Of a stretch of DNA of 64,000 nt, positions 1 to 64,000 are shown in pieces. This DNA is from an uncultured Bacteroidales bacterium. GTDB taxonomy: Bacteria > Bacteroidota > Bacteroidia > Bacteroidales > UBA932. Positions within the stretch are counted from its first letter, which is position 1, and every line of letters starts with the position of its first letter. Under the pieces are notes generated by a model. That model had not been told where the DNA came from. It made no database searches and saw only the letters and a program-made list of their open reading frames with translations. The translations under genes were made by a program, and so were the position numbers. The stretch spans positions 1-64,000 of the forward strand of contig CALVDL010000002.1 in NCBI GenBank assembly GCA_944326305.1. Direction: 5' to 3'.

Positions 1-37
1 CAATAATTTTACGTAACTCGCTGATTATCATTGTGCG

Positions 38-565
38 CTATATGATGGCGCAAAAAAGTGATGAAGTCAGGAAATAACCGGGGGCATCATAATATCTCGC
101 ATATTCCTCACTGTCTCCCGATGCCGTCACGATTGCCGCCCTGATAACAATATCCGGACGAGTCCGGGTCTGCTTCAGCAGCTGTATATCCGTTGAGATA
201 TAGAGATTTCCAAACTCACTTCCTTTAGTCTTGCCCCCACCGGGTGAATCCTGCCATGCCAATGATTCCGCAGTGTTTGAATAGAACTCCACCACAGGCA
301 TCCACAAAGACAGGTTCACCCGTGGAGAGAAAAGGGGGATATTCAGTTCGGCATACACGGTCCCGGTCAAGTCCCCATGATAGCCTTTATGCAGATCGAA
401 TGCAAGCTCCGAATGAAGCCGCTCGTAAACCACGCCGTCCAGCATTTCAGGGACCGGCATCGCGTTCGGCCCGAAATACAACGGAGAGACTTTGCTGTCC
501 GTTTCTTGCGCCAGGAGATACGGGCAGGACACACACATCAATACAATGATAAAAATCTTCTTCAT
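38..565 (-). CDS. Exported protein of unknown function, possibly truncated
   Basis: This 175-residue protein begins at the ATG of MKKIFIIVLM and has a typical signal peptide ending near LLAQ. The mature part has alternating hydrophobic and polar residues suggesting beta strands (for example GTVYAELNIPLFSPRVNLSL), so an outer-membrane or periplasmic beta protein is plausible. I do not recognise the family with certainty. It ends abruptly in a TAG just after a strand-like stretch (DAPGYF). The same frame stays open beyond that stop to the window edge (RTMIISELRKII), so this may be a gene broken by a nonsense or frameshift mutation. It lies 28 bp downstream of the nucleotidyltransferase gene and is probably co-transcribed with it. 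Confidence 0.5.
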   Translation of the reverse strand: MKKIFIIVLMCVSCPYLLAQETDSKVSPLYFGPNAMPVPEMLDGVVYERLHSELAFDLHKGYHGDLTGTVYAELNIPLFSPRVNLSLWMPVVEFYSNTAESLAWQDSPGGGKTKGSEFGNLYISTDIQLLKQTRTRPDIVIRAAIVTASGDSEEYARYYDAPGYFLTSSLFCAII

Positions 566-593
566 TTTCACGACAGGATAAACAAAAACACCT

Positions 594-1367
594 TCACTGA
601 CAGTCTGCCAGAAAATCAAGGAACCTTTCCGCCTCAGCAAGAGATTCGGGCTTCCCGACATCCATAAGATGGAGGTTGCCGGCCATCACTCCATAGACAG
701 GGTACCGGCCGGCGACTTTCAGGTAGAAATCCATTATAGGGAAACGTTCTCCGAAACCCTCGGATGCAAAAAGAGGGAATACTCTCTCTGAAATGATGTG
801 GATTCCGGAGAATGCCAGACGGCGGCAGGAGGATACATCCAGCCCGGGATAGGGGGAACGGACCTCGCCGGTGGCGGTATTGGTCCATCCTGCCAAACGC
901 ATGTCATCATCGAACAGCAGATAACGGTTTGTCCTGCGCTCGCTTACAAGCAGTGTCGCGAGAGCCCCTCTCCGCTCCTGCGCCATGAACCACCGTATAT
1001 CAAGGTCCGAAAGTATGTCCACATTGTGCACAAGGAAGCTGCCGGAAGAGGCGACATCCGGCTCCCCTGCGGAAGCGAGGAACCTTTCGGCATGGCGTAT
1101 CCCCCCGCCGGTCTCCAAAAGGAGGCCGCGCTCGTCGGATATGTGGACGGAAATGTCCGGATCGTTCATCGAATCTATATAGGATATGACCTGGTCGGCG
1201 AAATGATGTACGTTTACCGTAATGTCATCGATTCCGGCGGCCTTCAGCCGCGAGATAACATGCCACAGGAGCGGTCTTCCGCATACCGGGACAAGGGCCT
1301 TGGGCATAGTATCGGTCAGAGGTTTCAGCCGGGTGCCGAGCCCGGCGGCGAAAATCATTGCTTTCAT
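594..1367 (-). CDS. MurU-like sugar-1-phosphate nucleotidyltransferase
   Basis: The 257-residue protein opens with the nucleotidyltransferase signature (GLGTRLKPLT followed by PKALVPV), which binds the nucleotide triphosphate. A single Rossmann-like NTP_transferase domain fills the whole length, with no left-handed beta-helix domain, as in MurU and related uridylyltransferases. It lies just downstream of an AmgK-like kinase. In organisms with the AmgK/MurU route, the kinase makes MurNAc-1-phosphate and MurU converts it to UDP-MurNAc, bypassing de novo synthesis. The pairing makes that role likely, but a related sugar nucleotidyltransferase activity (HddC or RmlA-like) cannot be excluded from sequence alone. 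Confidence 0.8.
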   Translation of the reverse strand: MKAMIFAAGLGTRLKPLTDTMPKALVPVCGRPLLWHVISRLKAAGIDDITVNVHHFADQVISYIDSMNDPDISVHISDERGLLLETGGGIRHAERFLASAGEPDVASSGSFLVHNVDILSDLDIRWFMAQERRGALATLLVSERRTNRYLLFDDDMRLAGWTNTATGEVRSPYPGLDVSSCRRLAFSGIHIISERVFPLFASEGFGERFPIMDFYLKVAGRYPVYGVMAGNLHLMDVGKPESLAEAERFLDFLADCQ

Positions 1368-1468
1368 AATGGCGTCAGACAGACTGATTCTGATGTAATT
1401 ATTCTGAAAACATGACCGGAATCCGTCATACTGACGTTAAGGATCAGACTGGCGTTTAATCCTGTGGC

Positions 1469-1537
1469 CTAATCCCCGGTCACTTCGTGACAGCCCCTTG
1501 TCAAGGGGCGTCATCCCCCCGCAGGGGGGCCTGCTCC
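1469..1537 (-). repeat. GC-rich dispersed hairpin repeat, copy A
   Basis: Read on the minus strand this stretch starts GGAGCAGGCC, passes a hairpin GCCCCTT-gac-AAGGGGC, then a hairpin GTCAC-gaa-GTGAC, and ends GGGGATTAG. The same order of blocks occurs on the plus strand at 50951-51047, with 23 consecutive identical bases across the two hairpins. The copy overlaps the last codons of the kinase-RapZ gene and supplies its stop codon. It looks like a REP-type non-coding mobile palindrome. Confidence 0.7.
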
Positions 1538-2991
1538 CTGTGGATCAGCCTGACATTCACACTGCCGGATACGGCCAGATGCCTTGCCATGCTTTCGGCG
1601 CAGTAGACCGAACGGTGCTGCCCTCCCGTGCATCCGAAACATACCATCAGATGCGTGAACCCCCTTTCCAAATAACGTTTCACGTGGGCATCCACAAGTG
1701 CATACGCATGCTCCATGAAACGGAGCACCTCTCCGTCCTCCTCAAGGAAACTTATCACCGGGGCGTCCTTCCCGGTCATGGACCTGTAGCGCCCGTACCT
1801 TCCCGGATTGTGTATGGCGCGGCAGTCGAAAACATAGCCGCCCCCGTTGCCGGAAATATCCTCCGGAATGCCTTTCTTATAGGAAAAACTGCAGACAGTC
1901 ACGGTCAAAATGCCGTTCCCTGCGCCAGATGCCGGCACATCAGCACGCCGCTCCGGGATATGCCCGTCCTCAGGCATGAACTTCACCTCACCACTGTCGA
2001 ATGCCCCGACCACCCGCTCAAGGACACTGCCCAGGTACGGGTATGCCTCAAGAGGGGCGGCGAGCAGCTCACGGAGGTTGTCCATAGCGGCCGGAATGCT
2101 CTTCAGAAAATGCTCCTTCCGTTCAAAATACCCCCTGAACCCGTAGGCTCCGAGCACCTGGAGCGTCCGCAGGAGGACGAAAAGCCTCAGCTTTTCATAA
2201 AAATCAACAGGATCAGGAGTACTGTAAGGGGACAATGCCGCAAGATAGGCCTTGATCATTTCATTTTTCAGGTCCTGCGGATACCGGGCCCTCGCCTGCC
2301 ATACGAACGACGCAAGGTCATAATACACCGGACCTCTCATTCCACCCTGAAAATCAATATAATACGGTTTCCCGTCCTTGACCATCACGTTCCGGGACTG
2401 GAAGTCCCTGTAGAGGAACGTATCGGCAGGTACAGAGGCCGCATCATCCCTCAGACGCTCGAAATCGCACTGGAGACGCACTTCGTCGAACTCTATCCCG
2501 ACGGCCTTCAGGAAGCAGTATTTGAAATAGTTGAGGTCGAACATCACCATCCTGCCGTCGAATACGGACGAATGGCGGCACACGCCGAAATCCAGGCCGT
2601 CCGCGCCCTCGAACTGTATTTTCGGGAGCCATGACACTGCCTCAAGAAGAATCTTCCTGTCACGGGGCCCGTAGTCCCCCGAAAGGCGCCCGTCTGAAAC
2701 ATAGCCGAACAGGGTGGTGTCCCCAAGGTCCTCCTGCAGATAATACATCCCGTCCCCGCTTATGCCGTAGACTTCAGGCACCGGTATCCCCTTGCTGCGG
2801 AAATGGTCCGCCATAGCGCAGAAGGCCCTGTTCTCTTCCTGGTCGGTCCCGCATACCCCGACGGCGGAGACTCCGCCGTCCCGCAGGCGGAAATACCGCC
2901 TGTGGCTGCCGGAAACCGGCAGCGGGGACACCGACACCGGCATTGTCCCGAAACGGGCGGTGAAAAGTTGTGACAGAACATTGTTTTCCAT
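1501..2991 (-). CDS. AmgK-like sugar kinase fused to RapZ C-terminal domain
   Basis: Residues 1 to about 335 form an aminoglycoside phosphotransferase-like kinase. The catalytic loop reads FLYRDFQSRNVM and the metal-binding segment IDFQGGMRGPVYYDL, close to the pattern of AmgK, the anomeric MurNAc/GlcNAc kinase of cell-wall recycling. Residues about 360-496 are a RapZ C-terminal domain, including the GCTGGQHRSV motif. In E. coli that domain binds GlmZ/GlmY RNA and senses GlcN6P; here it lacks the usual N-terminal P-loop domain and is attached to a sugar kinase instead. The last nine codons lie in a dispersed GC-rich repeat. A TAATTTTG promoter box lies only 5 bp before the ATG, suggesting a nearly leaderless transcript. 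Confidence 0.8.
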   Translation of the reverse strand: MENNVLSQLFTARFGTMPVSVSPLPVSGSHRRYFRLRDGGVSAVGVCGTDQEENRAFCAMADHFRSKGIPVPEVYGISGDGMYYLQEDLGDTTLFGYVSDGRLSGDYGPRDRKILLEAVSWLPKIQFEGADGLDFGVCRHSSVFDGRMVMFDLNYFKYCFLKAVGIEFDEVRLQCDFERLRDDAASVPADTFLYRDFQSRNVMVKDGKPYYIDFQGGMRGPVYYDLASFVWQARARYPQDLKNEMIKAYLAALSPYSTPDPVDFYEKLRLFVLLRTLQVLGAYGFRGYFERKEHFLKSIPAAMDNLRELLAAPLEAYPYLGSVLERVVGAFDSGEVKFMPEDGHIPERRADVPASGAGNGILTVTVCSFSYKKGIPEDISGNGGGYVFDCRAIHNPGRYGRYRSMTGKDAPVISFLEEDGEVLRFMEHAYALVDAHVKRYLERGFTHLMVCFGCTGGQHRSVYCAESMARHLAVSGSVNVRLIHREQAPLRGDDAP

Positions 2992-2995
2992 GGCA

Positions 2996-3003
2996 CAAAA
3001 TTA
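2996..3003 (-). promoter_or_regulatory. -7 promoter box (TAATTTTG) for kinase-RapZ gene
   Basis: Matches the Bacteroidetes -7 consensus TAnnTTTG on the minus strand. The box ends 4 bp from the ATG at 2991, so transcription would begin at or next to the start codon. It is divergent from the pncB promoter. Confidence 0.55.
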
Positions 3004-3033
3004 TAAAATCCGGCATTGTCTGGCAAAAAAGTG

Positions 3034-3041
3034 TAACTTTG
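3034..3041 (+). promoter_or_regulatory. -7 promoter box (TAACTTTG) for pncB-pncA
   Basis: Matches TAnnTTTG and lies 22 bp before the pncB ATG. The divergent kinase promoter is about 30 bp away, so the -33 regions of the two promoters must overlap. Confidence 0.6.
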
Positions 3042-3062
3042 TGCCGATTTAACCGAAAAAAG

Positions 3063-4547
3063 ATGCTTAATAACGCCTATTGCTCGGACAAGTACCAGTA
3101 CACGATGGGAAAGTCGTTCTATGATTGCGGGATGAAGGACCAGACCGCGATTTTCAACCTTTTTTACCGCAAGGCTCCGGAAAACAACAACTGGGCCGTG
3201 GTCAGCGGTGTGGATGAAGTCCTCGAGATGGTCGCGAGCTTAGGGAACATGCCGGCGGATTTCTTCGGGAAGTTCCTTCCGGGACCGGAATATGCGCAGT
3301 TCAGGGAATACCTCTCGCAGATGAAGTTCACGGGGAACATATACGCGATGAGGGAAGGAGAGATCGTCTTCCCTTCGCAGCCGGTGATCATAGTCGAGGG
3401 GCCACTGATAGAGGCCCAGGTGCTGGAGACGCCGATGCTGTGCATAATGAACCACCAGATGGCTGTGGCCACCAAGGCATCGAGGGTATGCCGGGCGACA
3501 AACAAACCGGTGAGCGAATTCGGATCAAGGCGTGCGCACGGGCCGTGGGCTGCGACTTACGGGGCAAAGGCGGCCATAATAGCAGGCTGCAGCAACACCT
3601 CCAATATCCTCACAGGCGTAATGTTCGACTGCGGTTCCACCGGGACGATGGCCCACAGCTATGTCACCTCTTTCGGATGCTCGGTAGAAGGCGAGCACAA
3701 GGCGTTCGACTCCTATATAAAGACACACAGGAACGAGCCCCTCATCCTCCTCATAGACACTTACGACTCCCTCAAATGCGGCATACTCAACGCGATGCGG
3801 GCATACCGGGAGAACGGCATAGACGACAGCTACCCTTACGGGTACGGCATAAGGCTCGACAGCGGCGACCTTGCATACCTGTCCTGCAAGTGCAGGGAGA
3901 TCCTGGACGAGAACGGTTTCCGCAAATGCAGGATATTCGCCACCAACTCCCTGGACGAGTACATCATCTCCGACCTTGAAAGGCAGGGGGCCTGCATAGA
4001 TTCATACGGGGTGGGCGACGCGATAGCGACCAGCAAGGCCAGCCCGTGCTTCGGGAATGTCTACAAGCTCGTGCAGATAGGCGGGCAGCCGGTGCTCAAG
4101 CGCTCCGAGGACAAGGCCAAGCTCATAAACCCGGGATTCCAGATTACGTACAGGATCACCAGGGACGACCCTGAAAAAGGGCAGGTGTTCAAAGCCGACG
4201 TGACATGCCTGCGCGGGGACACCCTGACGGAGAAGATCGAGGCCGGGGAGACATTCACCATCTACGACGAGAACGACCGCTACAAGTTCAAGACCTTCGA
4301 GGCCGGGACATACACGGCGAAACCGTTGCAGGCCAAGGTGATGGAAAACGGGAAAAGGTGTGTCCCTGTCCATGCGCTGACGGAGAAAAAGGCATATTAC
4401 GACGATACCCTGAAGCACTTCAGCCCGAGCGAGAAACGACTGATCAACCCCCACTACTACAAGGTGGACATCTCCGACTCTCTCTATGACCTCAAGATGG
4501 GGATAATAAACAGACTTGTATCAGAAATCAACAACTTCAGCCTTTGA
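3063..4547 (+). CDS. pncB: Nicotinate phosphoribosyltransferase
   Basis: The 494-residue protein converts nicotinate and PRPP to nicotinate mononucleotide in NAD salvage. It shows the family's EFGSRRAHGP segment and GSTGTMAHSYV, whose histidine is the likely phosphorylated residue, plus the PRPP-site run GIRLDSGDLAYLS. The ATG at 3063 is chosen because the family N-terminus (NAYCSDKYQYTMG) starts there and a promoter box sits just upstream; the reading frame is open farther upstream but has no matching sequence. pncA follows after 5 bp, so the two genes form a nicotinamide-to-NaMN operon. Confidence 0.93.
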   Translation: MLNNAYCSDKYQYTMGKSFYDCGMKDQTAIFNLFYRKAPENNNWAVVSGVDEVLEMVASLGNMPADFFGKFLPGPEYAQFREYLSQMKFTGNIYAMREGEIVFPSQPVIIVEGPLIEAQVLETPMLCIMNHQMAVATKASRVCRATNKPVSEFGSRRAHGPWAATYGAKAAIIAGCSNTSNILTGVMFDCGSTGTMAHSYVTSFGCSVEGEHKAFDSYIKTHRNEPLILLIDTYDSLKCGILNAMRAYRENGIDDSYPYGYGIRLDSGDLAYLSCKCREILDENGFRKCRIFATNSLDEYIISDLERQGACIDSYGVGDAIATSKASPCFGNVYKLVQIGGQPVLKRSEDKAKLINPGFQITYRITRDDPEKGQVFKADVTCLRGDTLTEKIEAGETFTIYDENDRYKFKTFEAGTYTAKPLQAKVMENGKRCVPVHALTEKKAYYDDTLKHFSPSEKRLINPHYYKVDISDSLYDLKMGIINRLVSEINNFSL

Positions 4548-4552
4548 CAGAC

Positions 4553-5146
4553 ATGACAGATTCAGCCCTTGTGATAGTAGACATGCTTTACGACTTCATA
4601 GACGGGTCCCTCGCATGCCAGAATGCAAAAAACGCAGTCAACGAGACGGCCGCATTCATCGACAGGATGACGGCCGGGCAGAGCGGGGACGAAAACGAAA
4701 TACTGGATACCTTCCCCATACTGTTCGTATGCGACCACCACCCGGCGGGGCACTGCTCCTTCACGGGAAACGGAGGTACATGGCCGTCCCACTGCGTCGA
4801 AGGCACACACGGAGGAGCCGTGCATGAAATGCTCCAGCCGTACATGAAAGAGGAGCTCACATTCTACAAAGGCTGCGACAAGGACCGCGAGCAGTACTCC
4901 GGATTCGACGGGACCAACAAGGCCGGACAGTCCCTGGGCGAAATCCTGGAGATGATGGATATAAAGGATGTGTACGTATGCGGAATAGCCACAGAATTCT
5001 GCGTAAAAGAGACATGCCTGGACCTGCAGAAAGCGGGATTCCCGGTCCACCTCATTTCCAGGGCGCTGGGGTATGTGGACCATGAAAACCACCTCAGGAC
5101 CCTCCGGGAACTGGAGGCTTCAGGGATCAGGATTGTGCATAAATAA
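4553..5146 (+). CDS. pncA: Nicotinamidase (isochorismatase family)
   Basis: This 197-residue hydrolase converts nicotinamide to nicotinate. The catalytic triad is visible: Asp in LVIVDMLYDF, Lys in FYKGCDKD, and Cys in IATEFCVKET. The metal-binding segment CDHHPAGHCSF is also present. The ATG at 4553 lies 5 bp after the pncB stop codon, so the product feeds directly into PncB within one operon. The length matches the family. Confidence 0.93.
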   Translation: MTDSALVIVDMLYDFIDGSLACQNAKNAVNETAAFIDRMTAGQSGDENEILDTFPILFVCDHHPAGHCSFTGNGGTWPSHCVEGTHGGAVHEMLQPYMKEELTFYKGCDKDREQYSGFDGTNKAGQSLGEILEMMDIKDVYVCGIATEFCVKETCLDLQKAGFPVHLISRALGYVDHENHLRTLRELEASGIRIVHK

Positions 5147-5178
5147 AATTTTTTAGGCAGTTTCTAAATATTTTTACA

Positions 5179-5186
5179 TACCTTTG
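5179..5186 (+). promoter_or_regulatory. -7 promoter box (TACCTTTG) for the porin gene
   Basis: Matches TAnnTTTG and lies 9 bp before the ATG at 5196, so the 5' leader would be only a few nucleotides long. Confidence 0.6.
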
Positions 5187-5195
5187 CAGGTTCGT

Positions 5196-7976
5196 ATGAA
5201 GAACCTGTTATCTAAAATATGGATTCCTGCGCTGCTGATAGGAATCGCCGCGGTACAGTCTTTCGGGATTGACGCAGCAAGGACAGGCCGACTGAGGTCG
5301 ATTGCCGACTCCCTGCAGCAGGCCAGAAGCACAGACAGTTCTATCATAAGGGAATCAGTTGACACTGAAGCCATGAAGGCTTCAGACAGTGTTGTTTTCA
5401 TACATTCAAACCCGGGGATAGCGGCAGTCATAGGCTCCATTTCAGCGAAAGTGGATTCCGTCAACGCGCTTACAGCAAGGGATACGATCATCCCCCCGGA
5501 TTCACTCCGGCTTACGGACACCCTGCGCTACAGGTACTATGTAGAACTGAAGGACACCCCGACAAGGCTCCAGACCCGGGACTCCCTGATCGAGGCAGGC
5601 GATTCAATACAGCTGCACCTGCTCGACTCCCTGTACACAAAGGATTCCACGGACATTGCCATCCGGGACTCCCTCGCCTGGTTCGGCAGCCTCTCCCGCA
5701 AGGAGCAGAAAAAGGTCATCAAGGAACAGCAGCTGCCGATACTTATGGCAAGGGCGGACAGCATCCTGAACAGGAGGGACAGCATCCTCGCCGCAAGGGA
5801 CAGCGTGATAGCGGCCACCCCGAGGATACTGGAAACTTTTGCAGTGCCCGACTCCATGCAGTACAAGAGGCTGATAACCTGGACGCATGACATGTACTTC
5901 AACAACATCGAACTGCATGAGCAGGACACCACGTACAATTACCATTTCAACGACTACCCCTTCTATAAAGAAGACGTGAACGTATCCTATCTGGGAGTGA
6001 TCGGCTCCCCGGTACAGACATACAACTATTTCAAGCGGGAGGAGGAAGAGAACGTCGTATTCTATTCTCCGTACAGGATATACAATTACTCCCCTGACAA
6101 CCTCCCGATGTTCAACACAAAGACACCTTACACTGAACTCGCCTACTGGGGCACCCTTTTCGCCAATCAGGAGAAGGAGGAGTCCGACATCAAGATACTC
6201 ACCACCCAGAACATACTCCCCGAGCTGAACGTCACCCTCGAATACCACAGGTACGGTGGCAACGGCATGCTGAAGAGGGAGGACGTCGACAACAGGACAT
6301 TCGTCGCCTCCACAAACTACATGGGGAAAAGATACCTGATGCATGCCGGCTACATCTACAACAAGATTGAAAAGAGCGAGAACGGAGGAATTGTAGACAA
6401 TACCTGGATCAGGGACACCACTGTGGATGTAAGGGAGGTGGACGTGCATCTCCAGAGTGCGTCAAACACTGTGAAGAAGAACACCGTATTCCTCGACCAG
6501 ACATACAGGATCCCGTTCAACTTCATCAACAATATCGGAAAGAAAAAGGAAATGAAGGCAGAGCAGGCCAGGCGTGACAGCATAATGGCCTCCGGAGACA
6601 GCACTGCCATCAGTGAATACCTCGAAATGGAACAGGAGAGGCTGGCTCTTGAAGCCTCTGCAGAAGAGGCAGACACAGTGGACAGGGACATCACCACTGC
6701 CTTTATAGGACACAGCTCTGAATACTCCGTGTTCACCAAGATGTACACGGACGAAATAGATTCCGGCGAGAGCGGCCAGTACGGAAGGGACCTGTACAAC
6801 AACCGGTTCTACCTCAACCCTACAAGCACGGCTGACTCGCAGCGTGTGATGAAGTTCGAGAACAGGCTCTTCATAAGGCTGCAGCCGTGGTCGGACGATG
6901 GTGTAGTATCGAAGCTGGACGTCGGGATAGGAGACAAGCTGCTGCACTACTATGACTTCAGCAGGACACAGAACTACCTTTCGAAGGGCACTAACGTGGT
7001 GAGGAACTCGGTCTACCTTTATGCCGGGGCGCAGGGCCAGATCAAAAAGTTCATGAAATGGGACGCTATGGGACGATACACCTTCCTCGGGGCCGAGATC
7101 AATGACTTCATGGTGGATGCGAACCTCGGATTCAACATCTTCCCGTTCAGGAAGGCCAGGAAGAGCCCTGTGAGCTTCAACGCCCACTTCAACACCTCCC
7201 TGAAAGAGCCGGACTGGTACCAGCAGCACTACCTGTCGAACCATTACAGGTGGGACAACAGTTTCGGGAAAATCTCCGAAACCCGCATTGAGGCCAGCGC
7301 GGCAATACCGCACTGGAAACTGAAGGCGACATTCGGATACGCACTGTTAAGCAACAACATATATTATGATACTGAAGGTATAGTAAGACAGAACGCCACC
7401 CCGATGAGCGTAATGACAGCTTCCCTTTCGAAAAATTTCCGGCTGTGGAAGTTCCATTTCGACCATCAGGCCCTGTTCCAGCTTTCATCGAACACCGATG
7501 TGCTCCCGCTGCCTACCCTCGCACTGAACTTCAGATACTATTTCCAGTTCGATGTAGTGAAGAAGGTCATGCAGATGCAGATAGGCGCGAACGCATGGTA
7601 CACGACCCGCTGGTATGCCCCGGCATACAGCCCGGCCCTCGGCCTGTTCCACAACCAGACCGAGGAGCGGTACGGGAACAGCCCGTATATTGATGCGTTC
7701 GTGAACATCCAGTGGAAAAGGGCATGCATATTCGTGAAGCTGGTCAATGCCGGGATGGGATGGCCGGAAAGGTCCGTGGACTATTTCGGAGCCCACCATT
7801 ACATCAGGCCGCAGCGGGCCATCAAATTCGGGATATTCTGGCCTTTCTATATCCAGTCAGGTAAAAATGCCTCAGTAGGAGGAGCATCCGCCGGAGAAGG
7901 CGGACGAAGCTCTTCAGGACTGTCATCCGGAGGAAGTTTTTCTTCCAGTGGCATAAATACTGCAGAGGCGCTATAA
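5196..7976 (+). CDS. Putative porin (Porin_10-like outer-membrane beta-barrel)
   Basis: The 926-residue protein has a signal peptide (MKNLLSKIWIPALLIGIAAV), then about 180 residues rich in repeated DS pairs (RDSIL, RDSLI) likely to be extended or coiled. The remainder looks like a beta-barrel with many aromatic residues and alternating strands. The segment from YKRLITWTHDMYFNN to TYRIPF resembles the Bacteroidetes putative porin family PF14121. A second low-complexity patch at about 455-500 (EMEQERLALEASAEEAD) could be a periplasmic loop. The C-terminus is a Gly/Ser-rich tail after WPFYIQSGK. Substrate unknown. The transglycosylase gene follows after 14 bp. Confidence 0.75.
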   Translation: MKNLLSKIWIPALLIGIAAVQSFGIDAARTGRLRSIADSLQQARSTDSSIIRESVDTEAMKASDSVVFIHSNPGIAAVIGSISAKVDSVNALTARDTIIPPDSLRLTDTLRYRYYVELKDTPTRLQTRDSLIEAGDSIQLHLLDSLYTKDSTDIAIRDSLAWFGSLSRKEQKKVIKEQQLPILMARADSILNRRDSILAARDSVIAATPRILETFAVPDSMQYKRLITWTHDMYFNNIELHEQDTTYNYHFNDYPFYKEDVNVSYLGVIGSPVQTYNYFKREEEENVVFYSPYRIYNYSPDNLPMFNTKTPYTELAYWGTLFANQEKEESDIKILTTQNILPELNVTLEYHRYGGNGMLKREDVDNRTFVASTNYMGKRYLMHAGYIYNKIEKSENGGIVDNTWIRDTTVDVREVDVHLQSASNTVKKNTVFLDQTYRIPFNFINNIGKKKEMKAEQARRDSIMASGDSTAISEYLEMEQERLALEASAEEADTVDRDITTAFIGHSSEYSVFTKMYTDEIDSGESGQYGRDLYNNRFYLNPTSTADSQRVMKFENRLFIRLQPWSDDGVVSKLDVGIGDKLLHYYDFSRTQNYLSKGTNVVRNSVYLYAGAQGQIKKFMKWDAMGRYTFLGAEINDFMVDANLGFNIFPFRKARKSPVSFNAHFNTSLKEPDWYQQHYLSNHYRWDNSFGKISETRIEASAAIPHWKLKATFGYALLSNNIYYDTEGIVRQNATPMSVMTASLSKNFRLWKFHFDHQALFQLSSNTDVLPLPTLALNFRYYFQFDVVKKVMQMQIGANAWYTTRWYAPAYSPALGLFHNQTEERYGNSPYIDAFVNIQWKRACIFVKLVNAGMGWPERSVDYFGAHHYIRPQRAIKFGIFWPFYIQSGKNASVGGASAGEGGRSSSGLSSGGSFSSSGINTAEAL

Positions 7977-7990
7977 GCAGATAAATTATT

Positions 7991-9040
7991 ATGGTTAGTA
8001 AAAGGACAAGACGGTATCTGATCACGACTGTCCTGACATTCATTGCCGTGACGGCAAGTGACAGGGCCCATGTGATGGAATCGTCAGAATCAAAGGAGAG
8101 CTTTGATTCATCGGAAATCAAGTGTGCAATCGTTCTGGGGAACGACATGTACAGCAGCAACGGCCTGAACACAGGCTTCAACTACGAACTTCTCAGCCAG
8201 TTCGCAAAGACGGCTGGAAGGGAGCTTTCGATAGTCACCGCCCACAGCGGCGAGAATTATCTGGATTCTCTCCGTGACGGCAAGGTGGACATCGCGGTAA
8301 TTCTTCCGTCGGAGGCGGAAGGCCATGACGAACTGATGCTGTCCATCAGGACAGGGGACAACTCCGTATGGGCAGTCAGCAAGGAGGCACCGGAGAAAAT
8401 CATGGCAATCAATTCATGGATCAGCTATTATGAAAAGACCCCTGAATATTACAGCGCGAAGGAAAGGTTTTTCAACTCCTACAATCCGCGTGCAGGGTAC
8501 AGCCCGTCCCATATCAGCCCGTATGACAGCCTGATAAAGGAAAACGCACGTATCCTCGGATGGGACTGGAGGATGCTCGCCGCCGTGATATACCAGGAAT
8601 CCAGGTTTTCCATCAACTCATATTCGGGACGTGGTGCAGCAGGCCTGATGCAGGTGATGCCTTCCACGGCGGAATATTATGGGATTGAGGACCTCACCGA
8701 CCCTAAGGAGAACATCAAGGCCGGCACCCTGCATCTGGACAGGCTCCAGAAAATGTTCAAAGGGCAGGATCTGGACGCTACGGAGAAAGTGCTTTTCACC
8801 CTGGCCTCATACAATGCAGGTGAAGGCCGCATAGCCGACTGCCGCAATCTCGCCGCCGCACGCGGGCTGGACCCGAACAGGTGGGAGGAGGTGGTCCGGG
8901 TGATACCGGAGATGCGGCAGGACTCCATACTCGAGGAAGAATGCGTGAAATTGGGAAAATTCCAGGGGCACGAAACGATTAACTATATCGACAGCATCCT
9001 GGATATCTATGACTCCTTCTGCGCCATCTGCCCGGCGTAA
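7991..9040 (+). CDS. MltF-like lytic transglycosylase with shortened binding domain
   Basis: The 349-residue exported protein has an N-terminal hydrophobic signal segment, a short stretch resembling the ligand-binding domain of MltF (residues about 43-140), and a C-terminal SLT domain (about 175-330). The catalytic Glu is in YQESRFSINSYSGRGAAGLMQVMPST, and NAGEGR is also present. SLT enzymes cleave the MurNAc-GlcNAc bond of peptidoglycan. Compared with MltF, the text jumps from the first lobe (DGKVDIAVILPS) to the end of the domain (WAVSKEAPEKIMAINSW), so the second lobe seems absent. Probably co-transcribed with the upstream porin gene. Confidence 0.85.
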   Translation: MVSKRTRRYLITTVLTFIAVTASDRAHVMESSESKESFDSSEIKCAIVLGNDMYSSNGLNTGFNYELLSQFAKTAGRELSIVTAHSGENYLDSLRDGKVDIAVILPSEAEGHDELMLSIRTGDNSVWAVSKEAPEKIMAINSWISYYEKTPEYYSAKERFFNSYNPRAGYSPSHISPYDSLIKENARILGWDWRMLAAVIYQESRFSINSYSGRGAAGLMQVMPSTAEYYGIEDLTDPKENIKAGTLHLDRLQKMFKGQDLDATEKVLFTLASYNAGEGRIADCRNLAAARGLDPNRWEEVVRVIPEMRQDSILEEECVKLGKFQGHETINYIDSILDIYDSFCAICPA

Positions 9041-9071
9041 TGACAGGGTAGGATAAAAAGTTGTGGAAAAT

Positions 9072-10259
9072 TCAAGCGACCCTGACCGTTATGGCGGGGT
9101 CGATTTTCGTTATGAACAGCGACGGGATCAGCAGCAGGAGCATGATGGCAAGATACGCCGCCACGTCCGCGAGAAGGAACGCAGGCAGGTCCACATGCAC
9201 CGGGACATACGAGATGAAATAGTTTGAAGGGTCCAGGGTTATCATGTGCGTAAGCCCCTGTACGAGGCAGAAGGCAAGGGCGGCCGCATTCCCGGCAAGC
9301 ATGCCTTTCAGCACCGCGGAAGACGCACTAAGAAGGAAAACCCGGGCTATATGCCGGTTGTCCATACCGACGGCCTTGAGAAGGCCTATAGTGGATATGT
9401 TCTCGAAAAGCATTATCAGAAGTCCGGAAATCATATTGAACCCGGCGACAGCCGTCATGAGCAGGAGTATGAAGAACACATTGAAGTCTATCAGGTTCAG
9501 CCAATCGAATATCTGGGGATAGCGGGATACTGCGGACCTGGCAACGACAGAGGCAGAATCCCCGTCCGAATGGAGCAGGGCGAGGCTGCCTATCTCCTGC
9601 TGCATCATCTCCATCCCGTCAGTGCCCCGGTACCTGTCGTCAAGTATCACTTCAAGGGCGGATACACTGTCCCGCCCCCATCCGTTGAGCCTCTGCAGGT
9701 CCGACAGGCCGGCGAACACCACCATATTCTGCGGGTCGCCATCAAGCATTCCATCATATATGGCAGCCACGGTGAAATTCCGGACCCGCACCCTCTCCCC
9801 TATGAAATAGGAAAGCAGGGTGTCCCCCCGTTCTATCCTCAGCATCGAGGCCAGGCCTGAAGGTACAGCCACCCCGAGCGGCGGAAGGGAATCTGCCCCT
9901 GCGACAGTCCCGGGGTTCTCCACACCCTTGAATATCACCCCGTGTATGTCATCCCCGGTCTTTATGATGCCTGTCTTGTATACGGCAGGGAGCACGCTCT
10001 CCACCCCGTCAAGAGCCTCGACATGCTCCAGATATGCAGGATGTCGCCCTATCGGGGCGGATTCATCGAGATAGTTGAGATTGACAGGGGTCAGCTGCAC
10101 GTCTCCTGACAGAAAAGAGATTCCGTCCCTGATCTCATGCCGGAAACCGGATGAGATAGAGACGGATATTATCATTACAAAGAAACTGACGGCGATAGAG
10201 ACCATCGCAATCCTTCCTTTGAACCGGAGTCTTCTGGCTATAAACAGGGAAACATCCAT
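9072..10259 (-). CDS. LolC/LolE-like ABC transporter permease
   Basis: The 395-residue protein has the FtsX/MacB permease layout: an N-terminal transmembrane helix (residues about 20-38), a large extracytoplasmic domain, and three C-terminal helices (about 265-390). The N-terminal motif (FIARRLRFKGR) resembles LolC/LolE, which release lipoproteins from the inner membrane to LolA with the ATPase LolD. No ATPase gene is adjacent. The ATG at 10259 is preferred over an in-frame TTG one codon earlier. The M13 peptidase gene ends 14 bp upstream on the same strand. Confidence 0.8.
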   Translation of the reverse strand: MDVSLFIARRLRFKGRIAMVSIAVSFFVMIISVSISSGFRHEIRDGISFLSGDVQLTPVNLNYLDESAPIGRHPAYLEHVEALDGVESVLPAVYKTGIIKTGDDIHGVIFKGVENPGTVAGADSLPPLGVAVPSGLASMLRIERGDTLLSYFIGERVRVRNFTVAAIYDGMLDGDPQNMVVFAGLSDLQRLNGWGRDSVSALEVILDDRYRGTDGMEMMQQEIGSLALLHSDGDSASVVARSAVSRYPQIFDWLNLIDFNVFFILLLMTAVAGFNMISGLLIMLFENISTIGLLKAVGMDNRHIARVFLLSASSAVLKGMLAGNAAALAFCLVQGLTHMITLDPSNYFISYVPVHVDLPAFLLADVAAYLAIMLLLLIPSLFITKIDPAITVRVA

Positions 10260-10273
10260 CAATGCCAGAAAAG

Positions 10274-12283
10274 TTACCAGATCACCACCTGTTCGCTTTC
10301 AGGACGATACATGGCATCTCCTTCCTTGATGCCGAATGCGTCGAAAAATGTCTGGATATTGCGCAGGGTCACATTCACCCTGTTTTCCCCGAGGGAGTGG
10401 ACATCAAGCTTGGTAAGCCTTGCCTTCTCCTCGTCCGTAATGTTCTGGGCCCAGATGCCTGCATATGAAAGGTAGAACCTCTGCTCCGCGGTGAAACCGT
10501 CAACAGGCTCCGGATGCGTGTCCCCGAAAGAGTTCTGTAGAGCCGTGTACGCAATTCTCAGACCGCCCTGGTCAGCTATGTTCTCCCCAAGGCAGAGGGC
10601 TCCGTTCGCCATGAGGTCAGGAAGTATCTGCACCTGGTTGAACTGCTCAACAAGCTTCTGCGCCCTGCTGTTGAACGCTCCGGCGTCGGAATCGGTCCAC
10701 CAGTTGACCATGTTCCCGTTCTTGTCGAACATGCGGCCCTGGTCATCGAACCCGTGTGTCATCTCGTGGCTGATTACCACTCCTATGGCGCCATAGTTGA
10801 GGGCGTCGTCCGCCTCCGGATTATAGAAAGGAGGCTGGAGGATAGCAGCCGGGAAGCATATCTCGTTGGTGGTAGGATTGTAGTATGCATTGACAGTCTG
10901 AGGACTCATCAGCCACTCGTCCTTGTCTGTAGGCTTGCCCATACGTGACATATTGTCAGCGACATACCATTTTGCCGCATTCCTTATATTCTCGTAGTAG
11001 CTCAATGAAGGGTTTATGATGAGGGAGGAATAATCCTTCCACTTGTCCGGATAACCGATCTTCACAGTGAATGCGTTGAGTTTCTCGTGGGCCTTCATCT
11101 TGGTGGTGTCGCTCATCCATGTCAGAGAGTCGACATGCTCTCCGAGGGCAGTCTTCAGGTTCTCCACCATGTGCTTGACCTTCTCCTTCTCCTCTGCCGG
11201 GAAATATCTTGTCACATATATTTCGCCCACGGCTTCGGAAAGTATGCTGTTTGGCACGGACATGGCCCTTTTCCAGCGCGGCTTCTGTTCCTTGACACCG
11301 GCCATCTGCTTCTGGAAGAAGTCGAAGGAGGCGACATAGAAACTGTCGCTCAGAGCCTCGCAGGCCCCCCTGACAAACTGTCCTGCCAGATAGTTCTTCA
11401 TCTTTTCAAGGTCAGTCGAGGCCATGAGGGAATCAAGGGCGGTGAAATATGAAGGCTGCCCTACGACCACCTTCTCCTGCGGCTGTATGCCGGACAGCCT
11501 GAAATACAGTCCGAAATCAAGGTTCGGATACTGCTTCTCAAGCTCCTGGGAAGACATCGGGTTGTAGGAACGAGCCACGTCCCTAAGCTCAACGCTGGAC
11601 CATGATGCCCTGGCTATCTCGTCCTCGATGGCGACGGCATCAGCCGCTGCCTGAACTGAATTCTCCATCCCCGAAAGGGCGAACACCTTCTCGAGGAAAG
11701 TCCTGTAGCCGTCCTTCAGGGCCGTATTGGCGGTGTCGAGATAATAGTCGCGGTCCGACATTCCGAGCCCGGACTGGTTCAGGTAGAGCACCTGTTTCCT
11801 GCTGTCAGCGAGATCGGCGGCGACATAGGTGGCGAAAAGAGGGTAGTCAGCAGCAGAGTGGAGTTCAGTGATCACCTCCATCACCCCCCTCTTGTCCTTG
11901 ACGGAAAGTATCTGCCCGAGCAGGGATTTTATCGGGGCGGCCCCTTCAGAATTGAGCCGCACGGAATCGAGCCCCATCTTGTACAGGTCGGAGATCTTCT
12001 GCTCCACGCTCCCCGGCATAGGGGAAGACTGTCCCATGGACTTGAACAGGTCATTGAGGCGTTTCTGGTTGTTCTCGCTGAGTATATCCATCACGCCGTA
12101 TCTTGAATATTCTGGTTTCAACGGATTCTTTTTCTGCCATCCTCCCGTCGCATACCGGTAGAAGTCATCGGCCGGTGAAACGGATGTGTCAAGGTTGGTC
12201 AGGTCCAGAGCAGAGGTCTCTGTCTCCGGATTTCCGCAAGCTACGGCAAGAGCCGGAAGCATCGCAATCATCAATTTTTTCAT
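10274..12283 (-). CDS. M13 family metallopeptidase lipoprotein (PepO/neprilysin-like)
   Basis: The 669-residue lipoprotein has a signal peptide ending ALAVACG, so Cys becomes the lipidated residue. The zinc site reads VISHEMTHGFDDQG (HExxH), with the third ligand in ENIADQGG. The N-terminal PADDFYRYATGGW and the C-terminal ESEQVVIW fit the M13 family, which usually ends near a conserved Trp. It should cleave peptides in the periplasm or at the cell surface. The start is placed at MKKLMIAM because earlier in-frame sequence runs through the promoter region. Confidence 0.92.
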   Translation of the reverse strand: MKKLMIAMLPALAVACGNPETETSALDLTNLDTSVSPADDFYRYATGGWQKKNPLKPEYSRYGVMDILSENNQKRLNDLFKSMGQSSPMPGSVEQKISDLYKMGLDSVRLNSEGAAPIKSLLGQILSVKDKRGVMEVITELHSAADYPLFATYVAADLADSRKQVLYLNQSGLGMSDRDYYLDTANTALKDGYRTFLEKVFALSGMENSVQAAADAVAIEDEIARASWSSVELRDVARSYNPMSSQELEKQYPNLDFGLYFRLSGIQPQEKVVVGQPSYFTALDSLMASTDLEKMKNYLAGQFVRGACEALSDSFYVASFDFFQKQMAGVKEQKPRWKRAMSVPNSILSEAVGEIYVTRYFPAEEKEKVKHMVENLKTALGEHVDSLTWMSDTTKMKAHEKLNAFTVKIGYPDKWKDYSSLIINPSLSYYENIRNAAKWYVADNMSRMGKPTDKDEWLMSPQTVNAYYNPTTNEICFPAAILQPPFYNPEADDALNYGAIGVVISHEMTHGFDDQGRMFDKNGNMVNWWTDSDAGAFNSRAQKLVEQFNQVQILPDLMANGALCLGENIADQGGLRIAYTALQNSFGDTHPEPVDGFTAEQRFYLSYAGIWAQNITDEEKARLTKLDVHSLGENRVNVTLRNIQTFFDAFGIKEGDAMYRPESEQVVIW

Positions 12284-12313
12284 ATTAAATACTAACGCAT
12301 TAACTTCAATCTG

Positions 12314-12321
12314 CAAATATA
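12314..12321 (-). promoter_or_regulatory. -7 promoter box (TATATTTG) for M13 peptidase
   Basis: Minus-strand match to TAnnTTTG, 31 bp before the peptidase ATG at 12283. It lies in the only gap between the peptidase and the upstream TPR gene. Confidence 0.6.
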
Positions 12322-12361
12322 AGTAAATTTCGAAGCGGCATGACCTATAATTCATTAAAAT

Positions 12362-13312
12362 TTACTGCTGCAGGAACTTAAGGCGTGCTTCCGCAGCCAG
12401 CTTCTCCTGGCCCGTGCTTATCCCGGCAAGTTTCTCGAGATATTTCTTCTCCATCTTGGTGTTCTTCTGCTTCCTGGCAATCAGCACGCTGTTCTTGATG
12501 GCAGTATAGTCGTCAGGGGCTTTCTTGAGGACTTTTGAATAATACTTCATGGCTGTCTTGCTGTCATTCTCGGCCACCAGATAGTAGGACCCCATGTTGT
12601 CCATGAACACTACCTCATCAGGATAATATCCCAGCATCTTTTCTGACAGTCTGTAGAAAGCCGAATACGCCCCCTTGCTGCCTATATTGAAAAACGTATA
12701 GCAGTATTCCTGCATCAGGCTGCAGAACAGGGTGTCCGACATCTCCACTCCCGGGTACTCCCACTGCCCGTCCACCAGCACGTTCTCGTCAGCCAGCTTC
12801 TCGAGATAGGCCAATGCCATATCAGGGCTCTCCTTCTCGTAGGCGACAAGGGCCGTCGCCTTCAGGAACCGCAGGTCAAGCCTGTCGGAATCCAGCCTGA
12901 TTGCCCTGTCGAGGTATTTCATCGAGAGAGTATACAGGGAGTCGTTATAGAACGTCTCCTGGAAATAGTTCACGTCAGTTCCTGTGGAGTCCTTCAGGAC
13001 AAGCACAGGAGCCGCCCCCATGAACTTTCCCTGTTCCTTCTGGACCACCTCCGTCCTCTGCGATTTTGCAAAATAGTAGCTGAACCGCCCGGTCAGCATA
13101 TTTACATCGTCCGGAGCCACGGCAGCCCAGTTGTTAAGCACTGTCTCGACCCCCACACCGTCCACCCCGAGTTTGGACACCAGAAGATTATAACGCTCCG
13201 CATATTCCTTCACCTTTGCATCCGTCCCGTCATTCGCCTGGGCCCCGGCGGATGAGGAGAAGACGAGCGCAAATGCCGCCGCTATTATGCCCTTTATAAA
13301 AGATTTTCCCAT
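12362..13312 (-). CDS. Exported TPR-repeat protein
   Basis: The 316-residue protein has a signal peptide (KGIIAAAFALVFSSSAGAQA) and helical repeats resembling tetratricopeptides. The clearest are about 130-165 (LSMKYLDRAIRLDSDRLDLR) and 235-275 (AMKYYSKVLKKAPDDYTAIK). TPR proteins usually scaffold protein complexes; no partner is evident here. Start: ATG at 13312; an in-frame GTG two codons earlier overlaps the end of the methyltransferase gene, indicating translational coupling. This family is found beside RsmF-type genes mainly in Bacteroidetes, so a specific function is unknown. Confidence 0.75.
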   Translation of the reverse strand: MGKSFIKGIIAAAFALVFSSSAGAQANDGTDAKVKEYAERYNLLVSKLGVDGVGVETVLNNWAAVAPDDVNMLTGRFSYYFAKSQRTEVVQKEQGKFMGAAPVLVLKDSTGTDVNYFQETFYNDSLYTLSMKYLDRAIRLDSDRLDLRFLKATALVAYEKESPDMALAYLEKLADENVLVDGQWEYPGVEMSDTLFCSLMQEYCYTFFNIGSKGAYSAFYRLSEKMLGYYPDEVVFMDNMGSYYLVAENDSKTAMKYYSKVLKKAPDDYTAIKNSVLIARKQKNTKMEKKYLEKLAGISTGQEKLAAEARLKFLQQ

Positions 13313-13317
13313 TGTCA

Positions 13318-14760
13318 CTATTTTTTATTCTGTAATTGATCTGTCCTGAAAATGTTTCTGCCTATATCCATCCGGATGCGCCGGCTGCGCGGGTAGAGGC
13401 TGTTGCAGCGGTTGCCGAGATTCTTGACGAACCCGAGAGGGAGTCCCCCGTAGCATACCGTCATATACCCCGCCGGATAGCCGCCGGGCGCAGGCTGGTC
13501 CCCGTGAAGGTATGACAGAGCCGTACCGAGGTCCACATCAGCCCATGGATATGTATCGCGCCGGAAGATAATGGACAGGGCAAGGTCAGGGTCGGGTACC
13601 AGCACATTCTTCTTGAATTCACCTGCAGCACATCCCGAGGACAATACGTTAAGACGTCCCGCAATATGGGACATTTCGCCGGAAACGGCAGCCGGGTGCA
13701 CTTTGACAAAGCCGTCCTTGAGAAGGACGTCCACATCCCCGGCAAAATATTCCTTGACTTCGGAAGCCATGGGCCCGGAAAGCGGGCTGAAGCCGCCTCT
13801 GGCCTCCCTTGTCCTGGAAGGAGCCCCTCCGGAAGTCTTGACAAGAGCCGCGCAGTACTGGCCTTCACCCTCAACAAGGCCCGGGACCAGGCTGAAGCCG
13901 CTTTCTGTCGCGAGCACCCCTTCCGGCATGCCGGTGCCGGCAAACACCTTCGAGGAAATGTTTTCCGCCCCGAGATTTCCGGATATCCACTGTACATTGC
14001 AGTCATTCTCGTACCTGTTGAACGTGCATGTGGAATAGATGAATACCCCTCCTTCAGCGAGAGCGGGCCATACATCTCCGGCAATCCGGCGCTGCCGGGC
14101 CTGACACAGCTTCACGTTGTCTTCAGACCACTGCTGCAGTGCCTGGGTGTCTTTCCTGAACATGCCTTCCCCCGAACACGGGACATCGGCAAGTATGACA
14201 TCGAACCAGCCTGCCATGGATGCGAACACTGAAGGGTCGGAGGATGTCACAGCCACGCACGGATCCCCCCACACTGCGGCATTCGAGGCCAGGACCGATG
14301 CCCGCTGGCTCACTACTTCGTTGGACACCAGGACAAAGCTGCTTCCGCAGACCTCCCTGAGAGAAGCGGCAAGATCGGTCGTCTTCCCTCCCGGGGACGC
14401 ACACAGGTCAAGCACCCGCAGCGGCCTGGACTTCCCGGCCATCACACCCGGCAGGACCTGCCTGAACATGTGGCCGACAAACATCGATGAAGAATCCTGG
14501 ACGTAATACGCCCCCGCATGGAACAGAGGGTCCAGGGTAAAAGACGGCCTGTCATCGAGGAACCTGCCATGGCGGGACCACGGTACAGCCCTGGTCCACC
14601 GCTCCGGCAAGGATGGCACCTTGTACGGGTTCAGCCTCACCGACACTGATGCGGACCGGTCTAAAGCAGAAAAAGCGACAAGCGCATTTTCATGCCCTAT
14701 CGCCTCCTCCAGATACTTTCTGAAGCCCTCTTTCAGACCGCCGCCCATATCACGCAGCAA
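13318..14760 (-). CDS. RsmF-like rRNA (cytosine-C5) methyltransferase
   Basis: The 480-residue protein belongs to the NOL1/NOP2/Sun family. The SAM-binding motif is RVLDLCASPGGKTTDLA. The two catalytic cysteines lie in DVPCSGEGMF and STCTFNRYEND. The C-terminal ~170 residues, ending with GLPLGFVKNLGNRCNSLYP, resemble the PUA-like RNA-binding part of RsmF/YebU, which methylates 16S rRNA. It overlaps its neighbours tightly (next gene starts within a few bases), consistent with one operon running from pyrE down to the TPR gene. Confidence 0.87.
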   Translation of the reverse strand: MLRDMGGGLKEGFRKYLEEAIGHENALVAFSALDRSASVSVRLNPYKVPSLPERWTRAVPWSRHGRFLDDRPSFTLDPLFHAGAYYVQDSSSMFVGHMFRQVLPGVMAGKSRPLRVLDLCASPGGKTTDLAASLREVCGSSFVLVSNEVVSQRASVLASNAAVWGDPCVAVTSSDPSVFASMAGWFDVILADVPCSGEGMFRKDTQALQQWSEDNVKLCQARQRRIAGDVWPALAEGGVFIYSTCTFNRYENDCNVQWISGNLGAENISSKVFAGTGMPEGVLATESGFSLVPGLVEGEGQYCAALVKTSGGAPSRTREARGGFSPLSGPMASEVKEYFAGDVDVLLKDGFVKVHPAAVSGEMSHIAGRLNVLSSGCAAGEFKKNVLVPDPDLALSIIFRRDTYPWADVDLGTALSYLHGDQPAPGGYPAGYMTVCYGGLPLGFVKNLGNRCNSLYPRSRRIRMDIGRNIFRTDQLQNKK

Positions 14761-15246
14761 TTAAGACCGAGTCCCGCCAAAGGCTGACGGGTCGAAGCCC
14801 TCCGGGAACATAGAAGGGTCCACCCCCTCCGGCATCCTGCCTTCCGACATGGCCGCCAGGCCGTCGACCATCTTGTCAAGGGCCTCCTTTATTTTTGACC
14901 CGAGCATCATTTTCATCATGAAATTCAGATCGGCCGATACCTCTATATAAAAGTCCGTCTTGTACGGGTCGCTCCCCGCCGCATCGAAATGCAGCGACAC
15001 AGAAAACTTGAAAGGGGCGCCGTCATCACAGAAATCTATCCTCGAATAAGGAACCCTCTCCGAGACCGCTACACCTATGGAGAACCCCTGCACAACAGCC
15101 TTTATGGAATCATAGTCGGCTGTAACGTCCTTCTTCTTGTCCTCCGGGAGGAACTGGACAAAATTGCGCATGTCGACAAACGCCATATACAGCTGGTACG
15201 GAGGCTTCGACACTACGGCATGCTTGCTCTTTATCTCTGTAGACAT
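14761..15246 (-). CDS. SRPBCC-like protein of unknown function
   Basis: The 161-residue protein starts with a short basic stretch and then a segment (VVSKPPYQLYMAFVDMRNFVQFLPEDKK) typical of the opening strand and helix of SRPBCC/START-fold proteins. The remainder alternates strands and ends with a long helix (about 110-135) and a Met/Pro/Gly-rich tail. SRPBCC proteins bind hydrophobic ligands; the ligand is unknown. It lies 4 bp downstream of pyrE and directly abuts the methyltransferase gene. Confidence 0.7.
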   Translation of the reverse strand: MSTEIKSKHAVVSKPPYQLYMAFVDMRNFVQFLPEDKKKDVTADYDSIKAVVQGFSIGVAVSERVPYSRIDFCDDGAPFKFSVSLHFDAAGSDPYKTDFYIEVSADLNFMMKMMLGSKIKEALDKMVDGLAAMSEGRMPEGVDPSMFPEGFDPSAFGGTRS

Positions 15247-15250
15247 CCCA

Positions 15251-15889
15251 TCATTCGTTTTTACCCCATGTAGACGGAGAGAACCTCCACTCTTTCAGCA
15301 GCCCCATGTCACTGGCATTGATATATCCGGTCTGGCTCGCCACATCTATCAGGGTGTCATAGTTGGTAAGGGTGTTCAGCTCCACATCAGCGTTTTCAAA
15401 AGCACGCCTGGACTGGTTGAAATTGTACGAGAATATGGCAACCATACCTTTCACGTATGCACCGGCCTTGACAAGGGCGTCCACAGCAGAAAGGCTGCTG
15501 GCACCGGTGGAGATAAGGTCCTCGACAACCACCACTTTCGCCCCCTCCGGCAGCATGCCCTCTATCTGGGAGCCTGTCCCGTGGTCCTTCGGCTTGGGAC
15601 GTACGTACACGAACGGCTTCTTGAGCATATATGCGATCAGCGCTCCATGCGCAATGGCACCTGTAGCCACGCCGGCGATCACCTCCACATCAGGGTAGCG
15701 TTCGATTATATTGTCGGCCATCCACCTGCAGACATTGTCCCGGAGCTCCGGGCATGAGAGGATTTTCCTGTTGTCGCAATAAATCGGGGAGAGCCATCCG
15801 GAAGCCCATTTGAAAGGCTTGTCCGGGCTGAGCATTACGGCTTTGATGTCAAGCAGAGCCTTGGCGACTTTTCTTTCAGTTGATTCCAT
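15251..15889 (-). CDS. pyrE: Orotate phosphoribosyltransferase
   Basis: The 212-residue enzyme joins orotate to PRPP to form OMP in pyrimidine synthesis. The PRPP-binding motif reads VVVVEDLISTGASS, and the catalytic-loop segment is YVRPKPKDHGTGSQIEG. N-terminal SGWLSPIYCDNR fits the orotate-binding region. The gene is first in the minus-strand operon and has its own promoter box at 15951-15958. Confidence 0.93.
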   Translation of the reverse strand: MESTERKVAKALLDIKAVMLSPDKPFKWASGWLSPIYCDNRKILSCPELRDNVCRWMADNIIERYPDVEVIAGVATGAIAHGALIAYMLKKPFVYVRPKPKDHGTGSQIEGMLPEGAKVVVVEDLISTGASSLSAVDALVKAGAYVKGMVAIFSYNFNQSRRAFENADVELNTLTNYDTLIDVASQTGYINASDMGLLKEWRFSPSTWGKNE

Positions 15890-15927
15890 ATTTATTTAAT
15901 TTTGAATTTGCGTTAATAAACTATGCA

Positions 15928-15935
15928 TATATTTG
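15928..15935 (+). promoter_or_regulatory. -7 promoter box (TATATTTG) for the NUDIX gene
   Basis: Plus-strand TAnnTTTG match 40 bp before the NUDIX ATG. Its downstream edge faces the pyrE promoter box, so the two promoters overlap. Confidence 0.55.
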
Positions 15936-15950
15936 CAGGCACATTCCCTG

Positions 15951-15958
15951 CAAAGTTA
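15951..15958 (-). promoter_or_regulatory. -7 promoter box (TAACTTTG) for pyrE operon
   Basis: Minus-strand TAnnTTTG match about 61 bp before the pyrE ATG. The two opposing boxes form the arms of an inverted repeat, TTTGCAGG-cacattc-CCTGCAAA (15932-15954). Confidence 0.55.
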
Positions 15959-15975
15959 AGAAATTTAACACAGAA

Positions 15976-16587
15976 ATGCACAAAATATACCTTGAAAAGA
16001 GATGCATAGCCATCTGCTCCCCCCGGGAACAGGCCCTTACTGACCCCAACGCCATACAGTTTTCCATCGGAGATCCGGCGATGATCCATGAACTGACAGA
16101 CCTTTTCGAGCAGTCAGACTCCCTGCTCCGGATATACATCCCGACAGAGGACACGGAAGGCACATACAGGAAAGTGTGCTCGGAGTTCAAAGAGGTGAAC
16201 GCAGGCGGGGGCCTGGTATCGAACAGGCGCGGAGACTACCTGCTTATAAGCAGGAACGGCTACTGGGACCTCCCGAAAGGACATCAGGAACAGGGAGAGG
16301 ACATCAGGACCACCGCACTGAGAGAAGTACAGGAGGAGACAGGGGTGAAGCAGCTCGAGCTCAGGGACCTTATATGCATCACGGACCACTGCTACAAGAG
16401 GGACGGCATCTGGCACCTGAAACACACATGGTGGTATGACATGCTGTACACAGACCCCACAGACCTGACCCCGCAGACCGAGGAGGACATAACCAAGGCG
16501 GCATGGGTCGCCAAATCGAGCCTTCCCCCCTTCCTGACCAGGACCTATCCGTCTATCGCAGAGGTATTCAGAGAGGCGAAAGTATAA
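15976..16587 (+). CDS. NUDIX hydrolase
   Basis: The 203-residue protein contains a complete Nudix box (GHQEQGEDIRTTALREVQEE followed by TGV), the metal and diphosphate-binding motif. About 75 residues precede the domain (residues ~80-200), a layout common in Bacteroidetes NUDIX proteins of unknown substrate. The start at 15976 (MHKIYLEKRC) is chosen because earlier in-frame codons read through the divergent promoter region. It may hydrolyse a nucleotide-linked substrate; sequence alone does not say which. Confidence 0.88.
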   Translation: MHKIYLEKRCIAICSPREQALTDPNAIQFSIGDPAMIHELTDLFEQSDSLLRIYIPTEDTEGTYRKVCSEFKEVNAGGGLVSNRRGDYLLISRNGYWDLPKGHQEQGEDIRTTALREVQEETGVKQLELRDLICITDHCYKRDGIWHLKHTWWYDMLYTDPTDLTPQTEEDITKAAWVAKSSLPPFLTRTYPSIAEVFREAKV

Positions 16588-16674
16588 TTTTCCCGTCCGG
16601 ATGAAACAATTGCGCGAAATTATCGTATAATGATGTGTATGCGGTAAAATTGCACATTTTATAAATAAAAATCT

Positions 16675-16690
16675 GTCGAACTGACGTTAC
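16675..16690 (+). repeat. GAACTGACGTTA motif copy upstream of queA
   Basis: Reads GTCGAACTGACGTTAC and ends 3 bp before the queA ATG. Related copies occur near 1424, 49273, 49302 and 51274, always between genes. Confidence 0.4.
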
Positions 16691-16693
16691 AAT

Positions 16694-17743
16694 ATGAAAC
16701 TTTCACAATTCCAGTTCAATCTGACAAAAGACAAAGTCGCTTCCGAGCCGCCGAGATGGCGTGACGAATGTAAACTGATGGTCCTCCACAAAGACACCGG
16801 GGAAATAGAGCACAAGCTCTTCAAGAACATCATCGACTATTTCGGGAAAGGTGACACGTTCGTCCTCAACGACACTAAAGTATTCCCGGCAAGGCTCTAC
16901 GGCAACAAGGAGAAGACAGGTGCGGATATAGAAGTGTTCCTCCTGCGTGAGCTGAACAGGGAGCAGAGGCTCTGGGATGTAATAGTGGACCCGGCAAGGA
17001 AGATAAGGATAGGCAACAAGCTCTATTTCGGGGATGACGAGAGTCTCGTGGCCGAGGTCATCGACAATACCACATCAAGGGGAAGGACCCTGAGGTTCCT
17101 TTATGACGGTCCTTATGAAGACTTCAAGTCCACACTTTTCGGTCTTGGCGAGACTCCTGTACCCAAATGGGTAAAAGAAAAGGTATCGCCCGAGGACGCA
17201 GAGAATTTCCAGACTATATTCGCGAAGCATGAAGGGGCCGTCTCCGCCCCGGCAGCCGGGCTGCATTTCAGCCGCGAGCTGTTCAACAGAATGATCCTGA
17301 AAGACATAAACAAGGCATTCATCACCCTGCACATGGGGATAGGGCATTTCCGCTCTGTCGACGTAGAAGACCTTTCGAAGCACAAGATGGACTCCGAGAG
17401 GCTCATCATATCAGAGGAGACCGCCGACCTTATCAATAAAACCAAAAGGGAGAAGCACAAGGTCCTCGCAGTCGGCGTGACAGTGATACGCGGCCTGGAG
17501 ACCTACGTGACAACGAACGACGAGGTGCGCCCGTACGACGGCTGGACCAACAAGTTCATCTTTCCGCCATACAGGTTCGCCATCCCTGACGCCATCGTGT
17601 CCAATTTCCATACCCCGTGCTCGACCATGCTCATGTCCGTAGCCGCATTCGGCGGATACGAAAATGTCATGAAGGCATACGGCATAGCACTGAAGGAGGA
17701 CTACAAGTTCGGACCTTACGGTGACGCAATGCTGATAATATGA
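16694..17743 (+). CDS. queA: tRNA preQ1(34) S-adenosylmethionine ribosyltransferase-isomerase
   Basis: The 349-residue enzyme transfers the ribosyl part of SAM to preQ1-modified tRNA, giving epoxyqueuosine. Recognisable family segments are [13 protein letters not shown], the [14 protein letters not shown] block, and [20 protein letters not shown] near the C-terminus. Length matches the family. It stands alone, with an AT-rich leader upstream and a strong terminator downstream; no other queuosine genes are in view. Confidence 0.95.
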
Positions 17744-17839
17744 GACGGCTTTCCGATATCCGATAGAGGATTTATAAAAATTCAGAAAAAAGAATCTTTA
17801 TCTTTTCCTAAAGAAAGGGAAAAAACATAAAGAAACAGA

Positions 17840-17877
17840 AAAAAACGCGTTCCCGCATATTCCGGAGCGCGTTTTTT
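17840..17877 (+). terminator. Rho-independent terminator after queA
   Basis: Perfect 10-bp arms AAAAAACGCG and CGCGTTTTTT separated by 18 bases, with the T run forming the 3' arm and tail. It separates queA from dprA. Confidence 0.8.
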
Positions 17878-17891
17878 CTGTCATACCGGAG

Positions 17892-17899
17892 TATCTTTG
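17892..17899 (+). promoter_or_regulatory. -7 promoter box (TATCTTTG) for dprA
   Basis: TAnnTTTG match 10 bp before the dprA ATG, so the leader is only a few nucleotides. Confidence 0.6.
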
Positions 17900-17909
17900 C
17901 CCGCAAAAA

Positions 17910-19073
17910 ATGGAACGCATCTACGACGAAGACGTGTGCTGCTGCGCACTCAACAGGATATTCGGGTTCAGGCCCAGGATTGCACTCGCGCTGATTTCGA
18001 ACCTCGGAAGCGCCTCGCAGGTATTCCGGCTCAAGCCTGGAGAACTTGACAGTCTGCTCGGGAAGGACACGGGGGCAAGACAGATGATATGCGCCCGGAC
18101 ACTTTCGGAAGCGGCGGAAGAACTCGACATGCTGTACGGCAGAGGATACTCATTCATATTCTGGGGAGCACCCGGCTACCCGCAGCTTCTGGAGGAATGC
18201 GAGGACCCTCCCGTTGGACTGTACATAAAGAGCCAGTCCACCCCGGATGAAGTCTTCGGCAGGGAAATGTCCGTTGCCGTGGTCGGCACAAGGGATGTCT
18301 CGGATTACGGGAAAGAGTGGTGCAGAAGAATCACCGGCGCCCTCGCCCGCTCATCCCCTGCCCCGGCCATAGTGAGCGGCCTCGCCATCGGGACGGACAT
18401 CATAGCGCACACCACAGCGCTTGAGGCGGGAGCCCCGACAATAGCCGTCATGGCTACAGGCATAGACACTGTCTACCCGTCGAGGCACAGGGAAACGGCA
18501 CAGCGGATTGCATCCACCCCCGGATGCGCCCTGGTGACGGACTACCCTCCGGGGACAGTGCCGCTGCAGATCAACTTCATAAGGAGGAACCGCATTATCG
18601 CAGGGCTGAGCCGCGCCACTGTCCTTGTGGAATCGAAGCAAAAAGGCGGAGGCATGATCACGGCAAGGCTGGCATTCTCATACTCCCGTGACGTCTATGC
18701 CCTGCCAGGCAGGATAGACGACACTCATTCACAGGGATGCAACTTGCTCATAAAAGAGAAGGTGGCCGAAAGCATCCTGTCCGAAAAATGGCTTGTCGAA
18801 AGCATCGGCCTGAAATTCCGGGAAAGCCCCGGAAGGAAGAGCCCCACCGAGACAGTAAAGGCCGTATATGGGGAAAGATACAGCGGGTCAAGCATAAGCA
18901 TGCTGTCACGTATTGTCCTGTGCATCAAAAAGAACAGGGGAATAACAATCGAGGAATTGGCCGCCTCCGCAGGAATCACATACAAAGAGGCTCTCGAATA
19001 TACGGCGCTTCTTGAGACCGACGGAATAATCAGTACCGACCTCCTGCAAAGATGTTACATCAGACTGAAATAA
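17910..19073 (+). CDS. dprA: DNA-processing protein DprA
   Basis: The 387-residue protein has a helical N-terminal region (1-~80), a Rossmann-like DNA-binding domain (~80-290) with SGLAIGTDIIAHTTAL and FIRRNRIIAGLS, and a C-terminal winged-helix segment (~325-380, ITIEELAASAGITYKEALEY). DprA binds incoming single-stranded DNA and loads RecA. Its presence does not by itself show natural competence, since it is widely conserved. tatD follows, with its own promoter box between them. Confidence 0.94.
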   Translation: MERIYDEDVCCCALNRIFGFRPRIALALISNLGSASQVFRLKPGELDSLLGKDTGARQMICARTLSEAAEELDMLYGRGYSFIFWGAPGYPQLLEECEDPPVGLYIKSQSTPDEVFGREMSVAVVGTRDVSDYGKEWCRRITGALARSSPAPAIVSGLAIGTDIIAHTTALEAGAPTIAVMATGIDTVYPSRHRETAQRIASTPGCALVTDYPPGTVPLQINFIRRNRIIAGLSRATVLVESKQKGGGMITARLAFSYSRDVYALPGRIDDTHSQGCNLLIKEKVAESILSEKWLVESIGLKFRESPGRKSPTETVKAVYGERYSGSSISMLSRIVLCIKKNRGITIEELAASAGITYKEALEYTALLETDGIISTDLLQRCYIRLK

Positions 19074-19077
19074 TACT

Positions 19078-19085
19078 TACCTTTG
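19078..19085 (+). promoter_or_regulatory. -7 promoter box (TACCTTTG) for tatD
   Basis: TAnnTTTG match directly after the dprA stop codon and 24 bp before the tatD ATG. Confidence 0.6.
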
Positions 19086-19109
19086 CGGCCATCTACTGGA
19101 GAAACGACT

Positions 19110-19877
19110 ATGGAATTCATTGATACGCATACACACCTTTACGATGAAGCGTTCAAAGGGGAGGAGGACCCCGCCGTAGAGAGGGCGGCCGCATCCGGAG
19201 TGGGGAAAATGGTCCTGCCCGACATCGACAGCAAGACCAGGCAGGCCATGTTCTCCCTCGCCCTCCGGCATCCCGGAAGGCTTTTCCCGTGCCTGGGCCT
19301 GCACCCAACATCCGTGGACGCAGGTTGGCGGACAGAGATCGAAAAGATGGAGCAGTATCTGGACCACGGCATAAAAGCCATCGGGGAGACAGGGATGGAC
19401 TGCTACTGGTCAAAGGAATTCGTACAGGAACAGAAAGACGCACTCGAATACCAGATATTCCTCGCACACGGGAAAGGCCTTCCCCTCATAATACATTCCA
19501 GGGAGGCCACCGGGCCGATCCTTGAAATACTCGAAAAGAACAGGAGGCTCGAACTGAGAGGGGTATTCCATGCCTTCAGCGGCAGCGTGGAGACATTCCG
19601 CCGTCTCCAGAAATGCGGGGACTGGTATATCGGCATCGGCGGCGTCCTGACATACAAGAAAGCATCCATCGCAGAGACTGTCAAAGAGATACCCCTCGGC
19701 CGCATTGTCCTGGAAACGGACTCCCCTTACCTTACACCGGTCCCGAAACGGGGTACAAGGAACGAGAGCGGATACATACCCTATATAGCGGGAAAACTCG
19801 CAGAAATCAAGGGAATCAGCATAGAGGAGACAGCCGCCGTAACGACATCAAACGCACGAAAACTTTTCAGCATATGA
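19110..19877 (+). CDS. tatD: TatD family metal-dependent deoxyribonuclease
   Basis: The 255-residue hydrolase has the metal-binding sites of the family: DTHTHLY near the N-terminus, GETGMDCYW, HSREA, HAFSGS and ETDSPYLTP. TatD enzymes are 3'-5' exonucleases that act on DNA ends, among other roles. The ATG at 19110 is used; an in-frame TTG upstream lies inside the promoter box. Its TGA overlaps the ATG of the asparaginase gene (ATGA), so the two are translationally coupled. Confidence 0.9.
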   Translation: MEFIDTHTHLYDEAFKGEEDPAVERAAASGVGKMVLPDIDSKTRQAMFSLALRHPGRLFPCLGLHPTSVDAGWRTEIEKMEQYLDHGIKAIGETGMDCYWSKEFVQEQKDALEYQIFLAHGKGLPLIIHSREATGPILEILEKNRRLELRGVFHAFSGSVETFRRLQKCGDWYIGIGGVLTYKKASIAETVKEIPLGRIVLETDSPYLTPVPKRGTRNESGYIPYIAGKLAEIKGISIEETAAVTTSNARKLFSI

Positions 19878-20926
19878 CACCTTCAGACCAGACCCGGAGG
19901 GCATCGCTTCTGCTCATATACACCGGAGGGACAATCGGCATGAAACAGGACCCCTCCACACAGGCCCTCAGTCCGTTCGACTTCAGCCAGATCCTGGAGG
20001 AAGTGCCGGAACTGCGCAAATTCGCATACAGGATAGACTCGTACACCTTCGACCCGATAATGGATTCCTCGGACGTGGAACCCGGCCTGTGGCAGAGCCT
20101 TGCAAAACTGATACTTGAGAAGTACGACATGTACGACGGCTTTGTCGTCCTGCACGGGACGGACACTATGGCCTACTCCGCCTCCGCCCTCAGCTTCATG
20201 CTCGAAAACCTCGCAAAGCCGGTAATCTTCACCGGGAGCCAGCTTCCCATCGGCATCCCGAGGACGGACGGGAAGGAAAACCTCGTCTCGGCGATAGAGA
20301 TAGCTGCGGCCAAGGACAAGGACGGGCACGCCATAGTTCCGGAGGTGTGCATATACTTCGACAACATGCTCATGCGCGGCAACCGTGCCAGCAAGGTCAG
20401 TTCAGACAACTTCACTGCCTTCAGGTCCATGAACATGCCCCCTCTGGCCGAGGCAGGCATCAGCATCAGGTACAACACCCCGCTCATCATCAGGCCATCG
20501 GACTGGGACTCCGGGCTGACAATCCACACCGGACTGGACACCAGGGTATCCATTCTCAAGATACATCCCGGGATAACCCCTCAGGTGGTCAGGAACATCC
20601 TCTGCGGAGAGGAGACAAGGGCAGTGATCATGGAAACATACGGATGCGGCAACGCACCGTGCAAGGACTGGTTCATAAACCTGGTCCGGCAGGCCGCTGC
20701 CTCCGGGAAAGTGCTGCTCAACGTGACCCAGTGCCTGTCCGGGACGGTCAACATGCACCTGTACTCAAACGGCAAGGCCCTGCTTGAGGCAGGCGTGGTC
20801 AGCGGCTATGACAGCACTACGGAAAGCGCCCTGGGAAAACTGTTCTTCCTGCTCGGGCAGACCGGGGACAACACTCTGGTGAAGGAGCTGCTGAACAGAA
20901 ATTTCAGAGGAGAAATATCAATTTAG
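19874..20926 (+). CDS. ansA: Type I L-asparaginase
   Basis: The 350-residue enzyme hydrolyses asparagine to aspartate and ammonia. Both threonine motifs are present: YTGGTIGM near the start and HGTDTMAYSA around residue 95. No signal peptide is visible, consistent with a cytoplasmic type I enzyme. The start overlaps the end of tatD by 4 bases. Confidence 0.93.
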   Translation: MTPSDQTRRASLLLIYTGGTIGMKQDPSTQALSPFDFSQILEEVPELRKFAYRIDSYTFDPIMDSSDVEPGLWQSLAKLILEKYDMYDGFVVLHGTDTMAYSASALSFMLENLAKPVIFTGSQLPIGIPRTDGKENLVSAIEIAAAKDKDGHAIVPEVCIYFDNMLMRGNRASKVSSDNFTAFRSMNMPPLAEAGISIRYNTPLIIRPSDWDSGLTIHTGLDTRVSILKIHPGITPQVVRNILCGEETRAVIMETYGCGNAPCKDWFINLVRQAAASGKVLLNVTQCLSGTVNMHLYSNGKALLEAGVVSGYDSTTESALGKLFFLLGQTGDNTLVKELLNRNFRGEISI

Positions 20927-21050
20927 CTATTGTCATGTGAAAATTAATTGCTAAATTGCACCGGTTTTAAAGAGCGGAATAGCCCTAAAGGACCGTAAAT
21001 GAAAACTATAACGATTTAATACATTATTAATTAAACACACAAAAACAATT

Positions 21051-21848
21051 ATGAAAAAAATTTTCATGTTTTTGGCAGTAATCGGCCTGATGGCCTTTTC
21101 TGCACAATACGCAACAGCTCAGGAACCGGCCGGAGACGAAGCAGCTGCAACTGAGCAGGTAACATCCTCACAGCCTCAGTCAATGGCAGAGCTCGTTGCT
21201 GCAACACAGGGCGAAGTTCCGCTTCACCAGCAGCTCAAGACCTACTTCATCCAGGGTGGTCCAGGCTTCATGACAACCATTATCCTGTGCCTTATCCTCG
21301 GACTTGCAATCTGCATCGAAAGAATTCTTTACCTCAGCTTCGCTAAAGTAAATACGAAGAAGCTCCTTGCCAACATTGAAAAAGCTCTCAACGAAGGTGG
21401 AGTAGAGGCAGCCAAGGAAGTTTGCCGCAATACCCGCGGACCAGTAGCCAGCATCTTCTACCAGGGCTTCCTCCGTATGGACCAGGGAATCGAAGTCGTT
21501 GAAAAGACTGTCGTTTCATACGGTTCAGTACAGATGAGCCTCATGGAGAACGGACTTACATGGGTCGGCCTGTTCATCTCCCTCGCAACATCTCTGGGAT
21601 TCTTGGGAACGGTTGTCGGAATGGTGCAGGCATTCGATGCAATCCAGATTGCAGGTGATATCTCCCCTAACATCGTGGCAGGTGGTATGAAGGTCGCTTT
21701 GATTACGACTGTCGGCGGTTTGATCGTAGCTATCATCCTTCAGATTTTCTACAACTATATCCTTTCAAGGATCGATGCTCTCTCTATTGAGATGGAAGAT
21801 GCTTCAATCTCACTTGTAGACATCCTGGTTAAACACGAGAAAAAATAA
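21051..21848 (+). CDS. exbB: MotA/TolQ/ExbB proton-channel protein with N-terminal signal region
   Basis: The 265-residue membrane protein has a signal-like N-terminus (MKKIFMFLAVIGLMAFSAQ) and a Gln/Glu-rich linker. A helix at about 80-105 and two more (about 170-195 and 215-240) form the ExbB channel, with the TSLGFLGTVVGMVQAF and GGMKVALITTVGGLIVAI blocks. ExbB uses the proton gradient, with ExbD and TonB, to power outer-membrane transporters such as SusC. First gene of a four-gene cluster. Confidence 0.92.
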   Translation: MKKIFMFLAVIGLMAFSAQYATAQEPAGDEAAATEQVTSSQPQSMAELVAATQGEVPLHQQLKTYFIQGGPGFMTTIILCLILGLAICIERILYLSFAKVNTKKLLANIEKALNEGGVEAAKEVCRNTRGPVASIFYQGFLRMDQGIEVVEKTVVSYGSVQMSLMENGLTWVGLFISLATSLGFLGTVVGMVQAFDAIQIAGDISPNIVAGGMKVALITTVGGLIVAIILQIFYNYILSRIDALSIEMEDASISLVDILVKHEKK

Positions 21849-21862
21849 TCTGAAAACACACC

Positions 21863-22285
21863 ATGTTCAACAAAATAATCAAATACGTTCTGCTTGCACT
21901 TGTCATTCTGGGGTTCGCTCTGGGAGTATGGGGGTATGCTGCAGGATTTAACGATACCTCAGTGAACACCCTGCTGCGGTGGTCCTATGTCATGGTTATT
22001 GTAGGAATTGGACTCATCGTCCTCCTCGGCCTTGTAATGGGAGCCGTAAACAATCCTAAGAGTCTGATCAAGACCGGACTGGTAATTGTAGGCGCAGCCG
22101 TTGTAGTTGCATTCGCATTCCTGACGGCTAAAGGAAATCCGGCGCAAGGATTTGTAGGCCAGCAGCCGGAATTTACAACACTTAGAAATACAGATGCAAT
22201 CCTTACTATCACCTATCTTGTATTTGGAGCGTCAATCGTTGCAATCGTAATAGGACTGGTAGTAAACGCAATCCGCAGCAAATAG
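21863..22285 (+). CDS. Four-helix membrane protein in the ExbB/ExbD cluster
   Basis: The 140-residue protein has about four hydrophobic helices (residues ~7-27, ~40-62, ~72-92, ~112-135) and short polar loops. I do not recognise a characterised family, but proteins of this size and position are regularly seen between exbB and the exbD genes in Bacteroidetes. It probably belongs to the same energy-transducing complex; its role is not known. Confidence 0.75.
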   Translation: MFNKIIKYVLLALVILGFALGVWGYAAGFNDTSVNTLLRWSYVMVIVGIGLIVLLGLVMGAVNNPKSLIKTGLVIVGAAVVVAFAFLTAKGNPAQGFVGQQPEFTTLRNTDAILTITYLVFGASIVAIVIGLVVNAIRSK

Positions 22286-22294
22286 CCACAAGAT

Positions 22295-22870
22295 ATGTCA
22301 AAGAAAGTACCAGAGTTAAATTCAGCCTCATCGGCCGACATCGCATTCCTGCTGTTGTCATACTTCCTTATGACAACGACCATGAATCAGGATTCAGGAT
22401 TGCAACGTCGTCTGCCTCCGATGCCTGCAAAGGACCAGGAGGTACAGGATCAGAAAGTCAACCGCCGAAATATCATCATCGTGAAGATAAATTCGCAGGA
22501 CAGACTTTTTGCTGGTAACGAGCCTATCGACGTGAGCAGATTGAAAGACAAGATAAAAGAGTTCCTTCTCAACCCTAATGACGACCCGAAGCTTCCGGAA
22601 AAGGAAATGAAAGATATCGAAGGCTTCGGTCAGTACCCTGTCTCAAAAGGTGTGATTTCCCTTCAGAATGACCGCGGTACAAGCTATCAGGCATATATCG
22701 CCGTACAGAATGAGATCGTAAGGGCAATCAATGAGATCCGAGAGGATTTCTGCCGTGCGAACTATGGCAAAGCCTATGCGAATCTCACCGAAGAGCAGCA
22801 GGAGATTGTTAGGGAGGCAGTTCCTCAGCTTATATCTGAGGCAGAGCCTAAAGATGTGTCACAGAACTAA
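22295..22870 (+). CDS. ExbD/TolR-type biopolymer transport protein (longer paralogue)
   Basis: The 191-residue protein has the ExbD opening (VPELNSASSADIAFLLLSYFL), in which the Asp in the membrane helix is the proton-carrying residue. The periplasmic part is longer than usual and ends with a charged helix (EEQQEIVREAVPQLI). It is followed by a second ExbD, an arrangement common in Bacteroidetes, where the two may form a heteromeric stator. Confidence 0.88.
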   Translation: MSKKVPELNSASSADIAFLLLSYFLMTTTMNQDSGLQRRLPPMPAKDQEVQDQKVNRRNIIIVKINSQDRLFAGNEPIDVSRLKDKIKEFLLNPNDDPKLPEKEMKDIEGFGQYPVSKGVISLQNDRGTSYQAYIAVQNEIVRAINEIREDFCRANYGKAYANLTEEQQEIVREAVPQLISEAEPKDVSQN

Positions 22871-22887
22871 ATAAAGGAGAATTCATT

Positions 22888-23352
22888 ATGGCAAAATTTG
22901 GACGCGAAGGCAAAAAAGAGGTTCCGGCATTTACCACCGCCTCAATGTCAGATATCGTCTTCATGCTGTTGTTCTTCTTTATGGTGACAACGAACATGAG
23001 GGAAACGGAATCAAAAGTCATGTATCAGCTTCCGGAGGCAAGTGAAGTTGCTAAACTTGAAAGGAAGGATCTCGCTGCCTACATAAGCATCGGACCTCCA
23101 GCCAAGTACCTTCAGCAGCAGTACGGAACATCTCCACGTATACAGCTTAACGACTCATTCAGGACGACAGATGACATCAGGGATTTCATCGCGGCGGAAA
23201 GGGAGTCAAAGAGCGAGGCAGACCGTCAGTTCATGACAGTTTCAATAAAAGCTGACAAAGAGACCAACATGGGTATCATTACTGACGTGAAGCAGGAACT
23301 CCGTAAATGTTCAGCACTGAAGATAATGTATGCTGCAAGGAAAAACCAGTAA
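22888..23352 (+). CDS. exbD: ExbD/TolR-type biopolymer transport protein (second paralogue)
   Basis: The 154-residue protein shares the ExbD N-terminus (VPAFTTASMSDIVFMLLFFFMVTT) with the membrane Asp. It has a compact periplasmic domain, with VSIKADKETNMGIITDVKQEL matching the conserved TolR core. Last gene of the exbB cluster, followed by a strong terminator. Confidence 0.9.
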   Translation: MAKFGREGKKEVPAFTTASMSDIVFMLLFFFMVTTNMRETESKVMYQLPEASEVAKLERKDLAAYISIGPPAKYLQQQYGTSPRIQLNDSFRTTDDIRDFIAAERESKSEADRQFMTVSIKADKETNMGIITDVKQELRKCSALKIMYAARKNQ

Positions 23353-23370
23353 CATACCGGCTTTATAGAT

Positions 23371-23408
23371 AAAAGAGAAGGCGGCCTTTTCGGGTCGCCT
23401 TCTCTTTT
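23371..23408 (+). terminator. Terminator after exbD cluster
   Basis: A long inverted repeat (AAAAGAGAAGGCG against CGCCTTCTCTTTT, bridged by a T/C/G-rich loop) lies 18 bp after the last exbD stop. The A-rich and T-rich arm ends would allow it to work in either direction. Confidence 0.85.
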
Positions 23409-23442
23409 ACGATATTTTCACCTATAATTGAAAGAAAAAAAG

Positions 23443-23450
23443 TAACTTTG
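23443..23450 (+). promoter_or_regulatory. -7 promoter box (TAACTTTG) for alkaline phosphatase
   Basis: TAnnTTTG match 18 bp before the ATG at 23469. Confidence 0.6.
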
Positions 23451-23468
23451 CCGGGCAAATTACAGATA

Positions 23469-24731
23469 ATGACAATGAAGATCAACAGACATTCATTCAC
23501 AGGGATACTGTGCAGTATATTCCTGCTATCCGCACTGACAGCCACCTTTTCCGGATGCAGCGCCAGGGACAAGGAAAAGCAGGACAAGGCAAAATACATA
23601 TTCCTGTTCATCGGGGACGGCATGGGAGCGTCACATGTGGCAGCAGCCGAGTCATATCTTTCATACAAGGCTGGAAAGATAGGCGGAGAACAGCTGACAT
23701 TCACAGGATTCCCGGTGCTGGGAACGGCGACGACATATTCCGCAAACAGACATATAACATGTTCATCCGCCGCAGGCACGGCGATCTCATGCGGGGAAAA
23801 GACGAAAAACGGATACCTTTGTGTAGATCCGGAAGGGAACAGGCTTGAAAGCATAACCTACAAGCTCAAACGCGAAGGATACAAGATAGGAATAATGTCA
23901 ACGGTACCTGTCAACCACGCAACTCCGGCAGCGTTCTACGGACACAACAAAAGCCGCTATGCTTTCTACGAGATAGCTCAGGAGATACCTCAGAGCGGAT
24001 TCGAATTCTTTGCAGGGGACGGATTCCTTGACTATTACGGGCATGACGGGAAAAATGAGCCGATCACCGGATATCTGGAAGAAAACGGCGTGGACGTATG
24101 CTTCTCCAAAGCACAGTACGAAGAAGACCGGGACTCAGCAAAGCAGCTGGTGCTGTGCCAGCCGGGCTCGGAGGACAGCGATGCGGAAGATTATGAGGTC
24201 GAAGACGAGGCGGCTGAGGATTTCAGCCTCGGAGAAATGCTGTCGACATGCCTGGATTTCCTCGGGGACAGCGAACCGTTCTTCATCATGTGTGAAGGTG
24301 GCGAAATAGACTGGGATGCCCACGACAACATGACGATGACCATGATAGACGACATCATCGAACTCAACGATGCAGTAGATGTAGCATACAGGTTCTATCA
24401 GGAACACCCTGACGAGACACTAATAATAGTGACTGCCGACCACGAGACAGGAGGAATCGCACTGGGCGGTCCGGGAGGAACATCTAAAAAAGGCAATATG
24501 ATCTACTGGGACGTATATGAGAAATACGCCGATGAAGCGAAAGAAGGCTTTGACAAGGACCTTAACAGGAAGATCAACACGGAGGCAAACATCGGATGGA
24601 CAACGACGGGACATTCCGGAGGGCCGGTGCCGGTATATGCTATAGGCAAAGGCTCCGGACGCTTTTCAGGAAGGATGGACAACACGGATATCAGCCGCTG
24701 CATAATGAATGTACAGGAGACAGCAAAGTAA
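23469..24731 (+). CDS. Alkaline phosphatase lipoprotein
   Basis: The 420-residue lipoprotein (lipobox TFSGC) belongs to the alkaline phosphatase superfamily. Metal and substrate motifs are visible: FIGDGMGASH, the nucleophile region TCSSAAGTAISCG, GGEIDWDAHDN, TADHETGG and GHSGGPVPVYAIG. It should remove phosphate from organic esters in the periplasm or at the surface. A short acidic insert (SDAEDYEVEDEAAEDF) lies around residue 240. The start could be either of two nearby ATGs (23469, 23475). Confidence 0.9.
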   Translation: MTMKINRHSFTGILCSIFLLSALTATFSGCSARDKEKQDKAKYIFLFIGDGMGASHVAAAESYLSYKAGKIGGEQLTFTGFPVLGTATTYSANRHITCSSAAGTAISCGEKTKNGYLCVDPEGNRLESITYKLKREGYKIGIMSTVPVNHATPAAFYGHNKSRYAFYEIAQEIPQSGFEFFAGDGFLDYYGHDGKNEPITGYLEENGVDVCFSKAQYEEDRDSAKQLVLCQPGSEDSDAEDYEVEDEAAEDFSLGEMLSTCLDFLGDSEPFFIMCEGGEIDWDAHDNMTMTMIDDIIELNDAVDVAYRFYQEHPDETLIIVTADHETGGIALGGPGGTSKKGNMIYWDVYEKYADEAKEGFDKDLNRKINTEANIGWTTTGHSGGPVPVYAIGKGSGRFSGRMDNTDISRCIMNVQETAK

Positions 24732-24754
24732 GAATATAAATACAGCAATACAAT

Positions 24755-26149
24755 ATGGAAGCAGTTAAAAGGACAAAGGTCAAGGACCTGCTCAAGATGG
24801 AGCCGGGAGTGGAAGTACTGGCCAAAGGCTGGGTAAGGACAAAAAGGGGTAACAAGAACGTATCTTTCATTGCCCTTAATGACGGCTCGGGCATAAACAA
24901 CATACAGATTGTGGTAGACGTGGCCCGGTTCGATGACGAGCTGCTCAAAAAGATAACCACAGGCGCATGCATAGCCGCATACGGGGACCTTGTAAAATCG
25001 CAGGGCAGCGGACAGGCCGTGGAGATACAGGCAAAGGAACTCACGCTGTACGGGGAGGCTGACCCGAACACCTACCCGCTCCAGAAGAAAGGACACTCTA
25101 TGGAGTTCCTCCGGAGCATAGCACACCTCCGCCCGAGGACAAACACATTCGGGGCGGTATTAAGGATACGGCACGCCATGGCGTTCGCCATACATAAATA
25201 TTTCAACGACAAAGGATTCGTATATCTCCACACACCACTCATAACAGCCTCCGACTGTGAAGGGGCAGGAGAAATGTTCCAGGTGACTACACTTGACCTG
25301 AACAATCCGCCCAGGAAAGAGGACGGCAGCATCGACTACAGCCAGGACTTCTTCGGAAGGCAGACAAGCCTCACTGTAAGCGGACAGCTGGAAGGCGAGC
25401 TCGGGGCCATGGCACTGGGCGAGATATACACGTTCGGGCCGACATTCAGGGCAGAGAACTCGAACACCCCGCGGCATCTGGCAGAATTCTGGATGATAGA
25501 GCCGGAAATGGCATTCTACGAGATAGAGGACAACATGGCCCTCGCCGAAGACTTCATCAAGTACCTTGTAAGATACGCCCTTGAAAACTGCTCTGACGAC
25601 CTCAGGTTCCTCAATGACATGTTCGACAACGAGCTTATCGCAAGGCTGGAGAGCGTGGTCAAGACCGAGTTCGTCCGTCTGACATACACAGAAGGGATAA
25701 AGATTCTCGAGAACTCCGGAGAAAAATTCGAATTCCCTGTCAGCTGGGGTGTGGACCTGCAGAGCGAACATGAGAGATACCTTGTTGAAAAGCACTTCAA
25801 GAAGCCGGTCATCATGACTGACTATCCGAAGGAGATCAAGGCGTTCTACATGAAACAGAACGAGGACGGAAAGACAGTCAGGGGTATGGATGTCCTGTTC
25901 CCGAAGATCGGGGAAATCATAGGCGGCTCGGAAAGGGAGGCGTCACTGGAGAAGCTCGAGGCAAGAATAGATGAGCTCGGGATGAGCCACAGCACTCTGG
26001 AATGGTATCTCGATACACGCAGGTTCGGTTCCGCACCGCACAGCGGCTTCGGGCTTGGCTTTGAAAGACTTCTGCTCTTTGTCACGGGCATGAGCAACAT
26101 CAGGGATGTTATCCCGTTCCCGAGGACACCGAAAAACGCTGAATTCTAA
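24755..26149 (+). CDS. asnS: Asparaginyl-tRNA synthetase
   Basis: The 464-residue class IIb synthetase has the N-terminal OB-fold anticodon domain (residues ~15-105) and a catalytic domain with motif 2 ([20 protein letters not shown]) and motif 3 ([20 protein letters not shown]). It charges tRNA-Asn with asparagine. udk and a TonB-like gene follow in the same direction with gaps of 10 and 0 bp, so an operon is likely. Confidence 0.96.
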
Positions 26150-26159
26150 ATCGCCGGCC

Positions 26160-26777
26160 ATGCTCATAATAGGTATCGCAGGAGGCTCCGGTTCAGGGAA
26201 GACCACCGTAGTGAAGGCCATCACCGAAAAGCTCAGTGAGCAGGTGGTGGTCATACCTCAGGATTCCTACTACAAGGATTCGAGCCATCTTCCTATGGAA
26301 GAAAGGCAGAAAGTCAATTTCGACCACCCTGACTCCATAGATTTCGACCTCCTGAACGAGCACCTTCACCAGCTCCGGTGCGGCCACAGCATCGAGCAGC
26401 CCGTCTACTCGTACATTACATGCTCCCGTTCCAGGACAGAGACTGTCACAGTATATCCTGCTGATGTTATCATAATAGAGGGTATACTGATATTCACATG
26501 CGCAAGGCTCAGGGAGCAGATGGATATAAAGATATTTGTCGATGCGGATGACGATGACAGGCTCATGCGTGTCATGGCGAGGGACATCATAGAAAGGGGC
26601 AAGACAATCGAATCGCTGATCGAAAGATACACCAAGACGGTCAAGCCCATGTACCTGCAGTTCATCGAGCCGAGCAAACGGTACGCCGACATCATAATAC
26701 CGCAGGGAGGACACAACAAGGTCGCAATCGACATCATAGCGGCCACAATCGAGAAATCCCTGCAGCAGTCACAATAA
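26160..26777 (+). CDS. udk: Uridine kinase
   Basis: The 205-residue kinase has the Walker A motif GIAGGSGSGKTT at its start and the uridine kinase segments PQDSYYKD, FDHPDSIDFDLL and the lid-like RDIIERGKT. It phosphorylates uridine and cytidine in pyrimidine salvage. The ATG at 26160 is chosen because Walker A follows immediately; upstream in-frame codons overlap asnS. Its stop codon overlaps the ATG of the next gene (TAATG). Confidence 0.94.
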   Translation: MLIIGIAGGSGSGKTTVVKAITEKLSEQVVVIPQDSYYKDSSHLPMEERQKVNFDHPDSIDFDLLNEHLHQLRCGHSIEQPVYSYITCSRSRTETVTVYPADVIIIEGILIFTCARLREQMDIKIFVDADDDDRLMRVMARDIIERGKTIESLIERYTKTVKPMYLQFIEPSKRYADIIIPQGGHNKVAIDIIAATIEKSLQQSQ

Positions 26778-27571
26778 TGGCAAAGATACTGAGACGAATC
26801 TGGATATTGATACGCTGGTGCTGGAGGAACACAGGCAGCGCAGATAAAGCCGGCATATATATCACTGCAATAGCACATCTTGCAGTGATAATTGTCCTGC
26901 TCGCAGTCCAGGTACACACAGTATTGCGCAGCTCAAACACTTTCCTTCTGGACTTCTCCGCCCAGGAGGCCGAAGAAGAACGCATCAAGGAAACCGAATT
27001 CAAGGAAAGCATCAGCAAAAGGCTGGACGAACTGCTCGGGGATATCCCCGTGGACAGGCACGAGCCGCAGTCAGACCAGCAGATAAGGAACATAGCGGTC
27101 GATGCCGGCGGCCACCTCAAAGATGACAGGAACACGGATGTCTCGGACCTTTATGCCGATGCGGCAAGGCTTGAAAGGGAACTCAAGTCGGGCATGGAGC
27201 ACGCTATCTATGAAGACGCGAGGGACGAGGCCGTAGAAATCGGCAAAGAGAACAGAAAAGGGACAGAAAACCCTGAAAGACACGAATACACCGGTCCGTC
27301 AGTCCTTTCATATACACTCGACGGAAGAAAGGCGAGCCACTTGAAAATCCCGGCATACCAGTGCTACGGAGGAGGGGAAGTCACGGTGATAATCACTGTA
27401 GACCCGTCCGGCCGTGTCCTGAACGCCAAGGTAATGGATGATGTCTCGTCGCAGGACCAGTGCCTACGCGATTTTGCAATAAGGGCAGCACGGTTATCGA
27501 GATTCTCCTCTTCCCGTACTGCCCCTGCACGCCAGACCGGTGAAATAGTCTACCGGTTCATCGCTCAGTGA
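26777..27571 (+). CDS. TonB-like energy transducer (divergent)
   Basis: The 264-residue protein has one N-terminal membrane helix (residues ~30-50), a long charged helical linker rather than the usual Pro-rich spacer, and a TonB-like C-terminal domain. That domain (about 190-262) includes LKIPAYQCYGGGEVTVIITV and GRVLNAKV. It would pass proton-motive energy from an ExbB/ExbD complex to outer-membrane transporters. The exbB cluster lies 3.4 kb upstream, so pairing is possible but unproven. Its 3' end overlaps the convergent phosphoesterase gene by 7 bp. Confidence 0.7.
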   Translation: MAKILRRIWILIRWCWRNTGSADKAGIYITAIAHLAVIIVLLAVQVHTVLRSSNTFLLDFSAQEAEEERIKETEFKESISKRLDELLGDIPVDRHEPQSDQQIRNIAVDAGGHLKDDRNTDVSDLYADAARLERELKSGMEHAIYEDARDEAVEIGKENRKGTENPERHEYTGPSVLSYTLDGRKASHLKIPAYQCYGGGEVTVIITVDPSGRVLNAKVMDDVSSQDQCLRDFAIRAARLSRFSSSRTAPARQTGEIVYRFIAQ

Positions 27572-29028
27572 TCTATGCTGTCCTGATAGACATTGCCGAA
27601 CGGATCCGTTGCCGTGACTGTAATATTCTTCCAGTCTTCCGACACAGGAGCATACCTGAAGATATGGTCCGTAGCAAATTTAAAGTCATACCGGTATGCA
27701 TCCAGGTCCTGTGCCTTGATGTTCTCGTCAAGGACAGTCTTCTTACCGTCTTCATCTACCTCTACATGCCATCCCGTATGCCAGTTGAATATGTTTATCA
27801 CCATGTCATTCTTCCGGACATTCCCGAAATCGCCCTGGCCCAGATACATGTCATACTCCCCGGGAGCATACAGCCTCATCTGGAAAGAACGGTCGGTTAC
27901 AGCTCCCTTGTAATAATTGTCCGACAGACTGTTGCCGCTTATGCGGTAGACAGTGAACCCTCTCGGTGAACCGTCATTGCACAGTCCCTGCGCGTTATTG
28001 TCCCAGTCATTTCCCATAAGGGAGGCATGGTTGTGTTCAACAATGCTGCCGGAAACCGTATAAGTGTAATTGTGGTGCAGATGCCCTGACATTATCACCA
28101 CCTTATAACCGTCCAGGGCATCATACAGTTTCTCGCAGTTCGTGAGGTATGAAGTGCTGTACGGCTGGTCGCGCCTTTGGGATGGAGCATGCATCGACAA
28201 AATGACCAGTCTGTCCTTAGGAACATACGACAAATCCTGGCGGAGCCACTCCAAAGTAGACTCGGAGACCTCCCTTTTATAATTGGCCTTGTCCTGGGGA
28301 GTGTAGGTTATGTTGTTGATTCCGATGAAGTGGCACTGGCCGTAATTGAACGACCAGTTGACAGGGCCGAAAGTGTTTTCGAATACATTGTCGGCATCCT
28401 CGAGTGTGAGGGCCCTGACGTCATAGTCGTGGTTCCCTATCACATGGAATACCGGGAATCCGAGCTTTACAATCTGCCCGGCATAGCTGCCTGCCATGTA
28501 ATCCATCTGGTCCCATACCATATCTCCCAAGGACAGGCCGATCACCGGCCCCTGGAGCGTACTTGTGTACCGGAGGATCTCAGGCATGATCCTGTCCTCG
28601 AACTCCGCGCATGCATTATCATGTTCGAGCTGTACGTCGGCCAGGACGAACAGTGTGAAATCCTCCACCCCTCCGCTCCTGGACAAGGTGAAATCCGACT
28701 GTACAGGCTTGTCTTTCATGAGTACGAAACTGTTATAGATCTTCGGCAGACCGGAAGAACTCATGGGTATGTCATATCCTGAAGGCACAGACACAAAGAC
28801 CTTCCTGGTCCCTGAAGGCACTTTCATCTGGTAGATGCCGTCAGCATCGGTGGCCACACAAGTGTGGCCATCCGATACAACGGCCCCGGATACTGGAGCC
28901 CCGCTGTCATCCCTGACGTACCCGACTACATTCATTCCTTCCTTTACGTCTATCCCGGGAGCATCCTTCCTGCATGACAGAATACAGAAGAATGCCAGAA
29001 ATGCACAGAACTTGAAAATATTCTTCAT
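27565..29028 (-). CDS. Calcineurin-like phosphoesterase lipoprotein with carboxypeptidase-like N-domain
   Basis: The 487-residue lipoprotein (lipobox CILSC) has an N-terminal Ig-like regulatory domain (residues ~30-115, VVGYVRDDSGAPVSGAVV), a metallophosphoesterase domain (~125-360) and a C-terminal beta domain. Metal-site motifs are LADVQLEHD, GDMVWDQ, GNHDYD and MSGHLHHN. This three-part layout is typical of a Bacteroidetes surface phosphoesterase family. It is the last gene after SusD and SusC, so its substrate is probably a phosphorylated compound taken up by that system; this is inference. Confidence 0.85.
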   Translation of the reverse strand: MKNIFKFCAFLAFFCILSCRKDAPGIDVKEGMNVVGYVRDDSGAPVSGAVVSDGHTCVATDADGIYQMKVPSGTRKVFVSVPSGYDIPMSSSGLPKIYNSFVLMKDKPVQSDFTLSRSGGVEDFTLFVLADVQLEHDNACAEFEDRIMPEILRYTSTLQGPVIGLSLGDMVWDQMDYMAGSYAGQIVKLGFPVFHVIGNHDYDVRALTLEDADNVFENTFGPVNWSFNYGQCHFIGINNITYTPQDKANYKREVSESTLEWLRQDLSYVPKDRLVILSMHAPSQRRDQPYSTSYLTNCEKLYDALDGYKVVIMSGHLHHNYTYTVSGSIVEHNHASLMGNDWDNNAQGLCNDGSPRGFTVYRISGNSLSDNYYKGAVTDRSFQMRLYAPGEYDMYLGQGDFGNVRKNDMVINIFNWHTGWHVEVDEDGKKTVLDENIKAQDLDAYRYDFKFATDHIFRYAPVSEDWKNITVTATDPFGNVYQDSIDH

Positions 29029-29040
29029 ATCATTCCAGGA

Positions 29041-30765
29041 TTAATAGCCAGGAGTCTGCTTAACGAGCCCGCCGGATGCGGTAATTGCTGATGTCGGGAC
29101 AGGGAACCTGTTGAGTTTCTTATCTTTAGTAGGCTTGTGGTCCCACCACTCCCCTTCAGTGAACTGGTCCCAGCGGATAAGGTCCGTACGTCTGCGGCCC
29201 TCCCCGAGGAACTCTATCATCCACTCGTCGAGCATGCGGTACATGTCAAGGTTCTCTTCCTTTACGGGATCAGGGTCCTTCCTGCCGGTGAAATTACGGG
29301 CCCTCACATAATTGATCAGGGACGCGGCCTCACCTTTCTCACCTTTACGCATCTTGCACTCTGCCAGCATGTAATAAACCTCTGCAAAACGGATATACAC
29401 ATAGTCAGGATCCCATCTGATAGAAACGTCATTCTGGTCAGGGACAGGCCATTTCACAAGACGGAAACCGGAGTTCTCCTCGCCTGTCTTCATATTGGAC
29501 TCCAGCGAGGACGGGTCACCTCCTTCAGAAAGAAGGGCGACCTGGTCGACAAGGTTTATGGTCTTGCCGGCATGCGACTTGTTTCCTACGCAAGCCTCGC
29601 CTGTATCAGGATTGACCAGTTCACCCATGAGGAACATTCCTTCATACTGCCTGTTCCCGAGATAATGGTAAGGCCTCTTGCGCAGGTCCGCATTATTGAA
29701 CTTGCTGGCGGTTCTTCCGAGCTTGTATTCGCTGTACAGCGACCCGTCTGGTTTCAGGGACGGAGTAAGCATATAGCCATTATAGGCAGTGTGCTTCTCG
29801 ATGTTGAAATAGACATGTGCATTGTACGGCATCATATACCTGTACCAGTAGTCGCACTCTATATAGGTAGTCTGGCACGGTACTGCCCATACGGACTCTT
29901 CGGAGACGTCATTGTCAAAGCCGAACACAGTATTCCACTCCTTCTCGACATCATATGGCCCGTATACCCCATCAATAAGGTCCTGACATATCTTTTCGCA
30001 CATGGAGAAATAATCCACGCCCTGCAGGTCGGCAGGCTCCTCCGGGGTGTTCCTGTCCACAAGGTACTTCTCGGCATTGAAATAAAGACGTGCCAGCAGG
30101 ACGGCGGCCGTGGCTTTCCTCATATACCCGTCAGACTTTTCATTCAGGGTGGCCTTTGCCGGCAGTTCCGCTATGGCGTTTGTAAGCAGTGTCTCCACAT
30201 GGGTGAAAAGTTCCCTTTCGGTGCTGCGCGGCTTGACATCATCCGATGATGACGTGTATATCGGCAGCCCTCCGAACAGGTCGAGACCCATGAGGTAGAA
30301 ATACCCTATTATCCCGTCCAGCTGCCCGAGCTGGTTTCTCTTTTCCTCCTCGGACATGCCCAGCCTGGAATAATCCAGGGCAGACAGGTCCTCCCTCGCC
30401 GCAAGGGCATATGCTACACCCTGGAGGGTGTTGTTATACAACGCTTCAAGGTAAGTATGTTCAGGTGTCCACTGGTGGTACCAAAGCTGCTGCTCAGCTC
30501 CTCCGTTATAGAAGTCAGAACCTCTCTGGGGGCAGCACATCTCGTCAGTGGTAAGCTCCCACCATCTGTAGCGCTCCCTCCCCTGGTCGATATAATGCTT
30601 CCAATGCGTAAACGGGCGCGCCAGGACGGCATAAGTATTCTCCCTGGACGTGAAGAAAGTGTCCGGAGTGACCTGTGAATACGAAACCTCATCCAGGTCG
30701 CATCCGGAAACGGCCGGGAGGACAATCCCCCCGAGCATGAGCAAATATTTATATCCGCTTTTCAT
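29041..30765 (-). CDS. SusD/RagB family nutrient-binding lipoprotein
   Basis: The 574-residue lipoprotein (lipobox AVSGCD) shows the SusD fold signals: an N-terminal ...VSYSQVTPDTFFTS... segment, TPR-like helices, and the C-terminal end (YYMLAECKMRKGEKGEAASLINYVRARN, then EFLGEGRRRTDLIRWDQF). SusD lids the SusC transporter and binds the ligand at the cell surface. It immediately follows SusC (13 bp gap). Ligand unknown. Confidence 0.93.
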   Translation of the reverse strand: MKSGYKYLLMLGGIVLPAVSGCDLDEVSYSQVTPDTFFTSRENTYAVLARPFTHWKHYIDQGRERYRWWELTTDEMCCPQRGSDFYNGGAEQQLWYHQWTPEHTYLEALYNNTLQGVAYALAAREDLSALDYSRLGMSEEEKRNQLGQLDGIIGYFYLMGLDLFGGLPIYTSSSDDVKPRSTERELFTHVETLLTNAIAELPAKATLNEKSDGYMRKATAAVLLARLYFNAEKYLVDRNTPEEPADLQGVDYFSMCEKICQDLIDGVYGPYDVEKEWNTVFGFDNDVSEESVWAVPCQTTYIECDYWYRYMMPYNAHVYFNIEKHTAYNGYMLTPSLKPDGSLYSEYKLGRTASKFNNADLRKRPYHYLGNRQYEGMFLMGELVNPDTGEACVGNKSHAGKTINLVDQVALLSEGGDPSSLESNMKTGEENSGFRLVKWPVPDQNDVSIRWDPDYVYIRFAEVYYMLAECKMRKGEKGEAASLINYVRARNFTGRKDPDPVKEENLDMYRMLDEWMIEFLGEGRRRTDLIRWDQFTEGEWWDHKPTKDKKLNRFPVPTSAITASGGLVKQTPGY

Positions 30766-30778
30766 AAATCGCTACTGT

Positions 30779-33757
30779 TTAAAATGTCAGATTAACACCC
30801 AATGTAAAACGGCAGGTCCTCGGATACATGCTGGAGGTGTCCTTGATATACTCGAAGCCCGGTGTCAGGCCGTTGATGTTCACCTCCGGGTCTATTCCGG
30901 AGTATTTTGTGATTGTTGCCAGATCCCTGACCGTCAGATAGAACCTTGCCTTGCTCAGATAAATGTTGTATTTCGACAGGTCCAGGTTGTATCCGAGGGT
31001 GACGGCATCTATCTTCAGGAAAGTACCGTCCTCTATGAAATAGTCAGTCAGGATCTTCTCGTCCTTGATGTCCTTGTTCTTGGTATAGGCAGTCCTCAGG
31101 ACATTGTACTGGTCGGAGCGCTGAAGCCCGTAGTACATGTTGACCTGGCTGTATACATCGTAGTCTATCCAGCTGCGCAGGTATATCGAAAGGTCCAGGT
31201 TCTTCCAGCTGAATGTATGGTCCATGGAGATTATGGCCTTCGGTATGGCATTCCCGACAAAATGCTTGTTCTCGTTGACAAGGTTGTTCACGCTCCCGTC
31301 CTGTGCAGGGACGACCTCCCCGTCCTTGTCATATATGAGCCATTTGCCGTCTTCACTCAGGCCGGCATATTTATAGACATAGAACTGGCCAATATCGGAG
31401 TTGTTCTGGAGTCTCACTGCATATCCAGGGTTGCCTGGGGAAGGGAACTTGACCTCGTCAAGATAGAAGTCGGTACCCATGTTGAGTATCCTGGACTTGT
31501 TGTGTGAATAGCGCAGGGCCGAGGTCCACCGGAAATTCTTGGCCCGGATGATGTCACCTCCTATCTCGAACTCGAAACCCCGGTTCATCAGGCTTCCGAT
31601 ATTCTTCATCATGGTAGGGTAAATGTAAGGGGGCTGAGGGACATTCACCTCATAGAGCAGGTCGTTGACCATCCTGTAGTAGTAATCGAACTTACCCCAC
31701 AGCCTGTTCCCGAAGAAAGCGAAGTCAAACCCTACGTTCACTTCATTCTTCTCCTCCCATTTCAGGTCAGGGTTTATGTTCTGCGCGGTCCCGTATGTCG
31801 AAGCGAAACCGCCTCCGTCCGGAAGTGGCCAGGTAAGGTATGACTTGTACTGCCTGGTACTATAGCCGTTCCCGAAGCCGTTGTTTCCGGTCACTCCGTA
31901 ACCTGCCCTGATCTTCAGGTCGTTGATCCATCGGATGTTCCTCATGAACGGCTCAGCCGAAATGCGCCAGCCGGCGGAAACCGCCCAGAAGGTACCCCAT
32001 CTGTTGTTCGGCCCGAACTTGGAGGAACCTTCCCTCCTTACACTCGCCTGTACAAGATACCTGTCCTTGAAAGAATAGTTGACGCGCCCGAAAACGGACA
32101 GCAGCCTCTCCCTCGGATCCTTGTTCGAAGCCATGGATGCTCGCCCGTCATTGAGCCATGTCCCTTCACCCATGTCCCACGGGCCTATGCCGTCCACGGT
32201 AAAGTCAGCATTGGTCATGTTGAAGTTCTCGCCGTTCGACTGCCAGAAGCTGTATCCGGCCACAGCGTTGACCTTGTGGTCCTCGGCAAAGACCTTGTCA
32301 TAGGAAAGATATGCCTCGACATTCAGGCGGGTGCTGTTGTCATAGCCCTGGTAGGCCTGGCCCTTCCTTGCATTGTCCAGGGACTCCTTGTGTTTAGCGT
32401 TCACATACCGATACTGGTAATACATCCTCTTGTCAAGACCGACGGTGGCCTGCGCAGCAAGCCCGTCCCATATGTTCACCTTGAGCATCGCATCGGCAAG
32501 CAACCACTGGTCCCTGCCTATATTCTCCCTCAGTTCGATATCTGCCACAGGGTTGAAGTCGGAGCCTCCGAAGCCGGGACCGTCAACATTGTATTCAAAT
32601 GTGTTGTCCGGGTTCATGAGCGGAATGGTCGGATTCAGCATAAGAGCCTCGTTGATCGTACCGGAAGAGTTGCGCCTGTCCCTTTTGGCCTGCCGGAATT
32701 CACCGTTGGCACGTATCTCCACGATACCGTCAAAAAGGTTGAAATTCGCATTCAGGCGTCCCGAATAATCGGTCCTGTTGTCCCCTATAACTATACCTTT
32801 CTGGTCAGATGCCGAAAAAGAGGCATAGACCTGAGCGGTCTCGGAACCGCCAGAAACGCTTACATGATGCTTGTGGGAAAACGGAAGGTCATTCAGCAGT
32901 GCATCATACCAGTCAGTATCATAGCCGTAGTCACGGCCAAGACCGTACTCCACAAATTCTGATGAAGAAAGGAGATCAGGCCTGGAGCGCACAGTCTCTA
33001 TGGAGAACTCTCCGGTATATGTCGCTGTAATCCTGCCTTGCCTTGCTGATTTGGTTGTTATCAGGATCACTCCTCCTGCAGCCCTGGTCCCGTATATTGC
33101 TCCTGCAGAAGCATCCTTCAGCACATCAATGGACTCTATGTCCTCAGGGTTCAGAGCCCGGAAATCTCCACCGGGAATCCCGTCTATAACCACAAGTGGA
33201 CCCTGGCTTGCATTGACCGAAGCCACACCCCTGAGCTGGAAGCCGTTCGAGCTGTTGGGGCTGTCGTCTCCGGAGATGGTCAGCCCCGGTATCTTGCCCT
33301 CCAGGACCGTGGCTATGGTAGAGCCTCCGAGTCCGGCCACCAGGTCATCCGCCTTCAGTGAAGTGATGGACGAGGTGATCTCCTTCTTGTCCAATGTACC
33401 GTAAGCAATGACGACAGTCTCCTCAAGAGTCTGGCTGTCAGGCTGCAGCACTATGCGCAGGACAGTCTTTTTCCCGTCTACCTTCTGTTCATGGTCGAGA
33501 AAGCCTATGAAAGAGAAGCGCAGGAGGGAACCCTCGTCCGCCGTTATCGAGAAATGTCCGTCAATATCCGTAGTGGTACCGGCGGACGTACCGTCCACCA
33601 TGACATATGCCCCGGCCAGAGGAGTCCCGGTATTGTCCAGCACCTGGCCTGATATGGAGAGGGACTGCGCCGATACAGGCAGCGGACTCGCCACCATAAA
33701 GACAATGGTCATCAATACAAAGCCGCAAAAAGCTTTAATCTTATCTATAGAATACAT
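30779..33757 (-). CDS. SusC/RagA family TonB-linked outer-membrane transporter
   Basis: The 992-residue protein has a signal peptide, an N-terminal carboxypeptidase-D-like domain (ISGQVLDNTGTPLAGAYVMVDG), a plug domain with the SusC signature (VDGKK... to GDFRALNPEDIESIDVLKDASAGAIYG), and a C-terminal beta-barrel ending TCRFTLGVNLTF. It imports the SusD-bound ligand using TonB. The DAS-AIYGTRAAGG segment is a strong family hallmark. Located between two BACON proteins and SusD. Confidence 0.95.
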   Translation of the reverse strand: MYSIDKIKAFCGFVLMTIVFMVASPLPVSAQSLSISGQVLDNTGTPLAGAYVMVDGTSAGTTTDIDGHFSITADEGSLLRFSFIGFLDHEQKVDGKKTVLRIVLQPDSQTLEETVVIAYGTLDKKEITSSITSLKADDLVAGLGGSTIATVLEGKIPGLTISGDDSPNSSNGFQLRGVASVNASQGPLVVIDGIPGGDFRALNPEDIESIDVLKDASAGAIYGTRAAGGVILITTKSARQGRITATYTGEFSIETVRSRPDLLSSSEFVEYGLGRDYGYDTDWYDALLNDLPFSHKHHVSVSGGSETAQVYASFSASDQKGIVIGDNRTDYSGRLNANFNLFDGIVEIRANGEFRQAKRDRRNSSGTINEALMLNPTIPLMNPDNTFEYNVDGPGFGGSDFNPVADIELRENIGRDQWLLADAMLKVNIWDGLAAQATVGLDKRMYYQYRYVNAKHKESLDNARKGQAYQGYDNSTRLNVEAYLSYDKVFAEDHKVNAVAGYSFWQSNGENFNMTNADFTVDGIGPWDMGEGTWLNDGRASMASNKDPRERLLSVFGRVNYSFKDRYLVQASVRREGSSKFGPNNRWGTFWAVSAGWRISAEPFMRNIRWINDLKIRAGYGVTGNNGFGNGYSTRQYKSYLTWPLPDGGGFASTYGTAQNINPDLKWEEKNEVNVGFDFAFFGNRLWGKFDYYYRMVNDLLYEVNVPQPPYIYPTMMKNIGSLMNRGFEFEIGGDIIRAKNFRWTSALRYSHNKSRILNMGTDFYLDEVKFPSPGNPGYAVRLQNNSDIGQFYVYKYAGLSEDGKWLIYDKDGEVVPAQDGSVNNLVNENKHFVGNAIPKAIISMDHTFSWKNLDLSIYLRSWIDYDVYSQVNMYYGLQRSDQYNVLRTAYTKNKDIKDEKILTDYFIEDGTFLKIDAVTLGYNLDLSKYNIYLSKARFYLTVRDLATITKYSGIDPEVNINGLTPGFEYIKDTSSMYPRTCRFTLGVNLTF

Positions 33758-33774
33758 AATTTCAATATTAAAGG

Positions 33775-35334
33775 TCAGTTAGCCCGTTCAATCCTGATGT
33801 TGTCTATATACCACCTCTGCTGGTTAGGAGATTCACCTTTCTCAAGCCACATCTGTGTCGGACGTATGGATATCACTGATGAGGCGCCGAGGTTTTCCAG
33901 ACGTACCGTAACCGTCTGCCATTTCAGTTCGCCTTTTACCTGATCAGGTCCTATCGGCATCTGAGTGACTACGGTTCCTCCGTTCTCCGTCTCGACGGTA
34001 AGGGTAAGCTTGTCGATATTGCCGGATCCTGTCATCTGTGCACACCAGTCAAAGATCAGAAGCGCATTCCCGCCTTCCGGCATCTCTTCCACAACAGGCA
34101 GTTTCAATCCGGTATGATAATCTCCCTTACCCATTTTCAGATAGGCATCCTGCATATAAAGACACTCATAAGTTCCATCGATATGCCTGATATCAACATA
34201 TCCCCTTTCGGTAAATTCAGTCACGAAAGCTTCAAAAATGCTCCATGTCCCGCTGGCATATACATTAGGAGCGTTGGCACCTTCGTCTCCTGAACCTACG
34301 GCATCACCTACAGGCTTGCTGTTCTTGGCATTATACTGCTCTATATAAGGAGAAAGCCATGAAAAGTCATCCTTGAAAAACAGATTGTCATCTTCATATG
34401 CGGTAGTAGACTGCTTGACGTCCACAGATGCGGTAATGCCGTTTGAATTGGTAAACGTGACATATCCGCTGCGTACCTGGGCCTCAGTGTTTTCCGTTAC
34501 GGTTATCGTAACGTTCTCTACCGTTCCTCCGTTTCCGGAAGAAGGAGAAACCTCTATCCAGGAAGCTGACGGAGCCGCTGTCCACGGCTGTTCGGAATCG
34601 ACTGAGAGCGTAGCCTCGGAGGAATCATCCCTATATCCGTACCTGTCAACGCTTACAATGGACTCACCCAGGTCAATGCCATCGACTGCCTGGCGCACTT
34701 TCACTGTTTCAGATCTGCTTCCCGCCGTAAAAACGACATCTCCTGTCCTGGCTGATCTGGAGTCATTGACTGCCACATCGAGAGAAACAGAAATGTATTT
34801 TCCTGCCTCTCCTTCTTCAAGGCTCGGTGTAATCCATTCCGGAGCATCGACCGTCCATTTGCTGTTGACCTCAAGAATATAGAATGACGGGATCTGTCCG
34901 GACGGAAGCCTGCCGTCCCCTCCTACTGAAAATTCGGTCTGACTGAGCTCAAGGGTCTCTATTTTCAACGACTGTATAATCCTGAAACTCTTTTCGATTC
35001 CCGCTCCGGCAACAGTAACCGTCCCTGTCCTGTCATCGCCGGTCAGATTCTCATCGCAGACAAAGTATATGTGAAATCTGCCGCGGTCTGAAGCAAGTCT
35101 GCTCGGAGTCACCCAATCGGGATATGCGGTAATCGCCCATGATATATTGCTGCCTATCTCCACTCCGGGAATCTTTCCTGCAGAGTTCAGTCCGCTATAG
35201 TCTACGGTAATATCCGCTTCAGGAACATCGATAAACGGATCCGGCTCGCCGTAATCCTCCTGGCATGACACCAGAGGCATCATGGCGAACACTGCGGCCA
35301 GAATACCAGCCGCCAATTTATTTCTGCTGTTCAT
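33775..35334 (-). CDS. BACON-domain lipoprotein (probable surface ligand-binding protein)
   Basis: The 519-residue lipoprotein (lipobox LVSCQ) has three tandem BACON/Ig-like repeats (residues ~40-120, ~135-215, ~220-310), recognisable from WxxP/S...G...TV.V pattern segments such as PWTAAPSASWIEVSPSSGNG. A C-terminal module (~320-519) with a jelly-roll look starts NLFFKDDFSW and ends WYIDNIRIERAN. The same C-terminal module recurs in the neighbouring 331-residue protein. BACON proteins are often extracellular binding proteins of Sus-type systems. No catalytic motif is visible. Confidence 0.82.
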   Translation of the reverse strand: MNSRNKLAAGILAAVFAMMPLVSCQEDYGEPDPFIDVPEADITVDYSGLNSAGKIPGVEIGSNISWAITAYPDWVTPSRLASDRGRFHIYFVCDENLTGDDRTGTVTVAGAGIEKSFRIIQSLKIETLELSQTEFSVGGDGRLPSGQIPSFYILEVNSKWTVDAPEWITPSLEEGEAGKYISVSLDVAVNDSRSARTGDVVFTAGSRSETVKVRQAVDGIDLGESIVSVDRYGYRDDSSEATLSVDSEQPWTAAPSASWIEVSPSSGNGGTVENVTITVTENTEAQVRSGYVTFTNSNGITASVDVKQSTTAYEDDNLFFKDDFSWLSPYIEQYNAKNSKPVGDAVGSGDEGANAPNVYASGTWSIFEAFVTEFTERGYVDIRHIDGTYECLYMQDAYLKMGKGDYHTGLKLPVVEEMPEGGNALLIFDWCAQMTGSGNIDKLTLTVETENGGTVVTQMPIGPDQVKGELKWQTVTVRLENLGASSVISIRPTQMWLEKGESPNQQRWYIDNIRIERAN

Positions 35335-35351
35335 AAGGTTTGTTGATTGAT

Positions 35352-36347
35352 TTATTGCTTGGCTGGAATTTTGACCATTCTGATATTGTCCAGATGGAAT
35401 CTGTGGACACCGGTAGCATCCAGATTTTCATGACGGATGACCAGTTCGGTATTTGACGAGATACCGTAGATATTCACTGAAGCAGAGGTCCACTTGGCTT
35501 CACCGTCTTTCTGTGAAGGAGTAAATGCATCGCTGATGTCAGACATGGTTCCTGATGAGGTCTCAATCTGACCGTCTCCTGACATGACCTCTACTACCAT
35601 ACGGATATCATCTACATAAAGTTTCCCGGACATATGGCCGGCAAAATCAAATGTCAGCTGTACATTTGACGAAGTCTCCCCCGTCTCGCTGAAATCTATT
35701 GCCGGCAGGATAAGTCCGTTGTTATAGTCTGTCCGGCAAAACTTCAGATAGTGCGTCATGAGATACATGGTGTTGTCTTCGGGTTTGAGGACAGCATAAC
35801 CCCTCTCGTCAAACTCCGCCATGAAAGCCACGGCATCAACATCGCCGGCTTCGGCTTTTGAACCGACATTGGGAGCAGAGGCACCAGGATCGGCAGTAGC
35901 AATATAGTCTCCCGCCCCTAAAGCCTCGGCATAAGGGGTAACCCAAGAGAAATCATCTTCGTAATAGATGTAACCGAAAGCAGGGAAAGGGTCGCTGGTC
36001 TGTCTTACGGTAATCTGCTGCGAAAACTCCGCAGAGGCCACTGTCAGATGGCCCGTCCGGCTCTGCCCATGGTCATACTCCTGAGCAAGTACCGTCACAG
36101 TAGCGCTCGCATTTCCATGAGGCTTGTCTACAGAGAGCCAGTCCGCATCGGAGACTATGGAATAGCCCTTGTTCGCTATAATCGCGACAGTAGGGGTTTC
36201 CCCGGTAGAGAGCTGCCCGGTAGAAATGATTTCGATGTTGACCGTATCGACATCGAATCTCGCAGGGGCAGCATCATCTTTATGACAAGATATCAACGAC
36301 AGACATACCCCCCCCAGAACAATTAAAGAGGAAAGTTTTTTTAACAT
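35352..36347 (-). CDS. BACON-domain lipoprotein, paralogue of neighbouring gene
   Basis: The 331-residue lipoprotein (lipobox SLISCH) has a single BACON-like repeat (residues ~35-118, NKGYSIVSDADWLSVDKPHG) and the same C-terminal module as its neighbour (starting YIYYEDDFSW, ending HRFHLDNIRMVKI). It is the first gene of the locus, with a promoter box about 90 bp upstream. The pair probably arose by duplication and binds the ligand outside the cell. Confidence 0.82.
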   Translation of the reverse strand: MLKKLSSLIVLGGVCLSLISCHKDDAAPARFDVDTVNIEIISTGQLSTGETPTVAIIANKGYSIVSDADWLSVDKPHGNASATVTVLAQEYDHGQSRTGHLTVASAEFSQQITVRQTSDPFPAFGYIYYEDDFSWVTPYAEALGAGDYIATADPGASAPNVGSKAEAGDVDAVAFMAEFDERGYAVLKPEDNTMYLMTHYLKFCRTDYNNGLILPAIDFSETGETSSNVQLTFDFAGHMSGKLYVDDIRMVVEVMSGDGQIETSSGTMSDISDAFTPSQKDGEAKWTSASVNIYGISSNTELVIRHENLDATGVHRFHLDNIRMVKIPAKQ

Positions 36348-36437
36348 AACGAGTTATAGAATTAATACAAACATTACGGTTTTATTGCGATTTCGTTAAG
36401 AAATCATTTAAGCGTATTACGGTTACAGTTCGAAAGG

Positions 36438-36445
36438 CAAAGATA
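36438..36445 (-). promoter_or_regulatory. -7 promoter box (TATCTTTG) for the BACON/SusCD locus
   Basis: Minus-strand TAnnTTTG match 91 bp before the first gene, leaving a leader of about 85 nt. Confidence 0.6.
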
Positions 36446-36477
36446 GACTATATTTTAAATCCTGCAAAAAATACGGA

Positions 36478-36514
36478 CAAAAAAACCGGAAGAAATTTCT
36501 GAAAATTCTTCCGG
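36478..36514 (-). terminator. Terminator after S41 protease gene
   Basis: Inverted repeat CCGGAAGAA against TTCTTCCGG (36486-36494 and 36506-36514), extended by a few A/T pairs. On the minus strand it is followed by a run of seven T, as expected for the protease gene ending at 36523. Confidence 0.8.
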
Positions 36515-36522
36515 TCAAAGTT

Positions 36523-38109
36523 CTAATTCTTCAAATGGACAGCCATTGAAACCGTTTCGTCTATATCAAGATAGAAGCGGTAGAACGCCTCGTCATCAAG
36601 TTTGGAATAGCGTCCGACCAGAGCTTTCAGCTGTGGCATCATGTAGCTTTCAGACTTTTCCCACTCGCCGGGACGCGGTACGATTTTATCCGTATGCGCG
36701 GCGAAATCAAGGAACTTCCCGGCAAGATCAAGGCCGTCAAGATATTCCGAAAGCTCCCCGAAATCGTCTATGCCCGAAAGTGTAGACTTGTACCTGTCAA
36801 ACATCTCGGAAGCAAAACGCATCTGGGTGGCCTTTCTGTTGCACTTTATATAGAAATCAGTGGCCCTGGTAGTATCCATCGGGACGAAAATATCGGGAAT
36901 GATCCCTCCTCCGCCATAGACGGGCCTGCCCTTGACAGTATAATACACCTCGCTCGAATCCACCTGGATGCTGTCTGCATCGGTCATCTCCCCGTGCCTG
37001 TAGCGCTCATAGATATCATAGGCGTATTTCGTCCCGTCAGAATAAGGTTTCTGGATACAGCGGCCAGAAGGGGTATAGAACCTTGCGACAGTGAGCCTGA
37101 TGCCTGATCCGTCAGTGAAGTTTATCGGCTCCTGTACAAGCCCCTTGCCGAACGAACGGCGTCCGATGATGACCCCCCTGTCATTGTCCTGCATCGCCCC
37201 GGCGAAAATCTCGCTGGACGAGGCGGATGCCTCGTCTATAAGCACAGCGAGCCCGATGTCCTGCAGGCTGCCCCTGCCGTCCGCATTGAAATCCTGGCGG
37301 GCACGGTGGAGCCCCTGCATATATACTATCTGGGCATCCTTGGGAAGGAACTCGTTGCACAGGAGGAAAGCCTGGTCAAAATAGCCCCCTGTATTCTCCC
37401 TTATATCGAATATGAGCCGTGTCATACCCTGTGACAGAAGGCTTTCGCTCGCCTTGGAAAATTCCTGGTATGTAGTCTTGGTGAACTTTGAAAGGCGGAT
37501 ATACCCGGTCGTGTCGTTTACCATGAATGCAGCGTCAACACATTTTACCGGGATCTTGCCACGGGTGATCTCAAACGGGATTTCAGCCCCGTCCCTGTTG
37601 ACAGTAATCTTCACCTTTGTGCCGGAAGGTCCCTTCATCTTGCGTACCATGGTGTCCTGCGGGGTCTTCGTGCCGGCAATCACATCATCCCCGACCCTGA
37701 TAATCCTGTCTCCCTGCAGCAGGCCGGCTTTCTCGGAAGGGCCTCCAGGTATGACACTCAGTACAATGGCGGTATCATTCGGGACATTGAACTGTATGCC
37801 GATGCCGTCAAAATTGCCTGCCAGCTCGGTCTCCGACTCCTCCAGGTCCACAGGAGGAAGGTACACGGAATGGGGGTCAAGCTCCGAAAGGGCCGCGACG
37901 ACCGCAGCGTCTGTCATCTTCTTCATGTCGATGGTATCGACATAATTGCCCTCCACCTGCTCCAGAATAAGGTTGAGCTTGCGCCAGCGGTTGTAGTCCC
38001 CGTCGAATTTCCTGTTCAGCGAATAGAATTTGCCCGTTGTTACCGAAAGCAGCACACCGATGACAATCCCAAGCAGTGCAATAAGCAGTATGTTACCGTT
38101 CCTGTTCAT
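36523..38109 (-). CDS. S41 family C-terminal processing peptidase
   Basis: The 528-residue exported peptidase has a membrane/signal segment (ILLIALLGIVIGVLL), a PDZ domain (about 90-175, IQFNVPNDTAIVLSVIPGGP), and an S41 catalytic domain. The Ser is in EASASSSEIFAGAMQD and the Lys in RSFGKGLVQ, forming the Ser-Lys dyad of CtpA/Tsp enzymes. It trims or degrades periplasmic proteins from their C-terminal ends. The dCMP deaminase gene ends 5 bp upstream on the same strand. Confidence 0.93.
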   Translation of the reverse strand: MNRNGNILLIALLGIVIGVLLSVTTGKFYSLNRKFDGDYNRWRKLNLILEQVEGNYVDTIDMKKMTDAAVVAALSELDPHSVYLPPVDLEESETELAGNFDGIGIQFNVPNDTAIVLSVIPGGPSEKAGLLQGDRIIRVGDDVIAGTKTPQDTMVRKMKGPSGTKVKITVNRDGAEIPFEITRGKIPVKCVDAAFMVNDTTGYIRLSKFTKTTYQEFSKASESLLSQGMTRLIFDIRENTGGYFDQAFLLCNEFLPKDAQIVYMQGLHRARQDFNADGRGSLQDIGLAVLIDEASASSSEIFAGAMQDNDRGVIIGRRSFGKGLVQEPINFTDGSGIRLTVARFYTPSGRCIQKPYSDGTKYAYDIYERYRHGEMTDADSIQVDSSEVYYTVKGRPVYGGGGIIPDIFVPMDTTRATDFYIKCNRKATQMRFASEMFDRYKSTLSGIDDFGELSEYLDGLDLAGKFLDFAAHTDKIVPRPGEWEKSESYMMPQLKALVGRYSKLDDEAFYRFYLDIDETVSMAVHLKN

Positions 38110-38113
38110 GATT

Positions 38114-38518
38114 TCAGTCCACTTTTTCTACTTCAATTCCGGCCCTCCGGAGCAGGTCCACCCCGTCCGTCAGCCGGTATTCATCCTTGTATACAACCCT
38201 CTTTATCCCTGCCTGGATAATGAGCTTCGCACATTCGAGGCACGGGGCGGCAGTCACATACATGGTGGCGCCGAGACTGTTGTTCCCGGATTTGGCCACC
38301 TTGGTTATCGCGTTCGCCTCCGCATGAAGGACATACGGCTTGGTAGCCCCCGTCTCGTCCTCGCAATTGTTCTCGAAACCCGAAGGTGTACCGTTGTAAC
38401 CGTCAGAGATGATCATCCGGTCTTTCACCAGCAAGGCGCCGACCTGGCGGCGCCTGCAGTATGAATTCCTGGCCCAGATAGAGGCCATCTCGATATAGCT
38501 CTGGTCAAACTTTTCCAT
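38114..38518 (-). CDS. dCMP deaminase family protein
   Basis: The 134-residue deaminase has the zinc site HAEANAI and PCLECAKLI, plus SDGYNGTPSGF near the N-terminus, which matches ComEB/dCMP deaminases. It likely converts dCMP to dUMP, the precursor of thymidylate. It lies immediately upstream of ctp and downstream of the acyl-CoA ligase gene on the same strand. Confidence 0.9.
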   Translation of the reverse strand: MEKFDQSYIEMASIWARNSYCRRRQVGALLVKDRMIISDGYNGTPSGFENNCEDETGATKPYVLHAEANAITKVAKSGNNSLGATMYVTAAPCLECAKLIIQAGIKRVVYKDEYRLTDGVDLLRRAGIEVEKVD

Positions 38519-38548
38519 TGTATGATTCCTGTGCTGAGGGCAGGCCGG

Positions 38549-40210
38549 TCAGGCCCTCTGGTAGAGATAACGTTTGATACTGCGTTTAGGAGTACGCTCG
38601 AAGTCCTCGGGCATCACTTCTATCTTCTTTATCCTGGCGTAGTTGGGCAGTTCCTGGTTTGCCGCAACAAGAGAGTCGTTCAGCGCCTTCTCAAGGTCCT
38701 CGCGGGAAAGGCCGTCAAGTTCGCCCTGATGGAAATCAGGGTAGATGAGGGCGGTAAGGCCACCGTTGTCCTCTATCACGAGGGAGTCGACGACATAAGG
38801 CATATTGTTCAGGACACACTCTATTTCCTCAGGATATATGTTCTGTCCTGACGGACCGAGAATCATGCACTTAGAACGGCCTTTAAGGTAGAGGTAGCCG
38901 TCCTTGTCGAGCACACCCATGTCACCTGTGCGGAACCACCCGTCCTGTGTGAAGGAAGCCTGGGTTGCCTCCGGGTTTTTGTAATACCCGAGAAATACGT
39001 TCATCCCCCTTACAAGCACCTCTCCCGGCACGTTCTCCGGGTCGTCCGAGTCTATCCTGATCTCCATGTTCGGGGCCTGCTTGCCGCAGGAGTACAGACG
39101 GGCTGTCTTCCAGTCATCGTATGATATGATAGGAGCACATTCTGTCATGCCGTAGCCGACTGTGTACGGGAAGCCTATCTTCTTGAAGAAGGCCTCAACC
39201 TCCTTGTTGAAAGCGGCCCCGCCGATTATGACTTCCTCGAACTGTCCGCCGAAAGCATTCACGAGCTCTGTACGTATCTTCTTCATTATCACCTGGTCCA
39301 GCACAGGCAGTTTCATGAGGAATTTTATGCCGTTCTTCTCGAGCAGAGGTTTCAGCTTGCTTTTGTAGACTTTTTCTATAATGAGAGGCACGGCTATGAC
39401 TATATTCGGCTTAACCTCTGACAGGGCCTGCATGATTATCTTCGGACTCGGCACCCTCGTGAGGAAATGCACGTGCGCCCCGACCGTCAGTTCGAAAAGC
39501 ACTTCGAACATCATTCCGTACATGTGGGCTGACGGGAGCATCGCCACGACATTGGATGTATTGTTCAGCATCGGGAGCACCTTCATGGCGAACAGGATGT
39601 TTGAAAGGAGCGCCCGATAAGGGATCATGACTCCTTTGGAGAATCCTGAAGTCCCCGATGTATAATTTATAAGGGCCAGCTCATCTGCAGAGTCCTCATA
39701 GTAATTGACGCTGTCCGGAGTGAAATTCATCGGATAGCGCTTCCCGAAAAGCTCATTGAGGTGGGCACGCACTTCAGTGATCTCTTTGGACCTGGCATAC
39801 AGCAGGGAGAATGTATTTATCTGTACAACAGCCTGGAGGTTCGGCATCTCATTCTCGCTGAGACCTTCCCAGACCACATCATCGACAAAGAGTATCCTTG
39901 CCTCGGAGTGGTTCACCAGATGGTGGATATTTCCCGGCTTGAATTCATGCAGGATAGGTACCGGCACCGCACCGTATGTAAGGGCGGAGATGAAGGACAC
40001 ACCCCAGTTGGCCTGGTTCCTCGAACATATCGCCACCTTGTCACCCTTCACGAGCCCGCATTCCTCATACATGATATGCATCTTCGCTATACGCCTCGCA
40101 ACATCCCTGTAATGGAGGGTGACGCCCTGATAGTTCGACAGGGCGGGCCTGTCCCAGTTCTCTTTGAAACTCTTTTCGTAAAGCTTATTTACCGATTGAA
40201 ACTTATCCAT
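38549..40210 (-). CDS. AMP-binding acyl-CoA/acyl-ACP ligase
   Basis: The 553-residue ligase has the adenylate-forming motifs NYTSGTSGFSKGVM, GYGMTECAP and DGWFRTGDMG, followed by GRSKCMILGPSGQNIYPEEIE. It activates a carboxylic acid, probably a long-chain fatty acid, as an AMP ester and then transfers it to CoA. The C-terminal lysine (RTPKRSIKRY) is present. Substrate not defined by sequence. Confidence 0.92.
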   Translation of the reverse strand: MDKFQSVNKLYEKSFKENWDRPALSNYQGVTLHYRDVARRIAKMHIMYEECGLVKGDKVAICSRNQANWGVSFISALTYGAVPVPILHEFKPGNIHHLVNHSEARILFVDDVVWEGLSENEMPNLQAVVQINTFSLLYARSKEITEVRAHLNELFGKRYPMNFTPDSVNYYEDSADELALINYTSGTSGFSKGVMIPYRALLSNILFAMKVLPMLNNTSNVVAMLPSAHMYGMMFEVLFELTVGAHVHFLTRVPSPKIIMQALSEVKPNIVIAVPLIIEKVYKSKLKPLLEKNGIKFLMKLPVLDQVIMKKIRTELVNAFGGQFEEVIIGGAAFNKEVEAFFKKIGFPYTVGYGMTECAPIISYDDWKTARLYSCGKQAPNMEIRIDSDDPENVPGEVLVRGMNVFLGYYKNPEATQASFTQDGWFRTGDMGVLDKDGYLYLKGRSKCMILGPSGQNIYPEEIECVLNNMPYVVDSLVIEDNGGLTALIYPDFHQGELDGLSREDLEKALNDSLVAANQELPNYARIKKIEVMPEDFERTPKRSIKRYLYQRA

Positions 40211-40252
40211 AAAATCTTATTCTTTGCAAGTCAGGAATCTTATGCGCCTTCC

Positions 40253-42526
40253 TTATGTTAATTTAATTACATGTGTCTTCCCGTCATAGCATACGACCTT
40301 CACGCTTGCCCCCTCAGCCGGGACCACGCTGCTGTCGCTGCGTATCATCCTGTCCCCTTCAAAGACAGTAAGAGGCTCGCCTCCGTAGAATCCGTAAATC
40401 AGCGTCTGGATGGACGTGCGCACCACCCAGTAAGTGCTGCCGGCCACTTTCACGGCCTCCGGAAGGCCCTTTATGGTCTCCTTCGCCGTTATGGTCTTCC
40501 ACTGCTGCGGGCGGCGGCCCTGGAGGTTGTACATCTCTATCGTATTGTCCTTGTGGAGAATCATTACATTGTATTTCCTGTTACCGTTGAAGTCATATAT
40601 CCCGGGCCCGAGAAGGATATCCTTGCCCAGGTCCACAGGGAACGGGCTCACATAGCGCCCCAGACGGTCGATCAGGTACAGTTTGCTGCCGGATGCGAAA
40701 AGTATCTGCAGCTTACCGTTTGCGAAATAGTCTATGGTACCGGCGTTCCCGCATATCGGGGAATGGAACTCCACACCCCAGAGGCCCTTGCCGCCGACTT
40801 CCTTCAGGCACAGGTACATGTTGTCCTGCTGGTAGAACAGGTTCATCTTGCCTGTACCGGAATTCTTTACCTTGAAAGGTCCCTTCGATACAGTGACTAC
40901 CGTATCCCTTTCGAATACAGGGGCTTTAGACTTCATCACCTGAACACGGAACGTCTCTGCGGAAGCAGAGACCCCGCCGCTTTTGTCCCTGGAGATGCAG
41001 AAAGAGAGAGGTACGTATGAATATCCGCCGGAATACTTCTCCAATGCAGCTGAATAAGACCTGTTGAATATGTCTGCAAGGACACCGCTGCCCTCCGCCA
41101 CAGAGAGGTATGAAACGAAATACTTGTCACCCGTCATGAAATCCGGCTGTATGGCGGCATCGGAGACGTATGCCGAAAGCGGATACTCCAGGGCACGGCC
41201 GGCCACATACTCTGAAACTGCGGCCTCGCTGCCGACAACTATCCAGCCGTCAATATATGTGAAGCGGCTTTCGTCCGGAAGCGAAAAGAAAGGGCCGAAG
41301 ACTGACGCGGCAAACCCTCCATACGGATATGCGCACACCTTCGGTGAGGAATCCCTGCCGGAAGACGGGTCCACATCACGGAACACCGTATCCATATCGT
41401 TGCTGCCCATCTTCATCAGCAGCACTTTCTCCACATCGCCGCCGGCCTTGAAGAAGGCGGCAGCCACTTCTTTCACCCCCAAAGTGGAGGCCCACTGCAC
41501 AGGGGAGATGCCGGAACGCTTCTGCAGCTGGGAGCGGTCAGCCTCAATCCTCCCGAGCCTGCCGGCCCCATCCGCGAACGCATCCGCAGAGGATATGTAT
41601 GACGACACATCGCCAAGCGGCAGACTGGCAAAGAATATGGTATACGACGGAAGGACCGACGCGACTTCAGAGCGCACCGGGGAATAACCCTTGAAGACAT
41701 TCACGAAATCCTCCACTCCCCTGTCCGAGAAGAAGGTGCCGTCAAGCCTCAGGTGCTCCTGTCCGGACTGCACCACTGAAAAGCACGACCATCCTGAAAA
41801 CTTCTTCAGGAAATCCGCGTACCTGTACACCGCCCTGTCGGCTATGCCTGTAAAGAATTTACCTATCTCGCTGCAGGAGAAGTACACCGTATTCTCACTG
41901 CCGCCGGAGGCCTCTGCGCAGTCGGCGAAACCGTCCGAATCCAGTACCGAAATACCTTTCTCAATATGCCGGGCAGAAGACTTGGTCAGGACATCCGATG
42001 TAGACAGCAGCAGTATGTTCCTTCTGTGAAGATATGTCTTCACATCGGCAAGCCCGGAGCAGTCCAGCAACGAGACAGAAAGCCCCGCGGAATCGGCCTC
42101 CGCCATGAATCCGCGGACCCATCCGTCAGTCTCCGCCCCGGCACGTCCGGCATCGATGGCCATCAGCGGGACAAGGGAGCCGTTGTAATGCAGGGAAAGC
42201 ACGGAACGCGAAGACCTCAGCGGGCCGTCCGCCTGGACCTTTGCAAGAAACCTCTGCAGGGCACTGCTCTCCAGGCCTCCCGTAAAATAATGAAAGCAGC
42301 CTGACGTATCCGTCAACAGGCTGCAGGCCGTCCTGAAATCCGAAAACCCGACCACCATCACCGCGTCCGACGGCACTGCGGACAGAAGTCCCGTACGGCT
42401 CTCCGAAGCAAGCGAGGCGGACTTTGTCTCCTCCGCACCTGAATACAGGAAGAACACCGCCACCGCAACTATGGCCGCCAGTCCCGCCAGCACAGCGATG
42501 CAGGCGATTATGGTTTTCCTGTTCAT
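40253..42526 (-). CDS. Large membrane-anchored protein of unknown function
   Basis: The 757-residue protein has one N-terminal membrane helix (residues ~7-27) and an extracytoplasmic part with no known catalytic motif. Residues ~45-520 look like alternating strands and helices, containing a segment (LLSAVPSDAVMVVGFSDF) reminiscent of DUF3352-like Bacteroidetes proteins. The last ~200 residues (LYLIDRLGRYVSPFPV..., NRKYNVMILHKDNTIEMYNL) suggest beta-propeller-like repeats. It probably sits in the periplasm or inner membrane. RidA is transcribed just upstream. Confidence 0.7.
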   Translation of the reverse strand: MNRKTIIACIAVLAGLAAIVAVAVFFLYSGAEETKSASLASESRTGLLSAVPSDAVMVVGFSDFRTACSLLTDTSGCFHYFTGGLESSALQRFLAKVQADGPLRSSRSVLSLHYNGSLVPLMAIDAGRAGAETDGWVRGFMAEADSAGLSVSLLDCSGLADVKTYLHRRNILLLSTSDVLTKSSARHIEKGISVLDSDGFADCAEASGGSENTVYFSCSEIGKFFTGIADRAVYRYADFLKKFSGWSCFSVVQSGQEHLRLDGTFFSDRGVEDFVNVFKGYSPVRSEVASVLPSYTIFFASLPLGDVSSYISSADAFADGAGRLGRIEADRSQLQKRSGISPVQWASTLGVKEVAAAFFKAGGDVEKVLLMKMGSNDMDTVFRDVDPSSGRDSSPKVCAYPYGGFAASVFGPFFSLPDESRFTYIDGWIVVGSEAAVSEYVAGRALEYPLSAYVSDAAIQPDFMTGDKYFVSYLSVAEGSGVLADIFNRSYSAALEKYSGGYSYVPLSFCISRDKSGGVSASAETFRVQVMKSKAPVFERDTVVTVSKGPFKVKNSGTGKMNLFYQQDNMYLCLKEVGGKGLWGVEFHSPICGNAGTIDYFANGKLQILFASGSKLYLIDRLGRYVSPFPVDLGKDILLGPGIYDFNGNRKYNVMILHKDNTIEMYNLQGRRPQQWKTITAKETIKGLPEAVKVAGSTYWVVRTSIQTLIYGFYGGEPLTVFEGDRMIRSDSSVVPAEGASVKVVCYDGKTHVIKLT

Positions 42527-42530
42527 GGCC

Positions 42531-42911
42531 TTAACGGACCGCTATCGCCTCTATCTCGATCTTCACACCCATCGGCAGCGCCGCAACCTGGAAACATGCC
42601 CTGGCAGGCTTGTCCCCGGTGAAGAACTCGGCATAGACGGCATTCGCCGCAGCGAAATTGGTGATATCATCAAGCAGGACAGTAGTCTTCACTACGTTGT
42701 CGTAAGTCATTCCGGCCGCCCCGAGAATGGCACCGATATTCTTGAGGGACTGCCTTGTCTGGTCCTCTATCTTTTCAGGCACGGACCCGTCCGCAGGGAC
42801 TACAGGTATCTGGCCGGAAATATAAAGAGTCCCGTTCACTTCTATGGCCTGTGAATACGGGCCTACAGCCTTCGGTGCATCTGGAGTAGCGATTACTTTC
42901 TTCATATTCAA
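42531..42911 (-). CDS. ridA: RidA family enamine/imine deaminase
   Basis: The 126-residue protein shows the family core: APKAVGPYSQAI, GTLYISGQIPVVP, and the C-terminal RACFQVAALPMGVKIEIEAIA with the conserved catalytic Arg. RidA hydrolyses reactive enamines from PLP enzymes. The gene is followed (4 bp) by the large membrane protein gene on the same strand. Confidence 0.93.
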   Translation of the reverse strand: MNMKKVIATPDAPKAVGPYSQAIEVNGTLYISGQIPVVPADGSVPEKIEDQTRQSLKNIGAILGAAGMTYDNVVKTTVLLDDITNFAAANAVYAEFFTGDKPARACFQVAALPMGVKIEIEAIAVR

Positions 42912-43028
42912 AAATTTTTATACAACCTGCGAATTTACTCATAATCTGCCTAAAATCAAACACCACTTGCGCAAGGCCGGAAATACAAAAATAACCCCGT
43001 GAAAATCACGAGGTTATCTGGAATCAAG

Positions 43029-43100
43029 TAGTCCCGAGCAGAATCGAACTGCTATCTAAAGTTTAGGAAACTTCCATTCTATCCGTTGAACTACGGGACC
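43029..43100 (-). tRNA. tRNA-Arg (anticodon CCT)
   Basis: A 72-nt cloverleaf on the minus strand: acceptor GGTCCCG paired with CGGGACT (one G-T pair), D arm GTTC/GAAT, anticodon stem GAAGT/ACTTT with loop TTCCTAA, and T arm AGCAG-TTCGATT-CTGCT. The loop places CCT at the anticodon. No encoded CCA end. Confidence 0.93.
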
Positions 43101-43127
43101 ATTTTATCAGAAAAAGAAAGCCGGAAC

Positions 43128-43310
43128 TTATTCAGCGTTCTTTACAATAATCTGACGGCCTCTATAGTACCCGCACTCAGGGCATACCCTGTGGTACATA
43201 ACAGTAGCTCCGCAATTTGAACAAGTAGCCAATGTAGGGACTACGGCCTTGTCATGTGTTCTTCTCTTGTCTCGTCTTGCTTTTGAGACTTTGTGTTTCG
43301 GATGTGCCAT
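43128..43310 (-). CDS. rpmF: 50S ribosomal protein L32
   Basis: The 60-residue protein has a basic N-terminus (MAHPKHKVSKARRDKRRTH) and two CxxC zinc motifs (CSNC and CPEC), the pattern of zinc-binding L32. It lies downstream of the yceD-like gene, the usual pairing in bacteria. Confidence 0.96.
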   Translation of the reverse strand: MAHPKHKVSKARRDKRRTHDKAVVPTLATCSNCGATVMYHRVCPECGYYRGRQIIVKNAE

Positions 43311-43350
43311 TGTTTTATATTTTTATTATTTTATTCATATCTTCCGTCTT

Positions 43351-43887
43351 TCAGTTTCTGAACATGTCCTTCAGGACTGAAAACGGGGTTTCTTCCCCTC
43401 CGGCCTCATCGGCCTGCCGGCTGCCGCCAAGATAACGTGTAACTTCCGGGTCACATTCCCCTTCGGCATGCACCCTCTGCATCGGAAGGGACAGGCATGT
43501 ATAGTCGTAAATAATCTGCCTCATATCCAGATCGGCGTCAGACCCGGAAAGCAAGACTATCTCCCTGCCGTCCTCCTCGGCGGAGGTCTCCGTACCGTCA
43601 TCCACGCTGCCGAACTTGACACTCAGGCGTCCTGTCGTATCGACTGGAATCGCCAGCCGGCCAAGGCACCTGTCACAGGAGACGGTCACGCTGCCCGATA
43701 TATGACAGTCAACTCCTATATAATGTCCTGACTTCTCCGCCACAGCCTCAACCTCAACCGACGCATCGATAATGTCAGGATTTTCGAATTCCTCAAAGAA
43801 CTCCCTGCCTACAGTCCAACGGTAAGACGTCTTCCCGGAGGCCAATCCATTTACAGGTATCAAAAAATCAATTTTTTCCATAACCAT
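43351..43887 (-). CDS. yceD: YceD-like (DUF177) protein
   Basis: The 178-residue protein has a strand-rich N-terminal half and a CDRCLGRL segment near residue 75 typical of the DUF177 family, which pairs with rpmF and may assist 23S rRNA processing. Two start codons are possible (43887 and 43881). A promoter box lies about 20 bp upstream. Confidence 0.85.
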   Translation of the reverse strand: MVMEKIDFLIPVNGLASGKTSYRWTVGREFFEEFENPDIIDASVEVEAVAEKSGHYIGVDCHISGSVTVSCDRCLGRLAIPVDTTGRLSVKFGSVDDGTETSAEEDGREIVLLSGSDADLDMRQIIYDYTCLSLPMQRVHAEGECDPEVTRYLGGSRQADEAGGEETPFSVLKDMFRN

Positions 43888-43904
43888 AAATAGATTTGAG
43901 CGTG

Positions 43905-43912
43905 CAAAGGTA
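43905..43912 (-). promoter_or_regulatory. -7 promoter box (TACCTTTG) for yceD-rpmF
   Basis: Minus-strand TAnnTTTG match 18 bp before the first ATG. Confidence 0.6.
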
Positions 43913-43930
43913 AGAAAAAATTTTTAAAAG

Positions 43931-45733
43931 TCAATCCAAATCGTTACTTTTTCTTTTCCTTTCTATTTCATCGAGAATTATTTTCCTGATTCTCATCGAC
44001 TTAGGAGTTACTTCAACAAGCTCGTCTTCCTGGATATATTCCAGGGCCTCCTCCAGAGAGAACACTATAGGAGGCGGAAGCATCACCTTATCGTCACTCC
44101 CGGAAGCCCTCATATTGGTAAGCTTCTTGGTCTTGCAGATATTGATATTGAGGTCGCGCTCCCTTGTGTGCTCGCCGACCACCTGGCCGGCATATATCTC
44201 ATCTCCCGGGTTAACGAAGAAACGTCCGCGGTCCTGCAGCTTGTCCATCGAGTAGGCCACAGCGACACCGGTCTCAAGGGATACGAGGGAACCGTTGGTC
44301 CTGCGTTCGATGTCACCTTTATAAGGTTCATAGTCCTTGAACCTGTGGGCTACTACGGCCTCTCCCTGTGTTGCAGTCAGGAGGTTGCTCCTGAGTCCCA
44401 TGAGCCCCCTTGCAGGAATGTCGAAGTCGAGATGGGTACGGTCCCCCTTGTTGTCCATCCTCAAAAGTGCGCCCTTGCGGCGGGTGGTTATCTCGATGGC
44501 CTTGCCCACGAACTCCTCAGGGACCTCGATCGTAAGGCTCTCGACAGGCTCGCAGCGCACGCCGTTTATAGTCTTGTCCAGCACCTTTGGCTGTCCTACC
44601 TGGAGCTCGAAGCCCTCCCTCCGCATGGTCTCGATCAGGACGGAAAGATGAAGCACACCCCTTCCGTACACTATGAACGAGTCAGCGTTCGGGCCCGGCT
44701 TGACACGCAGGGCAAGATTCTTCTCCAGCTCCTTCTCCAGCCTTTCCTTCAGGTGGCGGGAAGTGACGAACTTGCCTTCCCTGCCGAAGAACGGGGAATT
44801 GTTGATACAGAAAAGCATGCTCATGGTCGGCTCGTCCACGGAGATAGGAGGCAGGGCCTCCGGGTTCTCGAAGTCCGCTACGGTATCCCCTATCTCGAAG
44901 CCCTCAAGGCCGACCACGGCACAGATGTCTCCGCACTGGACGGAATCTACCTTGGTCTTGCCCAGGCCCTCATATACCATCAGCTCCTTTATCTTCTGCT
45001 TATCTATGATGTCATAACGCTTGCACAGGCTTATGTTCATGCCTGCCTTCAGCTCGCCCCTTGTAACCCTGCCGATAGCTATACGGCCCACATAAGGGGA
45101 ATACTCCAGAGATGAAATCAGCATCTGTGGAGTGCCGGGATTATGCGCCGGGGCCGGGATGACCTCGAGTATCGTGTCCAGGAGCGGGGTGATGTCATTC
45201 GTAGGCTTCCTCCAGTCCAGGGACATCCATCCCTGCTTCGCACTTCCGTACACCGTCTTGAAATCCAGCTGGTCCTCCGTGGCGTTCAGGGAGAACATCA
45301 GGTCGAATACCTCCTCCTGGACCTCGTCCGGACGGCAGTTCTGCTTGTCCACCTTATTTATTACGACAATAGGCTTCTTGCCCATCTCGATGGCCTTCTG
45401 CAGGACGAAACGTGTCTGCGGCATGCAGCCCTCGAACGCATCCACAAGCAGGAGAACCCCGTCAGCCATGTTCAGCACCCTTTCCACCTCTCCACCGAAA
45501 TCACTATGGCCCGGAGTGTCTATAATATTGATTTTTACACCTTTATAAGGAACGGACACATTCTTTGCGAGAATAGTGATACCGCGTTCCCTTTCAAGGT
45601 CATTGTTGTCGAGGATCAGCTCTCCCAGCTTTTCCTGCTCCCTTGCCTTGGTGGCCTGGTAGATCATCCTGTCCACCAGGGTGGTCTTTCCATGGTCCAC
45701 ATGGGCAATAATGGCAATGTTTCTTATTTCCAT
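43931..45733 (-). CDS. typA: Ribosome-associated GTPase TypA/BipA
   Basis: The 600-residue translation GTPase has G1 AHVDHGKTTL, G3 DTPGHSDFGGEVER and G4 NKVDK, followed by beta-barrel and EF-G-like domains and the TypA-specific C-terminal region. It helps 50S assembly and stress adaptation, binding the ribosome. The start at 45733 is the ATG directly before EIRNIAIIAHVDHG; upstream in-frame codons read through the leader. Confidence 0.95.
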   Translation of the reverse strand: MEIRNIAIIAHVDHGKTTLVDRMIYQATKAREQEKLGELILDNNDLERERGITILAKNVSVPYKGVKINIIDTPGHSDFGGEVERVLNMADGVLLLVDAFEGCMPQTRFVLQKAIEMGKKPIVVINKVDKQNCRPDEVQEEVFDLMFSLNATEDQLDFKTVYGSAKQGWMSLDWRKPTNDITPLLDTILEVIPAPAHNPGTPQMLISSLEYSPYVGRIAIGRVTRGELKAGMNISLCKRYDIIDKQKIKELMVYEGLGKTKVDSVQCGDICAVVGLEGFEIGDTVADFENPEALPPISVDEPTMSMLFCINNSPFFGREGKFVTSRHLKERLEKELEKNLALRVKPGPNADSFIVYGRGVLHLSVLIETMRREGFELQVGQPKVLDKTINGVRCEPVESLTIEVPEEFVGKAIEITTRRKGALLRMDNKGDRTHLDFDIPARGLMGLRSNLLTATQGEAVVAHRFKDYEPYKGDIERRTNGSLVSLETGVAVAYSMDKLQDRGRFFVNPGDEIYAGQVVGEHTRERDLNINICKTKKLTNMRASGSDDKVMLPPPIVFSLEEALEYIQEDELVEVTPKSMRIRKIILDEIERKRKSNDLD

Positions 45734-45803
45734 AATATAATGATTTCCTTGTTTACGCCCGCTCCAAATCACTGACATTGTGCCGGATGAGCGAAACGGG
45801 CTG

Positions 45804-45811
45804 CAAAATTA
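45804..45811 (-). promoter_or_regulatory. -7 promoter box (TAATTTTG) for typA
   Basis: Minus-strand TAnnTTTG match about 70 bp before the typA ATG. Confidence 0.5.
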
Positions 45812-45845
45812 TATAAAAAATGTTATATTTACCCATGAAAATCAC

Positions 45846-46055
45846 ATGTCTATGAAAAAAATGTGTTCCATCCTGACCTGCACTGGCATTATGGCTGCCA
45901 CGGTATGCTCTGCGACCGCACCATATTGGGGGAAATATACCGGCAAGCGGCGGAATCAAGGAAATGCGGGACTGGACTCGGTCCTGTGCAGTGTGCATAG
46001 AAGGGAGATCGGGAGAATCATAATATTGGACAGTCTTATTCAGAGCGCGGCCTGA
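45846..46055 (+). CDS. Possible small exported protein (69 aa)
   Basis: Starts MSMKKMCSIL and has a signal-peptide-like hydrophobic segment (about residues 6-22, ending CSATA). The mature part is basic and short, ending in LDSLIQSAA. I recognise no family, and no standard promoter box precedes it. The reading frame may be chance, or the remnant of a gene in the long gap between typA and guaA. Confidence 0.25.
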   Translation: MSMKKMCSILTCTGIMAATVCSATAPYWGKYTGKRRNQGNAGLDSVLCSVHRREIGRIIILDSLIQSAA

Positions 46056-46511
46056 TTTCCCCTGACGACACAGCCGCCCTCCAAGACAGGATGCTGATGC
46101 GTAAGGGGAAACGGCAGGGCATCCTGCGCTCATGACAACGGCAGGATGGATTGGCTGACTCCAGGCTGCACACCTGGAAATGGAGAATTACTACAATTGA
46201 TTACAATTCAACCTGTTATCGATTCGCAAGATTTCCAGGTGTAACAATTTGAAGCACACATGCAGTAACAAAACAGCCCTGTGGCACCGCAGAAAGGCGA
46301 TTCCCTACTCCAGGTGTAACATTTCATGTCACACCTGGAAATTGTCCGTCATCATAAAACATTGAAAATAAGGCGTTTTCATAAAACACTCAACTGCAGG
46401 TGTGCAAAACCTGCAAGGACCGCCGGAACTGATTTGAACGCCGGTCCGGCTGCGGGGGATATGCGGACAAGCATATTAAAATAAATTTTGGCATTAATTG
46501 AAACAGTTTCT
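46056..46511. other. Intergenic region with inverted CCAGGTGT motifs
   Basis: I see no gene here. Five CAGGTGT-type motifs lie in both orientations at 46161-46181, 46231-46245, 46308-46320, 46328-46342 and 46396-46414. The third and fourth form an inverted pair (CCAGGTGTNAC facing GTNACACCTGG). Another inverted repeat, CATCCTGC/GCAGGATG, is at 46120-46148. See the findings. Confidence 0.6.
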
Positions 46512-46519
46512 TATTTTTG
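46512..46519 (+). promoter_or_regulatory. -7 promoter box (TATTTTTG) for guaA
   Basis: TAnnTTTG match 18 bp before the guaA ATG at 46538. Confidence 0.55.
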
Positions 46520-46537
46520 CAGCAAAATTTCCGGAAC

Positions 46538-48160
46538 ATGACAGAAAAAATAATCATCCTTGACTTCGGCTCCCAGGTCACGCAGCTTATCGGACGGAGG
46601 CTTAGGGAGTTGAATGTCTACTGTGAAATCTACCCCTTCAACAAGATACCGGCCCTTGACGGGAGCGTCAAGGGGGTCATCCTCTCGGGAAGCCCGTTCT
46701 CGGTGAGGGATGAAAAGGCCCCGCAGGCAGACCTGTCCGCAATAAAGGGCAAGCTGCCGCTTCTGGGGATCTGCTACGGGGCACAGTACCTCGCATACAA
46801 ATTCGGTGGGGATGTAAATGCGTCCATAGCACGCGAATACGGCAGGGCGATGCTCGATGTCGTGAAGGCGGATTCACCGCTCCTGAAGGGTGTAAAGGCC
46901 CATTCACAGGTGTGGATGTCACACGGGGACACCATAGCAAGGCTGCCGGAGGGCGGCGAGGTGATAGCTTCCACTGCAGACGTCGAGAATGCCGCATACC
47001 ATATAAAAGGGGAAGACACCTATGCGGTACAGTTCCATCCGGAAGTGTACCACACGGAGGAAGGGAGCAGGATACTGGCGAACTTCGCCCTGGGAATCTG
47101 CGGTTGCAGCGGGGACTGGACGCCGGCATCTTTCATTGACACGACCATAGCGGAGCTCAAGGCCAAGATCGGGGACGACAAGGTAATCCTCGGGCTGAGC
47201 GGAGGTGTGGACTCCACGGTGGCTGCCGTGCTCCTTCACCGCGCTATCGGGCACAGCCTCACCTGCATCTTCGTAAACAACGGGCTGCTCCGCAAGAACG
47301 AGTTCGAGGACGTTCTCGCATCATACAAGGACATGGGGCTCAATGTAATAGGTGCCGACGCATCTGCCGTGTTCATCAAGGAGCTCTCCGGTGTCAGGGA
47401 CCCGGAACAGAAAAGGAAGATAATCGGCAGGCTTTTCATAGAGACTTTCGACGAATATGCACACAGGATAGAGAATGCGAAATGGCTGGCCCAGGGCACC
47501 ATCTACCCAGACGTCATAGAGTCGGCCTCCGTCAACGGGCCTTCATCCACCATCAAGTCGCACCACAACGTGGGCGGGCTCCCGGAAAAGATGAACCTGA
47601 AGATAGTAGAGCCGCTGAGGTCGCTGTTCAAGGACGAGGTGCGACGTGTAGGCCGCGCCCTCGGAATCAAAGAGGAGCTGATAGGCAGGCATCCGTTCCC
47701 CGGTCCTTCCCTCGGGATCAGGATACTGGGCGATGTGACGGAAGAGAAGCTCGCCATCCTGCGCGAAGCCGACGACATATTCATCCGCGGGCTCAGGGGA
47801 TACAGCCTGGAAGGCAACAGGGCTGCCATTGAGGCACTTGCAGGCCCGGGTGCGACCGAAGTAAGGTCGGCATCCGACCCGACAATGAAGGCTGCCACTC
47901 TTTATGATGCCATCTGGCAGGCCGGGGTGATACTCCTCCCGGTACAGAGCGTTGGCGTAATGGGTGACGAAAGGACATACGAGAACACGGTTGCTCTCCG
48001 TGCAGTCATATCCACCGACGGCATGACGGCGGACTGGGTGCACCTCCCGTATGACTTCCTCGCAAAGGTGAGCAACGACATAATAAACAAAGTGCGCGGG
48101 GTTAACCGCGTAGTCTATGACGTCAGCTCAAAACCGCCTGCAACCATCGAATGGGAATAG
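46538..48160 (+). CDS. guaA: GMP synthase (glutamine-hydrolysing)
   Basis: The 540-residue enzyme converts XMP to GMP. The N-terminal glutaminase has the Cys in [10 protein letters not shown] and the His/Glu in QFHPEVYHT. The synthetase domain has the P-loop [11 protein letters not shown]. The C-terminal dimerisation domain ends TIEWE. The start is the ATG before [12 protein letters not shown]; the upstream in-frame part is short and unlikely. Compared with typical GuaA it is about 15-30 residues longer, mostly in the C-terminal half. Confidence 0.96.
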
Positions 48161-48196
48161 CCCTGACACAGGGGACGCCCCGTACACAGGACATAA

Positions 48197-48245
48197 AGAA
48201 ACAGGGCGGTGCGCCATGAAAGCGTACCGCCCTGTTTTCTTTTTA
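48197..48245 (+). terminator. Terminator between guaA and the CMD-cupin gene
   Basis: Perfect 12-bp arms AAACAGGGCGGT (48199-48210) and ACCGCCCTGTTT (48226-48237), followed on the plus strand by TCTTTTT. Located between two convergent genes and likely to serve both. Confidence 0.85.
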
Positions 48246-48262
48246 TGCCCGCAGCCGGCGGA

Positions 48263-49093
48263 TCAGCGGGCTTCCAGCTTGCCGTACTCCTCGTCGGAGA
48301 CAGGCTCGAGCCATTCGTTGGACGGGTTCTCGCCCGGAACTGAAAAAGCCAGATGTGCGAACCAGCTGTCTGCAGCAGCCCCGTGCCAGTGCTTCACTCC
48401 TGCAGGGATATGGATGACATCGCCCGGAAGCATCTGCACAGCCGGCTTACCCTCCTCCTGGTACCAGCCGCGTCCGGCAACGCATACAAGCATCTGGCCG
48501 CCGCCCTTGGTGGCATGGTGTATATGCCAGTTGTTGCGGCATCCCGGCTCGAAAGTGACGTTTGAGAAAGGTACCTGCTCCGAAGATACCACGGCAAGAT
48601 AGCTGTTGCCGGTAAAATACTGTGCGTATGCAGTGTTGGGCTCCCCTATAGGGAAAATCATCTCGCGCTGGAATGCAGCCTTGCCGTTGTCATCGGCGGA
48701 ATCCTCCGCCCAGACATCCTTGGCGAGGCGGAAAGCTCCCCATGCATTCGGCCAGCCTGCATAGAAGGCGATATGGGTGAGCATTGCGGCGATCTCGGTC
48801 CTGGTGACACCGTTGCTCTTCGCGAACTGGAGATGATGTGTCAGGGATGAGTCTATGATGCCCTTGCCCACAAGCGTAGCTATAGTTACCATACTGCGGT
48901 CGTGGGGACTGAGCCCCGGACTGTTCCAGACCTCCCCGAAAAGGACGTCGTCATTGAGCTCCGCAAAAAGCGGGGCGAATTCTCCCAGCTGCACGTGGCC
49001 GGCAGTCTGGGTGATTTTTTCTTGTGCCATAGTGTATTGGATATTAATTGTCGAAACAGCAAGCAGGATGATTAAAAACTTTTTCATGATCAT
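48263..49093 (-). CDS. Exported carboxymuconolactone decarboxylase-like/cupin fusion
   Basis: The 276-residue protein has a signal peptide (ILLAVSTINIQYTMAQ), a carboxymuconolactone decarboxylase-like domain (residues ~35-125, including SLTHHLQFAKSNGVTRTEIAAML), and a cupin domain (~165-250). The cupin metal-binding motif is NNWHIHHATKGGGQM, and PGDVIHIPAGVKHWHGA follows. The CMD domain lacks the CxxC pair of AhpD, so redox activity is doubtful. Function unknown; likely a small-molecule modifying or binding protein in the periplasm. A promoter box lies at 49134-49141. Confidence 0.82.
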   Translation of the reverse strand: MIMKKFLIILLAVSTINIQYTMAQEKITQTAGHVQLGEFAPLFAELNDDVLFGEVWNSPGLSPHDRSMVTIATLVGKGIIDSSLTHHLQFAKSNGVTRTEIAAMLTHIAFYAGWPNAWGAFRLAKDVWAEDSADDNGKAAFQREMIFPIGEPNTAYAQYFTGNSYLAVVSSEQVPFSNVTFEPGCRNNWHIHHATKGGGQMLVCVAGRGWYQEEGKPAVQMLPGDVIHIPAGVKHWHGAAADSWFAHLAFSVPGENPSNEWLEPVSDEEYGKLEAR

Positions 49094-49133
49094 TCGGTAT
49101 TGTATTAATATTAATTAAATTATCCGGATATTG

Positions 49134-49141
49134 CAAAGTTA
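49134..49141 (-). promoter_or_regulatory. -7 promoter box (TAACTTTG) for the CMD-cupin gene
   Basis: Minus-strand TAnnTTTG match about 41 bp before the start. Confidence 0.55.
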
Positions 49142-49272
49142 CCGTGATGCAGGAAAACTGAAGAACCAATTTCACGGAAAGTTGTACAGTTTTTACAGAT
49201 ATACGCGGCCGGGAACTGGGGCCGGAGGGGAAATGTCGGATATCAGTACAATAAAATTGGGATAAATTCGCC

Positions 49273-49320
49273 GGACAGACGTTAATACAAGAATAATTCC
49301 ATCGAACTGACGTTAAAATG
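49273..49320 (+). repeat. Two GACGTTAA motif copies upstream of the carbonic anhydrase
   Basis: GGACAGACGTTAAT (49273-49286) and ATCGAACTGACGTTAAAATG (49301-49320), the second ending 3 bp before a -7 box. Confidence 0.4.
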
Positions 49321-49323
49321 AAT

Positions 49324-49331
49324 TATTTTTG
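49324..49331 (+). promoter_or_regulatory. -7 promoter box (TATTTTTG) for the carbonic anhydrase
   Basis: TAnnTTTG match 25 bp before the ATG at 49357. Confidence 0.5.
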
Positions 49332-49356
49332 CCAGCCGAACCAAAGCAGGAAATTT

Positions 49357-49860
49357 ATGATAACGAAGACTCTCAACGGGAAGAGCCCGAAAATAGGGAA
49401 AGACACTTTCATTGCCGACAATGCTGCCCTTATAGGCGATGTCACTGTCGGTGACGGATGCAGCATCTGGTACGGAGCCGTGCTTCGCGGCGATGTCGGG
49501 GCAATCCGGATAGGGAACGGCAGCAATGTCCAGGACGGTGCGGTACTCCACGGGACCCTCGGCGTATCCGAAACTGTGCTCGGGGAAAATGTCTCGGTAG
49601 GGCATAATGCCGTGGTGCACGGTGCCAGGGTAGGCAACGATGTGCTGATAGGAATGGGCGCTGTCGTGATGGACAATGCGGTCATACCCGACGGGACCGT
49701 CATAGCGGCCGGGGCAGTAGTCCTCTCCGGTTCCGCACTTGAGCCGGGGATCTATGCAGGGGTACCTGCCAAAAAAGTCAAGGACGCGTCCGACAGGATA
49801 AGGAAGATGGCCCATGACAATGCCGCCGGCTATCTGACATACAAGGAATGGTACAAATAA
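49357..49860 (+). CDS. Gamma-carbonic anhydrase-like protein
   Basis: The 167-residue protein is a left-handed beta-helix of hexapeptide repeats (IGDVTVGDGCSIWYGAVLRG...). Histidines that usually bind the metal are in VLHGTLG, VGHNAVVHG and nearby positions. Members are often bicarbonate-forming or of unconfirmed activity. The start is MITKTLNGKSPK at 49357. A RluA-type gene follows after 22 bp. Confidence 0.88.
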   Translation: MITKTLNGKSPKIGKDTFIADNAALIGDVTVGDGCSIWYGAVLRGDVGAIRIGNGSNVQDGAVLHGTLGVSETVLGENVSVGHNAVVHGARVGNDVLIGMGAVVMDNAVIPDGTVIAAGAVVLSGSALEPGIYAGVPAKKVKDASDRIRKMAHDNAAGYLTYKEWYK

Positions 49861-49882
49861 TTTTGCATCCGGAAGGATTTCT

Positions 49883-50866
49883 ATGGCTATGAAAGACTCC
49901 TCACGAAACTATACCGCAGACAGGGACACTGCCCTGCTCCAATACCTCTATGATATACTCACAGGGCAAAGCCGTTCAGGCATAAAGGCCTACCTTACAC
50001 GCGGCCAGGTCACTGTCAACGGGCAGAGCACCACGGCATTCGACCATCCCGTACACAAGGGGGACCGCATCGCCATCCTTGACAGGGGGACGATGGTAAA
50101 GAAGCGCGGAGGGGAAAAGGAGACAAGGGTGAAAATCGTGTTCGAGGACGAATGGCTCATAGTAGTCGACAAACGCAGCGGAGTGCTGAGCATGTCGACC
50201 GGGGCTGAAGGAGAAGTGACTGCGTACTCCCTGATCTCCGACTACCTGAAACGCATGCATGGAAGGAACTCCAAGGTCTTCATCGTCCACAGGCTCGACA
50301 GGGAGACCTCGGGGCTGATCATCTTCGCGAAGGATGAACGCACAAAACAGAAGCTCCAGGAAAACTGGAGGGAAGAAGTGCTCGAGAGGAAATACTGCGC
50401 CATACTGGAAGGACGTCTGCCGCAGCAGCATGGCTCGGTCCGCAGCTGGCTCAAGGAAAACCCGAAAAGCCTTAAAGTGACCTCCAGCCCGGAGGACAAC
50501 GGAGGGAAGGAGGCCATAACCCACTATGAGGCAATCTCATCCGGCAGGCGTTTCTCGCTTGCGGAGTTTGAACTGGAGACCGGGAGGAAACACCAGATAA
50601 GGGTCCACGCGTCCCTGCTCGGCTGCCCCGTGACAGGAGACCGCAGATACGGGGCAAAGGAAAATCCCCTGGGACGCATCGCGCTGCATGCCAGGAGCAT
50701 AGCATTCCGGCATCCGGTCACCGGGAGAATACTCTCTTTCGACACGGGTGTTCCGGGGGCATTCAAGGCTGTAATGAAAGATGACAGCCGTGAGGAAACG
50801 CCATCCGCCGCAAAGCGCAATGCCGGGAAAGAAATTCCGGGGGAAGGGCGGCCCAAAAGGCTCTGA
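49883..50866 (+). CDS. RluA family pseudouridine synthase
   Basis: The 327-residue enzyme has an S4 RNA-binding domain (residues ~25-75, AYLTRGQVTVNGQSTTAF) and a pseudouridine synthase domain whose catalytic Asp lies in VHRLDRETSGLIIFAKD. RKHQIRVH marks the C-terminal half. It isomerises uridines in rRNA or tRNA; the exact target is not decided by sequence. The tail (about 295-327) is Lys/Glu/Arg-rich. Confidence 0.92.
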   Translation: MAMKDSSRNYTADRDTALLQYLYDILTGQSRSGIKAYLTRGQVTVNGQSTTAFDHPVHKGDRIAILDRGTMVKKRGGEKETRVKIVFEDEWLIVVDKRSGVLSMSTGAEGEVTAYSLISDYLKRMHGRNSKVFIVHRLDRETSGLIIFAKDERTKQKLQENWREEVLERKYCAILEGRLPQQHGSVRSWLKENPKSLKVTSSPEDNGGKEAITHYEAISSGRRFSLAEFELETGRKHQIRVHASLLGCPVTGDRRYGAKENPLGRIALHARSIAFRHPVTGRILSFDTGVPGAFKAVMKDDSREETPSAAKRNAGKEIPGEGRPKRL

Positions 50867-50950
50867 CGGTGAATATAATGACAGGCATATTTTTTAATAA
50901 CGTGAATTCGATGAATTTAATTCATTAAATTACATCGAATTACCTATTAA

Positions 50951-51192
50951 GGAGCAGGCCCGTGGCCTGCGACAGGGCCCCCGGCGAGGGGGCGGATGGG
51001 GGTGGCGCCCCTTAACAAGGGGCTGTCACGAAGTGACTGGGGTTTAGACAGGATTTCTGTAGGAGGGCCCTTCAGGGCCGCACCGGAACGTCAGCGAGGT
51101 TTCCGTCAGGAAAACCGAAGCAGTGGAGGTGCCGGCGCAGCGAAGCGGAGGCGCATGCCCCACCGGGGCTGTCACCGATAGGTGACTGGGGG
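50951..51192 (+). repeat. GC-rich hairpin repeat region, copy B (two units)
   Basis: Contains the copy-A block order (GGAGCAGGCC, GCCCCTT-aac-AAGGGGC, GTCAC-gaa-GTGAC, TGGGGTTTAG) and then a second unit with GTCACC-gata-GGTGAC. A perfect 12-mer-type palindrome, GGCCCTTCAGGGCC, lies at 51066-51079. A CAGGATTTCTGTA motif follows each unit. It fills the space between the RluA gene and the ACT gene and has no plausible ORF. Confidence 0.75.
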
Positions 51193-51273
51193 TGGACAGA
51201 CAGGATTTCTGTAAGAAATCCGGTCATAAATGATAAAATATTGATTTTTAATATAATATTGTTAAACATAAAT

Positions 51274-51291
51274 TCGTCATACTGACGTTAA
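51274..51291 (+). repeat. CGTCATACTGACGTTAA motif copy upstream of the ACT gene
   Basis: A 17-base identical copy of the motif at 1424-1440. It contains a small hairpin, CGTCA-tac-TGACG, and ends 15 bp before the ACT-domain ATG. Confidence 0.4.
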
Positions 51292-51306
51292 ATAACAATC
51301 AAACCA

Positions 51307-51579
51307 ATGGACAGGACAATAATCACAGTAGTAGGAAAGGACACCGTAGGCATAATAGCACGCGTATGCACCTACCTGGCAGACAGGAAAATAAACATAC
51401 TCGACATCACACAGACCATAGTACAGGGGTTCTTCAACATGATGATGATCGTAGACACCTCTGAAATGGATACGGACTTCACCTCGCTTTCAGAAGGGCT
51501 CGGGAAGCTCGGAGAGGAAATCGGCGTCCAGATAAAATGCCAGAAAGAAGAGATTTTCGATATGATGCACAGGATCTGA
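51307..51579 (+). CDS. ACT domain protein (UPF0237)
   Basis: The 90-residue protein is one ACT domain ([20 protein letters not shown], then [13 protein letters not shown]), the fold that binds amino acids or similar small molecules. It lies 11 bp upstream of the UPF0210 gene, a pairing seen in many bacteria, so the two likely act together. The ligand is unknown. Confidence 0.88.
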
Positions 51580-51590
51580 TATATACGGCA

Positions 51591-52955
51591 ATGATCAATA
51601 TGAAAGAAGTCTTCGAGACCAATGCGATGGTCGAGAAGGAAAACCTTGATGTAAGGACAATCACCATGGGAATCAGCCTGCTGGACTGTGCCGGCAGTGA
51701 TGTAGACACCACATGCAGTAAAATACGTGAAAAAATAATACGGCATGCCGGCAGGCTCGCCCGGACGGCAGAAGACATCTCAAGGGAATTCGGCGTGCCG
51801 ATAGTGAACAAGAGGGTATCCGTCACCCCGGCGGCGCTTGTCGGGGCGTCATGCTGCAGGAGTACGGACGACTATGTGAAGATAGCCATGACTTTAGACA
51901 GGACAGCGTCTGAAATAGGGGTGAATTTCCTCGGCGGCTTCTCCGCGATAGTATCCAAGGGTATGACGGAGAGCGACCGTATGATGATGAAGTCCATCCC
52001 GGAAGCCCTCGCCTGCACCGGGACGGTATGCAGCTCGGTGAACGTAGGGTCCACCAGGACAGGGATAAACATGGATGCCGTGCGCATGATGGGCAGGATA
52101 GTCAAAGAGACGGCCGAAAGGACAAGGGACAACGGCTCGCTCGGCTGCGCAAAGCTGGTGGTCCTGTGCAACGCTCCGGACGACAACCCGTTCATGGCAG
52201 GCGCCTTCCACGGCGTGACCGAGGCAGATGCCGTAATCAGCGTCGGGGTGAGCGGCCCCGGTGTAGTGAAATACGCACTGGAGAAAGTGCGGGGCAAAAG
52301 TTTCGAGGTACTGTGCGAGACCATCAAGAAGACCGCGTTCAAAATAACAAGGGTCGGACAGGCAGTTGCCCAGGAGGCCTCCAGGCGGCTCGGGGTCCCG
52401 TTCGGGATCATCGACCTGTCTTTGGCGCCTACACCTGCTATCGGGGACAGCGTGGCCGGGATCCTTCAGGAGATCGGCCTTGAAAAGGCCGGTGCCCCGG
52501 GCACCACGGCCGCGCTGGCCCTGCTCAACGACCAGGTCAAGAAAGGCGGAGTGATGGCCTCGTCATACGTAGGCGGGCTCAGCGGCGCATTCATCCCTGT
52601 CAGCGAGGACCAGGGCATGATAGAGGCCGTGGAATGCGGAGCATTGAGCATCGAGAAGCTGGAAGCCATGACATGTGTCTGCTCCGTAGGTCTCGACATG
52701 ATAGCCATTCCGGGTGACACACCGGCAAGCACCATCTCCGGGATAATCGCAGACGAGGCCGCCATCGGCATGGTGAACCAGAAGACAACGGCCGTGAGAA
52801 TCATCCCCGTCATCGGGAAAGGCGTCGGGGAGAGCGTCGAGTTCGGCGGGCTGCTCGGACATGCGCCGATAATGCCTGTGAACAGGTTCAGCTGCGAGGA
52901 CTTCATCCGCAGGGAGGGACGCATCCCGGCACCTATACACAGTTTCAAAAACTGA
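51591..52955 (+). CDS. UPF0210 family protein (PFL-like, DUF711)
   Basis: The 454-residue protein belongs to the UPF0210 family, with [17 protein letters not shown] near the N-terminus and the glycine-rich segments [13 protein letters not shown] and [21 protein letters not shown]. It has no assigned enzymatic activity that I know of. The start is the ATG at 51591 ([11 protein letters not shown]). It follows the ACT-domain gene in what is likely an operon. Confidence 0.87.
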
Positions 52956-53039
52956 CGGGCGCCCTGAGTCGCCATCTTCAGTCATTGAGACACAAAGGAA
53001 CATTTTCCCGGATAATCAAATTTCCTAACCGACAGGCAA

Positions 53040-53474
53040 ATGGATGACGAAAGATATATGAGAGAAGCCCTGCGCGAGGCGCTGGCCGCAGCAGAGGAGG
53101 ACGAGGTCCCGGTAGGTGCAGTGGTCGTATGCAGGGGCAGGGTAATAGCCAAGGGGCACAACATGACCGAAAGGCTGAACGACCCTACCGCCCACGCGGA
53201 GATGATAGCGATTACCGCAGCCGCCGAGGCAATGGGAGGAAAGTACCTCACGGACTGCACGCTGTATGTCACCGTGGAGCCATGCCCGATGTGCGCCGGG
53301 GCCCTCGCATGGTCGCAAATAGGCCGTGTGGTCTACGGGGCCATAGACCCGAAGCGCGGCTTCAGCCTGTTCTCCCCTTCCCTGATGCACCCGAAGACGG
53401 AGGTGACTGCAGGGGTGCTGGCGCAGGAATGCAGCCGGCTCGTAACAGATTTTTTCAGAAACAAAAGGAAATAG
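53040..53474 (+). CDS. tadA: tRNA-specific adenosine deaminase
   Basis: The 144-residue protein has the zinc site HAEMIAI and PCPMCAGALAW of TadA-type deaminases, which convert adenosine 34 of tRNA-Arg(ACG) to inosine. The glutamate in HAE acts as the proton shuttle. The neighbouring YqaA-like gene follows after 3 bp. Confidence 0.93.
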   Translation: MDDERYMREALREALAAAEEDEVPVGAVVVCRGRVIAKGHNMTERLNDPTAHAEMIAITAAAEAMGGKYLTDCTLYVTVEPCPMCAGALAWSQIGRVVYGAIDPKRGFSLFSPSLMHPKTEVTAGVLAQECSRLVTDFFRNKRK

Positions 53475-53477
53475 ACA

Positions 53478-53915
53478 ATGTTCGGTCTTGAAGATCTGGG
53501 ACTTTCAGGCCTGTTTATAGGCACATTCCTGGCGGCAACCATCCTCCCGTTCAGCTCAGACGCCCTGTACATTGCCATACTCGCCGCAACAGGGAACCCT
53601 GTCGGCTGCCTCATAGTCGGCACCCTGGGCAACTGGCTCGGCAGCGTGGTCACCTACTGGATAGGGTGGCTCGGCAAATGGGAATGGATAGAGAAATGGT
53701 TCAAGGTCAAGCCGGAGACACTGCAGAAACAGAAGAAACACATCGACAAGTACGGCGTATGGCTCGCCCTGATCTGCTGGGTCCCGATAGTGGGCGATGT
53801 CGTGGCCATAGCCCTCGGCTTCTACAGGACACGCCCCTTGTGGACAATGGTCCTGCTGCTGGTCGGCAAATTCGCCCGCTTCCTCGTTTGGAACCTTATC
53901 TATGGACTTTTCTGA
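53478..53915 (+). CDS. YqaA-like small membrane protein (SNARE-associated/DedA-related)
   Basis: The 145-residue protein has about three to four hydrophobic segments and the pattern GNWLGSVVTYWIGWLGKW, GVWLALICWVPIVGDVVAIALGF found in the YqaA branch of the DedA family. These are membrane proteins linked to lipid handling. Located between tadA and tRNA-Gln. Confidence 0.85.
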   Translation: MFGLEDLGLSGLFIGTFLAATILPFSSDALYIAILAATGNPVGCLIVGTLGNWLGSVVTYWIGWLGKWEWIEKWFKVKPETLQKQKKHIDKYGVWLALICWVPIVGDVVAIALGFYRTRPLWTMVLLLVGKFARFLVWNLIYGLF

Positions 53916-53943
53916 ATTTTTGGAAAAATTTAAAATAGTTTCT

Positions 53944-53951
53944 TACCTTTG
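53944..53951 (+). promoter_or_regulatory. -7 promoter box (TACCTTTG) for tRNA-Gln
   Basis: TAnnTTTG match 9 bp before the first tRNA base. Confidence 0.6.
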
Positions 53952-53960
53952 CACCGGAAT

Positions 53961-54031
53961 TGAGATATGGTGTAATGGTAGCACTACAGATTTTGGTTCT
54001 GTCTGTCCAAGTTCGAATCTTGGTATCTCAA
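53961..54031 (+). tRNA. tRNA-Gln (anticodon TTG)
   Basis: A 71-nt cloverleaf: acceptor TGAGATA paired with TATCTCA, anticodon stem ACAGA/TCTGT with loop TTTTGGT (anticodon TTG), and T arm CCAAG-TTCGAAT-CTTGG. No CCA is encoded. It borders the prophage integrase and is the likely attachment site. Confidence 0.95.
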
Positions 54032-54181
54032 CAAAAGTCGTCTAAATCTTTGGAAGATAGCGATTTAGGCGATTTTTTATATAATACCGGGTCAGAAACG
54101 GGACAGCCCCCGGAAGGCCCTAAGTCTAACAGATTTTTTTCTTTGTATGACACTATTACGGAGTTGTGCAAAGAAAAAAAA

Positions 54182-55339
54182 ATGTGTCTTTTCAAACCTA
54201 CGGCAGGGCTTGAATATATACCTGCCAAACTCTCCCAAGGCATCGAGTGGTATGTCTACTTCTATGTGACAGATCCGGTCTCCGGCACACTACGCCGCAT
54301 CCGTATGAAGATCAACAGGATCAAGAACAAACGGGAAAGACTTCGTGTCGCCAGGCAGATGATAAACGCCCTTAATGAGAGACTTGCTCTCGGCTGGAAC
54401 CCTCTGGTGGAGAAAGTAGCTCCGAAAGCTGATACGGACATTTTCGATGCTTTCGAATCATTTCTTGCTGCCAAGAAAAAGACAGCGGAATCCAACAGTT
54501 ACAGGTGCTATGTTTCTTTTATAGGAACCATGAAGAAGTGGATGGCGTCCAGAAGCAGCTGCAAAGGGCGCTTCCCTGTCATGTCGTTTACTCACCAGCT
54601 GGCTGTCGAGCTCATGCGTGATGTCGATGCGAACGATAAGATATCCGCTCAGACATACAATAACTATCTGCGTTTTTTCGTCATGCTGTTCAACTGGATG
54701 AAGGAGAAGGGCTATATCCCGGAGAATCCGTTCGAGGGCATAAAACGGAAAAGCAAACGTCTGATAAAGAAGAAACGCCGCATGATGACAGATGCCGAGA
54801 TGGCAAGGCTTACCGGCTTCCTGAAAGAGAATAATCCGAATTATCTCGCCCTGTGTCTGATGTGTTACTGCTGCTTCATGAGGCCCAAAGAGATTGCTTT
54901 GCTCAGATGTGAGGACATTGATCTGAAAAAACAAACAGTTCACATAAGGGCAGAAATTGCAAAGAATGACAATGATTCATATCGGACCATACCTGATGAT
55001 ATGATGCCATACATTAAAGCCCTTGACCTTTCTGATCCGAAAGCCTATGTGTTTTCTGACAGCCCGGACTTTACTTTCAGATCTGGAAGGAAGAAAGTTT
55101 TGACACAGTATATAGCGAGATATTGGAGCGATGTCATCCGTCCGGCCTGCAGCTTCCCTATGGAACTCCAGTTCTACAGTCTAAAGGATACCGGCATCAC
55201 TAATATGCTGGGCAGCGGCATTCCGGTCTCATTTGTAAAGCAGCAGGCGGACCATCACAGTCTGGCTATGACTTCCATGTACCTTGGGCAAGTCCGGGAG
55301 GCAAATGATGCACTAAAACAGAGTCATATTATAAAATAG
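54182..55339 (+). CDS. int: Phage tyrosine recombinase (integrase)
   Basis: The 385-residue protein has an Arm-type N-terminal region, a core-binding segment (about residues 95-190), and a catalytic domain. Catalytic positions seen are Arg in CFMRPKEIALL, the LKDTGITNML box that replaces HxLRH, the His pair in QADHHSLAMTS, and the terminal Tyr in TSMYLGQ. The ATG at 54182 is preferred; the frame is open back into the tRNA but that part has no integrase-like content. It should insert the phage into tRNA-Gln. Confidence 0.9.
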   Translation: MCLFKPTAGLEYIPAKLSQGIEWYVYFYVTDPVSGTLRRIRMKINRIKNKRERLRVARQMINALNERLALGWNPLVEKVAPKADTDIFDAFESFLAAKKKTAESNSYRCYVSFIGTMKKWMASRSSCKGRFPVMSFTHQLAVELMRDVDANDKISAQTYNNYLRFFVMLFNWMKEKGYIPENPFEGIKRKSKRLIKKKRRMMTDAEMARLTGFLKENNPNYLALCLMCYCCFMRPKEIALLRCEDIDLKKQTVHIRAEIAKNDNDSYRTIPDDMMPYIKALDLSDPKAYVFSDSPDFTFRSGRKKVLTQYIARYWSDVIRPACSFPMELQFYSLKDTGITNMLGSGIPVSFVKQQADHHSLAMTSMYLGQVREANDALKQSHIIK

Positions 55340-55386
55340 TGGAAAATATTCCTATTTTATTTTGTAATAATGGAAAATATTCCTAT
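55340..55386 (+). promoter_or_regulatory. Double GGAAAATATTCC operator-like repeats before hicA
   Basis: TGGAAAATATTCCTAT occurs twice, 31 bp apart (55340-55355 and 55371-55386). Each carries a GGAA...TTCC quasi-palindrome. The second copy overlaps the -7 box TATATTTG (55384-55391). This is the layout expected for an autoregulatory HicB operator. Confidence 0.6.
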
Positions 55387-55391
55387 ATTTG
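55384..55391 (+). promoter_or_regulatory. -7 promoter box (TATATTTG) for hicAB
   Basis: TAnnTTTG match 25 bp before the hicA ATG at 55417. Confidence 0.6.
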
Positions 55392-55416
55392 TATCGTCAA
55401 ACAAATCAGAAGTTCT

Positions 55417-55593
55417 ATGAAATCAAGTGAATTTCACCGGTTCATCCAGATTAACGGATGGAGGGAAGTGAGGCAGGCCGGGAGCCACATAATTTATGAA
55501 AAGGCCGGCAGACAGATTACGGTTCCTTACCATGGAAGCAAGGAAATGAAAAAAGGTCTGGTATTGAAAATCAAAAAAGAAATGGGGCTGTAA
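55417..55593 (+). CDS. hicA: HicA family mRNA interferase toxin
   Basis: The 58-residue protein is a small basic double-stranded-RNA-binding-like domain with the HicA pattern GSHIIYEKAGRQITVPYHG, where the His is catalytic. It cleaves mRNA when not bound by HicB. The start is the ATG at 55417; upstream in-frame codons are AT-rich promoter DNA. hicB follows after 28 bp. Confidence 0.9.
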   Translation: MKSSEFHRFIQINGWREVRQAGSHIIYEKAGRQITVPYHGSKEMKKGLVLKIKKEMGL

Positions 55594-55621
55594 GCCCCTT
55601 TCTTTTAAAACATATGAAGTT

Positions 55622-56032
55622 ATGGAAAAAGTAAAGGTTATTATTGACAGGTCCAAAGACGGTACATACAATGTGTACTGTGAAGATACACCGTCATTCT
55701 TCGGAATGGGGGACACTATAGAAGAGGCAAAATCGGAAATGCTTGAAACTATAAGGATCACTAAGGAGGAAATCGGCAAAGAGCATTCTGCCGTCTGGCC
55801 AAGCTGGATGGATACGGAATATGAATTCGAATATAAGTTTGATGTCCAGGGGCTTCTTGAATATTACGCCGGGATTATAACTCCTACAGCACTCGGCAAG
55901 CTTGCCGGCATAAATACAAAACAGATGTGGAATTATATGCATGGTGTCGCCAAACCGCGCAAAGCGCAGATAGAGAAGATCGAGACCGCTCTGCATAGAC
56001 TCGGCCATGAACTTATAAATACCTCTTTCTGA
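55622..56032 (+). CDS. hicB: HicB family antitoxin with C-terminal helix-turn-helix
   Basis: The 136-residue antitoxin has an N-terminal HicB fold (residues 1-~65, DGTYNVYCEDTPSFFGMGDT) that masks HicA. A C-terminal HTH-type DNA-binding segment (~85-130, TPTALGKLAGINTKQMWNYMHG) should bind the repeats upstream. It lies in the prophage just left of the lysis genes and may act in phage maintenance. Confidence 0.9.
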   Translation: MEKVKVIIDRSKDGTYNVYCEDTPSFFGMGDTIEEAKSEMLETIRITKEEIGKEHSAVWPSWMDTEYEFEYKFDVQGLLEYYAGIITPTALGKLAGINTKQMWNYMHGVAKPRKAQIEKIETALHRLGHELINTSF

Positions 56033-56060
56033 TTTGTTTGACAGCTTTCTTAAAGAGGAA

Positions 56061-56092
56061 GGGGCATCCGGTGACGGGTGCTCCTGTTTTGT
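56061..56092 (+). terminator. Terminator after hicB
   Basis: Arms GGGGCATCC and GGGTGCTCC form a 9-bp stem with two G-T pairs, followed by TGTTTTGT. About 30 bp after the hicB stop. Confidence 0.65.
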
Positions 56093-56094
56093 CT

Positions 56095-56119
56095 AAAGTT
56101 GCCTAAATACGGCAACTTT
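56095..56119 (-). terminator. Terminator at end of the phage late operon
   Basis: Perfect arms AAAGTTGCC and GGCAACTTT with a 7-base loop, next to A/T-rich DNA. It lies between the convergent hicB and spanin genes and could serve both. Confidence 0.65.
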
Positions 56120-56127
56120 ATTTTCAA

Positions 56128-56589
56128 TCATCTTCGGATGAATCTGATTAGTAAAAAAATCAGTATTCCAGCCAAAGTGATCCTTCCCAGCACCATTGAG
56201 AATGACTGCCAGGCCGTCAGATCCCTCGGGACGGTCACGGTATTGGTCTGGATGCGGATGGCATATCCCTTTTCTGAATGAAGTCTGGTCGGGAGTTTAA
56301 CATTGACCGGCAACAGCGGCTCAGACTTGTTCTGCAGTGTATGGAATAAGGTACCATTGTCAATCCAAGCTGCAGATCTGGCGATGCTTGTTTCCAGGAC
56401 GGATGTGTCATTATCCGGCAGCCTGGCTTCAGAAGACTCCTGGGGAAGTTGTACCATTATGATACTGTCCCGGAATATGATGGAATCGCGGATAATGACC
56501 GCTGTGGAATCAGTTGTGGCGACTATGTGTCTTGTTGCTGTGCATCCGATAAAAAGGACACTGACAAAACTAAATAACAAAACCTTCAT
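56128..56589 (-). CDS. Putative unimolecular spanin (u-spanin)
   Basis: The 153-residue protein carries a lipoprotein signal (LFSFVSVLFIGC) and a C-terminal membrane helix (GRITLAGILIFLLIRFIRR), with a polar linker between. A lipidated N-terminus and a C-terminal membrane segment are the hallmark of u-spanins, which fuse or disrupt the inner and outer membranes at the end of lysis. It is the third gene of the lysis set (holin, amidase, spanin). No sequence family is recognised. Confidence 0.65.
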   Translation of the reverse strand: MKVLLFSFVSVLFIGCTATRHIVATTDSTAVIIRDSIIFRDSIIMVQLPQESSEARLPDNDTSVLETSIARSAAWIDNGTLFHTLQNKSEPLLPVNVKLPTRLHSEKGYAIRIQTNTVTVPRDLTAWQSFSMVLGRITLAGILIFLLIRFIRR

Positions 56590-56601
56590 AGATTGGAATG
56601 A

Positions 56602-57219
56602 TTAAAAATAAGGATTGTACTTTGCAGTCCCGTCAATTAGAGACTTGATAGTTTTATAATGTATTAACGCACATCGATCACGGCCTTCCCGGGTCATCAG
56701 GAAACGGCAGTCTTTCTTAGTGTCAATAAAAAAGTTCTCGCTCAAGACAGCCGGGCATTTCGTGTGTTTCAATATATAGAACTGACTCTCCTTGTCCGGA
56801 TCTCCGTCGCTATAATCGCTGCGGATCTTCCAGCCATCCGGAGCGAATTCCAGTTCCGCCTGTCTGGCAAGTTCGCTTGCAATCAGATCGGCTTCTGTCT
56901 GCCCGACGCTGGTATAACATTCCCAGCCGGTCCCGCCTCCGGCATTGGCATGGATACTGAATAAAACAGCCGATTCGTATTTATCGTAAAGCTCATTTGC
57001 TCGGCCGCATCTGTCAGGCAAGGGGATATCCTTTTGCTCCGGAACCAGTATAAAATGCCTGATGCCGTCCGCTTTCAATAACAGGCTGATTCTCCTGACG
57101 ACGTCCCGGTTGAATTCATATTCAAATAACTGTGATCCATCCGGCCACACCGGAGACCGTTTTCCTGGAGTATCGGAACCATGCCCATTATCCAGGATAG
57201 GAATAATATTCTGTTTCAT
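56602..57219 (-). CDS. Phage N-acetylmuramoyl-L-alanine amidase (endolysin)
   Basis: The 205-residue enzyme is an Amidase_3-type zinc hydrolase. The metal-site motifs are DNGHGSDTPGKRS, EYEFNRDVVRR, SIHANAGGGTGW and ENFFIDTK. It cleaves the bond between MurNAc and the peptide stem, opening the cell wall after holin action. Its start overlaps the holin stop by 4 bases, showing translational coupling. No signal peptide. Confidence 0.9.
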   Translation of the reverse strand: MKQNIIPILDNGHGSDTPGKRSPVWPDGSQLFEYEFNRDVVRRISLLLKADGIRHFILVPEQKDIPLPDRCGRANELYDKYESAVLFSIHANAGGGTGWECYTSVGQTEADLIASELARQAELEFAPDGWKIRSDYSDGDPDKESQFYILKHTKCPAVLSENFFIDTKKDCRFLMTREGRDRCALIHYKTIKSLIDGTAKYNPYF

Positions 57220-57671
57220 CTGGTTGTCTCCTGTTTTCCTGATTTTATCAATGTTATGATCTTTCTCGCATCCTTTTCATCGGCACAGCTTATGATCTTA
57301 TCCACCATGTCAATGATACCAGCCGCAGAGCTGCGTTTTTTCTTAAGATTTTCAATAACGCTCTTGCCTTCAATGAGCAGTACGCCCAGCGTTACCAGTA
57401 CGCACGCATAGGGCAGTTCGTACCACGGGAAAAATATCCCGAGTATATCGATCAGGACGGCGAATATCACCACCCTGATATAATCGATAACTTTCCTGAC
57501 AGTCTTCCTTAACGAATGGCTGCGGATTCTCTCCTTGTTTGTCCTGGCGGCATCGATCCCTGTCCACATGTCAATGAGGGCAGCCACAACAACCAGCACG
57601 CAACAGACAAAAATTATTGTAATGCCGCGCATGACATCCTGTGTAACGTATGACTCTATCATTTCCATCAT
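57216..57671 (-). CDS. Phage holin
   Basis: The 151-residue protein has two to three hydrophobic helices (about residues 16-38, 64-82 and 86-102) and a charged C-terminal tail (RKIITLIKSGKQETTR). The SLRKTVRKVIDYIRVVIF segment suggests the Bacteroidetes phage_holin_4 type family. It would open the inner membrane and release the amidase. Start overlaps the stop of the small upstream ORF (ATGA) and its end overlaps the endolysin. Confidence 0.85.
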   Translation of the reverse strand: MMEMIESYVTQDVMRGITIIFVCCVLVVVAALIDMWTGIDAARTNKERIRSHSLRKTVRKVIDYIRVVIFAVLIDILGIFFPWYELPYACVLVTLGVLLIEGKSVIENLKKKRSSAAGIIDMVDKIISCADEKDARKIITLIKSGKQETTR

Positions 57672-57814
57672 TTTAAATACAACATTATCTTTACTCCTGA
57701 TTCATATTCTTCTATTACGACTAACCAGTATTTTGCAAGCTCCTGTATAAGGGCTACATCAATATCCGGCAATATCAACACCGATTCAGGTTGTCCCGCA
57801 TTATCTGATCCCAT
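57668..57814 (-). CDS. 48-residue ORF between reverse transcriptase and holin
   Basis: The ORF MGSDNAGQPE...VKIMLYLK starts inside the last codons of the reverse transcriptase gene (57801-57814) and its TGA overlaps the holin ATG, making a chain of overlapping starts and stops. The product is acidic with an amphipathic C-terminal segment (LIQELAKYWLVVIEEY). It has no signal peptide. The tight overlaps argue that it is translated, but I recognise no family. Confidence 0.5.
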   Translation of the reverse strand: MGSDNAGQPESVLILPDIDVALIQELAKYWLVVIEEYESGVKIMLYLK

Positions 57815-58985
57815 CCTGTATCCTTTGTAATGTCACTGTTCGTTTACGGTATTTTTTCTTGATGGCCACTACCTCGTAGTGACCTCTGATATAAATCCAC
57901 TCAAAACAATGGATATCTATTTGGCGAAGTATTTTCTTTCTTATATTATATTCATTCCCATGCCTGAGAAAACCCAGGTAGCTATTAATGCTACATACAG
58001 CATGTTCTATTTCCTCTATATTTCCGGCTTTGTTCAGCCTGAGCACGGCTTTGACGAAATTTGACACCGTCCGGCTTCCTGCATATTTCCGATTACATTT
58101 TATTACGCTGCCGGTAAAGGCTACTCCCTTTGTATAGTGCTGGAAATAAAACTTTGTGGGGCTTAGCTTCAGACCGTATCCTGCCAACAGTTTCCTGATT
58201 TTCGGAACAGCCTCCAACAGCCTACCCTTATCTGCATCTATGATATACAGATCATCAACATATCTGCCCGTATAAACGAAACCCATATCTTTCAGTATAT
58301 ACCAATCCAGAACGTTCAACAGAAAATTGGCAAAGAGTTGGGCCCAAAGATTACCTATTGCAACGCCTTTATTCTCGCCGTTGGTAAACAATGATTTGTT
58401 TGTGGGCAAATGTGTCCAATAGCTTGTCGGGCTATGCCGTTCGCAATTCTGCTCGGGTGCATGCAGTACTACGGTTCCGCACAGATACCGCAAGTCATCA
58501 ATATCTTCTCCTTTATAATATCGGCGAATAAAAGCATCAATCATCTTTGCCAGCATTAATCTGTCTATAGACATGAAAAAGCTCTGCAGGTCCAGTTTCA
58601 TGATATAGCAGTCTTGTGTGTAATTGTCGCTACATACCCTTATATCATTATAAAGCATTTCGGCTCCGAACATCTGCCCCTTACCCTTTCTGCAGTTGAA
58701 AGTCCGCGGACTGAAAACACTTTCAAACAAAGGTTCAAGCCGCAAGGATATCAGATGATGTACTATCCTATCTTCAAAAGCAGCAGCAAATACCTCTCGA
58801 TAACGGGGACGAGGAACGACAAAACAGATAGATTTGCCTGGCAAATATGTTCGGTTGTTTATGCGATTCTTAAGGGCAATAAGCTTGCTCTCATAATCCA
58901 ATTCATAAGTCACTGCGCTAGCAGTTCTTCTCTTTTTGCGCCGGCAATCATAATATGCCTCCAACATATCTTCAGTAGTCATCAT
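57801..58985 (-). CDS. DGR reverse transcriptase
   Basis: The 394-residue protein is a group II-intron-like reverse transcriptase of the diversity-generating retroelement type. Motif positions, counted from the ATG at 58985, are KLDLQSFFMSID (130-141), IGNLWAQ (210-216), and the catalytic YVDD (242-245). The IGNLxxQ motif is the DGR form of the usual QGxxxSP. It has no maturase or endonuclease domain. It would copy the TR RNA with adenine-directed errors. The ATG at 58985 is used; the frame stays open through the template repeat upstream. Confidence 0.9.
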   Translation of the reverse strand: MMTTEDMLEAYYDCRRKKRRTASAVTYELDYESKLIALKNRINNRTYLPGKSICFVVPRPRYREVFAAAFEDRIVHHLISLRLEPLFESVFSPRTFNCRKGKGQMFGAEMLYNDIRVCSDNYTQDCYIMKLDLQSFFMSIDRLMLAKMIDAFIRRYYKGEDIDDLRYLCGTVVLHAPEQNCERHSPTSYWTHLPTNKSLFTNGENKGVAIGNLWAQLFANFLLNVLDWYILKDMGFVYTGRYVDDLYIIDADKGRLLEAVPKIRKLLAGYGLKLSPTKFYFQHYTKGVAFTGSVIKCNRKYAGSRTVSNFVKAVLRLNKAGNIEEIEHAVCSINSYLGFLRHGNEYNIRKKILRQIDIHCFEWIYIRGHYEVVAIKKKYRKRTVTLQRIQDGIR

Positions 58986-59012
58986 TCCGCATATTTTGGT
59001 GATCTGTAAAAG

Positions 59013-59118
59013 TGCCGAAACCGGCCTGATCCTGCCCTGGTTCGACGCCTTAGTGTTCCAGTTGTTCGCGTTGCCATTTGACAAGTTGAGATTCCAGGCG
59101 TTCGTCGAACTGGCCTCA
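59013..59118 (-). repeat. DGR template repeat (TR)
   Basis: A 106-base copy of the 3' end of the target gene, located between avd and the reverse transcriptase. On the coding strand it is rich in AAC/AAT codons at the positions that vary in the VR. The block at 59014-59040 is identical to VR, and the rest differs only at adenines of this strand. Confidence 0.95.
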
Positions 59119-59205
59119 CAACCGTGTACCACTTTACCTTACGGTCTTAACTATAAATGATAGTAGTGGTCCATTTTTACAGATAACTTGCTCTCCCGGT
59201 CAACC

Positions 59206-59616
59206 TTAGTCTCCCGGTTCAGGCATATACTCGTTATCCTTCTTGTCGTCAATTTTCAATAATGAGTTCTTCCATGCGGTAGATTGTTTGCCGATTGTGT
59301 CCATTATCTCGATGATATCTGCATGTCTGCCTCTTCCTTGAATCCATTTTCTTTCACCGGCAATCCGTATAAGCAATTTCAGGACCTCAAAGTCCGACTG
59401 GAAATCTATCAGATGTTGTATTCTGATGCACCTGTCTTTATTTATATAAGCTGCAGATATCTCTTTTATAAGAGATACCCCAAGTTCGTGCATCTTGCTC
59501 CCGATACTGAATTTAAACGACCGTGGAAAATTAATTGTAATATCCAATATTGCATCCATTAATCTTCTGCAGTCCAGGTATATCTGAGTGTTTGCTACCA
59601 GTTTTGATTTCTTCAT
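59206..59616 (-). CDS. avd: DGR accessory variability determinant (Avd)
   Basis: The 136-residue protein is nearly all helical, with the layout of the four-helix-bundle Avd/23S intervening-sequence family (LVANTQIYLDCRRLMDAILD, then MHELGVSLIKEISAAYI). Avd forms a pentamer, binds RT and the TR RNA and is required for mutagenic homing. Location between target and RT is typical. The C-terminal tail is charged (KIDDKKDNEYMPEPGD). Confidence 0.87.
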   Translation of the reverse strand: MKKSKLVANTQIYLDCRRLMDAILDITINFPRSFKFSIGSKMHELGVSLIKEISAAYINKDRCIRIQHLIDFQSDFEVLKLLIRIAGERKWIQGRGRHADIIEIMDTIGKQSTAWKNSLLKIDDKKDNEYMPEPGD

Positions 59617-59640
59617 TGATTATACGTTTGGTGTGGAAAA

Positions 59641-59666
59641 GTCAGCGCGGATCAAACCGCGCTGAC
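59641..59666 (-). other. Hairpin/cruciform element downstream of VR
   Basis: Perfect 10-bp arms GTCAGCGCGG and CCGCGCTGAC with a 6-base loop, 33 bp beyond the VR. DGRs such as that of Bordetella phage BPP-1 use a similar hairpin near the 3' end of the variable region. On the minus strand it is followed by TTTT, so it might also act as a terminator for the target gene. Confidence 0.75.
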
Positions 59667-59687
59667 AAAAAGATTAACTACTGACCG

Positions 59688-60449
59688 TTAATTTAAAAAT
59701 GCCGAAACCGGCCTGATCCTGCCCTGGCGCGACGCCTTAGCGCCCCAGGTGCCCGCGTCGCCATCGGACAAGCCGAGATACCAGGCGTCCGCCGAACTGG
59801 CCTCAGTGCTTGTCCAATACCAGTTTTCCTGAAGTTGAGCGGCACCATTGATAAGAGACAATGCATGATTAATCTTTTTCATATTGGCGAAGATCATCAT
59901 CATTTCGCCTAAAGATGGCAACCACCATCGCCCGGCCGTCAGACCTTTCCCGTTGGCATTTACTCTGGAATATGCTGCGCAGAACCCCGGAGCGTAACTT
60001 TCGGTATTGCATTCCGGGTGAGTAATCTGAGCCGCAGTGCTTGACTTTCCGGCCCAATCGTTTAATGCCGTCAGCCTATCGCTTGTAGTCGTCCCTTCGC
60101 CAGCTACAGCTGCGCTACTCCAAGTTAAAGTGGCTTCTGTAGGAGATACAACCAGCATCTTACCCCCTTCTACTATCATTACTCCTTCAGCTATTTCGCC
60201 ACTGTTTTGATAGCCGGTCCATTGGTCTGGTCTTACAGCCAGCGGATAATCATCACTGTTCCTGTGAAACATCACGAACACTCCATCCTCGATGGCATTC
60301 AGGTCTGTTCCGCCAAGCATCGCCGACTTGAGGTCGGATAATTTGATTTTTGTTATACCTCCGTTCCCGTCTGTCAGTATCAGGAACTGTGAAGCGTCCA
60401 TGGTAACAACCGACGGGACGCTTGCCAATGTTTTTGTCTTTTTTGCCAT
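59688..60449 (-). CDS. DGR target protein with C-type-lectin-like domain
   Basis: The 253-residue protein has an N-terminal segment (to about 100) and a C-terminal lectin-type fold (about 120-253) with GRWWLPSLGEMMMIFANM and WYWTSTEASS. The variable repeat forms residues 216-250. Eleven codons there differ from the template, at positions 220, 221, 224, 226, 229, 231, 233, 234, 236, 237 and 241. This domain is the binding face of DGR targets, so it likely contacts a host receptor or another ligand. It ends the tail-gene cluster, implying a tail or tip protein. Confidence 0.93.
   Translation of the reverse strand: MAKKTKTLASVPSVVTMDASQFLILTDGNGGITKIKLSDLKSAMLGGTDLNAIEDGVFVMFHRNSDDYPLAVRPDQWTGYQNSGEIAEGVMIVEGGKMLVVSPTEATLTWSSAAVAGEGTTTSDRLTALNDWAGKSSTAAQITHPECNTESYAPGFCAAYSRVNANGKGLTAGRWWLPSLGEMMMIFANMKKINHALSLINGAAQLQENWYWTSTEASSADAWYLGLSDGDAGTWGAKASRQGRIRPVSAFLN
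59700..59805 (-). repeat. DGR variable repeat (VR)
   Basis: The 3' part of the target gene, aligned one-to-one with the TR at an offset of 687 bases. Sixteen mismatches, all at adenines of the TR coding strand. The invariant 27-base block at its 3' end (59701-59727) is the candidate initiation site of mutagenic homing. Confidence 0.95.
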
Positions 60450-60462
60450 AATGCTAATTTAT

Positions 60463-61233
60463 TTACATATCACTGCGAATAGTCTGATATAACCATAGCG
60501 TACCTCCGCCGTTATTATATCCTATAAGTTCATACCACCCCACAAGTACGATGGAAGTTTCCTGGTCACGAAAATAGTCGCCACTCTCTGACAAAAAGCG
60601 GTCAGCCGGACTTTCTCCTGTTAATGTCATTGGCATATAGGTCTTTGTGATTTGTGGATTAAAAACCACGACTCGCATAAATTCCCCTTCGGCCAAACTT
60701 GGCAACACGCAAGAACCTGAACCATATACAAACGAACAGCCCAGTTTTCCGTCGGTAACGACGTTAGCCTTGTATCTCAGCTGTGCGACGGTAAGATTGC
60801 CCGTTACGGATACATCTTCGAAGTCTCCGGTCCTGCAAGTAACTTTTCCGTCTTTGGCTTGAAACAGTACTTTACCGCTGCTGTCTTTCATCTCGATGGC
60901 GGTAACGCCAAGATTTTCCACCAGCGCATAAGTGGCCAGCAGTATTTTTGTTGCCACCAGTTCGATTTTGTCGCCAAGCTGCCAGTAGCCGTTATTCCGA
61001 TCGGTCGTGCTGCCGGGGTAATTGGAAGCAGTTTTGGCATGCGACTTCTTGCAGCTGTAGTAGTTGCCGTTATATAAAACTACATCTTTCCATTCGTCTC
61101 CGGAGACCCCGGCCTGGAAAGCATAGCCCACGATGCAGTCGCTCCACGCCTGCGGGCCGCGCAGTGTCGCTCCCCGTTCTCCCTTCTCTCCCTGCTTAAG
61201 GAATTTAACCACTTGTGTTCGGGTAGTACTCAT
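60463..61233 (-). CDS. Phage tail-fibre-like protein with a short collagen-like stretch
   Basis: The 256-residue protein starts with a collagen-like run (GEKGERGATLRGPQ), then a carbohydrate-binding-like segment with aromatic residues (GDEWKDVVLYNGNYYSCKKSH, YWQLGDKIEL), then beta-strand-rich sequence. This layout is common in phage tail fibres. It begins 5 bp after the upstream gene, and the target gene follows after 13 bp, so it belongs to the same operon. The ATG at 61233 is preferred to an in-frame TTG two codons earlier. Confidence 0.72.
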   Translation of the reverse strand: MSTTRTQVVKFLKQGEKGERGATLRGPQAWSDCIVGYAFQAGVSGDEWKDVVLYNGNYYSCKKSHAKTASNYPGSTTDRNNGYWQLGDKIELVATKILLATYALVENLGVTAIEMKDSSGKVLFQAKDGKVTCRTGDFEDVSVTGNLTVAQLRYKANVVTDGKLGCSFVYGSGSCVLPSLAEGEFMRVVVFNPQITKTYMPMTLTGESPADRFLSESGDYFRDQETSIVLVGWYELIGYNNGGGTLWLYQTIRSDM

Positions 61234-61235
61234 AA

Positions 61236-62279
61236 TCAATCAACGCTTGTTATTGTCACCGAGACATCACCTCCTGCCTGCTGGCAGTGGGCGCGTGTCA
61301 CGGTCTGGCTCGCTTTCGGAACATCGCGGTCGGTGTTCAGATACACGCCTGCCGCGTCTTTCAGTACGAAATAGAACTGCGTATCCAGAGCTTTTGTCCC
61401 TGTCCCGCGTTTCACTACCACCGGAGTATATGTCACCTCGCCGTTGCCTGTAGAATCCTCGGTAATGGTTTCGTCCTCTGGAATTGGATGCGGATCTATA
61501 TCATACGGATCGCTGGCATCCATCACACTCTGGATATCCGTACCTATTTCAGAGCCCGATCTATAGACATGCACCCTATATTCTCCATAAGTATCTATAT
61601 CAGCTGCGCTTACTGTAAGAGTCTGGCTTGTCTTTCCTGAAAGTTCCGTCCATCCGGTAGCGCCCATCTTCTCCCATTTGTATGTCAGGTTCTGGGAAAG
61701 GGCATTGCCGCTCTGGTATGCCATGGCCTTTAGTATACAGCTGCCGGACTTGTCTGTGATTACGAAATTCTTCGAGTCCCCTGCGGCAATGGTTACCCGA
61801 TAGCTGCTTCCTGTCGCCTGCTGGACAGGTATGGTATAGCTTGCCTGAATGCTATCGCTTTGGGTACCGTAGCTGACAGTGGCCACCATCTTGATCACAG
61901 CCGGTGCATATCCGGCCAAATCGACTATATTTTTCAATATCTGCAGACCATAATACAACTGGTCGCCGCTCGGTGCTACTGTCTTGAAATACCCGGCAAA
62001 TGTACCTGTAGAAACACCGCCGCTAAATGAAATCTTCTGGTCGTTGAAATAGTATTCCATCGCATCCGGATCAGCTACGCCCTCTGCCACCCGGCTGCTG
62101 GTACAGACGAAATACAGTATAGGTTTCAGTGTGGAAAAGTCGGGATATATAGCCGTGACATCGTCCTGCGTACCTTCGTATTCCTGGTAGACATCACCGT
62201 TCGGCGACATGATCACCGCTGTATATGTGCCAGCCTTGCTGATGAATTTGATTGTCCTGCTCGTGCTTGCCGTACTCAT
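61236..62279 (-). CDS. Phage tail/baseplate protein with Ig-like domain
   Basis: The 347-residue protein is rich in beta strands. A stretch near residues 160-245 (NLTYKWEKMGATGWTELSGK, SQTLTVSAADIDTYGEYRVHV) has the Trp and Tyr spacing of an Ig-like domain. No catalytic motif. The start overlaps the upstream 120-residue gene by 4 bases. The function is structural by context only. Confidence 0.7.
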   Translation of the reverse strand: MSTASTSRTIKFISKAGTYTAVIMSPNGDVYQEYEGTQDDVTAIYPDFSTLKPILYFVCTSSRVAEGVADPDAMEYYFNDQKISFSGGVSTGTFAGYFKTVAPSGDQLYYGLQILKNIVDLAGYAPAVIKMVATVSYGTQSDSIQASYTIPVQQATGSSYRVTIAAGDSKNFVITDKSGSCILKAMAYQSGNALSQNLTYKWEKMGATGWTELSGKTSQTLTVSAADIDTYGEYRVHVYRSGSEIGTDIQSVMDASDPYDIDPHPIPEDETITEDSTGNGEVTYTPVVVKRGTGTKALDTQFYFVLKDAAGVYLNTDRDVPKASQTVTRAHCQQAGGDVSVTITSVD

Positions 62280-62638
62280 GACATCTCCTCCATATTTTCT
62301 GCTTCATCGGCAGATGACTCTTCCTGTTCAGGAATTTCAATGTCAGTCATCGGATCATCCTCATGTTCCGGGGCAGGGCCGGATTCAATCACAAATCTGG
62401 GATCTGCAGCAACAGGTAATTCTCTGGAGACAGTCCCGTCCTGTTCTTCCCTGGCTTCATGTGCTCTCAAGGCAATTGCGCCGATCTGTATAAGTATCTG
62501 GGGAAGATCCGTCAATCGTCCGAAGGCGAGCATGTCCGCCTGCCACAATAGGTAATTTCCGTCCTTTACCACATTCCTGTCGTTGTCAAGATTCAGGAAC
62601 CTGGCTACTTTGGGATTTGCTTTAATGTAAAGTGCCAT
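62276..62638 (-). CDS. Phage protein of unknown function
   Basis: The 120-residue protein has a conserved-looking N-terminal part (ALYIKANPKVARFLNLDND) and an acidic, low-complexity C-terminus (PEHEDDPMTDIEIPEQEESS). No family recognised. Translationally coupled to the downstream Ig-like gene. Confidence 0.65.
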   Translation of the reverse strand: MALYIKANPKVARFLNLDNDRNVVKDGNYLLWQADMLAFGRLTDLPQILIQIGAIALRAHEAREEQDGTVSRELPVAADPRFVIESGPAPEHEDDPMTDIEIPEQEESSADEAENMEEMS

Positions 62639-62648
62639 TGTCAAATAT

Positions 62649-63800
62649 TTAATGGATTATCAATATTGAACCGTCTGAATCACATATAACCGCACCATCT
62701 GAATCTGTCATCGCTCCGGCATATCCCCTGTCAATAACATCCAGTCCAATTACGGCTCCGTAATTATCGTCCATTCCGGTCGTATCAAGAATCGGAGACA
62801 TTCCATGCGCGGCCAAAGCATAGCTGAGACTGCCTGACGCCTTATTGGTTGCTATATACCACAACGGCAACAGTTCTGTCTCTGGATTGCTTATCTCGCC
62901 ATTGGCGGTACGAATGACTGCCGAAGGATTTATTCTAAGTATACCGGGAGGGATATTGTACGGGACTCCTGATATCTCAAACTCATACTTCGGTATCCTC
63001 CTGATAAAAGACACTATTGCCTGTGGGGACGAATCGCCCAGCGCTACAGAACCGGGATTGCCGGAGGAACTGTATCGGCATCTGCAGCGAACGGATGCCG
63101 AGTTCCCCATAAGCCACCTGTCTATTGTTATGCTGTCGCCGTTGACCGTAACATCATAATCCAGTACCGGATCAGTACCTGCCTCATGCCATGCTCCGTC
63201 TTCACCCATAATTTCCCAACAAAGGGAATATTTGCTTGAAGGGCATACCGTATCGCCAAGCCAGACCTTGGCGGTTACTGTCTGGTTCCGCTGATCGGTA
63301 AGAGGGTTATATATCGTCTGGTCGGAAGCATCCAGTTCAATTCTGACCAGACTCGACGCACTTGAACACGTGATAAGATAACTACCTTGAATAATAAGCA
63401 CCTGTCCGTTTCGGGAATCAACGTACTCGGCATAGAATTCCAGCGTTACAGGGACTTTCGGCTCCACATTCCGTTTGACCTTGATTCTTCCTGCATTCCC
63501 TCCGCTTGTAGTAATTTCATAATCTGGATTTGATGTGCTGATCACCGTCGAATTACCGTCGATATTTTCCTTCCATCTTACATTTGTCAGAGCCTGATTT
63601 ATACGGCCGGAGGCCAATGCGCCGTCTTTATCCAGGATGGAGACTGTAGGTTGGATAATCAGCGGAGTAATGGTATAGTCTGGAGTATATTCAGCGGTAT
63701 CCGCATTGTAATTCTGTGCAGAAGGAACACTGCCTTCTGTCGAAAAGGATATCTGCAGCTGCAGTGGTTTCCAGTTGAAATCAAATCTCCTTGTCTTCAT
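62649..63800 (-). CDS. Phage tail protein with Ig-like repeats
   Basis: The 383-residue protein is beta-rich, with probable Ig-like repeats in the middle (for example QTVTAKVWLGDTVCPSSKYSLC, SVRCRCRYSSSGNPGS). The C-terminal 40 residues have an unusual repeat of Asp-containing loops (TDSDGAVICDSDGSILIIH). Likely a tail or baseplate structural protein by context. Confidence 0.68.
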   Translation of the reverse strand: MKTRRFDFNWKPLQLQISFSTEGSVPSAQNYNADTAEYTPDYTITPLIIQPTVSILDKDGALASGRINQALTNVRWKENIDGNSTVISTSNPDYEITTSGGNAGRIKVKRNVEPKVPVTLEFYAEYVDSRNGQVLIIQGSYLITCSSASSLVRIELDASDQTIYNPLTDQRNQTVTAKVWLGDTVCPSSKYSLCWEIMGEDGAWHEAGTDPVLDYDVTVNGDSITIDRWLMGNSASVRCRCRYSSSGNPGSVALGDSSPQAIVSFIRRIPKYEFEISGVPYNIPPGILRINPSAVIRTANGEISNPETELLPLWYIATNKASGSLSYALAAHGMSPILDTTGMDDNYGAVIGLDVIDRGYAGAMTDSDGAVICDSDGSILIIH

Positions 63801-63813
63801 CTTTTCTGTTGTT

Positions 63814-64000
63814 TTAATATTGGAAAACGGCTGCAGCCGTATTTGCCGCTTCTCCCATCCCGTCTCTCAATGTGACAGTGGCAGTAAATTTCAGCACCTT
63901 GGGGATATAGCCGTTAAAATCGCAGTCATCTGTAGTCAGGTCAATGGATTTCCCCTCATCTGCCCTTTTCAGCGCCCATGCCTGGTCTGAAGCCACACGC
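63814..64000 (-). CDS. Phage protein, C-terminal part only
   Basis: The reading frame continues past the right edge of the window, so only about 62 residues are visible. They contain TATVTLRDGMGEAANTAAAVFQY. No family can be assigned. It belongs to the same leftward operon. Confidence 0.6.
   Translation of the reverse strand, partial: RVASDQAWALKRADEGKSIDLTTDDCDFNGYIPKVLKFTATVTLRDGMGEAANTAAAVFQY

Follow-up and report, generated by a model that had tools for sequence, protein, structure and literature searches.

The window, that is, the whole stretch of 64,000 nucleotides that was analysed, very probably (about 0.96) contains a functional phage-borne diversity-generating retroelement (DGR) of the Bacuni type, in which adenine-specific copying of a template repeat (TR) rewrites the variable repeat (VR) of a predicted tail-tip adhesin. 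This reading is based on the anatomy of the cassette, on TR-VR differences that are confined to adenines apart from one C/T mismatch, and on a VR divergence at adenines only between two near-identical prophages.

Organization of the cassette and the prophage

The original prediction described a complete DGR. Target gene with VR, avd, TR and reverse transcriptase (RT) gene were all found at 60449-57801, on the minus strand and in that order. The target gene (59688-60449, minus strand) encodes a 253-aa Lcl_C/DUF1566-like protein, which is predicted to be a tail-tip adhesin from its matches to PF07603 and phrog_4245 and its homology to Bacuni F1. The match to PF07603 (Lcl_C) had an E-value of 7.4e-7 and 29.9 bits, under the curated cut-off of 34.9, and that to phrog_4245 an E-value of 3.8e-10. 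The AlphaFold model of the target was poor (mean pLDDT 37). When the target profile was compared with solved structures, HbP1 alone was obtained (E 0.005, across 42 residues), and this match was set aside. As regards a C-type lectin fold of the target, a Phyre2 match of its Bacuni homologue has been published (PMC8143477).

The VR (59694-59805, minus strand) encodes the C-terminal ~37 residues of the target and stops 6 nt short of the end of that ORF. The avd gene (accessory variability determinant; 59206-59616, minus strand) encodes a 136-aa protein that matches PF22296 (bAvd; 6.8e-27) and phrog_3206, and also NF033474 (1.3e-7, under the cut-off of that model). The TR (59007-59118, minus strand) was recognized as the partner of the VR: the two repeats are 112 nt each, lie 687 bp apart and are 85% identical. 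The TR is located ~20 nt before the start of the RT gene (57801-58985, minus strand; 394 aa). A longer RT ORF that begins at GTG 59132 was rejected; its extension merely reads through the TR. Because homologues align from the internal ATG at 58985, the RT gene likely spans 58985-57801.

The cassette was also claimed to lie between tail and lysis genes, and Pfam and PHROG matches together with Bacuni homology support the assignment of the tail genes, the holin and the amidase. Upstream of the target is a gene for a likely tail protein (60463-61239, minus strand), which is homologous to Bacuni F1 ORF48 (73% aa identity over 150 residues). Beyond it are three tail/baseplate genes (61236-63800, minus strand), homologues of Bacuni F1 49-51 with 66-86% aa identity, two of which match phrog_3267 (tail). 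Downstream of the RT gene are a holin-family gene (57216-57671, minus strand; PF05105, 2.5e-7) and a gene for N-acetylmuramoyl-L-alanine amidase (endolysin; 56602-57219, minus strand; PF01520, 5e-19; phrog_435). In agreement with the predicted tRNA-Gln integrase context, a tyrosine integrase gene (53960-55339, plus strand; PF00589, 1.2e-13) adjoins tRNA-Gln (53961-54032); the coordinates are those of the ORF from the first possible start, and the true start is inside it. The attL core is the last 15 nt of tRNA-Gln (54018-54032, plus strand). This 15-nt sequence is repeated at contig position 92382-92396, which gives a prophage size of ~38.4 kb. The prophage further encodes a tape-measure protein, an S49 peptidase, a DUF5906-like protein and an ORF6N protein. 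In its right part (contig 87681-89170), a tyrosine recombinase gene lies beside a 196-aa N6 methylase fragment, and this pair is possibly an invertible restriction-modification locus.

Substitution at adenines between the repeats and between two prophages

On the coding strand, 17 mismatches were found between TR and VR: A to G (12), A to C (3), A to T (1) and C to T (1). Thus, 16 of the 31 TR adenines are changed in the VR versus 1 of the 81 other bases (Fisher p = 4.6e-10). Nearly all altered adenines are at codon positions 1 and 2. Translated in the frame of the target, the TR reads EASSTNAWNLNLSNGNANNWNTKASNQGRIRPVSALL and the VR reads EASSADAWYLGLSDGDAGTWGAKASRQGRIRPVSAFL. The single C/T mismatch is near the 3′ end, at TR position 107, where the TR possesses C and the VRs of both prophages compared below, as well as both Bacuni F1 VRs, possess T. 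Such a conserved mismatch is expected when the 3′ IMH end is spared by cDNA integration. When the remaining 56 kb of the window (seven 8-kb blocks) were searched with an adenine-tolerant repeat scan, no comparable TR/VR pair was obtained. Furthermore, a whole-genome search yielded no further VR, and the same TR was not found in IMG/VR.

The variability of the VR was checked in related genomes. A near-identical prophage, also at tRNA-Gln, is present in the MAG contig JADILV010000009.1 of Candidatus Cryptobacteroides avicola (L034). Most host DNA is only 77-83% identical between the two genomes, and we therefore regard the hosts as different species. It should be mentioned that C. avicola DNA upstream of tRNA-Gln (L034:13164-14752) matches contig 92765-94358, beyond attR, in inverted orientation, which we take as a rearrangement between the species at the prophage site. 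Among genus and family genomes, the only further near-identical copy was a 14-kb stretch in G110, which is wholly inside L034, on a contig of equal length, and was therefore taken as the same record and not as independent; one independent near-identical copy therefore underlies the VR comparison.

Between the two prophages, the 3.7 kb with avd, TR, RT and lysis genes (56006-59693) contains 1 SNP, and the TR is identical. In contrast to this flanking region, the VRs differ at 14 positions (12.5% of sites), all 14 of which are TR adenines (p 1.1e-9). At the 81 non-adenine TR positions, no difference was observed. Because the VRs diverge only at adenines and the TR is identical, the simplest reading of the two sequences is that the DGR rewrote at least one VR from the common TR after the prophages split.

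Homologous recombination with a related phage, instead of retrohoming, might also make two VRs different. Exchange of this kind clearly occurred nearby: the patch 59907-60258 within the target gene contains 91 differences (about 26% divergence), with 51 codons changed synonymously and 21 non-synonymously, and recombination with a related phage is the best reading of it. Further divergent blocks are present at 54800-56005 (the integrase end) and from contig position 64800 on, and we read all these blocks, including the patch, as mosaic exchange. From 60259 to 64000, the two prophages do not differ. However, the 101 bases next to the VR (59806-59906) are identical and separate it from the patch, and the divergence of the patch does not follow the adenine rule. 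Because 0 of the 81 non-adenine positions differ, recombination is hard to invoke for the VR, and the donor would require the same TR. We therefore consider this explanation of the VR difference very unlikely.

For the preferred reading, rewriting of the VR by the DGR, we propose the following scheme. Transcription of the late operon would yield the TR RNA along with avd and RT. An RT-Avd complex would copy the TR RNA with errors at adenines, and the mutated cDNA would replace the VR at the 3′ terminus of the target gene, which lies upstream. As a result, many variants of the C-terminal binding face may be formed on the predicted tail-tip adhesin, and host recognition would probably be altered through these variants. 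In this scheme, we infer the copying mechanism, its timing in the late phase, the lectin fold, receptor binding and the change of tropism.

The inverted repeat after the VR

An inverted repeat (59641-59666, minus strand) lies 28 nt after the VR. It comprises a perfect 10-bp GC-rich stem and a 6-nt loop, TTTGAT. A 10-bp stem was reached in 3 of 2000 shuffles, and the DNA fold had a z-score of -4.9. A comparable inverted repeat was looked for after the TR and was not found. The repeat after the VR is likely the IMH-associated hairpin or cruciform, and possibly also a terminator.

The 4-nt GRNA loop that is common in phage DGRs is absent here. Guo et al. (2011) described phage DGR hairpins with 7-10 bp GC-rich stems and 4-nt GRNA loops, 4-34 bp from the VR, and in BPP-1 the activity was near background when the loop was altered or enlarged by 2 nt (PMC3240598). 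Deletion of the stem-loop in BPP-1, however, only impaired homing (PMC12875486). Thus, the GRNA-loop hairpin affects efficiency and does not define the DGR class. Bacuni F1, F2 and the other loci of the Bacuni cluster with a readable VR possess hairpins in which the stem is 8-9 bp long and the loop is GAAA or GGAA. The GRNA loop is missing in both the window prophage and the C. avicola prophage, and in locus G340 the loop is GTTA.

If the unusual loop is taken at face value by the BPP-1 rule, being wrong in both size and sequence, the DGR might be a decayed remnant whose VR was diversified long ago and is now static; the presence of a single target instead of two would fit this idea. We give it little credence. 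The avd and RT genes are intact open frames and the RT retains its catalytic motifs. Moreover, the VR is 12.5% different from that of a prophage with only 1 SNP in the 3.7 kb that flank it. Because the VR changed recently nonetheless, the TTTGAT hairpin either works with another loop or is dispensable here. As a tentative proposal, which may well prove wrong, the cassette may retrohome with the TTTGAT hairpin, in breach of the 4-nt GRNA rule, and loop recognition may have diverged in Cryptobacteroides phages.

Seven relatives within the genus (L005, L007, L008, L009, L010, L011 and L012) carry diverse other DGRs, with TR-VR mismatches that are A-only or A-biased. Where a hairpin exists after the VR in these DGRs, its loop is non-GRNA.

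Relation to Bacuni phages and other systems

The RT matches PF00078 (4.9e-16) and phrog_1423 (2.7e-78), and its best relative among solved structures is 8ub7, 'Reverse transcriptase' (7e-22). Both motifs named in the original prediction, IGNLWAQ and YVDD, are present. IGNLWAQ fits the [IVL]GxxxSQ type with S replaced by A, as in the loci L028, L029 and L033. In the phylogenetic tree, proposed as a check of the RT, the protein grouped with DGR RTs, in a cluster (support 100/99) that comprises the Bacuni phages and IMG/VR contigs. Of the two outcomes that were to refute the original prediction, an unvarying VR and an RT that falls with retrons or group II introns, neither was obtained. That the RT belongs to a group II intron or a retron and lies beside a chance repeat can practically be discarded: the NCBIfam matches that hint at this are weak and far under the cut-off, whereas IGNLWAQ in place of QGxxxSP, the RT tree, Avd and the adenine-biased TR/VR pair all speak against it. 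The QGxxxSP motif belongs to the group II intron RT of the same genome. With 336.8 bits against TIGR04416 (cut-off 300), this second RT of the contig (137690-138652) is assigned as a group II intron RT/maturase and is not part of the DGR. A 128-aa ORF of the same orientation comes after its 320-aa ORF, which stops early; the maturase is perhaps frameshifted.

DGRs of the same type were said to be known in gut Bacteroidales, and this is borne out by the Bacteroides uniformis phages Bacuni F1, F2 and F4 (MT635598, MT806186 and MT806185), which were isolated by Hedzet et al. (2021; PMC8143477). These authors reported the same cassette with two targets, differences concentrated in the VR between phages that differ in host range, and related prophages in Bacteroides and Prevotella too (PMC8143477). 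The order tail genes, target (DUF1566), avd, TR, RT, small gene and amidase is common to the Bacuni phages and the window. The aa identities are 66-70% for RT (66% with F1), 73% for Avd and 70% for the target, and five neighbouring tail genes match those of Bacuni F1 at 66-86%. Between Bacuni F1 and F4, 18 of 23 differences over 11 kb fall in the VR. In all loci of the Bacuni cluster with a readable VR, and in G340, the TR-VR mismatches are A-only or nearly so. The TR-VR spacing is also similar (704 in Bacuni versus 687 here). The systems differ in the hairpin loop (4-nt GAAA versus 6-nt TTTGAT) and in the host genus (Bacteroides versus Cryptobacteroides). Bacuni F1 possesses a second, remote target (L050:22548-23222), the VR of which also shows adenine changes relative to the F1 TR, whereas no second target was found in the genome of the window.

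Because BLASTP of the prophage proteins against Bacuni F1 gave no match beyond the tail-tip region, head, packaging and replication genes included, we view the prophage as a mosaic that is not a member of the Bacuni phage genus. Phages with the same cassette have already been isolated and published (PMC8143477).

The DGR of Bordetella phage BPP-1 (mtd/avd/TR/brt) is similar in gene order, strand logic, adenine mutagenesis and the 3′-terminal position of the VR in its target gene; a hairpin after the VR, an endolysin gene downstream of brt and a tRNA attachment site are also shared. In contrast, the RTs are only distantly related, the BPP-1 target is Mtd and not an Lcl_C/DUF1566-like protein, and in the BPP-1 record the TR is 144 nt before the RT start, versus ~20 nt here. 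Bacteroides dorei Hankyphage p00 is likewise a temperate gut Bacteroidales phage with a DGR (Benler et al. 2018, PMC6199706). Hankyphage is described as transposable (PMC12135933), and by this description it is set apart from the prophage with its tRNA-Gln tyrosine integrase. A literature search for Cryptobacteroides and DGR gave a rumen virome paper.

Thus, the Bacuni-type cassette itself is already known; the host genus is new, and the locus clearly demonstrates natural activity of such a cassette. With this finding, the range of Bacuni-type DGR cassettes includes Cryptobacteroides, a gut genus that has been little studied, and the TTTGAT hairpin offers a chance to test how widely the GRNA loop rule applies. 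Furthermore, the near-identical prophages in two host species are a clean natural experiment, in which the cassette differs at TR adenines of the VR, at one SNP and in one recombined patch. This result fits, but does not prove, the idea that variation of the tail tip accompanies movement between hosts.
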